This document shows, piece after piece, positions 1 through 37,328 of a DNA stretch of 37,328 bases. Source of the DNA: Lachnospiraceae bacterium. Its GTDB lineage: Bacteria; Bacillota; Clostridia; Lachnospirales; Lachnospiraceae. The stretch covers positions 1 to 37,328 of the forward strand of contig JAILPE010000064.1 of the NCBI GenBank assembly GCA_024699645.1, read 5' to 3'. The notes beneath the pieces were generated by a model. The model worked only from the letters and a program-made list of their open reading frames with translations. It was not told the origin of the DNA and made no database searches. How positions within the stretch are numbered: position 1 is the stretch's first letter; every line of letters begins with the position of its first letter. A program made the translations under genes and the position numbers.

Positions 1-33
1 TATGTGAAGATCGTGGATGCGCAGACCACATAA
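1..33 (+). CDS. 3' end of an unidentified gene (partial)
   Basis: The first ten codons of the window read YVKIVDAQTT followed by TAA, in the frame that starts at base 1. A GC-rich hairpin lies about 50 bases downstream, which would suit the end of a transcription unit. Too little is visible to name the protein. The other forward frames are either closed or run through two hairpins, so this is the most plausible coding tail, but the assignment is weak. Confidence 0.3.
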   Translation, partial: YVKIVDAQTT

Positions 34-85
34 CAACAAACAGCTTAATACTTTCCTTGAATAGATTATCCTCTTTTTTCCTCGA

Positions 86-121
86 AAGGAGCAGGAGGCG
101 GGAGACCGCTTCCTGCTCCTT
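86..121 (+). terminator. GC-rich hairpin after the leftmost gene
   Basis: Bases 86-100 pair with 107-121 over 15 positions (one G-T wobble) around a 6-base loop. No good T-tract follows on the plus strand, so it is either a weak terminator of the leftmost gene or a transcript-end stabilising structure. Confidence 0.35.
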
Positions 122-128
122 CACTTTA

Positions 129-171
129 AGAAAAAGAAAACGCATATCCGAGAGCATTCCCGGATATGCGT
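129..171 (-). terminator. Rho-independent terminator of pckA
   Basis: A perfect 11-bp inverted repeat (140-150 with 161-171, 10-base loop) is followed on the minus strand by TTTTCTTTTTCTT. It lies about 57 bases beyond the pckA stop codon and is oriented to end that transcript. Confidence 0.8.
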
Positions 172-227
172 CTTTGTCGTTATGAGGCTGCAAATGATGT
201 ATGCAGCTTTTTCTAAGTTATCTGTTA

Positions 228-1946
228 TCAGTCGAGTGCCTTTACAAGCTTGTTGAGTGCTTCGAGTGCCTCGTCGGGAAGCTTGTCGTAGCCTTCCTTC
301 TTCTCTGCGAAGCCCTTGACAGCGTCAACTCTGGTCTGCATGGAAGCCTTGAGCTGTGCCTTGTAATCTGCATCGCCAAGGTTGGGAGTGAAGTCTCCGG
401 TCTTGCCTGACCAGTCGTTCATGATCTCGATGTCTTCGAAAGGTCCCCACTGCTCGAACTTGCCTTTTCCTTCAACGATCGTCTCGAGGATGCCGAGTGT
501 GTCTTCCTTCTGTACCTTCTTGCCCATGAAATCACCGGTGTTTACGATGTAGCATGCAACGTTCTTCTCGTCAACGAGCTTGTGGAACTTAACATAATCA
601 TTTGCAAGAGGATAAGTCCTGAAAGGATTTGCGTAAGGCACGATACGGATAGCGTTCATGTCGGTTCCTGCCTTAACACGCTCTGCGGATGATGTCTTGG
701 TAGCAAGAGTAGCGCCCATGACAGCTGCGAGAGCCGAGCCCTTGAGCTTGAGGATCGGAGGGAGTGTAGGGTCCTTCATGATCCAGAAGATAGCGTTTAC
801 AGGGCTGTCGATCTTGTCGACACGGTTGGGTGACCAGAGCTTTGACTTGATCGCACGACCGTTGCCGTTGCGGATATCCTCGGTTACAAGCTGGATCTTG
901 CCGTTCTCGTCCATGGTTGCCGAGCAGTTCTGAACTGTGAGCAGATACTGGTTGTCAGGGCAGCCTGTAGGATAGTCGTTGGTCTTGTCGAAGTATGTGG
1001 GCTCAAGTGCGATACTTGCGCAGGTATCGGAGTTGATGATGAATGCGTCATCATGAAGAACCTTGATACCGCCGAACTTGTCGTACTTGCCGCCGTGCTT
1101 TGCATGTGTGAGAGTGGACTTGCCCGATCCCGAGAGACCGTATACGGAAGCAACGAACTTCTTGCCGCCCTCAAGTGAGTACTCTTTCTGTCCGCCGTGG
1201 CATGAAGCATAACCGTTACGGTTTGCAAGTGCCCACGCCATTGTAAGAGTTCCCTTCTTGTGCTCGCCGAAGTACTTCATACCAAGGATAGCAGCGCAGT
1301 TAGCGTTTGTATCGAAGTAGCAGAGTGTAAGATCATCACTCATGCAACTGTAATCAACATCGGGAGCGGGAACGGGTGCCCACTGGGGATCCGAGAAGAT
1401 GTAGATATCAGGCTCATTACCGTCAGCGATGGGCTTGGAATTCTTGTACATCTTGTTGTATTCATCTGACATGTACTGGAAGTTGAGCATCCAGTTGTAG
1501 AGAAGGTTTTCTTCTCCTTCGGGAATAAGAAGGTGAGCCTTTGCCATGAACTCGGGATCAAGTCCTACGTAGCATGTTGCATGGTACATCTTCTTCCATC
1601 TTGTCTTGTAGATAGCATCCATAACAACCTTGTCGAGCTTCTTCTCATCCACACCGGGCTCGCCCTTGATACGACGTGCTACTGCGTAACGGCCTGTAAC
1701 TGCGCCATCGTTGAAAAGAAGAACCTTTGCATCGCTGTCAAGACCGAACTCTTCGCCTCTGTAGACGGGCATGTCGGTAACGACTGTTCCGGGTGAGTTC
1801 TTTGCAAGATTATAAGCTTCCTTTAATGTGTTAACTTTTACTACGTTGTTTCCGTAGAAAGCACCTTCAATGATCGAACGGGTTGTTGAAAAACCAACTT
1901 TTCCCTTGCCGATCTCGCTAATTTTGTACATAGCTTTTGTTGACAT
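228..1946 (-). CDS. pckA: Phosphoenolpyruvate carboxykinase (ATP-type)
   Basis: This cytosolic enzyme interconverts oxaloacetate plus ATP with phosphoenolpyruvate, CO2 and ADP. In fibre-fermenting anaerobes it usually runs toward oxaloacetate, fixing CO2 and making ATP, although the direction cannot be read from sequence. The protein has 572 residues. The ATP-binding P-loop GLSGSGKST is at about 270-278 and the metal-binding HDD of the kinase-2 motif at 298-300. A downstream stretch ending in NPFRTYP is typical of PEP carboxykinases. It is somewhat longer than the roughly 530-540 residues of the E. coli enzyme and has a modified P-loop (SGSGKS rather than SGTGKT), as in a divergent clostridial clade. 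The start is chosen for an AGGAGG ribosome site 7 bases upstream. It is monocistronic, with its own promoter and terminator. Confidence 0.95.
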   Translation of the reverse strand: MSTKAMYKISEIGKGKVGFSTTRSIIEGAFYGNNVVKVNTLKEAYNLAKNSPGTVVTDMPVYRGEEFGLDSDAKVLLFNDGAVTGRYAVARRIKGEPGVDEKKLDKVVMDAIYKTRWKKMYHATCYVGLDPEFMAKAHLLIPEGEENLLYNWMLNFQYMSDEYNKMYKNSKPIADGNEPDIYIFSDPQWAPVPAPDVDYSCMSDDLTLCYFDTNANCAAILGMKYFGEHKKGTLTMAWALANRNGYASCHGGQKEYSLEGGKKFVASVYGLSGSGKSTLTHAKHGGKYDKFGGIKVLHDDAFIINSDTCASIALEPTYFDKTNDYPTGCPDNQYLLTVQNCSATMDENGKIQLVTEDIRNGNGRAIKSKLWSPNRVDKIDSPVNAIFWIMKDPTLPPILKLKGSALAAVMGATLATKTSSAERVKAGTDMNAIRIVPYANPFRTYPLANDYVKFHKLVDEKNVACYIVNTGDFMGKKVQKEDTLGILETIVEGKGKFEQWGPFEDIEIMNDWSGKTGDFTPNLGDADYKAQLKASMQTRVDAVKGFAEKKEGYDKLPDEALEALNKLVKALD

Positions 1947-2032
1947 TGAGAAACCTCCTATTAAGTTAATTTGTTCTATGAATACCGGTTTTTGATATTA
2001 CTTCCGGTCAATCCAAAATTCATGCGTTTACG

Positions 2033-2061
2033 AGTATAGAACATGATGTGTCAATTGTCAA
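2033..2061 (-). promoter_or_regulatory. Sigma-A promoter of pckA
   Basis: On the minus strand TTGACA (2056-2061) and TATACT (2033-2038) are separated by 17 bases, close to consensus. Transcription would start near 2026, giving a leader of about 80 bases. A copy of the ATGCAAACAATATTG motif lies 12 bases upstream of the -35 box. Confidence 0.75.
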
Positions 2062-2073
2062 TCAAAACTACCC

Positions 2074-2309
2074 ATGCAAACAATATTGGTTTTCAGCTCC
2101 GGTTGCTCAGTTTTCAGCCTTCTTGTTCAATTATCAATATAGTGTTCCTTTTTTCGGTTAGCTTACTGTAATACAAAGAACAATAATAACGGTAAAGCAT
2201 AAGCATTGTATTTTTCTCAATTGATCCCCCCGTTCATTTGAGAAAGAATTCTTCCTATTTCGGAATAATATGATAAGGAATCTTCCTCTCTATGCAAACA
2301 ATATTGCAT
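2074..2309. repeat. Two copies of a 15-base operator-like motif upstream of pckA
   Basis: The 15-mer ATGCAAACAATATTG occurs at 2074-2088 and again at 2292-2306. The distal copy is completed to a partial palindrome, TGCAA-N6-TTGCA, with flanking A and T. The proximal copy sits just upstream of the pckA -35 box. This resembles a regulator binding site, but the regulator is not known. The rest of the 1947-2386 interval is AT-rich. It holds one further 8-bp inverted repeat (2213-2220 with 2238-2245) and no gene that I can support. Confidence 0.4.
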
Positions 2310-2386
2310 CATACCATATTTCACAACTGCACACACAATAAATTTTATAGCCACACAACTTAGTTATTGACCTCTTAAAACCGTTA

Positions 2387-3259
2387 TTATTGATTTTTGT
2401 CTATAATTTTCCATACATAAGCGTCTTCAAGTTTCGGCGTGACATTATATGCGTCATCAAGAACTTTTTTGTCAGAAAGGAACCTCACCACGTCTTTTTC
2501 TTTTTTCTTTGTTCGTGACATGAGACATATTTGGTCCGGTCCTTCCAACCCATTTATACTAAAATTCTTCCCTGCGCATACTTCCCAAACCTTGCCATCC
2601 ATGTCTCCAATAGCCTCTTCTACAGAACCATTCCATATTATTTCGCCATCTTCCATTATGGCAATTTTGTCACAGGTTTGTTCAACATCTTCTATTATGT
2701 GAGTAGAAAGAATCACCGTTTTCTCTTCCCCGCAGTCACATATCAGCTGCCTGAATCTGATTCTCTCCTCCGGATCAAGTCCGACTGTCGGTTCGTCAAT
2801 AAGCAGAACTGACGGATTCCCTGTCAAGGCCACAGCCATCCCAAGACGTCTCTTCATCCCTCCTGATAGATGATTCACCTTTGTTCTGACCTGATCAGAC
2901 AAGTCCACTTTTTCGAGTATCTCACTTATCTCTCGATCACAGTTTTTCTTTACTCCTGACAATGTGCAAAAATACTTCATTGTATCATAAACGCTAAAGC
3001 CTGGATAAAAAGCAAAATCTTGTGGCATATAACCCACCATACCCCGAATCTTCGCGGCATTCTTGATTGAAACACCGTTTATGAAGACATTCCCTTCTGA
3101 TTTCGGAATCAACGTCGCGATAATTCTTAACAATGTTGTTTTACCCGCACCGTTCTTACCTATCAATCCAAAGACTCCTTTGTCAATCGAAAGCGACACA
3201 TTATCGATTGCAACCTTTTTTTTAAACCATTTACTGAGTGACTCTATCTCTATTATCAT
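2387..3259 (-). CDS. ABC transporter ATP-binding protein, ABC-2 exporter type
   Basis: A cytoplasmic ATPase subunit that would energise an ABC-2 type membrane partner. The 290 residues carry an intact Walker A (GKNGAGKTT, 34-42), signature LSGGMKRRLG (131-140), Walker B VLLIDEPT (151-158) and the switch region STHIIEDV. The C-terminal 80 residues are a variable extension of the kind seen in BcrA/NatA-like exporters. I chose the ATG at 3259, preceded by GGGGG, over an in-frame ATG at 3286. Either way the gene overlaps the upstream membrane protein (by 29 bases from 3259), so the two are probably coupled. It is the last gene of an AT-rich four-member block, and no clear terminator was seen after it. 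The substrate is unknown. Confidence 0.85.
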   Translation of the reverse strand: MIIEIESLSKWFKKKVAIDNVSLSIDKGVFGLIGKNGAGKTTLLRIIATLIPKSEGNVFINGVSIKNAAKIRGMVGYMPQDFAFYPGFSVYDTMKYFCTLSGVKKNCDREISEILEKVDLSDQVRTKVNHLSGGMKRRLGMAVALTGNPSVLLIDEPTVGLDPEERIRFRQLICDCGEEKTVILSTHIIEDVEQTCDKIAIMEDGEIIWNGSVEEAIGDMDGKVWEVCAGKNFSINGLEGPDQICLMSRTKKKEKDVVRFLSDKKVLDDAYNVTPKLEDAYVWKIIDKNQ

Positions 3260-3887
3260 ATATCCCCCGTATTTTAAAATAATCAAAACACAATACCAAA
3301 ACCACTAGTACTGCTGTTGCATACATCAAGTTTCTTTTTGTTTCCGGTCTTCCTGTCAGATATCCAACAAGAGTGAACTCTTTTGTATATTTACCTGCAG
3401 TAATCACCTCCAACAAATAATACACTACGAGTGTACATACCCCTACCTGCCTGCTACCGGTGATTTCGGTCAACACAAATCCAACCAGCCCAAACCACAG
3501 AGCAGTGATTAGACATCCTAAATAATCCGTAAATCCAATCTCGGAATTTCCACTATACCATACCAAAAAATACGGTACACTGAAGAGCATTGCATCCGCG
3601 ATAAACACAAGCACAAGACGCAAAATCAAAACAGAAATCATTCTCTGTTGCTTCGCGTAAACCATTTCCCACACATGTTCCCTACATTCCAAGTCGGCTA
3701 TACTTAATAGTGAAACCGGCCCTACAAAGATCAGCACGAATTCATTCATTCGGTAATACATTCCTCTTGACATGGGTACCAATCCAAATGTAATCAATCC
3801 CACAACAATTATCCCAATGCAAATCAACATGTTATAGTTCATAACAAGCTTGACGTTAAATTTGACAAGCCCAAAAATACTTTTCAT
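3231..3887 (-). CDS. Small integral membrane protein, probable ABC-2 permease partner
   Basis: A 218-residue hydrophobic protein with about six predicted membrane segments, for example near residues 20-40, 47-65, 85-110 and 185-205. No sequence family was recognised. Its position directly before, and overlapping, an ABC-2 ATPase gene suggests that it is the membrane subunit of that transporter. The start is the ATG at 3887, with AAAGGAGT about 9 bases upstream. It shares one base with the stop of the preceding ATPase relic (TGATG), so translation was once coupled to that gene. AT-rich codon use matches the rest of the block and differs from the flanking housekeeping genes. Confidence 0.65.
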   Translation of the reverse strand: MKSIFGLVKFNVKLVMNYNMLICIGIIVVGLITFGLVPMSRGMYYRMNEFVLIFVGPVSLLSIADLECREHVWEMVYAKQQRMISVLILRLVLVFIADAMLFSVPYFLVWYSGNSEIGFTDYLGCLITALWFGLVGFVLTEITGSRQVGVCTLVVYYLLEVITAGKYTKEFTLVGYLTGRPETKRNLMYATAVLVVLVLCFDYFKIRGIYDNRDRVTQ

Positions 3888-4528
3888 CACATAGTCACTC
3901 CTTTCCCATTGCACATTTTAGCAAATAATCCACATTGCTTAATCAACGCATTTGCGCTACCACTTTCCACGATTCTTCCATTTTCGATAACCAATACGCG
4001 ATCTGCTAATTTAACATTTTTCATTCTGTGTGTTGTAAATAGTACCATTTCATCCCTTGGTGAATTATACAAGAAAGAGAAGAAATGGTCCTCTGCTTCA
4101 GGATCAAGCGCCGCAGACGGTTCGTCTAGGACAAGAAAGTCCGCTCCTTTATACAAGGCCCTTGCAATTGCAACCTTTTGTATTTCTCCGCCTGACAGTT
4201 CTACACCATCCTTTTCAAATGTTTTGGTCATCGGTGTTTCCCCTTTTTTGTGTGTTTTTTTTATCACGGAGTCTGCTCCGATATTACGAAGCGCTTCCAT
4301 TATCAATGTTTCTTTACTTTCTTCTAACTCTCCCAGATTTACATTCTCACCCAGGGTAAAACTATACAAATCAGGGCTTTGTAAAGAAACTCCTGCCCTT
4401 TTAAATAGTTCCTTCTTTGAATAATCCTCTATCGGCCGATCATTAATCAGCACTTCACCCATTTGAGGTTTATATAACCCAAGGGGTTTAAATGCATATT
4501 TACATTCTCCATTTCTTTTGATAAATAA
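3887..4528 (-). pseudogene. ABC exporter ATPase relic lacking a functional Walker A
   Basis: The open frame from 4462 gives 191 residues that match the C-terminal part of an ABC-exporter nucleotide-binding domain: a Q-loop region (VSLQSPDLYSFTLGENV), signature LSGGEIQKVAIARAL, Walker B FLVLDEPSAALD and H-loop TTHRMKNV. It starts after the place where Walker A should be. Reading the same frame upstream to the stop codon at 4529 gives RNGECKYAFKPLGLYKPQ, which looks like a decayed P-loop (expected pattern NGxGKST...LLGLYKP) with lost Gly, Ser and Thr and about two residues deleted. No ribosome site precedes the first ATG. The N-terminal membrane domain of the exporter is absent. I infer a deleted, non-functional exporter. 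A regulatory or half-site role is possible but less likely. Confidence 0.75.
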
Positions 4529-5926
4529 TTATTTGTTGTTCTTCCGTCTGTACTCGTAAAGCCTTGTCGAAATTATTAAAAGAGCAATCGATAAAACTAT
4601 CACAGATATCCGATTAATGACAATACAAGGCAGCAAATTCAAGTATTCTTCTGTATTCCCAAAATAATTAAACCTGAGGATAGGACTGAACATCGGATAA
4701 TTATTTGAAGAATCACTCAAGGAGAAGAACATTATGGTCATCGAAATAATAACAGATACCACACAGTTATTAGCCACTTCAAAAATAGCCATCGGCAATG
4801 CACAAGCCACTATCATAGTTGGAAATATCATAAAAAACAAATATTTTATAAACACCAAACAACATTCAATCGAATTTCCTTGATTGGTTAAATTTATGTA
4901 TTTTACGCATTCAACAATATAGACACACGCGAAAATAAAAGCATAAACAGATAATGTGCAAGTAAACTCACCAAGTACTATTTTTCTTGATGAAATACTT
5001 TTTGAAAAGACTATTTCATTTTTCCGCTTACCTCCGTTACTAAGGCAAAAAGCAGCTATTATAATCGGTAAAGTACCTGCCAGTATTCCCATATAATCGG
5101 TAAACAATCTGACATAGGCGTCTGTTAATTCGTTGTTTGATTCCATCTTTTGATAAGTTTCAGTTGCGTTCTCTATCGTTCCAGGTTCTTCGAATGAAAC
5201 CCATCCAAGTTGGAAATTAGTATTACCACCCAGCATGGTATCCAATTCACTATATGCCTTTTCACAGTCACGAACCAAATCATCTTCATCTTCGTTGTCG
5301 ATAAGGCGTTCTAATCTTTCTGCAATATTCATCAGTTTTTCGCTTTCCTCATCTGTACAGACGATCTTATACACCAATAACCCCATTTTCTTTTCGTATC
5401 CGGATAGAGCACTGATCTCAATATAATTAATCATTTCTTGAGCCAACTTTTTACCTTTGTCTTTTACTCGTTGAAAATACGGAGAATTGTACATATATAA
5501 ACTATAAGCGCGTTTAAAGTATGACGGCAAAAAAAAGCTCGCTGATTTTGAACTGTTTGTGAAAGCTAAAAGATTACTTTGAAATTGTTCTTCATTAATA
5601 GCGCTAAAATCGATATCATAAACATCTTCATTAACAGAATAATATGGATTCATCGAGACCAATGTGTTATAAAGCAACTCCATTGTGTAAGGAGAATACT
5701 TTCCTCCTTCTTTTCCTATATAATCATAATTTACCGCTTTGCCTGATTCATAATCTTCTTTTAAAAGCGAATATAAAAACTGGGTTTGTGAAAGAGGTCG
5801 CTCTATCATCCTTTTGTCTTCGACTGAAATATTAGAAACTATCATCATAACGATGAGAACAATCGAAAAGAAGACGCAAAACAGCCATCGCGTATTCTTG
5901 AACTTTAAAACAATCGATCCTGTCAT
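4529..5926 (-). CDS. ABC-2 type permease with large extracytoplasmic domain
   Basis: A 465-residue membrane protein. One N-terminal transmembrane segment (about 12-32) is followed by a roughly 240-residue hydrophilic, probably extracytoplasmic region, then about five or six membrane segments in the C-terminal third. The stretch SKSISSRKIVLGEF between the first two of these is typical of ABC-2 permeases (the coupling-helix region). The start follows AAGGAG. The gene begins about 106 bases after the pheA stop without an obvious terminator, so some read-through from pheA is possible. Its stop codon is followed in the same frame by the decayed ATPase relic, which marks a rearrangement point. The intact ATPase at 2387-3259 may now power it. 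The cargo is unknown; peptide or antibiotic export is a common role for such sets. Confidence 0.7.
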   Translation of the reverse strand: MTGSIVLKFKNTRWLFCVFFSIVLIVMMIVSNISVEDKRMIERPLSQTQFLYSLLKEDYESGKAVNYDYIGKEGGKYSPYTMELLYNTLVSMNPYYSVNEDVYDIDFSAINEEQFQSNLLAFTNSSKSASFFLPSYFKRAYSLYMYNSPYFQRVKDKGKKLAQEMINYIEISALSGYEKKMGLLVYKIVCTDEESEKLMNIAERLERLIDNEDEDDLVRDCEKAYSELDTMLGGNTNFQLGWVSFEEPGTIENATETYQKMESNNELTDAYVRLFTDYMGILAGTLPIIIAAFCLSNGGKRKNEIVFSKSISSRKIVLGEFTCTLSVYAFIFACVYIVECVKYINLTNQGNSIECCLVFIKYLFFMIFPTMIVACALPMAIFEVANNCVVSVIISMTIMFFSLSDSSNNYPMFSPILRFNYFGNTEEYLNLLPCIVINRISVIVLSIALLIISTRLYEYRRKNNK

Positions 5927-6032
5927 ACGTCTTCTTCTCCTTCGACCTTTGATTCTTTCTTACCAGAACCAACAATCTTCATATGTTGGCTTTACTTCAC
6001 ACGAATCATCATAAGCAAAACAAATGACTAGG

Positions 6033-7175
6033 TTATACGATCTCGTTGTAACTTCCCAGGTAGTCGAACTTGTCGCACAGGCTCGCGATCTCGGAAAGCA
6101 TCCTTACGAAATCGGGTGAATAAACGCTCTTTTCGATATCGAAGTAGAACATGAACTCAAAGCTGCGGTCCGGTATCGGTCGGCTCTCAAGTTTGGTAAG
6201 ATTGACTCCGAATGCATAGAAACGGGCAAGCAATTTGCAAAGAGCGCCGGGAGTGTGCGATGTGATCGCCATGATACTTGTTCTGTCTGCTCCGGGATAT
6301 ATCTCAAGATCACGTGAGATGCAGATGAAGCGTGTATAGTTGTTATCGCTGTCCTGAACGTTTTCCTTGAGACACTCAAGACCGTAAAGCTCTGCGCACC
6401 TGCGTGAACATATGGCTGCGATATCCTTGCGGTCCGATTCTGCAACAGCTTTTGCTGCCGCAGCTGTATTTTCATAAACGGATACCTTTACGTTTCCGAG
6501 GCTCTTAATAAACTCTCCGCTCTGGTTGATCGCCTGCTCGTGCGAGATTACTTCTTTGATATCCGAAATCTTTGTTCCCTTCTTTGCCACGAAGCAATGC
6601 TCCACTTTAATGCGAATGGAACGAACGATGCTGAACTTATGCTGCATCATAAGATCATAGACCTGATTAACCGATCCTGCAGTACTGTTTTCTATGGGAA
6701 GAACGCCGTATTTGCAAAGGCCCTTTTCTATAGCCGTGAACACAGCATTGAAGTTCTCGAAGTACATGATCCCGGGAAGATTGAAGAGTCTTTCGCATGC
6801 GATCTGTGAGAAAGCTCCTTCAACGCCCTGACACGCAATCATTGCACGCTCGGGGAATTCCTTCGCCGTCTTTGAAACAGCATTTTCAATCTTCTCGGAA
6901 AGCGCACCGCTTGCCGCAAGTGATCTTGACTGATAAGCCTTGCTCAGATCGAATATTGTTGAATAAAGCTGTGAAGTATAACGCTGAAGGTCTTCTCCGA
7001 CAAGCCCGGATACCTCATAAAGCTTCTCACGCTCTCTTACCGGATCCGAAAGCGGGATTCCTTTCTCTGCTTTGTATTCTCCTATTTCCTTGCATACATC
7101 AAGTCTCTGCTTGAATAATTCCACCAACTGCCTGTCGATCCCGTCAATCTTTTCTCTGTAATTCTTAATGTCCAT
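6033..7175 (-). CDS. pheA: Bifunctional chorismate mutase / prephenate dehydratase
   Basis: The enzyme converts chorismate to prephenate and prephenate to phenylpyruvate, the committed branch to phenylalanine. The 380 residues comprise an AroQ-type chorismate mutase helix bundle (about 1-88), a prephenate dehydratase domain (about 110-285, with IENSTAGSV at 161-169 and the catalytic TRF motif at 281-283) and an ACT regulatory domain (about 298-370) with the Phe-binding ESRP motif at 330-333. Feedback inhibition by phenylalanine is therefore expected. The ATG is preceded by AGGAGG. Expression is probably controlled by the upstream leader peptide and terminator at 7246-7410. The length is close to that of the E. 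coli P-protein (386 residues). Confidence 0.95.
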   Translation of the reverse strand: MDIKNYREKIDGIDRQLVELFKQRLDVCKEIGEYKAEKGIPLSDPVREREKLYEVSGLVGEDLQRYTSQLYSTIFDLSKAYQSRSLAASGALSEKIENAVSKTAKEFPERAMIACQGVEGAFSQIACERLFNLPGIMYFENFNAVFTAIEKGLCKYGVLPIENSTAGSVNQVYDLMMQHKFSIVRSIRIKVEHCFVAKKGTKISDIKEVISHEQAINQSGEFIKSLGNVKVSVYENTAAAAKAVAESDRKDIAAICSRRCAELYGLECLKENVQDSDNNYTRFICISRDLEIYPGADRTSIMAITSHTPGALCKLLARFYAFGVNLTKLESRPIPDRSFEFMFYFDIEKSVYSPDFVRMLSEIASLCDKFDYLGSYNEIV

Positions 7176-7245
7176 ATTATCCTCCTAAATTTCTTTCCTT
7201 CCTGAATTATTTTTAAATCCGGCGGTGCCGGTCTAACATTTTTGA

Positions 7246-7286
7246 TATATAAAAACGGGCTGTACAGCTTTGTACTGTACAGCCCG
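7246..7286 (-). terminator. Attenuator terminator in the pheA leader
   Basis: A perfect 12-bp inverted repeat (7256-7267 with 7275-7286, 7-base loop) is followed on the minus strand by TTTTTATATAT. It lies between the leader peptide gene and pheA and would stop transcription before pheA. The right arm and loop contain UACAGUAC (7279-7272), which can pair instead with GUGCUGUA (7320-7313) at the end of the leader peptide gene. That would be the antiterminator. Confidence 0.85.
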
Positions 7287-7311
7287 GAACATTCATTTAT
7301 CCGCTCTTTTT

Positions 7312-7389
7312 TTACAGCACAAAAGCCTTTAGATTGTTGGTGCTAAAGGTAAAGTAAAAGCTGTAAAAGGCAAAAGAGTTTTTCTTCAT
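7312..7389 (-). CDS. pheL: Phe-rich leader peptide controlling pheA (pheL-like)
   Basis: A 25-codon reading frame whose centre reads FAFYSFYFTF, with six Phe and two Tyr codons in total, followed by a stop codon 25 bases before the attenuator hairpin. The ATG at 7389 is preceded by AAGAAGGAT. An in-frame ATG at 7410 would add seven residues (MKKDITQ) but lacks a good ribosome site. The Phe-Tyr-Ser codons UUUUACAGC (7368-7360) are perfectly complementary to GCUGUAAAA (7318-7310) around the stop codon, so a ribosome stalled for lack of Phe-tRNA would free that segment to form the antiterminator. This is the logic known for E. coli pheL, recognised here from sequence alone. Confidence 0.88.
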   Translation of the reverse strand: MKKNSFAFYSFYFTFSTNNLKAFVL

Positions 7390-7443
7390 TTGTGTGATAT
7401 CCTTCTTCATGTCTGTATTGGGCAATTCCCAACTTAGTTATAG

Positions 7444-7472
7444 AATATACACCTGCTTTCTTTTTGAGTCAA
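7444..7472 (-). promoter_or_regulatory. Sigma-A promoter of the pheL-pheA transcript
   Basis: TTGACT (7467-7472) and TATATT (7444-7449) are spaced by 17 bases on the minus strand. Transcription would begin near 7437, about 27 bases before the first possible leader ATG. Confidence 0.8.
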
Positions 7473-7602
7473 GAAAAAGTTTACTGCGGATCCACAAATT
7501 TCCGCTTGATCACAGCATTTCGCCCTGCTTTGACATTTATGTATTTTCTCTTTAACGTTTATTTTTGTGAACTTTTGTAGTGCGTTTTCACAACCGTTTC
7601 AC

Positions 7603-7631
7603 TTGTCTTTTTGTTTTGGTAATGGTATTAT
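7603..7631 (+). promoter_or_regulatory. Probable promoter of the EAL gene
   Basis: TTGTCT (7603-7608) and TATTAT (7626-7631) are separated by 17 bases, about 55 bases upstream of the GTG start of the EAL-domain gene. It diverges from the pheL promoter. Confidence 0.55.
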
Positions 7632-7689
7632 TAAAATAAGAAAGAGTTATTAAAAAGCAGGTAAATGTTTTTGAAAGGCGGACACAGTC

Positions 7690-9585
7690 GTGTATAACAT
7701 TCAGATCCAGACCAGCTCATTACTGGTCATTGTCGCTATAATGGTCTTCTTTTTCTTTAGTAAAAAGATCGGTCTGTTCACCGAAAGGGTCTTTCTGAGG
7801 ATCCTGGTCGGTGCTTTTGTCTGCCTTCTTTTGGATATCATTTCCGTAATTTTCATTTGCAACGATGACACCCTTTCCCATATAAGCGTCGAGATCTCAT
7901 GCAAGCTCTACCTCGCGTCGATCATATGCATGGCATTTGCGGCACTTGATTATATCCTTACTGAGCTCCTTCCCGAGAAAACCTACCATAAAGCCATTGC
8001 GATATTCTTCACGATCATTCCCATCGAATCGATCATTGTTTTCATCGCGCCCATTTCCTGGTATCACAACGGCAGGACCGTATACAGCATGGGGACAGCC
8101 ACAACCCTGACGTACGTATTTGCCTTCATGTTCATAATAACGACGGTATATCTGCTCATCTCAAAGCGTGAAAAGCTCAACAAGCGGCGTTTTATCGCCA
8201 CGACTTCATGGATGATCCTGTGGTTTACAACCGCGCTTGTTCAGTTCTTCAAGGCCGACCTTCTCATTGTGGGTTTTTCGATAATGCTCGGAGTCCTTAT
8301 TCTGTTCTTCCTGCTTGAGAACCCCGCTTCACTCCACGATAGGCGTGTAGGTTGCTTTAATTCCCACGCTCTTTTGCTTTTCCTTGATCAGGTATTTGAG
8401 CGCTCCGAAAATTACAGTGTTACTTCGTTTTTCTTCGAGGATGCGGGTGCCGACGACTGTCTCGGAACCTCTACAAGTATCATGATGAACACGGCGTCTT
8501 ACCTTCGCCGATATAAAAACGTTACCGTATACAAAAACTTCGAAAACGAACTTGTGATGCTTTGCCGAACGAAAGACATCGCCGAGAAGGTTGTAACGGA
8601 GTATCGCGATTATTACCGATTAAATCTCGCGCGTATAGCCAAAGAGCGCTCACGCACGAAAGCCAGAGTTTCGGTTGTTACTCTTCCGGACTGTACGCTC
8701 GTCAAAAACTCTGATACTCTCTTTTCACTGCTCCGCATGACGAGAGATTCCTCTTCGTCATCCGCAAGTCTTGTCATCCTTAACGTGGATAACGACAGTC
8801 TCAACAAATATTTCCGTTTTCACGAGATCTCGGCCGAGATCCGAAGCGCACTTGACGAAGACAGGCTCGAGGTTTTCTACCAGCCTATATATTCTACTCA
8901 AAAAAATCGCTATGTTTCCTGTGAAGCGCTTGCCCGTATAAGACGTGCCGACGGAACGCTTATATCTCCCGGCGAGTTCATCCCGGTTGCGGAAGAGACC
9001 GGTCTTATCATCAAGATCGGCGACCGTGTGCTTGAAAAAGTATGTTCTCTCCTCGCCAACAATAAAAATATCACAGATGCCCTCGACTATGTTGAGGTCA
9101 ATCTTTCGGTGGCTCAGTTTAAGCAGACGGATCTTTTCGACAAGTTCGTTGAAATAACTTCCCGCTACGGTGTCAATCCCTCAAAGATCAACCTCGAGAT
9201 CACCGAAACTGCTTCAATCGATACAAAGAATACGCTGCTCGATACGATGAAACGATTCCTCGATCACGGAGTATCGTTTTCACTCGATGATTTCGGAAAA
9301 GGCCAGTCAAATCTCATGTACGTCGTTGAAATGCCCGTTTCGATAATCAAGCTCGACATGGACATGATCAAAGCCTACTTCATTGAGAACAAAGCCAAAC
9401 ATGTCGTATCCACCACGGTCAAGATGGCTCACGACCTCGGTCTTCATGTTGTGGCCGAAGGTATCGAAAGCGAAGAGGAATTAAGCTCTATGCGCTCTGA
9501 AAACATTGATTTCATTCAGGGTTATTACTTCTCGCGTCCCGTTCCGAGCGACGATTTCATTTCCATGATCTCTCAGGAGAACTGA
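7690..9585 (+). CDS. Membrane EAL-domain cyclic-di-GMP phosphodiesterase with degenerate GGDEF
   Basis: This protein would hydrolyse c-di-GMP at the cytoplasmic face of the membrane. The 631 residues begin with seven hydrophobic segments (about 11-24, 35-56, 73-90, 103-123, 137-157, 168-187, 191-209), a sensor-like 7TM region. A divergent domain follows at about 215-370 in the usual GGDEF place, but without a GGDEF motif. An EAL domain fills about 380-625. Catalytic positions look intact: E412 (CEALARI), N471, E503 (NLEITET), D533-D534 (SLDDFG), K554, E590 (VVAEGIE) and Q610 (QGYYFSRP). Activity is therefore expected to be phosphodiesterase only. The start is GTG after AAAGGCGG. It stands directly before the flagellar cluster, consistent with a role in the motile/sessile switch (inference). 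Its stop codon lies in the first copy of a 46-bp tandem repeat. Confidence 0.9.
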   Translation: MYNIQIQTSSLLVIVAIMVFFFFSKKIGLFTERVFLRILVGAFVCLLLDIISVIFICNDDTLSHISVEISCKLYLASIICMAFAALDYILTELLPEKTYHKAIAIFFTIIPIESIIVFIAPISWYHNGRTVYSMGTATTLTYVFAFMFIITTVYLLISKREKLNKRRFIATTSWMILWFTTALVQFFKADLLIVGFSIMLGVLILFFLLENPASLHDRRVGCFNSHALLLFLDQVFERSENYSVTSFFFEDAGADDCLGTSTSIMMNTASYLRRYKNVTVYKNFENELVMLCRTKDIAEKVVTEYRDYYRLNLARIAKERSRTKARVSVVTLPDCTLVKNSDTLFSLLRMTRDSSSSSASLVILNVDNDSLNKYFRFHEISAEIRSALDEDRLEVFYQPIYSTQKNRYVSCEALARIRRADGTLISPGEFIPVAEETGLIIKIGDRVLEKVCSLLANNKNITDALDYVEVNLSVAQFKQTDLFDKFVEITSRYGVNPSKINLEITETASIDTKNTLLDTMKRFLDHGVSFSLDDFGKGQSNLMYVVEMPVSIIKLDMDMIKAYFIENKAKHVVSTTVKMAHDLGLHVVAEGIESEEELSSMRSENIDFIQGYYFSRPVPSDDFISMISQEN

Positions 9586-9684
9586 TCACTGCGGACTTCA
9601 TGTTCATTCGCCCGCCTCTCAGCAGAACCGGTCACTGCGGACTTCATGTTCATTCGCCCGCCTCTCAGCAGAACCGGTCACTGC
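9571..9684 (+). repeat. 46-bp tandem repeat spanning the EAL gene stop codon
   Basis: There are two full copies (9571-9616 and 9617-9662) and a 22-base partial third (9663-9684). The first copy holds the last codons and TGA stop of the EAL gene. In the second copy the equivalent triplet has changed, so it is no longer a stop. The first two copies differ only at a few bases near the stop, so the duplication is recent or maintained. Confidence 0.9.
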
Positions 9685-9720
9685 ATTCAAACTTCATCGT
9701 AAACTTCTGTCTTATATTGT

Positions 9721-9747
9721 TAAGTTTTTGACCATTTATTCCGATAA
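9721..9747 (+). promoter_or_regulatory. Sigma-28 (FliA/SigD) type promoter of the flagellar cluster
   Basis: TAAGTTTT (9721-9728), an 11-base spacer and TCCGATAA (9740-9747) match the flagellar sigma-28 consensus TAAAGTTT-N11-GCCGATAA at 14 of 16 positions. It would start transcription near 9755, about 165 bases before the first flagellar gene. It is the only convincing promoter seen between here and the terminator at 15581. Confidence 0.7.
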
Positions 9748-9754
9748 TAATAGT

Positions 9755-9919
9755 ACACGGATCACACAGAAACAAAAGTGTAACCCAATTATCCATAATT
9801 AGGCACGGATGCCGAAGGAACCATCATCTCCGCGATGCGGGTCAGAAGGAGCTGACTCATTGTCCGGGGTATAATTGCAGCGTCGGACAAAAGATGTTCG
9901 GCAGGAGGACGTGCCTATT
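9755..9919 (+). promoter_or_regulatory. Long structured 5' leader of the flagellar transcript
   Basis: About 165 untranslated bases contain three short consecutive hairpins: CCGC/GCGG (near 9831-9839), GTCAG/CTGAC (near 9841-9855) and GTCCG/CGGAC (near 9862-9887). I could not match it to a c-di-GMP riboswitch of class I or II, although such an element would be plausible here. Its function is unknown. Confidence 0.3.
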
Positions 9920-12900
9920 ATGAGGATCAATCAGGATAATATCATCAATAATTCTCCCGATGTATCTTTCCTTCTTGTGCAGGAAGAGGATTCCTTTTCC
10001 GGCCTTATGGACGGCGACATCATTACGGGCACGATCGCTCAAAACGGAGCCTCTCCTTTGATCCGCTTTGACCAACTTGCAAAAGAGATCCCCGCCGATC
10101 CGGAAAACTACAGATATTCCGCAATTGGCGAAAAACACGCTTTTCGCGTTGAGAAAACCGGTAATAAAGTAACTCTCAAAGATATCGGCATCTTTAAAGA
10201 AAACGAAGCTTTAACGGCTCCCGCGATGACAGATCCCAGAGATTCCTCTCTTCTGCGCATGACTCATGATTTCCGTGAGACCATGAACGACATCGAATCG
10301 GAAGAGACCAAAGCTGCCTCCGACATAAACGAAGAGGATGCGGCAAATATCATAAGCGAGGGCTTTGACATTGAAGATTTCAAAGCAGAACGACTTGTTC
10401 GCGCACTCGAAAGGATACACACAGGACGTGAATCCAAAAAAGAAGATATAACAAATCAGATAAACGCTCTTAAAGAAGAAAAAAGAATGATAAAGAAGCA
10501 GTCGGCGCGCACTGTAGCCGATCGCTACGACAGTACTCTCCAAATGGCCGACAGGCTCTTCGGAGATACAGTTTCCACTTCCGACTTATATACCTCTCAT
10601 GTTTCGAATACCTCCCCTTCTGCCGCAGCTGCTTCCGGGACACATCCCCTTGTTCCGGAAGACGGTAAGGCAGTTTCCAAGGAGTCCCTAACGAAACCAG
10701 TCGAAGAAAATCCCTCCATTTTATATACCTCCCCTACTACCCCTTCCGACTCCGGGACATCCCCCATTGTCCCGGAAGACGGCAAGGACGTATTAACGAC
10801 GCCCGTTACCACGGACGGCACGGAAGCAGCATCGACGCCCGTTACCACGGACGGCACGGAAGCAGCATCGATGCCCGTTACCACGGACGGCACGGAATCA
10901 TCTTCGACGCCTATATCGGCGCTTGACGAGAATAGTCCCAACCCCACAGACACATATAAGCAGATCGGTACTTCTGCTGTCGATAACAAAAATATACCGG
11001 AAGATCTTCCGTCTCCCGTAACGTCAACCTGGCGCGAGATAACCTTCAGGATCCATATCGAAGAGCAGCGCCTCCGTATGGCAGGTTTTTCAAGCAAAGC
11101 CGCAAACAGCCTCGGAACCGGATCAGACATCTTATCTATCGAAAACACCGTGAAAAACCTCCGCGATCAGCTCCGTACATTCATGGAGGATCTTTCGCGT
11201 GAGTGGGATATCGATGCAGGCTACACAAGTTCATTCTTCACTCACGAAGAAACATCCCTTATCGCAGTCGATACCCTTGTAACAGCCGCCGATATTTCCG
11301 ATGCTCCCGTGTCATTCTATCGTTCGGCAACCCGACTCGGCACCTCCGTAACATTTGAGTCTCTCGGAGACAGCGTTTCGGCCGAGGAAACGGTATCAAC
11401 GACATCGGCAGTAACATTAAGCGTTATCGCTTCTTACGACAGAGGCGCAACAGAGATCCGCAGCGACCTCGGAGATTCGCTCAAGAAGGCTTTCGACCAT
11501 ATCGACGAAGTCCTCACAGAGAACAACCTTCCCGTTACCGACGCCAACAAGCGCGCCGTCCGGATTCTTGCATCGGCGAACCTCCCGGTTACGGAAGAAT
11601 CGATCAACGAAGTAAAATACTATGACGCAAAGGTTATGAGCGTTGTGGATCGTATGACACCCGCCGCTGTTCTTTCACTTATAAAGAGAGGCATTAATCC
11701 TCTTAAGGAAAGCATCGATTCACTTGAAGAGCTTCTCGACGAAGCGCCCGAAAAGTCTCCTCTTTCCCGCGAAGAACAGATCAGCACTTTTCTCGTTAAT
11801 CTTGATGAAAAGGGCGATATAAGCGAGGCTGAACGAACCGCCTATATAAACATTTACAGACTCCTTTACACGATAAGCCGCGACGACTATGCAGCGATCG
11901 CTACGGTCCTTGCGGACGGCCGGGAAATGAGCCTTAAGAACCTGCTTACCGCGCAACGTTCCCGCAGAGATTCGGGAATGGACGTAAAAATTGACGATAC
12001 TACTTCTGTAGTACAGAGTGATACGATCAATTCGATATCGGCAAATCTCGAAGCTGCATTCGCCTACAACAAACGCTTAACAAACGAGATCCTCTCCGAG
12101 ACCGATCCCGATGTCACCGACAGGGCACTTGCGGACAGCGTCCCGGACAACCGCTACGAGGAGCTCACTATTGAAGAAGTAGCTCTCAGAATACGCCGCG
12201 AAAAGGACGGCGACACAGCAGCTGATCCCGCCCGCGCAAGAGAACTGATACGTTTTTGCATGAGCAGCTCTCCGGAATACAGAAGATTCTTAAAAAAGAT
12301 AGGCCTCAAAGACAGTGTTAAAAACACGACGACACTTATCGAAGGTCTGAACGGTGATACACTTGGTATCCCTGCAGGAAGCGTTTCCTCACTCACCGAT
12401 GCGATGGAAGGAAAAGAAACACTTGACGCATATGCGTCAGAGCTTCTCACCTCGGCCGAGGAAGCAGCAAAAGACAGTATTTTCCCCGCAGAACAAACCA
12501 ACGCAGAGTCTCCCACCGGTGTCCTGTCAGCCCTCTCGCGTTACGATCTCCTTAGAGATCTGACAAAGAAGGAACACTACCGTTTCACTCTCGACAACGG
12601 CACGGGCAGCAACATAAACCTTACCTTTATTCACGACAGAACAAATGCCGGTACGGTAAACATACAAATATCGGACGAAACGCTTATGACATCAGCTTCA
12701 CTGACCGTTCGAAACACCCCGCAAAACAACGAAACGCGCGCGGTCATTTACGGAAGCATCACATGCGAGAGCATTGAAGAGACCCGTTCAGCCGAAGGAT
12801 TGTTGAGAATATACAACGGGCAAATGAGACAAAAGGGCATCGATGCCGGCGGCATCACGATCCGCTCGGGAGGTCTCGGGATCCTTCAAACACTCTCCGA

Positions 12901-13030
12901 TCTGACAGGGATCATCCCCACAGATTACAGTCCTCCCGAAACAACGGGAAGTCCGGTTTCCTCGGAAACACTCTACGACGCAGCCAAAAGCTTCGTAGAA
13001 ATATGGACCTCCGCCCGCCACAAAAGTTAA
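9920..13030 (+). CDS. Large uncharacterised protein heading the flagellin cluster
   Basis: A 1036-residue soluble-looking protein without a signal peptide or membrane segment. I do not recognise its family with certainty; it may belong to one of the DUF families found beside flagellin in Lachnospiraceae. Visible parts are a short N-terminal region; a charged helical stretch at about 150-210; a Pro/Ser/Thr-rich linker at about 230-350 with two SGT-P-VPEDGK units and three 12-residue PVTTDGTE units; a long acidic helical middle; and a C-terminal domain at about 860-1000 with beta-rich and then helical character ending in QKGIDAGGITIRSGG. That end recalls, but is not proven to be, the FliK hook-length C-terminal domain. 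The ATG at 9920 follows AGGAGG at a slightly long distance of 11 bases. Sigma-28 control and its place before fliC suggest a late flagellar product. Confidence 0.6.
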   Translation: MRINQDNIINNSPDVSFLLVQEEDSFSGLMDGDIITGTIAQNGASPLIRFDQLAKEIPADPENYRYSAIGEKHAFRVEKTGNKVTLKDIGIFKENEALTAPAMTDPRDSSLLRMTHDFRETMNDIESEETKAASDINEEDAANIISEGFDIEDFKAERLVRALERIHTGRESKKEDITNQINALKEEKRMIKKQSARTVADRYDSTLQMADRLFGDTVSTSDLYTSHVSNTSPSAAAASGTHPLVPEDGKAVSKESLTKPVEENPSILYTSPTTPSDSGTSPIVPEDGKDVLTTPVTTDGTEAASTPVTTDGTEAASMPVTTDGTESSSTPISALDENSPNPTDTYKQIGTSAVDNKNIPEDLPSPVTSTWREITFRIHIEEQRLRMAGFSSKAANSLGTGSDILSIENTVKNLRDQLRTFMEDLSREWDIDAGYTSSFFTHEETSLIAVDTLVTAADISDAPVSFYRSATRLGTSVTFESLGDSVSAEETVSTTSAVTLSVIASYDRGATEIRSDLGDSLKKAFDHIDEVLTENNLPVTDANKRAVRILASANLPVTEESINEVKYYDAKVMSVVDRMTPAAVLSLIKRGINPLKESIDSLEELLDEAPEKSPLSREEQISTFLVNLDEKGDISEAERTAYINIYRLLYTISRDDYAAIATVLADGREMSLKNLLTAQRSRRDSGMDVKIDDTTSVVQSDTINSISANLEAAFAYNKRLTNEILSETDPDVTDRALADSVPDNRYEELTIEEVALRIRREKDGDTAADPARARELIRFCMSSSPEYRRFLKKIGLKDSVKNTTTLIEGLNGDTLGIPAGSVSSLTDAMEGKETLDAYASELLTSAEEAAKDSIFPAEQTNAESPTGVLSALSRYDLLRDLTKKEHYRFTLDNGTGSNINLTFIHDRTNAGTVNIQISDETLMTSASLTVRNTPQNNETRAVIYGSITCESIEETRSAEGLLRIYNGQMRQKGIDAGGITIRSGGLGILQTLSDLTGIIPTDYSPPETTGSPVSSETLYDAAKSFVEIWTSARHKS
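10802..10909 (+). repeat. Three 36-bp in-frame tandem repeats in the linker
   Basis: Three copies with a 36-base period start at 10802, 10838 and 10874 and encode PVTTDGTEAAST-like units. The first two are identical in DNA sequence apart from the final codon, so copy number may vary between strains. Confidence 0.9.
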
Positions 13031-13044
13031 TGATACAATGGAAG

Positions 13045-13134
13045 AACTGAGAACCATCCGTTTTTAGATGCAACATAATGAAAAAATAAAACTGAGAACC
13101 ATCCGTTTTTAACGCAAACATAACAGGAAACAAA
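13045..13134 (+). repeat. Degenerate 45-bp direct repeat before the flagellin gene
   Basis: The same 22 bases occur at 13045-13066 and 13090-13111, and the following about 23 bases of each copy are related but diverged. Together they fill most of the 118-base gap between the 1036-residue protein gene and flagellin. They carry no evident sigma-28 promoter or terminator. The second copy runs up to the flagellin ribosome site. Confidence 0.8.
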
Positions 13135-13148
13135 GAAAGGAAACGCAT

Positions 13149-14648
13149 ATGAGGATCAACCACAATATCTCGGCAATGCAGACAAACAACCAGCTCCGTA
13201 AAACAGGAAAAAATCTTGACACCGCTCTTGAAAGGCTTTCATCGGGTTACCGCATCAATCGTGCGGCCGATGACGCAGCCGGCATGGCAATCTCAAGAAA
13301 GATGAAAACACAGATAGAAGGACTCGAGAGAGCTTCCATGAACAGCAGTGACGGTATCAGCGTTATTCAGACCGCAGAAGGTGCATTAAACGAAGTAACC
13401 GCCATGCTCCAGCGTATGAGACAGCTCGCCGTTCAGGCAGCCAACGGTACCAACACAACAGAAGACCGCCTCTCGATCCAGCAGGAGCTCAATCAGCTCA
13501 CTGCTGAAGTAGCCCGCATCAGCGAAACCACAGAATTCAACACAAAGACTCTTCTTGACGGCAACCTTGACAACAACTCATATTCAAATATTCCCGGCCT
13601 CAACCTCATATATGCGTCGGATACCGTTCCGAGCGTCGAATACGGGATGACACTTACCCGTGACCCCAGACAGGCCGTCGTAGTCGCGGGAGAACCCACG
13701 ATCACCGAGATCGGCGAGGAAGAGGCAGGCTCGATCACCATAAACGGCTATTCCGTTTATCTGCGTGAAGGTCAGGATCTTGAGGATGCATTTGCGTCGA
13801 TCAGAAACTTATGTGATTCCATGAACATTAAGGCTTTCTTCGGAGACGAATCATCAATGGACGGAACTCCCGATACAGCCGGCTACGAAGAACTCGATAT
13901 CGGCGAGGGATCGCTCATATTCATGTCCCGCGCCTATGGCTCCTCACAGAAGATCTCCATCCAGTGTGACAATCCGGCTCTTGCCGAAGCATTCGGACTT
14001 TCAACAAATACCGTAACATCATACGGTGTTGACGCTATGGTTGAACTCGGCGACGGCTTTTCGCCCACAGCAACCGTTTCAGGCCGCGGAGACATTATCT
14101 ACATCAGAGACAGCAACAATTTTGAAATGCGCTACCAGATAGCTCCCGGAACGGTTGAGACCGAATTCACGGATGCTTCCGGTGACGGCAATACAGAGCA
14201 GTACTTTGCAGATGACGGAGACATCGAAGCGATCTCCACTCTTCTTTCTGCCGGTCCCATGTACCTTCAGGTCGGTGCGAACGAAGACCAGACAATGCAG
14301 GTAAGGATCCCCCGTACAGATCCCGTAACACTCGGTATCGCTTCCATAAATGTTTGTACCCAGGAAGGTGCCGAAGCGGCGATCACACTTTATGACAACG
14401 CCGTAAACGAGGTTTCCGCGATCCGCGCAAAGCTCGGCGCTTATCAGAACAGACTTGACCATACCATCACCAACCTTGAAGTAACCGGTCTCAACATGAC
14501 CGAATCAATGTCACGTATCGAAGACGTCGATATGGCCGAAGAGATGACCACATACACACAGCAGAGCGTTCTCGACCAGGCCGGCACGGCAATGCTCGCA
14601 CAGGCCAATCAACGTCCTCAGAATATCCTGTCACTCCTTAACGGTTGA
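13149..14648 (+). CDS. fliC: Flagellin
   Basis: Structural subunit of the flagellar filament, exported through the flagellar type III apparatus. The 499 residues have the conserved N-terminal D0/D1 region (about 1-140, starting MRINHNISAM and with LSSGYRINRAADDAAGMAIS) and the C-terminal D1/D0 region (about 400-499, ending in ANQRPQNILSLLNG). A variable, acidic surface domain of about 250 residues separates them and makes this flagellin larger than the minimal 270-residue forms of many Clostridia. The ribosome site AAAGGAAA is close to the ATG. Flanking genes (unknown protein, FliS) indicate a late flagellar unit. A direct repeat lies in its leader. Confidence 0.97.
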   Translation: MRINHNISAMQTNNQLRKTGKNLDTALERLSSGYRINRAADDAAGMAISRKMKTQIEGLERASMNSSDGISVIQTAEGALNEVTAMLQRMRQLAVQAANGTNTTEDRLSIQQELNQLTAEVARISETTEFNTKTLLDGNLDNNSYSNIPGLNLIYASDTVPSVEYGMTLTRDPRQAVVVAGEPTITEIGEEEAGSITINGYSVYLREGQDLEDAFASIRNLCDSMNIKAFFGDESSMDGTPDTAGYEELDIGEGSLIFMSRAYGSSQKISIQCDNPALAEAFGLSTNTVTSYGVDAMVELGDGFSPTATVSGRGDIIYIRDSNNFEMRYQIAPGTVETEFTDASGDGNTEQYFADDGDIEAISTLLSAGPMYLQVGANEDQTMQVRIPRTDPVTLGIASINVCTQEGAEAAITLYDNAVNEVSAIRAKLGAYQNRLDHTITNLEVTGLNMTESMSRIEDVDMAEEMTTYTQQSVLDQAGTAMLAQANQRPQNILSLLNG

Positions 14649-14799
14649 TAATGATCCGCCAAATTAACCGCAGCATTATAATCTGCTTCAATTCAAGAGG
14701 GCATCTTGATCTGCCGACAGCGAATCGGTTCAGCAAAGGCTGACACAGAGGGCACCGTTTCGCCGGTTGGCAAACACAAAAGCCCGGAAAGGGACAAAA
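14649..14799 (+). other. fliC-fliS intergenic leader with short hairpins
   Basis: The 151-base gap contains small stem-loops in series: CCGA/TCGG (near 14717-14731), TCAGC/GCTGA (near 14731-14744) and ACCG/CGGT (near 14754-14768). There is no T-tract and no clear promoter, so it is more likely a processed or translation-controlling spacer than a terminator. Confidence 0.3.
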
Positions 14800-15273
14800 A
14801 TGACACCGGAACAAAGCAAAGCTTATGCAAGACGGATCTCACAGGCTAACCGTACAGAGCTCACCGTGATCGTCTACGACATTACACTTACTCACCTGAG
14901 TGACTGCGTCAGTGCATTTGAGAGCGGCAATATCGAAGATTTCCGCCACAGCATCAAACTCGCACAGAGATTCCTGTGCGAACTGATGTCGACTCTTGAC
15001 CTCAAGATCCCGCTCGCAGTAAGTCTTCTGCGTCTCTACGAATACGCGCAGAAGATCATCGTTCACTGTGACATTGCCGGAACAACAGAAAACCTCGAGG
15101 TCGCAACAAGGATATTATCACGTCTTAAGGATTCCTTCTCACAAATATCCTCACAGGATACGGAAGGCCCGGTCATGGAGAATACAGAGCCGGTTTATGC
15201 CGGTCTTACGTACGGTAAGGGCAAACTCAATGAAACCGAAATCCCTTCCGGAAACAGAGGATATCTGGCATAG
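14800..15273 (+). CDS. fliS: Flagellar export chaperone FliS-like protein
   Basis: A cytoplasmic chaperone that binds the flagellin C terminus before export. The 157-residue product is mostly helical and shows the FliS pattern: AYARRISQANRTELTVIVYD near the N terminus, then helices containing KLAQRFLCELMSTLD and LLRLYEYAQKIIV, and a last helix ending in RLKDSF. A tail of about 35 residues (136-157 Gly/Pro-rich) extends beyond the usual fold. I chose the ATG at 14800, with GGAAAGGGA in front, over the upstream TTG. It follows flagellin directly, the classic arrangement. Sequence divergence leaves some uncertainty about exact binding properties. Confidence 0.85.
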   Translation: MTPEQSKAYARRISQANRTELTVIVYDITLTHLSDCVSAFESGNIEDFRHSIKLAQRFLCELMSTLDLKIPLAVSLLRLYEYAQKIIVHCDIAGTTENLEVATRILSRLKDSFSQISSQDTEGPVMENTEPVYAGLTYGKGKLNETEIPSGNRGYLA

Positions 15274-15299
15274 GCGTAAAAAATAAACAATGGCGTTTC

Positions 15300-15342
15300 C
15301 CGTTCAAAGAAGGACTTTGGTCCCAAACTCTTCTTCGAACGG
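15300..15342 (+). other. Nested hairpin between fliS and the DUF951 gene
   Basis: CCGTTC (15300-15305) pairs with GAACGG (15337-15342) and encloses a second stem, GGAC/GTCC (15312-15323). There is no T-run. It could be an mRNA processing or stability element. Confidence 0.35.
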
Positions 15343-15369
15343 CGACAACAGCACGGAAAGTCGGACAAT

Positions 15370-15567
15370 ATGGACATCAGAGTCGGAGACAGATTAAGAA
15401 TGAAAAAACCTCACCCATGCGGTTCATATACATGGGAGGTTCTCAGAACCGGAATAGACTTCCGTCTTAAATGCGAGGGATGTGCGCATGTGATAATGGT
15501 TCCACGTGTTAAAGCGGAGAAGAACATCAAGGAGATCATACGAACTTCCGAGGATCCCCGCTCATAA
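15370..15567 (+). CDS. DUF951 family small protein
   Basis: A 65-residue protein of the DUF951 family (B. subtilis YyzM type). Visible hallmarks are MKKPHPCGSYTWEVLRTG, then KCEGCAHVIMVPR and a basic end, EKNIKEI. The conserved Cys residues in HPCGS and CEGC suggest metal binding (inference). The molecular role is unknown in the family. It ends the flagellar-direction transcript just before a strong terminator, although its presence there need not mean a motility role, since the family occurs widely in non-motile Firmicutes. No strong ribosome site is seen: ACGGAAAG is 14 bases upstream. Confidence 0.85.
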   Translation: MDIRVGDRLRMKKPHPCGSYTWEVLRTGIDFRLKCEGCAHVIMVPRVKAEKNIKEIIRTSEDPRS

Positions 15568-15580
15568 CCCCAACCAAAAG

Positions 15581-15618
15581 AAGACCCGCGGCCCCCACGC
15601 CGCAGGTCTTTTATTATC
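15581..15618 (+). terminator. Terminator after the flagellar cluster
   Basis: The stem AAGACC-GCGGC (15581-15592) pairs with GCCGC-GGTCTT (15599-15610), with one C/A mismatch and a 6-base loop, and is followed by TTTATTAT. On the minus strand a weaker CTTTTGG tract follows, so it may also serve the convergent xylanase gene. Confidence 0.85.
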
Positions 15619-15630
15619 TCAATTTCACGG

Positions 15631-15709
15631 ATCAAGACTCTCCTGTGATCTCACTGTCGGGAATCAGTCTTTCCTGTGATCTCCCTGTCACGGATCAGTC
15701 TTTCTTTTC
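15631..15709 (-). repeat. 31-32-bp imperfect repeats spanning the xylanase stop codon
   Basis: Three related segments start at 15631, 15663 and 15694. The last contains the stop codon and final codons of the xylanase gene; the other two repeat that end into the 3' untranslated region. They share CCTGTGATCTC and ATCAGTCTTTC-like blocks. Confidence 0.75.
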
Positions 15710-17857
15710 TTCGGAGACGCTCTTCTTCGCTTTATTGACTCTTGCGATAACGATTCCGATCACCACACCGATAACAAGCGCTGCAATACAGATTATAAGT
15801 ATAACTATCCATGCATTACCGTACGATTCTTTTTCTGTCTCTTCTGCTGCTTTTTCATCTGCTTTTACTTCAGCACCGTCATTCTCTGTCTTTGTTGCCG
15901 TTTCGTCTTCTTTAGCGGTTTGTGCGGCTTCGTCATCTCCTTCCGCACCAATGGCAACGGGCTCTGCTGCACCGTCGGTTGTACCGGCATCCGCAGCTCC
16001 TCCGGCCTTAAGAGCGGCGATCTTATCCGCAGCTATCACTTCGGACTCGGGAGCCTTATCATCTTCGGGAACGATCTTAATGTTCACATCATCAACGAAG
16101 AAATCGGCATGACCGTCAGTCTCTACATAAATGTACTCAGAAGGCGTTTCTTCGGGGATAGAAAATCTGAACGATACTTCATCCCATTCTCCCGTCGCAG
16201 GGATTGCTGCGAGCGGAACAGCCTCTTCTCTGTCGATTCCGGCAATTACCGCTTTGTCCTTCGTCATAACGAAGAACTTAACGTCTATGGTCTTTCCGGC
16301 ATACATTGAAACATCATACTTAAGCGTGGCATCATTTTCTTTTCTCGACACCTTGAGGGCGTAGCCTACACCTTCGCTCTTCTCGGTGTGATTCGTGTTC
16401 ATCTGAAGCATGATATTTGCTGTATGACCCGATCCTCTCGAGAAGAATCCCGCCTGTTTGGGATTAACCGTAGCGATGTTTCCGTCTCCGGCTTCATAAG
16501 GCTCAAAATCAACCACAAGATCCTTTACTTCCTTCTGTGTGGAAGCAAGCGTCATATTGAACTCTTCGCCCTTTGCCGCAAGGACCATGGCATCAAATGC
16601 GGGCTTCTTTGAAAGATCGTCATAGAAAGCAAGGGGTGTAGCGTGAGCTTTCCAGGAAGATCCGTCCGTAAGACCCCAAAGTGTTACCGATGTAAGGTTT
16701 GCTCCATTCTTCTTCTCCTCGATGAGTCTCTTAAAGAACTCATAGAAGAACTTAGCCTGGAAAAGCCATCTGTTATCGTCATTCTTTGTAGCCTCGATAT
16801 CAAGCTCGGTGATATGAACCTCATCGACCGCTTCGCTGTACTTCTCAAGTGCGAGCATATAGGAATCAATGTTCTGCTTGTCGTTGATATGACCCTGCAT
16901 TCCGATTCCGTCGATAAGTCCGTCTCCGTATATGGTTCCGTCACCGTCGGGCTTGATAACATCGCTTTGTGCAAGCTTATGTCCCTCGTTGTACTTTCTC
17001 TGTGTAAGGAACGAGATTATGTTGTCGCGGCGTTGTGAAAACCACTCGTTATAATCATTATAGAAAAGTTTGGGAAGGATCGGTGAAAGGTCACCGTCGG
17101 GAGACAGGCCGTAATTGGCAGCATACTCCTTCGCATACTTGACAGTTGCTTCCCTTGCAAAAAGGAATGCATAGTATATGTACTCGGGACCTATCATATT
17201 GTACCAGTGAGAGCGGCGAAGTCCGTCACCCTTGCTGTCGTCGGTTGCCTCATTGAGGACATCCCATGCGTAGATAACATCTCCGTAACCGTTTGAATAT
17301 ATAAACTCCATAACGCCGTAGATGTACGTCTTCATACGCTCGATAAGGGTTTCTCTGTCAACAAGACATTCGGGATCAAGAGTGGCTTCACCGTCATTTG
17401 TGGGTCTTTTACCCGATGTGGGCTTAAAATCGATCGCATAGATCGCGGGAGAATTCTGGCTGTGCCAAAGAAGTGTATGACCTCTCATCTTCATCCCGTT
17501 CTGCTTTGCCCAGTCAAGCATCTCCACCGCTGCCCTGTTGGGAGTGTAAAGTGTGGGGCTGGATCCGTCAAAGTTGTAGGCGGGCTTCATCTCGTTTCCG
17601 CAAGTGATGCTGTTGAATACGTTAAGAATAAGATCTTCCTTGTACTTGTTTCCGATCTCCTTGTTTTTGTTATTCCAATGCGAGATCGCTTCACAGGAAC
17701 TTCCTACCTTGAAATAGTCCTTGTAAAGCTCTGCAAGGCTCTCATATTCCGAAGTATCGGCATACTCGATACCTGCCGCGCTCACCTGCGCAAGTCCCGC
17801 AAGCGGACTTATCACAAGCATAAGTACAAGAACTGCTGCAATTATTCGTTTTTTCAT
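15695..17857 (-). CDS. Membrane-anchored GH10 endo-beta-1,4-xylanase
   Basis: An extracellular enzyme that cleaves the beta-1,4-xylan backbone. The 720-residue product has a signal peptide (1-27, ending AQVSAA), a GH10 catalytic barrel (about 40-428) with acid/base E203 in WDVLNEA and nucleophile E351 in HITELDIEA, and a beta-sandwich carbohydrate-binding-like domain (about 450-600, CBM4/9/22-like by appearance). An Ala/Glu/Thr-rich acidic linker (about 610-675) leads to a C-terminal transmembrane helix with a basic tail (about 680-720). It should be tethered to the outer face of the cell membrane, reaching through the wall. The ATG at 17857 overlaps the stop of the upstream coiled-coil gene (ATGA) and lacks its own ribosome site, so translation is probably coupled. 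A longer in-frame start was rejected because it would bury the signal peptide. Confidence 0.93.
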   Translation of the reverse strand: MKKRIIAAVLVLMLVISPLAGLAQVSAAGIEYADTSEYESLAELYKDYFKVGSSCEAISHWNNKNKEIGNKYKEDLILNVFNSITCGNEMKPAYNFDGSSPTLYTPNRAAVEMLDWAKQNGMKMRGHTLLWHSQNSPAIYAIDFKPTSGKRPTNDGEATLDPECLVDRETLIERMKTYIYGVMEFIYSNGYGDVIYAWDVLNEATDDSKGDGLRRSHWYNMIGPEYIYYAFLFAREATVKYAKEYAANYGLSPDGDLSPILPKLFYNDYNEWFSQRRDNIISFLTQRKYNEGHKLAQSDVIKPDGDGTIYGDGLIDGIGMQGHINDKQNIDSYMLALEKYSEAVDEVHITELDIEATKNDDNRWLFQAKFFYEFFKRLIEEKKNGANLTSVTLWGLTDGSSWKAHATPLAFYDDLSKKPAFDAMVLAAKGEEFNMTLASTQKEVKDLVVDFEPYEAGDGNIATVNPKQAGFFSRGSGHTANIMLQMNTNHTEKSEGVGYALKVSRKENDATLKYDVSMYAGKTIDVKFFVMTKDKAVIAGIDREEAVPLAAIPATGEWDEVSFRFSIPEETPSEYIYVETDGHADFFVDDVNIKIVPEDDKAPESEVIAADKIAALKAGGAADAGTTDGAAEPVAIGAEGDDEAAQTAKEDETATKTENDGAEVKADEKAAEETEKESYGNAWIVILIICIAALVIGVVIGIVIARVNKAKKSVSEEKKD

Positions 17858-18702
17858 GTTTTCTTTTTTTTGCCAAATAACCCGGCAAATACTCCTTTCT
17901 TGTTTCGGGGAGCTTCTTCTTCGCTCTTTCCCTGTTCGTCTTTCCACTGTTCGTACTCTGCGTCAAGATTGAAATCTTCCGCAGTAAAAACCGTACCCTT
18001 CGGTACCGGAGCCTCGTCGGAATCTTCCCCATTGCCGGCTGAAGGACTGTTCTGTTCGGTTCCGTTATTCTCCCGAGCGGCGCGTCCGTGCTTCCTCTTA
18101 GAGTAGGTCACGCCTGTATTTTCGCCGGGGTTGTTCACTCTGATAACAATTCCCGGTTTATTTCCCTTTTCTTCTTCCTGTTCTTCATCTTCTTCATCCT
18201 TCGATCCGGATTTCTTTTCCTGTTCCTCACGAAGCTTATCAAGAAGTTCAAGATACTTTGTTCCGTCCTGATACTGAGCAAGTTCTTCTCTGACATTCTC
18301 CTTGTTGTCATCAAGAGTCGTCTGCTCGTTCTCGATGGCTGCCATGAGTTCTATCAGCTGGTGTTTGATATTCTTCTTTGTTTCTTCAAGCTTATCCTTT
18401 ACACTGCCGAGAAGCCCATCGGTGTACAGACACGCCGATGCCTGAACATCATCTGCTTTTGAATGGGCGTCGGCTTCGATCTGCGCAGCTTTCCGATTCT
18501 GTTCGAGGAGAGCCATTTCTCTGCTGCGTCTCGTAGCCTCATAGCGGTCGAGCACATCATAAATAGCCTTGTTGAGTTCTTCAAGCAAAACAAACATCTC
18601 CTGCTTGGACACGATAACCCTGTCGGGCGTGCCTTCAAGAGCCTCACATTTCGCAAACATAATATGTATCTTCTTTAAGATCTCCTCAACATCCTCCGGC
18701 AT
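17854..18702 (-). CDS. Coiled-coil cytoplasmic protein of unknown function
   Basis: A 282-residue protein without a signal peptide or membrane segment. Residues about 1-160 are helical and rich in heptad-like Leu/Glu/Lys patterns (coiled coil). Residues about 161-225 are a highly acidic low-complexity linker, and the end is basic (GLFGKKKKT). I do not recognise a named family, although similar short coiled-coil proteins are common in Clostridia. The start is supported by GGGGGAGG. The last four bases (ATGA) overlap the start of the xylanase gene, which links their expression. Its role with a secreted enzyme is not obvious. It may simply share a transcript. Confidence 0.75.
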   Translation of the reverse strand: MPEDVEEILKKIHIMFAKCEALEGTPDRVIVSKQEMFVLLEELNKAIYDVLDRYEATRRSREMALLEQNRKAAQIEADAHSKADDVQASACLYTDGLLGSVKDKLEETKKNIKHQLIELMAAIENEQTTLDDNKENVREELAQYQDGTKYLELLDKLREEQEKKSGSKDEEDEEQEEEKGNKPGIVIRVNNPGENTGVTYSKRKHGRAARENNGTEQNSPSAGNGEDSDEAPVPKGTVFTAEDFNLDAEYEQWKDEQGKSEEEAPRNKKGVFAGLFGKKKKT

Positions 18703-18784
18703 TGTTGTCCTCCCCCGTTCTCAAAGACCGATCGTATCGTACTGAATTATCTTATACGCTCGGCGCCGAAAATGCAACCTGCTC

Positions 18785-19474
18785 TCACACCTTGAAGCGG
18801 TAACCGACTCCCCATATTGTCTCGATATATTGAGGTTTCGCCGTATTCGCCTCGATTTTTTCCCTTATCTTTTTTATATGCACCGTGACCGTGGCGATAT
18901 CACCGATCGAATCCATATCCCATATTTCACGGAACAGTTCATCCTTTGAATATACATGGTTGGGGTGCTCCGCAAGAAAAGTCAGCAGGTCAAACTCCTT
19001 TGTCGTAAACGGCTTTTCAACCCCGTTTATCGAAACGCGCCTGGCCGTCTTATCTATTCTGATGCCCCTTATCTCGACAACCGTATTTTCCCGCGGCACA
19101 CTTCCGAGAAGTCTCTCATAACGGGCAAGGTGCGCCTTGACTCTCGCCACAAGCTCGCTCGGGCTGAAAGGTTTTGTCATATAATCATCCGCACCGATTC
19201 CGAGTCCGCGAATCTTATCTATATCATCCTTTTTCGCCGACACCATTATGATAGGAGTATTCTTCTCCTCGCGCACACGCCTGCAGATCTCAAACCCGTC
19301 CGTTCCGGGAAGCATCAGATCGAGGACGATAAGATCCACTTCCTTTTCCAGCGCCTTTTGAAGCCCTGTCGTTCCTTCGCTCTCAATCTCAACCTCGTAT
19401 CCCGAAAGCTCAAGATAATCTTTCTCAAGTTCGGCAATTGCCTGTTCATCCTCGATTATGAGAATCTTTTCCAT
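18785..19474 (-). CDS. OmpR/PhoB-family response regulator
   Basis: A two-component response regulator that binds DNA after phosphorylation. The 229 residues comprise a receiver domain (1-118; acidic pocket E8-D9, phospho-acceptor D52 in VLDLMLPG, conserved K101 in MTKPFSPSE) and a C-terminal winged-helix DNA-binding domain (about 130-229, with the typical ending YIETIWGVGYRFKV). It starts 8 bases after the kinase stop, and its ribosome site GGAAAGG overlaps that stop, so the two are co-translated. The target genes are not known. Adjacency to the coiled-coil/xylanase pair on the same strand makes these candidates. Confidence 0.95.
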   Translation of the reverse strand: MEKILIIEDEQAIAELEKDYLELSGYEVEIESEGTTGLQKALEKEVDLIVLDLMLPGTDGFEICRRVREEKNTPIIMVSAKKDDIDKIRGLGIGADDYMTKPFSPSELVARVKAHLARYERLLGSVPRENTVVEIRGIRIDKTARRVSINGVEKPFTTKEFDLLTFLAEHPNHVYSKDELFREIWDMDSIGDIATVTVHIKKIREKIEANTAKPQYIETIWGVGYRFKV

Positions 19475-19482
19475 TCGCTGAC

Positions 19483-20829
19483 CTACCTTTCCGCTTCCTT
19501 TTCTTTCTTCGGATAACCTCTCCTGTCGCGTCCTTCTCTGTCTCTTGCCGCCGCGATTATCTTCCTTGAACTGTCGATGGCTCTCGAAAAGACTCCCGGA
19601 AGCTTATCCTTTGTCACTATCTCTCCGGGTTCTATCACATTTGTCGGCTCCTCTTTATAGAGCGGAAGCGTAAATATGATAGTGGTGTGAACACCCGGTT
19701 CACTTTCCGCCCGTATCGTTCCTCCGTGGTCTTCAATGATCTTCTTTGAGATCGCAAGTCCGAGCCCCGTTCCGCCTTTCTTCGAATTTCGCGATTGATC
19801 GGCTCTGTAAAATCTCTCAAATATACGCGTAAGATCCTCCGGGGATATACCGGGTCCGTTGTCTCTTATTGATATCTCCGCAAGGTTTTCAAGTTTTCGG
19901 GTCATTATCGTGATCCTTCCGCCGCCCGTTCCGGGTTCCGCCTTAACGCCCATGTTTTCCCGGGACGTTCCCGTCCCTCCGGTGCTTTCGCCCCTGTTCA
20001 TGTATTTAACGCTGTTTCCTATTACATTATTGACCACTCTTCTGAGCTGTTCGGCATCAGCCACGACCGTTACTTTTCCGGGTGCGGGGACATAATCAAG
20101 CTCGATGCCTTTTATCTCCATGTCTATGCTGTAATCCTCAACGCAATCTTCGAAATAATCGTTGATGTCAAGATTTTCAAAATTATACGGAACGATATTG
20201 CTGTCGATCTTGGAATAAAAAGCAAGCTCGTCAACAAGTACCTGCATATCGGATGCTTTGGTATATATCGTCCTTAAATATTTTTCCTGCTTTTCAGGTG
20301 TGTCCGCCACACCGTCAAGCACACCCTCCGCATAACCCTTGATGGCCGTAAGCGGCGTTTTCAGATCATGAGATATATTGCTAATAAGCTCTATTATGTC
20401 GCTTTCGTACTTTAACCGGGCCTCGGTCTGCTCTTTGAGGTGAAGCCGAAGATCTTCAAAATCTTCACACAGGTTTCCGAGTTCGTCATCCGGATCTCCC
20501 TGTATGGAAAAATCGAGATTTCCCTCCTGCATCTTACGGGTTGCAAGTGTAAGAAGATTAAGAGGTTTGACAAAGCTCCTGTATATCCAGAACATAACGA
20601 CTCCGGCCGTCACGAGGAGTGCGATCGAAATATATATGATACCGGTAAACAGTGGTATCATAACTGAAGGATCTCCGGTTCCGTCCGTAATAAACGCCGG
20701 TGCATCAAATGCCTCTTTTATCGAAATGTTCGAACCATCAAATATCGCGACACCGAGTGTGATCAACAATACCACGGGGACCGTCACTACTATCAAAAAT
20801 GCCGCTATAAGTCTCTTTTTAAATCCCAT
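19483..20829 (-). CDS. Sensor histidine kinase with short extracytoplasmic loop
   Basis: A membrane kinase partnered with the response regulator downstream. The 448 residues have two transmembrane segments (about 8-30 and 59-83) separated by only about 28 residues, a HAMP linker (84-135), a HisKA domain with phospho-accepting H154 in NISHDLKTPL, and a HATPase domain with N-box (NNVIGNSVKY) and G boxes (DNGPGIS, GTGLGLA). The short loop suggests sensing within the membrane or through a partner. A Gly/Ser/Thr-rich insert of about 25 residues follows the N-box, and a charged tail of about 50 residues follows the kinase core. Ribosome site GGAAGG. No clear promoter was found in the 110 bases upstream. 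Confidence 0.95.
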   Translation of the reverse strand: MGFKKRLIAAFLIVVTVPVVLLITLGVAIFDGSNISIKEAFDAPAFITDGTGDPSVMIPLFTGIIYISIALLVTAGVVMFWIYRSFVKPLNLLTLATRKMQEGNLDFSIQGDPDDELGNLCEDFEDLRLHLKEQTEARLKYESDIIELISNISHDLKTPLTAIKGYAEGVLDGVADTPEKQEKYLRTIYTKASDMQVLVDELAFYSKIDSNIVPYNFENLDINDYFEDCVEDYSIDMEIKGIELDYVPAPGKVTVVADAEQLRRVVNNVIGNSVKYMNRGESTGGTGTSRENMGVKAEPGTGGGRITIMTRKLENLAEISIRDNGPGISPEDLTRIFERFYRADQSRNSKKGGTGLGLAISKKIIEDHGGTIRAESEPGVHTTIIFTLPLYKEEPTNVIEPGEIVTKDKLPGVFSRAIDSSRKIIAAARDREGRDRRGYPKKEKEAER

Positions 20830-20959
20830 GACGCACCTTCCGTTTTTTAATCACTTCTTCAGTACATTTTTTCAGACGCAAACCCTTAGGATAAATGCTA
20901 CCATACAAAGGACGAAAATACCATTAATTTTGTGTAAACCCTTTATTACCTCCGGGTAA

Positions 20960-20991
20960 ACAAAAAACAACCCGTAGATTTACGGGTTGTT
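20960..20991 (-). terminator. Terminator of veg
   Basis: A perfect 11-bp stem (20966-20976 with 20981-20991, 4-base loop) is followed on the minus strand by TTTTTTGTTT. It lies 20 bases after the veg stop codon. Confidence 0.9.
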
Positions 20992-21010
20992 CTTTTCTAT
21001 GTTCCTGTTA

Positions 21011-21250
21011 TCAGAACTGCAGTTCCACGTCCTTAATGAGAACATCCGTGTAGCTGTAGGATACCTCTTTCGAAGACTCAGGTAAATCTCCTTCAACCTT
21101 TACACAGAAAACGTACGGGTGCATCTCGGTAATTATACCCTCAGAAGTATCATACCTGTTGCGTCCCCTGTTCTCGCGAACCGTAACCCTCTTTCCGATA
21201 TTGTTTGAAATCAGGTTGTAGATCCTGCACATATTAGCCGGCTGTCTCAT
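21011..21250 (-). CDS. veg: Veg family protein
   Basis: A 79-residue member of the Veg family of Firmicutes, linked in B. subtilis to biofilm matrix gene control (established for that organism only). The core ISNNIGKRVTVRENRGRNRYDTSEGIITEMHPYVFCVKVEG and the following VSYSYTDVLIKDVEL match the family's small beta-barrel pattern. The ATG at 21250 is preceded by AGAGGGAG. An upstream in-frame start would add 14 residues that lack family similarity. The gene has its own promoter and terminator and is monocistronic. Confidence 0.88.
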   Translation of the reverse strand: MRQPANMCRIYNLISNNIGKRVTVRENRGRNRYDTSEGIITEMHPYVFCVKVEGDLPESSKEVSYSYTDVLIKDVELQF

Positions 21251-21325
21251 AATCTCCCTCTTTCTGCCCCTTGGCCTGTAACAAAAACACATCCCAACAT
21301 GGGTTTTATTTCAAAACCCTCTGTC

Positions 21326-21354
21326 ATACTACCATATTTATGGTCAAAAGTCAA
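21326..21354 (-). promoter_or_regulatory. Sigma-A promoter of veg
   Basis: TTGACT (21349-21354) and TAGTAT (21326-21331) are spaced by 17 bases on the minus strand, with a second TTGACC-like element in between. The leader contains a 7-bp hairpin (21301-21307 with 21313-21319). The remainder of the 379-base veg-GNAT interval is AT-rich, with a 12-base palindrome ATAGTATACTAT at 21513-21524 and one structured segment before the GNAT gene. Confidence 0.7.
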
Positions 21355-21547
21355 AGGTCAAATACAAAATCTATGGTTTTATTCTTCAAACAAATACTAA
21401 ATGTTGTGTCACCCTACTGTTTTGTAGGGGTCGTGCCTTTTAGTGAATTTTCCCGAAGCTCGTTTTCATTTTCGTGAACATTCATTGAAAGAGGTGTGTT
21501 TTACAGCAATTTATAGTATACTATAGGCAATATATATCGCCCGCAAT

Positions 21548-21600
21548 CACCACATGCAAAGTCCCCGGTGCGCTCCGAGAGTTCCCCCGGCATGGTGGTG
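21548..21600 (+). other. Structured leader before the GNAT gene
   Basis: CACCACATGC (21548-21557) pairs with GCATGGTGGTG (21590-21600) through ten base pairs with one bulged base. The enclosed 32 bases can form further small stems. It lies 30 bases before the GTG start. No known riboswitch class was recognised. Confidence 0.35.
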
Positions 21601-21629
21601 GGAGAATCACACAGGAAAGGATCATTTAC

Positions 21630-22187
21630 GTGATTTCATACATAAAGCAGGATTATCAAACAGAACGCCTCCTTCTGAAAGTCAGCAGACCTGAATTTGC
21701 CGAACCCGTAGCCGATTATCTGCTGCGTAACAGGAAGGATTTCGAATATTACGACAGACACTACGGAGACATCACATATACGGCTCTTTATCAGGAAAAC
21801 GCTCTTCAGGCAGAATGGGAACTCTACAAAAAGAAAGAAGGAGTCAGATATTACATTTTCAAAAAAGAGGACCCGAATACGGTCATCGGCAATGTAAGCT
21901 TTGCTTACCTGCACGACAGTAACCGTGATCCGAGCCTCGGTTATAAAATAGACAAGATGTGCCGCCGTCGCGGTTACGCCTATGAAGCAACGTCTTTTCT
22001 TTTACCTCTTGTCCTTAAATACTACAAGCTTCCCTTCCTCGGAGCCGATGTTCTTCCCGAAAACGAAGCCTCCGTTTCTCTGCTAAAAAAACTTGGATTC
22101 AAATATAGCGGGATCATCCCAAATGCTCACGAAATCCTCGGTGTCATGAAAGATCACTGCCGTTTCGTTTTTGATCCTTATTCCTGA
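21630..22187 (+). CDS. GNAT-family N-acetyltransferase (RimJ/RimL-like)
   Basis: A probable acetyl-CoA-dependent N-acetyltransferase of 185 residues. The RimJ/RimL-like pattern is visible: TERLLLKVSRPE near the start, NVIGNVSFAYL-type strand (VIGNVSF), the acetyl-CoA loop region MCRRRGYAYEATSFLLPLVLKYYKL, and ENEASVSLLKKLGFKYSG near the end. The substrate (protein N terminus or small molecule) cannot be told. It starts at GTG after AGGAAAGG. Its last 44 bases overlap the 3' end of the convergent tadA gene. A structured leader precedes it. Confidence 0.85.
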   Translation: MISYIKQDYQTERLLLKVSRPEFAEPVADYLLRNRKDFEYYDRHYGDITYTALYQENALQAEWELYKKKEGVRYYIFKKEDPNTVIGNVSFAYLHDSNRDPSLGYKIDKMCRRRGYAYEATSFLLPLVLKYYKLPFLGADVLPENEASVSLLKKLGFKYSGIIPNAHEILGVMKDHCRFVFDPYS

Positions 22188-22635
22188 TCCTGAGTTCGGT
22201 GAAAAATTCCTTAAGAAGAGCTTCGCTCTCCTCCTTCCGGACTCCGAGCGTTTTTTCAACCTGATGGTTGAATTCCTTCATGTTAAGGATGTCTATTATC
22301 GATCCGGCGCATCCCGCTTTCGGATTCATCGCACCGATCACCACTCTGTCTATTCGCGACTGCACTATCGCCCCCGAGCACATCTGGCAGGGCTCGAGCG
22401 TAACGTACATTGTACACCCCTCAAGTCTCCAGTCTCCAAGCTTCTTACTCGCTTTGTCTATGGCGATCATCTCCGCATGTGCGAGCGTCGTCTTTCCCGT
22501 ATTTCTCTTGTTAAACCCTCTGCCGACTATCTTGTCGTTGCAAACGATCACACACCCTATCGGTACCTCACCGAGTTTAAGCGCCCGCTTTGCCTGTTCC
22601 AGAGCCTTTTTCATGTAAAACATATCTTTATCCAT
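22144..22635 (-). CDS. tadA: tRNA-specific adenosine deaminase TadA
   Basis: This enzyme deaminates adenosine 34 of tRNA-Arg(ACG) to inosine. The 163 residues carry the zinc/catalytic motifs H53-A-E55 (LAHAEM) and P82-C-Q-M-C86 (EPCQMCSGAI), together with the TadA signature FNKRN and NPKAGCAGS. The ATG at 22635 lies 8 bases after the stop of the upstream radical-SAM gene, whose end carries the GGGGAG ribosome site, so the pair is likely co-translated. The C-terminal tail is basic and overlaps the convergent acetyltransferase gene by 44 bases. Confidence 0.92.
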   Translation of the reverse strand: MDKDMFYMKKALEQAKRALKLGEVPIGCVIVCNDKIVGRGFNKRNTGKTTLAHAEMIAIDKASKKLGDWRLEGCTMYVTLEPCQMCSGAIVQSRIDRVVIGAMNPKAGCAGSIIDILNMKEFNHQVEKTLGVRKEESEALLKEFFTELRIRNKDQKRNGSDLS

Positions 22636-22643
22636 GGCAATCG

Positions 22644-23339
22644 TCACGCTCCCCTTATAACCGTTTCGGGGACATATTTTCTGCATACCTCAAGGATCTG
22701 AGCCATCATTTCTTTCGACGGAGTATCAAGCCCTTTTGGATTAAACTGTCTTTCCGAGTATTTATACGGCTGAAGGAAATACCTTTTGGCTCCCTTTATC
22801 CATTTCCCGATCTTTTCAAAATCTTCGACCTTATGGAGTCCGTCTACAACTGTAGTGCGAAATTCATAGTCAATCCCGCTTGTCATCAAAAAATCGGAAG
22901 TCTCAAACAATTCCGAAAGTGAGATCTCCTTAAGCCCGGCCGCTACGGCATACCCGTCGGGTGCGGCCTTAATGTCCATGGCCACGTAATCTATGAGTCC
23001 ACGCCCATAAAGATCTTTTACCATACCGGGGTTCGTTCCGTTTGTATCAAGCTTTACAAGAAGACCTATTTCTTTTATTTTTTCGATAAAATCGGGAAGA
23101 TCTTTATATATGGTCGGTTCTCCCCCTGTAATACATACTCCCTCAAGTGCATTTTTTCTTTTTGTTATATGCTGAAGTATACTGCTTTCCGGAATGAGCG
23201 GAAGATTTGTTTTGCCCATGACAATGTCCGCATTATGACAATAAGGACATCTGTAATTGCAACCTCCGAGAAAAATCGTGCTCGCAAGCTTTCCCGGAAA
23301 ATCAAGAAGCGTAAGCTGTGTGTATCCGTATATCTGCAC
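22644..23339 (-). CDS. nrdG: Anaerobic ribonucleotide reductase activating protein (radical SAM)
   Basis: A radical SAM activase of the NrdG type that would install the glycyl radical on the class III ribonucleotide reductase, allowing dNTP synthesis without oxygen. The 231 residues contain the cluster-binding CNYRCPYC motif (27-34), the GGEP motif (CITGGEPT) and a typical N terminus, YGYTQLTLLDFPGK. At 231 residues it is longer than E. coli NrdG (154) and matches the longer second type. The reductase gene nrdD is not in this window. It starts at GTG after AAGGAGG, with TATAAT just upstream of that site, and precedes tadA in one transcript. Confidence 0.88.
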   Translation of the reverse strand: MQIYGYTQLTLLDFPGKLASTIFLGGCNYRCPYCHNADIVMGKTNLPLIPESSILQHITKRKNALEGVCITGGEPTIYKDLPDFIEKIKEIGLLVKLDTNGTNPGMVKDLYGRGLIDYVAMDIKAAPDGYAVAAGLKEISLSELFETSDFLMTSGIDYEFRTTVVDGLHKVEDFEKIGKWIKGAKRYFLQPYKYSERQFNPKGLDTPSKEMMAQILEVCRKYVPETVIRGA

Positions 23340-23371
23340 GTCTCTTCCTCCTTATATTATATTGTAAGATG

Positions 23372-23661
23372 AATCACATTTCAGGTCTTGCCGATACCCC
23401 CAAATTAAAGAAGAGGGGCTCTCTCCCTGATATAAATGATCCGAATTCGGTAAGTGACATGATCGTTAACTACGATTTTAGGGTTCTCGGACAAAATAGT
23501 CAAGACGGGGTTATCTTATCCGACTTTCATGCCGATATATCATACAGTAGTAGGTGATCGTCGCCCTAAATACATTCACGGACGAATGTGGGGCATGTTT
23601 TATTGGAGCCACGGAAGGCAAACAAGAAACAGCTTTTATTAGGCTCCGGACAGGAGAACAT
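23372..23661 (+). promoter_or_regulatory. Promoter/leader region of the 221-residue protein gene
   Basis: About 290 bases without a supported gene. A GCCGATAT element at 23531-23538 resembles a sigma-28 -10 box, but the expected -35 (TAAA) is only TATC at 23512-23515, so the match is weak. Downstream, GGAGCC and GGCTCC (near 23607-23612 and 23643-23648) form a hairpin just before the ribosome site. An open frame here lacks a ribosome site and was rejected. Confidence 0.3.
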
Positions 23662-24327
23662 ATGGCTATTAACGGAATCGTAGGAAATAACACCTCTATT
23701 TCTGCTTCTTATGAAGAGATCAATATTTCCGTAAAGAAAACTACCGTAAATATCAGCAGCACCGATGCTGCTATATTTACCAAATCAAACGAAGACCAAT
23801 CTGCAGAAAAAGCCAACAAATTTGTAGGCAAACCTGCAGATCCCGAAACGATCGAACGACTCAAAGCAGAAGCCGACGAGAGATTTGCTCAGCTCAGAGG
23901 CATCGTTGAAAAGCTCCTCCTCAAGCAGGGCGGAACATTTGACGTATCAAACGGACTCGCAAGCGCATACAGAAGCCTTGAAGTGGATCCCGAAACTCAG
24001 GCACAGGCTCAGGCCGATATCGCCGAAGACGGATACTGGGGTGTGGAACAGACATCAAACAGAATCCTTGATTTTGCAAAAGCTCTTGCAGGAAGTGATT
24101 CCGAACTTGCGGCCGGTATGCTTGAAGCCATCAAAGAAGGCTTCAAACAGGCTGAAGAGATTTGGGGCGAAGAACTCCCTCAGCTTTCCAAAGATACAAT
24201 CGATGCTTCCATTAAAAAAGTTGAGGAATGGATCGCTTCCCTCAACAACCCCGAAACAGAAAATACGGTTGAGACTCCGCAAACTCCCACTGTTGAAGAA
24301 GCGGCAGTCAATGAACTTCAGGCATAA
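23662..24327 (+). CDS. Uncharacterised 221-residue protein
   Basis: A soluble protein with no signal peptide or membrane segment and no family that I can name. The N-terminal 65 residues are Ser/Thr/Ile-rich. Residues about 60-95 form a charged helix (ADPETIERLKAEADERFAQL). The most conserved-looking part is at about 110-195: DIAEDGYWGVEQTSNRILDF followed by LEAIKEGFKQAEEIWGEELP and a final helix, KKVEEWIASL. I recall this helical pattern in hypothetical proteins of other flagellated bacteria, without a known function. An acidic Pro/Thr-rich tail ends it. The ATG at 23662 is preceded by CAGGAGAA. A terminator follows, so it is probably monocistronic. A possible sigma-28-like element upstream hints at a motility link but is weak. 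Confidence 0.65.
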   Translation: MAINGIVGNNTSISASYEEINISVKKTTVNISSTDAAIFTKSNEDQSAEKANKFVGKPADPETIERLKAEADERFAQLRGIVEKLLLKQGGTFDVSNGLASAYRSLEVDPETQAQAQADIAEDGYWGVEQTSNRILDFAKALAGSDSELAAGMLEAIKEGFKQAEEIWGEELPQLSKDTIDASIKKVEEWIASLNNPETENTVETPQTPTVEEAAVNELQA

Positions 24328-24399
24328 GCGTTATGCCATAAGCCTTACGGCTTAATGATATTGCTTTCTTTCTTATTGACATTGACATATCCCCAACAA

Positions 24400-24442
24400 A
24401 GCATCCGCTGTGTGGCATCGTCCCGCGGCGGGTGCTTTTTTT
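24400..24442 (+). terminator. Terminator of the 221-residue protein gene
   Basis: AGCATCCGC (24400-24408) pairs with GCGGGTGCT (24428-24436) and is followed by a run of T residues (24436-24442). Confidence 0.8.
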
Positions 24443-24468
24443 CTGAGAGAAAGGGGAAATTCTATTAC

Positions 24469-24502
24469 AAAAAAAGGGAAATGCCCGAAAGCATTTCCCT
24501 TT
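24469..24502 (-). terminator. Terminator of the chemoreceptor gene
   Basis: A perfect 12-bp stem (24473-24484 with 24491-24502, 6-base loop) is followed on the minus strand by TTTTTTT. It lies 20 bases after the chemoreceptor stop. Confidence 0.92.
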
Positions 24503-24522
24503 GTGTCTCACTGTATTTCTTG

Positions 24523-26661
24523 TTACAGATTGAACTTTCCGATAACATCCTCAAGATTTCCGGCGTTCTGTTTGCTCTCGGTAGCAAGTCTGCCGATCTG
24601 CTCTGTAACGTTTCCTGTAAGTTCATTCTTGCTTACGATATCCTGAACTCCGTCTGAGTTCGCCCCGGCTGTTGTAGCCACACTTCCGATCTCCTTGGCG
24701 ATCTCGTTAATGGACTTGTTGAGTGTCTGCATTGCATCACCGATCGCTGCAACGGATGATCTGATAGTTCCGACTGCCTCACCGTACTGCTTGGTCTGGG
24801 CTGCGAAATCTTCAAAGTCACGTACGACATCACCCTTCACATAATCGAGGAGTTTTCCGATCTGATCGCGAACCATATTGACCGCACTGTTACTGTCTCC
24901 GACGATAACCTGGATATCTTCGGCTGTCTGACGAGACTGCTCGGCAAGTTTTCCGATCTCATCCGCAACAACCGCGAATCCACGTCCGGATTCTCCGGCT
25001 CTTGCCGCCTCTATTGAAGCATTGAGTGAAAGGAGGTTGGTCTGAGATGTGATCTCCATGATCGCATCAACAAGTTCATTGATCTTTTCAACTGCCTCAA
25101 GGCTCTTGATTGCCTTTTGCATATCCTTGACAACCGTGTCAAGAGTTTCATTGTTGGCCTTGATATCTTCGGAAACCTTATCGTTGATCGCCTTCGTATC
25201 TTTAATGAGTGCCGTTGAATCTTCTTCTCCGAGCTTAACCTTGCCCGTTACATCATTAACAAGACCGAGGATCTTGCTTATCTCATCGTTAACCGACGAA
25301 ATCGAAGAGTTTGTACTCTGTACACCGGATGAAAGTCTGTCTGCGGTATCTGAATTGTCAACAGTAACCTGAACAAGCTCTTTAGTTGTATTCTCAAGGT
25401 CTTCACTACTCTTATTGAGCGATGTACTGCAGTTTCTAAGGACATCAACCGTATCACGCAGCATGCTCGTAACGTCTCCGGCAGCATTCGCAATCCTTCC
25501 GACCTCGTCACGACGTTTACGAAGCGTCTCAAGTTCTTTATTCTCGGAAAGATCGAGATTCGATACTTTAACGAGTGCATCCTGAACCTTAGTGATAGGT
25601 CTCGTAAGCCATCTTACAACGAGCCAGATAACCACGATCATAACGATGCAGGCAGCTGCTGCCATAAGCATTATGTTTCTTGAAGTTGAAGCCGCTTCCG
25701 CATATACCGCGTCTTCATCGACCGCAAGGTATACAAGCCAGTTTGCTTCAGGCATATACTTGTAGTAACTAAGGCGTCTTTCTCCCGAGCTGTCCTTAAA
25801 ATGTTCAAACTTATCCATAGCAAGGTCCGGGAGAACGGGCAGCTCCTCAAGTCCAAGCTGCTCAAGAGTCATCGTTTCCGCCATCTGTATCAACCTGGAA
25901 GTATTTATATAATCATAAAACGCAGTGGAAAGGTCCTGAATCTCAGTCTCTTCGATCACAAGTGTTGCCTTCTCATGATTATTGCAGTACGCATATGTAG
26001 CAGTTCCTTCCTCAGCCGGTGAAGTAAGTACAACAACCTGATTTCCACCCATCTGAACGGCATCGAGGATGCCATTGAATCCATCACTGTTAAGAGTGAT
26101 ACTTGCGTATCCCGAAGGTGTTCCGTCTGCGTTCCAGACAGTTTCTGTAACAAGGATTGAAATCTGGTTTGTTGCAGGTGATACAAGCGCGGTGATCGAT
26201 TTCATCGTTGAGCCGCCTTCAGGGAAGAATATCGACTTAAGCAATTCCGTTGTTTCGGGAGGATTTGAGAAACCAACCATACCGGGATTGTCATGGATGA
26301 TACATGTTCCGTCATAATTGGTGAAACACATACTGTCGAAGTTCGGAATTATCTTTGCGTAGTCTTCGGTATACTTCTGAGCGGTCGCAAGTATATCTGC
26401 GGGAACATTTGCCGCTACGGGATAAACCGCCTTCATCTCCGGAGCCGAAATATACGCATCCAAAAATGCATACTGTGTTTGGCCCCAAGCCTGAAGAAGC
26501 TCGGTAGCGGACTGGACTCTGCCCTGCATAGACTGCTCAGCGCCCATTTCCATATTTTTCATTATACTTGCAGTTGATACTATCGCCTGTGTCATACATC
26601 CTACAAGTGCAATAACAGCAACGAATATTATAATTCGTGAACTCAAGGTCTTTAACTTCAT
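24523..26661 (-). CDS. Methyl-accepting chemotaxis protein with dCache-type sensor
   Basis: A membrane chemoreceptor that passes ligand information to the CheA/CheW array. The 712 residues contain TM1 (about 10-31), an extracytoplasmic double-Cache-like sensor (about 35-320, with [14 protein letters not shown] and [11 protein letters not shown] typical of Cache folds), TM2 (about 329-351), HAMP (352-405) and a cytoplasmic signalling bundle. The highly conserved tip [24 protein letters not shown]...EIGKLAEQS is at about 536-576. Ligands of Cache receptors are often amino acids or organic acids, but none can be assigned here. The ATG at 26661 follows AGGAGG. It has its own promoter and terminator. 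Confidence 0.95.
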
Positions 26662-26702
26662 ATATTTACCTCCTGACTTGGAATAAATTGTCGATTTCCT
26701 AT

Positions 26703-26731
26703 AATTTAACATCAAATTTGCATGTTGTCAA
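26703..26731 (-). promoter_or_regulatory. Promoter of the chemoreceptor gene
   Basis: TTGACA (26726-26731) and TAAATT (26703-26708) are separated by 17 bases on the minus strand, 42 bases before the ATG. The region further upstream is very AT-rich and contains TGCAA/TTGC half-sites (26790-26807) resembling those before pckA. No flagellar sigma-28 promoter was seen. Confidence 0.65.
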
Positions 26732-26879
26732 TCTGTTTTATGTTTTTATCTTGATATTTGCCTATTATTTTTTGTCATTTTTCCTATTGGCAATATTATA
26801 TTTTGCATATCGTGATATTTCCATTTAATTATCGTTTGTCAATCGTTATCTTTGTTCGGTTATTATAGGATTATAAACG

Positions 26880-26912
26880 GAACCACTCGGTAATCTGATT
26901 ACCGAGTGGTTC
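26880..26912 (-). terminator. 15-bp hairpin after the Sir2 gene
   Basis: A perfect 15-bp stem (26880-26894 with 26898-26912) with a 3-base loop lies 25 bases beyond the sir2 stop. The following tract on the minus strand is only CGTTTAT, so termination may be incomplete. It could also insulate the chemoreceptor promoter. Confidence 0.6.
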
Positions 26913-26936
26913 ATAAGTTATTCTCAATCACAAAAT

Positions 26937-27788
26937 TCACGAAATCCTGTCACATAATCCTTCAAATACTTCGCCGAGCTTTTTGTGAAGTACCATGTCA
27001 GCTTCCCCGTCAAACGGGGTTTCCGAAAGATTAATAAGGATCAGCTTATTTCCCTTATAATAATTTACAAGGCCCGCAGCGGGATATACAACAAGTGAAG
27101 TACCGGCTACGATCAGAACATCCGCCGCTGAAATAAACCTTCTCGAGCAGTCCCAAATGTAGTCATCAAGGCCTTCCTCATAAAGAACGACATCGGGTTT
27201 GATCAGTCCTCCGCATTTATCGCAAAGCGGAAGATAATACTTTCTTCCGTCCTTTTCGAGAGCCGGGCCCCTGCCCTCTTCCGCATCGTCACTACCGCTT
27301 TCCGAGGAACGGCCGTGGCCTTGGGCGTAACCTTTTTTAACTCCATTATCTATCGCATCGATCATATACTGTCCGTCAAATTTCTTTCCGCAATTCATAC
27401 ACGTATTGGATGCAACCGTTCCGTGGATCTCATATACGTTCTTACTTCCGGCCTTTTGATGAAGTCCGTCAATATTCTGCGTTATTACAGCTTTGAGCTT
27501 ACCCATCGCCTCAAGCTTCGCGAGTTCCTTATGAGTCGTGTTGGGTTCTATCCCCGAAAGAAGTATCTTATCCCGATAGAAACGGTAAAATTCATCGGGA
27601 CGCGCCTTAAAGAACGAATGACTGATAATCGTCTCGGGCGGATAATCATACTTCATATTATATAATCCGTCGACACTTCTGAAATCAGGTATCCCGCTTT
27701 CCGTAGATACTCCGGCTCCTCCGAAAAACACAATGTTGTTGCTTTCCTTAATGATCTGTCTGAACTCCTCAATACTTCCTTCCTTCAC
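26937..27788 (-). CDS. Sir2-family NAD-dependent protein deacetylase
   Basis: A cytoplasmic sirtuin that removes acyl groups from lysines using NAD. The 283 residues include GGAGVSTESGIPDFRS (23-38), TQNIDGLHQKAG with the catalytic His in YEIHGTV, and a zinc site formed by CMNC and CDKC. Between the two Cys pairs there is a roughly 40-residue insert with Gly/Ser/Asp/Glu-rich low complexity, which makes the zinc domain longer than usual. The start is GTG with AAAGGAG 6 bases upstream. It lies between the chemoreceptor and the DHH phosphoesterase on the same strand, separated by hairpins on both sides. An acetyltransferase gene lies 5 kb away, with no evidence that they are linked. Confidence 0.93.
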   Translation of the reverse strand: MKEGSIEEFRQIIKESNNIVFFGGAGVSTESGIPDFRSVDGLYNMKYDYPPETIISHSFFKARPDEFYRFYRDKILLSGIEPNTTHKELAKLEAMGKLKAVITQNIDGLHQKAGSKNVYEIHGTVASNTCMNCGKKFDGQYMIDAIDNGVKKGYAQGHGRSSESGSDDAEEGRGPALEKDGRKYYLPLCDKCGGLIKPDVVLYEEGLDDYIWDCSRRFISAADVLIVAGTSLVVYPAAGLVNYYKGNKLILINLSETPFDGEADMVLHKKLGEVFEGLCDRIS

Positions 27789-27884
27789 CGCTTTCTCCTT
27801 TCCGCTCTTTTCAAGCCTTCCGGTTCCCTTCCCCGTGCTGACGCTTATGTGACAGGATTAAACGACCGGTGCTCCAATAACAAA

Positions 27885-27906
27885 GAAGGAGGGAAACCCC
27901 TCCTTC
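27885..27906 (-). terminator. Terminator of the DHH phosphoesterase gene
   Basis: A 9-bp GC-rich stem (27885-27893 with 27898-27906) is followed on the minus strand by TTTGTTATT, 16 bases after the stop codon. Confidence 0.75.
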
Positions 27907-27921
27907 CTCAAGTATCTGCAT

Positions 27922-28842
27922 TTAATTGTTAGCCATCTCGCAAAGCTCGTTAAGCATCTTGGGAAGCTCTGTCTTCATGGTTTCATCTGAGAACTGACAG
28001 GTTCCGACTGCCTTATGACCGCCGCCGTTATATCTGAGCATAAGCGCTCCGACATCTACATTACTTGTACGGTTAAGTATGCTGTAACCAACCGCTGCCG
28101 AACATCCCCGTCCGCCCTTGCCGTTTACGATCCATGCCGAAATGTTCTGATCGGGGTAAAGGCTGTAGATCATGAATCTGTTTCCCGTGTAGATGGGATC
28201 CACTCCGCGAAGATCTGAAATGATAACATTACCTTTTGTAACGGTATGAGCCTTAACCATCTCTACAAACTTCTCTGTCTGTTCGTTATATACTTCGATC
28301 CTCTCCTTAACATCGGACAGCTCAAGGATCTCCTGTGTCGACATAGTACGGCAGGCATCCATAAGCTTTTCCATAAGAAGATAATTCGGAATGGTGAACT
28401 GTCTCCAACGTCCGAGACCTGTTCTGGGATCCATCAGGAATCCGACAAGGATCCAACCCTGGGGATTCATGACATCATCATATGTAAGATTGCCCGAATC
28501 TACCTTATCAACAGCTTCCATAAGATCATCGAACTGGGGAAATCTCTCTCTTCCGCCGTAATACTCATATATGATCCTTGCACACGAAGGAGTGATCCTG
28601 CTCTCTCCCTTATATTTTCCTTCAAGCTGATTACGCTCAAACTCACTTGAGTGGTGATCAAACCACAATCCGCATCCCGGAACGAACGGAACATTTGCAA
28701 GCACATCGTTTTCCGTGATCTCGATAAGCCCGTCCTGAAGGTCCTTGGGATGAACAAACTTCCAGCTGTCAATAATCCCGACTTCCTTTAAAAGTGCTCC
28801 GCATGCAAGTCCGTCAAAATCTGATCTTGTAATTAGTCTCAT
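27922..28842 (-). CDS. DHH/DHHA1-family phosphoesterase
   Basis: A probable cytoplasmic phosphodiesterase or phosphatase of the DHH superfamily (relatives act on nanoRNA, pAp, cyclic dinucleotide products or polyphosphate). The 306 residues show the metal-binding motifs TRSDFDGLACG (N terminus) and WFDHHSSEF, and a C-terminal DHHA1 domain with YNGGGHKAVGTCQF. Such genes are often labelled exopolyphosphatase, but the substrate cannot be decided. A pGpG-degrading role would suit a c-di-GMP-using cell, as inference only. The ATG at 28842 is chosen for GGATAGGAG and because the upstream 12 residues lack family character. Confidence 0.85.
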   Translation of the reverse strand: MRLITRSDFDGLACGALLKEVGIIDSWKFVHPKDLQDGLIEITENDVLANVPFVPGCGLWFDHHSSEFERNQLEGKYKGESRITPSCARIIYEYYGGRERFPQFDDLMEAVDKVDSGNLTYDDVMNPQGWILVGFLMDPRTGLGRWRQFTIPNYLLMEKLMDACRTMSTQEILELSDVKERIEVYNEQTEKFVEMVKAHTVTKGNVIISDLRGVDPIYTGNRFMIYSLYPDQNISAWIVNGKGGRGCSAAVGYSILNRTSNVDVGALMLRYNGGGHKAVGTCQFSDETMKTELPKMLNELCEMANN

Positions 28843-29019
28843 AATTTCTCCTATCCTTTTCTCCCGCCCATAATACAAAATGCCGTCATTACAATCTGTC
28901 CGCCTGCCTCAGGCAAACAAAACATATTTCATGACTGCATCAAAATCGTTAAAATCGATTTTACACTTCACGTTTTAACAATCCATTGCTTTGCTAAGCG
29001 AATCTTTTTCACGTAAATC

Positions 29020-29047
29020 ATTATATCATATCTCAAAAATCTGTAAA
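29020..29047 (-). promoter_or_regulatory. Promoter of the DHH gene
   Basis: TTTACA (29042-29047) and TATAAT (29020-29025) are spaced by 16 bases on the minus strand. The leader of about 170 bases holds a short hairpin, GCCTG/CAGGC (near 28906-28918). Confidence 0.7.
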
Positions 29048-29061
29048 GCATAGTTCACGCT

Positions 29062-29529
29062 TTATTCGATGAGACAGACCGCGCTCGCTTTCATTCCCTC
29101 TCCGCTGCCCGTAAAACCGAGTCCTTCTTCCGTCGTTGCCTTGATATTGACGCGATCCGCCTCAATTCCCATGGCACACGCGATATTCTCGCGCATCGCA
29201 TCTATATAAGGTAATAATTTCGGCTTCTGCGCCACCACCGTAGCATCAACATTTACAGGTTTGTATCCCTTAGCCGAAAGGATCTTCATCACTTCTTCAA
29301 GCAGCCTTATGCTCGAGATTCCCTTATATCGGTCATCCGTATCGGGGAAATGGTATCCTATGTCATGCTCTCCCGCTGCGCCGAGGAGTGCATCCATTAT
29401 GGCATGCACGAGAACATCGGCATCCGAATGTCCGAGAAGTCCCTTTTCAAAAGGAATCTTCACTCCACCGAGTATTAAATCCCTGCCTTCGACAAGCTTG
29501 TGTACATCGTATCCCGAGCCAATGCGCAT
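29062..29529 (-). CDS. ispF: 2-C-methyl-D-erythritol 2,4-cyclodiphosphate synthase
   Basis: IspF cyclises CDP-methylerythritol 2-phosphate to MEcPP in the non-mevalonate isoprenoid pathway. The 155 residues are full length, with the metal-binding D8-x-H10 (GYDVHKL) and H42, and hallmark segments [22 protein letters not shown] and [15 protein letters not shown]. It starts at ATG with GAAAGGGA upstream. It lies downstream of pheST but behind a terminator, and no strong promoter of its own was identified in the short gap. Confidence 0.97.
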
Positions 29530-29597
29530 ATTATTCCCTTTCTTTTCTTCTTTTGTACATTACGTGAATCATCCCGTAATATATTTCATTATACCTG

Positions 29598-29634
29598 AAA
29601 AAGAACGGGAACGCACCGTTTTTCGCGTTCCCGT
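29598..29634 (-). terminator. Terminator of pheST
   Basis: A 10-bp perfect stem (29605-29614 with 29625-29634, 10-base loop) is followed on the minus strand by TCTTTTTC. It is located 8 bases after the pheT stop. Confidence 0.85.
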
Positions 29635-29641
29635 AATAATA

Positions 29642-32056
29642 TCATGATCTGAGTTCAACTGCGTACTTATCTTTAAGTGCCCCGAGTATCTTATCTACCT
29701 CAGCGTTTATGACTTCATCGGTAAATTCCATATCTCCCGGAGTAAATACCACGCTGTATGCAAGGCTCTTCTTGCCTGCGGGCAGCTGAGCGCCTTCGTA
29801 AATATCGAAGAGACTTACTAAAGTCACATAAGCGCTTGCTTCCTTAATAACCGATTCAACCGCGCCTGCCGTGATGGCTTTATCCATAACGAGCGCAAGG
29901 TCACGCTTCTCAATCGCGAACTTCGGAAGAGGAGCGAAAACGCGCTTCTTTCCGAATATGCCCTCAAGAGCCTTAATGTCGAGCTGCGCAACGTACATGG
30001 GCACGCGCGCATCAAGCTCGTCGGCTATCTCGTAAAGGACCTGTCCCATAAGACCGATTTCCTTGCCGTCATAGGAAACTGCCGCGCTCCTGCCGGGATG
30101 AAGGAATGTATATTCTTTTGCATCATACGCGAATCTGATATCAAGTGCGTCGGCAACATTTTCTACAAGACCTTTAAGCGAGAAGAAGTCCTCCTCATCG
30201 CCGAAAACACCGATACAGAGCGTTTCTCTCTCATCGGGGTATTCCTTAAGCGGAAGCTCTTTTGCGAAGAACCTGTTTCCGAGCTCGAAAATCCTGCCCG
30301 AAAGAGTTCCCCTCTTCTGGTTTCTTGCCATCGCCGCGATCATCTGAGGAACAAGAGTTGTTCTCATAAGTGAAAGGTCGATGTTTATAGGGTTGATGAG
30401 CTTGATCGCAAATCTCTCGGGTGCATCGGCCGGAAGACGTAAAAGATCAAGGTCGGAAGGCGAGAAGAAGGAGTAATGGATTCCTTCATAAGCGCCGCCT
30501 GCGCAAAGCGCATTCTTAATCTTAAGGCTTGTGCGCTGAGCAAGACTGAGTCCGCCCGGCGTAACCTGTGCGGTGGGCATGAGAGTGGGAGTGATGTGGC
30601 TGTAGCCGTACATTCTGATGATCTCCTCGGCTACGTCCTGATAAGACTCCATGTCCTCTCTGTATGCGGGGATGCTGATTGTGAGGTTGTCCCCATCGAT
30701 TACGGGCTCGAAGCAAAGTCCCGTAAGGATTCTCTTGATATCAGCCTCGGGAACGGTGATTCCGAGCACGCCGCAAACCTTTTTGATGCTGACGGTGAGC
30801 TTGGAGGGCTCAACCGAATTTCCTGTGTTTACATCGAAGTGAGATGACGAAACCTTGCCGCATCCAAGCTCTTCGATAAGGTGCAAGGCGCGTTTCATGG
30901 CCATAACGGTAGCATACTCATCGACGCCCTTTGCGTATCTTGCGCTCGAATCGGAAGCCTGTCCGAGAGCACGTGAGCTCTTACGGATGTTGTCGCGGGC
31001 GAATTTGGCGGACTCGAACATTACGGCCGAGGTCGTATCGAGGATCTCTGAATTGAGACCGCCCATGATTCCCGCAAGCGCAACGGGCTTCTCACCGTCA
31101 CAGATTACAAGGTTGTCGTGTGTAAGAGAAAACTCTTTCTCATCAAGAGTCACTATCTTCTCGCCGTCCGCCGCGCGTCTTACATTGATACGGCCGCCCT
31201 TCAAGTAGCTAAAGTCAAACGCATGCATGGGCTGACCGAGTTCTTTGAGGACATAGTTTGTGATGTCGACAATGTTTGAGATTGCCTGGCAACCGACAAG
31301 CGCAAGCCTGCGTCTCATCCAGGCCGGAGACTCTTTGATCCGGACGTCCGAAACGTAATGAGCACTGTATCTGGGGCAAAGATCGGGAGCCTCAACGGTA
31401 ACATTAAAATCAATCGTCTCACCCGAAGGTGTGTACGAAAGATCGGGTGTTTTTACTTCTTTGCCGAGAACCGCAGCAACTTCTCTTGCGATACCGAAGA
31501 TGCTCTGGCAGTCGGGTCTGTTTGCGGTGATGGAAATATCGAAAATATAATCATCAAGACCGAGGATCGGCTTAACGTCTGCTCCGACAGGTGCATCATC
31601 GGGTAGAACAAGGAGTCCGTTGTAGCCTGCACCCGGGTACATGTCCTCGCTTACGCCGAGCTCGGTTCCCGAGCAGAGCATACCGAACGAATCATAGCCG
31701 CGAAGCTTTCCCTGACCGATGGTCATAACGCCCTCGATTGTCTTGTGGTCCTTAGCCGTTGCATAAACGGTGGCGCCTATAAGCGCTAAGGGGAACTTCT
31801 TGCCGGCAGTCACATTATCGGCGCCGCAGCAGATCTGGAGCTCTTCGGAACCGTTATCAACCTTGCAAAGAGAAAGGTGTGTGCCCTCGATGGGCTCGCA
31901 GGACTTTACAAGTCCGACAACAACCTTGCTTATCGCCTCGCCGACTTCATGCTTTTCCTCTACTTCAAAACCGCATGAGAAGAGCTTTTCTTCAAGCTCA
32001 TCAGCGGTAACATCTATATCTACGTAATCTTTTAACCAACTAAGCGGTACTAACAT
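29642..32056 (-). CDS. pheT: Phenylalanyl-tRNA synthetase beta subunit
   Basis: The beta chain of the alpha2-beta2 enzyme that charges tRNA-Phe; it provides tRNA binding and editing. The 804 residues match the family length. Visible parts are the N-terminal EMAP/OB tRNA-binding domain (about 40-150), the B3/B4 editing domain (about 210-385), the B5 domain (about 405-475), the catalytic-like core, and the C-terminal ferredoxin-fold anticodon-binding domain (about 710-804, with LPKFAIEKRDLALVMD). It starts 21 bases after the pheS stop with an AGGAAGG ribosome site, so the two form one operon under T-box control. Confidence 0.97.
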   Translation of the reverse strand: MLVPLSWLKDYVDIDVTADELEEKLFSCGFEVEEKHEVGEAISKVVVGLVKSCEPIEGTHLSLCKVDNGSEELQICCGADNVTAGKKFPLALIGATVYATAKDHKTIEGVMTIGQGKLRGYDSFGMLCSGTELGVSEDMYPGAGYNGLLVLPDDAPVGADVKPILGLDDYIFDISITANRPDCQSIFGIAREVAAVLGKEVKTPDLSYTPSGETIDFNVTVEAPDLCPRYSAHYVSDVRIKESPAWMRRRLALVGCQAISNIVDITNYVLKELGQPMHAFDFSYLKGGRINVRRAADGEKIVTLDEKEFSLTHDNLVICDGEKPVALAGIMGGLNSEILDTTSAVMFESAKFARDNIRKSSRALGQASDSSARYAKGVDEYATVMAMKRALHLIEELGCGKVSSSHFDVNTGNSVEPSKLTVSIKKVCGVLGITVPEADIKRILTGLCFEPVIDGDNLTISIPAYREDMESYQDVAEEIIRMYGYSHITPTLMPTAQVTPGGLSLAQRTSLKIKNALCAGGAYEGIHYSFFSPSDLDLLRLPADAPERFAIKLINPINIDLSLMRTTLVPQMIAAMARNQKRGTLSGRIFELGNRFFAKELPLKEYPDERETLCIGVFGDEEDFFSLKGLVENVADALDIRFAYDAKEYTFLHPGRSAAVSYDGKEIGLMGQVLYEIADELDARVPMYVAQLDIKALEGIFGKKRVFAPLPKFAIEKRDLALVMDKAITAGAVESVIKEASAYVTLVSLFDIYEGAQLPAGKKSLAYSVVFTPGDMEFTDEVINAEVDKILGALKDKYAVELRS

Positions 32057-32077
32057 ATCAGAAAACCTTCCTTTCCA

Positions 32078-33118
32078 TTAGTCATCAATCTGGGAGAGAA
32101 CTCGCAGATCCGATTCAAAGAGCATCTTTATGTTATTGATGCCGTACTTGAGCATCGCAATTCTTTCGATACCGATACCGAAAGCGAAACCGCTGTACAC
32201 ATCGCTGTCTATACCGCAGCCCTCAAGAACTTTCTTATTGACTACGCCTGCACCGAGAACCTCTATCCAGCCCGTGCCCTTGCAAAGTCTGCAGCCCTTG
32301 CCGCCGCACTCGAAGCAGCTTACGTCAACTTCTACGGAAGGCTCCGTGAACGGGAAGTAAGAAGGACGAAGTCTTGTCCTTGTGCCCGCGCCGAAGATTT
32401 TGGTCACGAACTCGTCAAGCATGCCGTTAAGGTCGCAAAGAGTGATTCCCTTGTCGACAACGAGTCCCTCCATCTGGGTGAACATAGGCGAATGAGTGGC
32501 ATCATCGTCGGAACGGAAAACCTTACCGGGGGAAATGATCTTAATGGGAGGCTTCTTGTTCTCCATTACATGGATCTGGCCCGCAGATGTCTGGGTACGG
32601 AGCAGGAACTCGGGTGAAAGATAAAATGTATCCTGCATATCCCTTGCGGGGTGATCGGCGGGAGTGTTAAGAGCCGTGAAGTTATAATGATCGGTCTCAA
32701 TCTCCGTTCCTTCATAGATTTCAAAGCCCATCGATCCAAAGATATCAACGATCTGATTTCTTACCTGTGTGTTGGGATGAAGGTTGCCCTTCACCTGCTT
32801 CTTGGCGGGAAGCGTAACGTCAATCTTCTCGCTGTCATACCTTGCGCGCATTTCAGCTTCCTTAAGCTTTGCGTCAAGCTCGTCAAAACGCTCGGCAGCC
32901 CAGTTTTTGATCTCGTTTACCGCTTTTCCGTACTCTGCCTTGAGTTCGTTCGGGATTTTGCCCATTTCGCGCATAAGCGTACCGATCTTACCGGCCTTGG
33001 GGTCCATTATCCCCTTCTTGTACTCGTAAACGCTCTTTGAGCTTGCAAGGTCCTTGATGTCAGCAAGAACTTCGTCCTTTATGGCCGAGAGTTTCGCTGT
33101 CAGTTCGTTCATATCCAT
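32078..33118 (-). CDS. pheS: Phenylalanyl-tRNA synthetase alpha subunit
   Basis: The catalytic alpha chain of phenylalanyl-tRNA synthetase. The 346 residues contain an N-terminal coiled coil (about 1-95), class II motif 2 ([20 protein letters not shown]) and motif 3 ([17 protein letters not shown]). [17 protein letters not shown] segment in the core resembles a zinc-like Cys cluster present in many bacterial PheS proteins. The ATG at 33118 follows AAGGAGG. It heads the pheST operon, downstream of a T-box leader. Confidence 0.97.
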
Positions 33119-33228
33119 GATCGTTCCTCCTTAAATGTTTCTCATGTTCAGTGCGAGGGGTCATCTCGCGTACAAGTCCGCTCGATGTCCGTTCACCCAA
33201 CCGTCTGTATGCCGGGATCTTTATAAAA

Positions 33229-33612
33229 CAAAAAAGCCCCTCAGGAATATTCCTGAAGGGACGAATAATTATCCGCGGTACCACCCTGTTTCGGACGCTG
33301 TACTTTTCTGAGCCGTGAGCGGTCACTGTATATAGATCACGTTCTTCCTGCCGGCACTCTAAAAACACCTCATCCGCACTCTGTCGCGCCGTAATGCTGC
33401 GCCTGCATCCCGCTTAACCATCCGGGACGGATCCCGCTTCCAAGAAAAAACTTTGCCAAATGCGGTTCCTCGATCCGTCTTCTGTTTTCGCGGAAAGGCT
33501 CTGATGCTGAAATTCGTGTCTCTGCTTTCTCCGCCGCGCTCTCAGCCCGTGACGCGACTCTCTGTCGGAGTGTTTCAAAGATACTACTTACACATCTTCA
33601 TCGCCGAAACTA
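33229..33612 (-). ncRNA. T-box leader (tRNA-Phe sensing) of pheST
   Basis: The conserved T-box sequence AGGGTGGTACCGCGG lies at 33287-33273 on the minus strand. It is followed by a terminator with a palindromic stem (33238-33260) and a TTTTTT run (33235-33230). About 320 bases upstream of it fit the Stem I to Stem III region. An AGTA motif near the start and a UUC triplet followed by A in an unpaired-looking stretch (about 33511-33513) are consistent with a Phe specifier. Uncharged tRNA-Phe would pair with the bulge and allow read-through into pheS. Confidence 0.93.
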
Positions 33613-33618
33613 CTCGGT

Positions 33619-33647
33619 ATTATATGTTGTGGCGGAAGAATTGTCAA
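33619..33647 (-). promoter_or_regulatory. Sigma-A promoter of the pheST T-box transcript
   Basis: Consensus TTGACA (33642-33647) and TATAAT (33619-33624) are spaced by 17 bases on the minus strand. It begins only four bases after the tandem repeat at the end of the EamA gene. Confidence 0.92.
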
Positions 33648-33650
33648 TAA

Positions 33651-33730
33651 GGTTGAACTGCCACGGAAATAAACCGATGATCACCCGGTCGGTTGAACTG
33701 CCACGGCAATAAACCGATGATCACCCGGTC
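33651..33730 (-). repeat. 40-bp tandem repeat spanning the EamA gene stop codon
   Basis: Two copies (33651-33690 and 33691-33730) differ at one base. The right-hand copy contains the last codons and TGA stop of the transporter gene (33721-33723). Each copy contains ACCG-N9-CGGT followed by TTTATT on the minus strand, which may act as a weak duplicated terminator. Confidence 0.93.
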
Positions 33731-34626
33731 GAATGCCTGCCGTTTGAGAACTCCGGAATCTGAACCATTATTATGGCAACAAACATCACAATACAACCTA
33801 TGATCTCACGTCCACTCATACGTTCACCCAGAATGATCGCTCCGCCTATGACCGCAAACACCGATTCAAGGCTCATCAAAAGAGATGCAACCGCCGGTTC
33901 CGTGTACTTCTGCGCAACCATTTGGAGCGTGTATCCGATCCCGCCCGAAACAAGCCCGCAGTATATGATCGGTATCAAAGCGGACATTATCTTGTCGATC
34001 CCGGGATCTTCCGCGATAAATGCCACGATCCACGAAACTACGGCTGAAGTAAGGAACTGCAGTGCAGAGAGCTTTAACGGGTTTGCCCTTTTTGCAAAAT
34101 GATCACAGCACATAATGTGACCGCTGAACAGGATCGCGCATATGAAAACCAGGCCGTCACCGAACGAAAGGCTGAAACCTTCTGTCATGCATAAAAGATA
34201 CATTCCGACAAGTCCCAAAACAACTGCGGCCCAAACAAGCCATCCGCTTCGTTTCTTCAGAATAAACATACTCAGGATCGGGACAAAAAGAATATAAAGT
34301 GCAGTGATAAATCCGGCTTTCCCGGCAGACGTGTAGACGATGCCCGCCTGTTGAAAGAAAGTAGCTAAAGTTAAGAACAGTCCGCAACAGATACCTCCGA
34401 TAACCGTTACCCTTGTATTCCTTCTTTTATCTGCTTGTTGTGTTCCATCACCTTTATTTACAAGTGAAACCACACCGATCACAACCGCCGCAAGCGTCAT
34501 TCTCGATGCAGTAAACGTAATCGGCTCGATATACTCCATTCCCTCGCGTTGAAAAGCGAAAGCCGTTCCCCATATAATCGCGGTAAATAACAGCAGTATA
34601 TTGCCTATCAATTTCTTTTTGTTCAT
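33721..34626 (-). CDS. EamA (DMT superfamily) membrane transporter
   Basis: A 301-residue integral membrane protein with about ten predicted transmembrane helices arranged as two EamA repeats. The first repeat begins with ILLLFTAIIWGTAFAFQREG; the second has the PAVASLLMSLESVFAVIGG motif near the end. Members export metabolites such as amino acids or sugars, but the substrate cannot be read from sequence. The ATG follows AGAGGAAT. It lies 35 bases downstream of the ABC ATPase gene on the same strand and could be the last gene of that transcript. Its stop codon lies in a 40-bp tandem duplication. Confidence 0.9.
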   Translation of the reverse strand: MNKKKLIGNILLLFTAIIWGTAFAFQREGMEYIEPITFTASRMTLAAVVIGVVSLVNKGDGTQQADKRRNTRVTVIGGICCGLFLTLATFFQQAGIVYTSAGKAGFITALYILFVPILSMFILKKRSGWLVWAAVVLGLVGMYLLCMTEGFSLSFGDGLVFICAILFSGHIMCCDHFAKRANPLKLSALQFLTSAVVSWIVAFIAEDPGIDKIMSALIPIIYCGLVSGGIGYTLQMVAQKYTEPAVASLLMSLESVFAVIGGAIILGERMSGREIIGCIVMFVAIIMVQIPEFSNGRHSTG

Positions 34627-34661
34627 AATTCCTCTTTTTGCTGTCGGTATGCCTGCTTATC

Positions 34662-35630
34662 TCATTCAGTATATAATCTGGTAATGATCTCCTCCATAGG
34701 TAATTCCCTGATCTCAATATCGGTAAAATCGACTGACTTTCCGAGTACCGAAAGGAACTCCTTTACCTCGGTCTTATCAAGATCGAGCTCGACAGAGATC
34801 TTAGTCCCGTCATCATTTTTATTAACGCTCATGCCGTCTATGGAGTCGCCTTCAAACGGCACCGCAAGCGAAACATCAACTATCTTTTTATTTCCGAGAA
34901 GAAGCTTTAGACTCTTTAAGCTGTCATCAAAGATCTTCTTTCCGTGATTGATAACAATAACCCTCTCGGCAAGCTCTTCAACATCTCCGAGGTCATGCGT
35001 TGTCAGAATAAAGGTCACACCCTTTTGATTCATCTTCTTTATTGTATCCCTTATCGTCGCTTTGGCAATAACATCAAGGCCGATGGTGGGCTCATCGAGG
35101 AATACGACCTCCGGATCGTGCAGCATAGCCATTACGATCTCACATTTCATCCTCTCTCCGAGGGAAAGCACACGCGTAGGCTTGTGGATCACATCCTTTA
35201 TCCCGAAAAGTTCTGTCATCTCGCCGAGACGCTCCTCATAAACGTCATCGGGAATGCCGTAGATAGCTTTATTCATCGCAAAGCTGTCTGCGGGCGGAAT
35301 GTCGAAGATAAGCTGCGACTTTTGTCCGAACACTGCACCGATGCGTTTCACATACTTTGCCCTGTCTTTTGCCGGCGAGTATCCCATGATTTCAATTTCG
35401 CCCTCCGTCGGGAAAAGCGCACCGCACAGCATCTTTATGGTCGTCGATTTTCCGGCGCCGTTCGGGCCGAGCATACCGACGATCGTGCCCTTCTCTATTT
35501 CAAAGTCAATACCGTCAACAGCCCTGACCTCAATCTTTTTACGCTTAAAGAAACTTGCAAAAAAGCCCTTTTCGCTGCGTTTATATGTTGTATATATTTT
35601 CCTTAAATTCTTAACGTTTATGATTCCCAT
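34662..35630 (-). CDS. ABC-2 exporter ATP-binding protein
   Basis: The cytoplasmic ATPase of an ABC-2 type exporter whose two permease genes lie directly upstream. The 322 residues have Walker A GPNGAGKST (about 54-62), an LSLGERMKCEI signature (LSLGE instead of LSGGQ, a variant common in this subfamily), Walker B VVFLDEPT and switch TTHDLGDV. The N terminus carries an additional basic loop (FKRKKIEVRAVDG). A C-terminal regulatory part of about 85 residues follows. The ATG is preceded by GGAGGAAGAG. Substrate unknown. Confidence 0.92.
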   Translation of the reverse strand: MGIINVKNLRKIYTTYKRSEKGFFASFFKRKKIEVRAVDGIDFEIEKGTIVGMLGPNGAGKSTTIKMLCGALFPTEGEIEIMGYSPAKDRAKYVKRIGAVFGQKSQLIFDIPPADSFAMNKAIYGIPDDVYEERLGEMTELFGIKDVIHKPTRVLSLGERMKCEIVMAMLHDPEVVFLDEPTIGLDVIAKATIRDTIKKMNQKGVTFILTTHDLGDVEELAERVIVINHGKKIFDDSLKSLKLLLGNKKIVDVSLAVPFEGDSIDGMSVNKNDDGTKISVELDLDKTEVKEFLSVLGKSVDFTDIEIRELPMEEIITRLYTE

Positions 35631-35663
35631 TTATCTCTTCCTCCATGGAATGTCATAGTGCGG

Positions 35664-35763
35664 TTCGTCTCTCAGCCTCTCTGCCGGCCTGTCCGTCTTT
35701 TTCAGGCTCCCGTTTCGTCTCTCAGCTTCTCATCCGGCCTGTCCGTCTTTTTCAGCCTCCGAC
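35664..35763 (-). repeat. 50-bp tandem repeat spanning the ABC permease stop codon
   Basis: Two copies (35664-35713 and 35714-35763) with several differences. The right-hand copy contains the final codons and stop (35752-35754) of the 258-residue permease; the left-hand copy repeats them in the spacer before the ATPase gene. Confidence 0.88.
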
Positions 35764-36528
35764 TCCCTCATATCTGCGTATCATCCTGTTGTATATCCAT
35801 ATTCCGAACGTGAACACAAGTCCGCACGGGATAAGTCCGAGGAAATAAAGCGGTTCGGTGCCCTTAAGAAGCACCTGTGCCGGGAGCGACCCTATCATCG
35901 CCGCAGGTACAACAAAGGAAATGACGATTCCGAGACCTTTGCTGAAAATCCCTATGGGATAATTTCCGAAACTCGTGATGCTCGACGATATCTCATCAAG
36001 TCTCGAATTGCCAACCCAGATAAAGCTGATTGCCGCCATGATGAGGTAGAATCCCGCACTCGCGATTATTCCGCCGATAAAGAGCACGAACGCACTTAGG
36101 ACGCCCCAAATTCCCGAAACTCCCGTATTTACAAGCGATACGATAAGAACCACAAGGCCACCGACAAACAGCCCGACCTGCGAGGGTGAAAAGTTTGTAG
36201 TCACTATGTAAAAGAGCGGTGAAACCGGCTTTAACAGGACTGTTTCGAAGCTTCCGCCCCGCACGTGGTCCATCGTCGCCCAAAGCACCGACGAAAGGCA
36301 CATAGAGGCAATGCCGTTTGACATCGAGAATATCGATTGAAGCGCAAGCACCTCCCACATCGTCCAGCCCGGGAATTCAAGCCCGTTCGCGTAGATAACG
36401 ATGGTTACGATGGGGAACAATATATTTGAAAGCAGCGTAATTATCGTCGACAGCAAAAAATCCGTTCTGTAGGCCGTCGCCCTTACAAATGCTGTTTTTA
36501 TACAGGCAAGATATACCTTAAATCTCAC
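35752..36528 (-). CDS. ABC-2 family permease (DUF990/ABC2_membrane_6-like)
   Basis: A 258-residue membrane protein with about six transmembrane helices. The N-terminal pattern YLACIKTAFVRATAYRTDFL and the central DHVRGGSFETVLLKPVSPLFYI are typical of ABC-2 permeases of the two-permease type. It would form the membrane channel together with the product of the adjacent upstream gene, driven by the ATPase at 34662-35630. It begins 120 bases after the stop of the first permease, in a spacer without a clear terminator. Its ATG is preceded by AGGAGG. The 3' end is part of a 50-bp duplication. Confidence 0.88.
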   Translation of the reverse strand: MRFKVYLACIKTAFVRATAYRTDFLLSTIITLLSNILFPIVTIVIYANGLEFPGWTMWEVLALQSIFSMSNGIASMCLSSVLWATMDHVRGGSFETVLLKPVSPLFYIVTTNFSPSQVGLFVGGLVVLIVSLVNTGVSGIWGVLSAFVLFIGGIIASAGFYLIMAAISFIWVGNSRLDEISSSITSFGNYPIGIFSKGLGIVISFVVPAAMIGSLPAQVLLKGTEPLYFLGLIPCGLVFTFGIWIYNRMIRRYEGVGG

Positions 36529-36648
36529 GGTTCATCCTCCTAAACTTTTTATCTAATGCAGCCGTTCCTCTTTAACCCGGCCCATATATTTTCTGCGGGG
36601 TCTCCTCGAAACCGGAAAGAGTCGCCGGCTCTGCCCATTTCGGATTTC

Positions 36649-37328
36649 TCACGCGCCGACCGCCGTAAATCTTCGGATAGAGATCCGGTAGAACATCTCG
36701 CTTACCACCATCATGATCACGAGCGCGATCCCCTGGAACATGACCGCTTCCGGAACCGATGAGCCGAAGCCGCCGATATCGTTGCCGCCCGTCCAGACCA
36801 TCGCCGGCACGTAATTCGTGTACTGGAACGGCAGGAACATCATGATTTTGCGGACTGCTTCTGGGAAAAGGTTGATGGGGATAAGCGCGCCGGAAAGAAC
36901 GTTTGCGAGCAGCTGGTAAACAACCCTTATTCCCTGGGCGTTTACAAGGAAAAACGCCGTCATTCCGAGTGTGTAATTCACATAGAAATTCATCAGGAAC
37001 GTAATCGCGATCGAGAGGATCGTCCAGCCAGGATTCTCCGGCCTCATGTCTATCCCGAACAGAAGCGTCAGGATAAGCAGGCAGGGAATAAATTCGAAGA
37101 TGATGCCGAGAACTCTGTGTCCGAGCTTCTGCTCAAGCGCAAATCGTCTGTGATGAATGGGACGCAAAACAAAGGTCAAAAACTTTCCGGTCCTGATGAG
37201 CATCTGCAGATTCCAGTCCGCAAAGTCCATCGTAAGGTAACCGATAAGGGCCGACGCCCCGTAGTATCTGACCATCGCTTCAAAGCTCAACCCGGCGATA
37301 ATGGCAGTGTCGCCGTACACAGCTTTCC
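36649..37328 (-). CDS. ABC-2 family permease, N terminus beyond the window
   Basis: The visible 226 residues are the C-terminal part of a second ABC-2 permease paired with the neighbouring one. The frame stays open to the window edge (KAVYGDTAII...). In related proteins about 40 residues with the first membrane helix precede this point, so the GTG at 37320 is not taken as the start. Visible are the segment FLTFVLRPIHHRRFALEQKLGHR, which corresponds to the family's coupling region, and about five transmembrane helices. It would form a heteromeric exporter with the next two genes. Confidence 0.87.
   Translation of the reverse strand, partial: KAVYGDTAIIAGLSFEAMVRYYGASALIGYLTMDFADWNLQMLIRTGKFLTFVLRPIHHRRFALEQKLGHRVLGIIFEFIPCLLILTLLFGIDMRPENPGWTILSIAITFLMNFYVNYTLGMTAFFLVNAQGIRVVYQLLANVLSGALIPINLFPEAVRKIMMFLPFQYTNYVPAMVWTGGNDIGGFGSSVPEAVMFQGIALVIMMVVSEMFYRISIRRFTAVGA

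Follow-up and report, generated by a model that had tools for sequence, protein, structure and literature searches.

A probable ribosome-mediated attenuator upstream of pheA in a Lachnospiraceae sub-clade, and aromatic leader peptides in other Clostridia

The leader of pheA in the DNA analysed here (the window: 37,328 nucleotides of contig JAILPE010000064.1 from a Lachnospiraceae bacterium) is very probably a ribosome-mediated transcription attenuator, as judged from its sequence and from that of its relatives. From the anatomy, the conservation and the computed helix stability of this leader, we infer that it is translated and that the stalling and the footprint of the ribosome would operate a switch responding to phenylalanine, in the following way. 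When Phe-tRNA is scarce, a ribosome would stall within the 25-codon leader, at Phe codons 11-15, thereby covering segment 1 and leaving segment 2 free; the free segment 2 (GUGCUGUA) would pair with segment 3 (UACAGUAC), no terminator would form and pheA would be transcribed. With ample Phe-tRNA, the ribosome would proceed to the stop codon and, since that codon lies within segment 2, it would prevent the 2:3 pairing; the 3:4 terminator would then form and transcription would end 75-80 nt before pheA. If the frame were not translated, the 1:2 hairpin would form and 3:4 would again be left free.

This logic resembles that of E. coli pheL, where pheA is likewise preceded by a Phe-rich peptide frame, mutually exclusive hairpins and a terminator, and the stalling of the ribosome decides the outcome. 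The window leader shares all these elements and, presumably, the logic itself; it differs from pheL in having its stop codon inside segment 2, and in belonging to a clostridium that also bears T-boxes.

Anatomy of the pheA leader

The controlled gene and the elements of its leader, all on the minus strand, are as follows.

6033-7175, minus strand: pheA, chorismate mutase-prephenate dehydratase, 380 aa (Pfam PDT 1.1e-59, CM_2 2.3e-19)
7444-7472, minus strand: promoter-like TTGACT-N17-TATATT, 10/12 consensus matches
7400-7407, minus strand: Shine-Dalgarno-like AAGAAGGA of the leader frame; the other five genomes carrying the element have purine-rich equivalents
7312-7389, minus strand: leader peptide frame MKKNSFAFYSFYFTFSTNNLKAFVL plus stop, 25 codons with six Phe codons (ATG at 7389, TAA at 7312)
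7360-7368, minus strand: outer arm of segment 1, UUUUACAGC, within the Phe codons; its UACAGC is identical in 6/6 genomes and pairs with segment 2
7343-7349, minus strand: inner arm of segment 1, CCUUUAG, identical in 6/6
7326-7332, minus strand: CUAAAGG, the partner of the inner arm, identical in 6/6
7310-7320, minus strand: segment 2, GUGCUGUAAAA, overlapping the leader stop codon; its GUGCUGUA is identical in 6/6 and has segment 1 or segment 3 as partner
7272-7279, minus strand: segment 3, UACAGUAC, common to the antiterminator and the terminator; 8/8 pairs kept in 5/5 aligned rows, two positions being G-U
7251-7286, minus strand: intrinsic terminator (segments 3:4) plus T tract, a 13-pair stem (7286-7256) followed by TTTTT, -24.8 kcal/mol

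The coordinates of the initial annotation proved exact to the base when checked against the sequence; its 25-codon frame with six Phe codons lies where it had been placed, and its three mutually exclusive pairings are present and were computed in 6/6 genomes. The UUUUACAGC stretch (7368-7360) pairs with GCUGUAAAA (7318-7310) to form the outer part of stem 1:2, and GUGCUGUA (7320-7313) pairs with UACAGUAC (7279-7272) to form helix 2:3. Stem 1:2 includes, in addition, the inner helix formed by CCUUUAG (7349-7343) and CUAAAGG (7332-7326), which had been overlooked. Segment 1 is contained within codons 8-16, while segment 2 comprises the stop codon together with the two codons before it. The terminator, described as having 12 bp and a T-tract, is there with its TTTTT, and only the stem length had to be corrected, to 13 pairs by the tool used. 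The consensus promoter fared less well: the site exists, and TTGAC and a TATA-like -10 occupy shared columns in an alignment of five genomes, but the promoter scan as a whole does not rise above the shuffle level (9 sites found versus 7.8 expected). An in-frame ATG further upstream, at 7410, is not conserved.

The traits expected of an attenuator are thus found together: a short amino-acid-rich frame endowed with a start codon and a ribosome site (25 codons, 6 Phe, ATG in 6/6), three exclusive pairings ending in an intrinsic terminator (computed in 6/6 genomes), and a gene of the relevant pathway, as pheA makes the precursor of phenylalanine. Its product is the single prephenate dehydratase found in the window assembly, which is 93% complete. 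Just downstream of pheA lies a 465-aa frame (4529-5926, minus strand) with no Pfam or NCBIfam match and, in four other members of the genus (L010, L011, L012 and L013), the Clostridiales-1 sRNA (RF01699) is located directly 3' of pheA.

Conservation within the genus and rival explanations

Taken by itself, the window sequence provides moderate evidence for an attenuator. The leader folds at -46.3 kcal/mol, while its shuffles average -26.6 (z -5.66; 0/200 shuffles as good); six Phe in one short frame occur in 7/2000 leader shuffles, and also in 19 of the 1144 195-nt windows taken across the whole 37-kb sequence; and the 2:3 and 1:2 helices are equalled in 57/2000 and 244/2000 shuffles, respectively. 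Because the pairings do not go far beyond chance, one sequence would not settle the case, and it is the comparison between genomes that is decisive.

A covariance model (R1) built from five window-type leaders finds the element in 6/24 genomes of the genus, at 146-171 bits, the next best score being 27.5 bits. The 18 others are without it in the R1 search (E 0.001), five of them giving matches of 25-28 bits. The element occurs in all five genomes with a PheA 88-100% identical to that of the window, and genomes with a PheA identity of 56% or less show no R1 match of that kind; it is also carried by a sixth genome, G001, at the end of a contig that stops before pheA, so that the gene is cut off behind its leader. 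The window-type element, as searched for by R1, thus appears in one sub-clade only (6/24 genomes). PheA itself is present in 22/24 genomes of the genus. In the PheA tree, which concerns window 6033-7175 and L035-L061, the window clade adjoins four PheA of other Clostridia (support 0.99) and not most of its own genus, which hints that pheA may have been acquired horizontally in this clade. Ahead of the pheA of these four neighbours, no such leader was found.

The six leaders share the same ATG, the same frame length and six Phe codons; five of the Phe positions are constant, and the total remains six even though three genomes have another residue at Phe position 8. The CTAAAGGCTTTTGTGCTGTA stretch is identical in all six, and a 20-nt block that is invariant in five of them is present in the sixth as well. 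A 53-nt core of the leader is 87-94% identical, versus 38-62% for the fourfold sites of pheA, in 9/10 pairs among the five genomes with pheA; in the tenth pair, formed by the close G008 and G003, the values are 98% for the core and 87% for the fourfold sites. The computed energies in the six genomes range from -14.4 to -18.4 kcal/mol for helix 1:2, from -17.6 to -25.2 for 3:4, and from -13.8 to -17.9 for 2:3 with segment 1 masked, the segment 2:3 duplex amounting to -9.7 to -10.7 kcal/mol. The fold z-scores are -5.66, -5.89, -2.67, -4.46 and -4.06 in the five of the six genomes tested. The terminator hairpin is kept in all six genomes; its 3' arm is rewritten, yet still pairing, in G008, G003 and G001, where the terminator (-17.6 kcal/mol) and the antiterminator (-17.3 to -17.9) are about equally stable.

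Helix 2:3 of the window clade is paired in 40/40 cells of five aligned rows, with two positions turned G-U, and two-sided compensatory changes occur in 0/8 pairs of these rows, so that some of this conservation may simply be that of the sequence itself. The alignment of relatives that had been proposed as a check supports the initial interpretation, in that the Phe-rich frame and the three stems are kept in 6/24 genomes of the genus, with the qualification that no two-sided compensatory changes were seen in the antiterminator of the window clade.

Could the leader peptide act through its amino-acid sequence, as a nascent-chain sensor arresting the ribosome by itself or together with free phenylalanine, much as the peptide sequence of TnaC causes arrest for tryptophan? 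The last six residues (LKAFVL) are indeed identical in 6/6 genomes, and the peptide end NTSVSMG is nearly constant in another genus. However, the conserved end is kept to the base, third positions included, and coincides with segment 2, so that RNA pairing explains its conservation; furthermore, the swapping of Phe 8 in three genomes with a total staying at six is expected if it is the number of codons that matters. We regard such a sensor as very improbable. The same holds for a protein or small molecule that would bind the 1:2 hairpin and choose between terminator and antiterminator, the Phe-rich frame being then incidental. The 1:2 region is well conserved, T-rich sequence easily yields Phe codons (see the 19/1144 windows above), and Phe-rich short frames were no commoner in our raw survey than Leu-, Arg- or Ile-rich ones, all of which would suit a ligand-bound hairpin; it would leave without explanation that the ATG, the length and the six Phe codons are kept in 6/6 genomes while the surrounding bases vary, and that leaders of unlike sequence located before pheA or aroF are also Phe/Tyr-rich, and neither the window nor the scanned leaders contain an Rfam family at threshold.

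Hardly credible, in our opinion, is a third reading, in which an ordinary terminator would end a short RNA or an upstream transcript, the frame would encode a small protein, and pheA would have its own promoter downstream of the terminator. A weak promoter-like site (9/12) does occur at 7235-7206, but such sites are found at the shuffle frequency given above, and the exclusive pairing of segment 2 would be kept in six genomes for no reason. From the comparison of these six leaders, the element appears to be a real and conserved pheA attenuator of the ribosome-stalling kind.

T-boxes in the same genomes and published leaders

Leader-peptide attenuation is textbook knowledge for Proteobacteria, and Firmicutes are usually taken to use T-boxes. 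Like the proposed attenuator, a T-box reads tRNA charging and controls a terminator; it binds the tRNA directly and needs no translated frame. One of them lies in the window, where it provides the context of the pheA leader.

33254-33610, minus strand: T-box before pheST (RF00230, E 2.1e-16; its 75.3 bits fall short of the gathering score, 93)
29642-33118, minus strand: pheS and pheT, phenylalanyl-tRNA synthetase (Pfam tRNA-synt_2d 1.2e-98, tRNA_synthFbeta 1.9e-54)

The specifier of this T-box is probably UUC, in GAAUUUCA, according to our reading of the alignment. The remark in the initial annotation that Clostridia usually rely on T-boxes for amino acid genes holds for this organism, whose genome has 6 T-box matches, including the one before pheST; five of the 6 could be placed, before tyrS, metG, trpE, an acyl-CoA-synthetase-like gene and pheST. 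The protein encoded behind the T-box of L333 (G000:C67) is acyl-CoA-synthetase-like with an extra N-terminal part, scores below the NCBIfam cut-offs and would be an unusual target. T-box matches occur in 24/24 genomes of the genus at E 0.001, 22 of these being over the cut-off. No RF00230 was present among the matches at 7150-7560 of the window, at E up to 10, and none reached the gathering score before the pheA of relatives in 40 loci scanned whole (38 of them outside the window clade). In G008 and G022 too, a T-box-pheS pair is located about 26 kb from pheA. With T-boxes present beside the pheA leader, the lineage is not T-box-free and the two systems share the work: it seems that a single cell monitors the charging of tRNA-Phe both through the T-box of pheST and through the leader of pheA.

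The kind of mechanism proposed here is already known, and the clostridial pheA case is not a member of the Rfam family Phe_leader (RF01859), for which the window leader gives 18.5 bits (E 1.3) versus a gathering score of 55. Naville and Gautheret (2010, PMC2965389) describe histidine leader peptides (hisS*/hisZ) in bacilli, and write that, apart from the ermC leader, they knew of no demonstrated case outside Proteobacteria and Actinobacteria. These bacilli leaders resemble ours in representing regular leader-peptide attenuation in Firmicutes, limited to a lineage and existing beside T-boxes for related genes; they differ in dealing with histidine and synthetase-like paralogues, whereas the window leader deals with phenylalanine and a biosynthetic enzyme in Clostridia. 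The uORFC-13-1 motif (PMC8632094) comprises a Phe-containing uORF before Acholeplasma aroF, and is similar to our case in combining a Phe-coding uORF and a terminator upstream of an aromatic-pathway gene; it differs in the gene and the lineage, and at least one Phe residue is stated there. PMC1262725 reports the synthetase genes of Firmicutes to be mostly regulated by T-boxes, and none by classical attenuation. As to the initial suggestion that a pheA leader peptide may be undescribed for this lineage, no published clostridial case was found in the literature covered, which, as most subscription journals lie outside it, is weak evidence of absence; for Firmicutes, peptide attenuators are in print for his genes (PMC2965389), as is an aroF uORF (PMC8632094).

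Aromatic leaders in other genera and families

We surveyed 126 of 130 regions upstream of pheA in the family, leaving out the truncated L188 and three regions with less than 150 nt, as well as 16/146 matched genomes, including that of the window and G022; the thresholds were set with the window leader already known and were later loosened for genus g121, which makes the counts rough. Amino-acid-rich short frames in the 126 upstreams numbered 6 for Phe, 18 for Arg, 17 for Leu, 12 for Ile and 8 for Ser, and a terminator was present in 11. A Phe/Tyr-rich frame with both a ribosome site and a terminator was found in two of the 126, both from other genera. When these two elements and at least 4 of one residue were required, Phe gave 2 loci and each of Tyr, Ala, Ile and Ser gave 1, those for Tyr and Ala coinciding with the two Phe loci; the same test on 98 other relatives outside the window clade gave Phe 0, Leu 2 and Ser 1. 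Phe thus stands out only when a ribosome site is present and a terminator follows, and on small numbers. Since these control numbers are small, the case for the frames of other genera rests mainly on conservation within each genus.

Altogether, a terminator was found in 31/232 upstreams and 11 rows passed the Phe/Tyr test, namely eight window-clade loci (five genomes, three of them counted twice), L276, L284 and L206, the last being set aside for want of a ribosome site. Also set aside were L187, L200, L221, L230 and L282, which have Phe-rich frames without a following terminator, and a few Phe-rich frames, likewise without terminator, among the 99 loci outside the window clade in the 108 pheA upstreams examined (L079 and L099 had less than 60 nt upstream).

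Phe/Tyr-rich leaders (some with Trp) followed by terminators were observed before pheA in three other genera of the family (L298-L304, L293, L308-L319, L321-L325, L326 and L339), and are not recognised by R1. In genus g121, such frames occur in 20/28 loci examined (19 flagged under the looser rule, plus L300 found separately), the other eight having none, and terminator-like hairpins follow them. One g121 type (MTSKRNAQLNTASAFAFTFFQVCNFFAGLYWRWQF...) precedes a prephenate dehydratase and another (...NSKLNNGFYYFIQAYFFVSLFAFYF...) a longer pheA; a third form is found in L293. In genus g74, 5/5 loci bear MLQLTNTKFYAYYFYFQGF... or a near variant of it, and genus g290 has ...LNSVFFYFTQACFFAGFFGFYFYYYRN... 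before pheA in 2/2 genomes. The 2:3 helix (GAUGAAGG/CCUUUAUC) of g121 types a and c, compared across their eight leaders, is paired in 64/64 cells, with one two-sided change (1/8 pairs), a result reached by 125/500 shuffles. Rfam scanning of 17 loci matched no leader to a family; the sole match was the Clostridiales-1 RNA (RF01699) of L318, at 1681-1845 (minus strand), right after the pheA leader and ahead of pheA.

Two further models, R2 and R3, both match G143 (g121) and genus g290, and neither matches the window genome or G096 (g74); R1 gave no match in G096, G143 or G312. These models point to at least two leader sequence families, or three if g74 stands apart, among which a distant kinship is still conceivable. 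In a family-wide draw of 397 genomes, under stricter filters, R1 found only two genomes, both of its own genus. In a class-wide draw of 391 genomes, it found, at 34.4 bits, a leader of another clostridial family (G733, L338:1507-1646, plus strand), which we accept for its frame, its terminator and its gene: a Phe/Tyr-rich MSLFVFAAAYFYFYFIMTRSKSDLCCK and a terminator precede a DAHP synthase gene (aroF), with a 1:2 hairpin at -24.2, a 2:3 alternative at -11.1 and a terminator at -23.9. The match in G651 (L337, 38.9 bits, E 5.8e-5) was rejected, as it spans a gene end and a hairpin between convergent genes and has no Phe frame; because this false match outscores the accepted one, an R1 score of 35-40 bits is no proof unless the locus is inspected.

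The layout in which segment 2, at the end of the frame, pairs with either the Phe-codon stretch or the terminator recurs in other pheA and aroF leaders. We consider it fairly likely that aromatic-peptide attenuators of shikimate and phenylalanine genes have arisen several times independently in Clostridia, giving at least two (probably three) unrelated sequence families with a segment 2 carrying the stop codon of the leader, and that T-boxes have been kept for the matching synthetase, so that tRNA-Phe charging would be read both directly (T-box, pheST) and via ribosome stalling (leader, pheA). The pheA attenuator seems to be one instance of a more widespread use of aromatic leaders among Clostridia. 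The conserved pheA leader, the leaders of three more genera and the aroF leader of another family suggest that clostridial peptide attenuators are under-counted, since the leaders vary in sequence from lineage to lineage and the scanned ones stay below the threshold of every Rfam model. More of them may be found by searching for short frames that are rich in a given amino acid and pair, at their end, with the terminator that follows. The T-box of pheST and the stalling leader of pheA, 26 kb apart, would offer a natural test of why a cell has two sensors for one tRNA.
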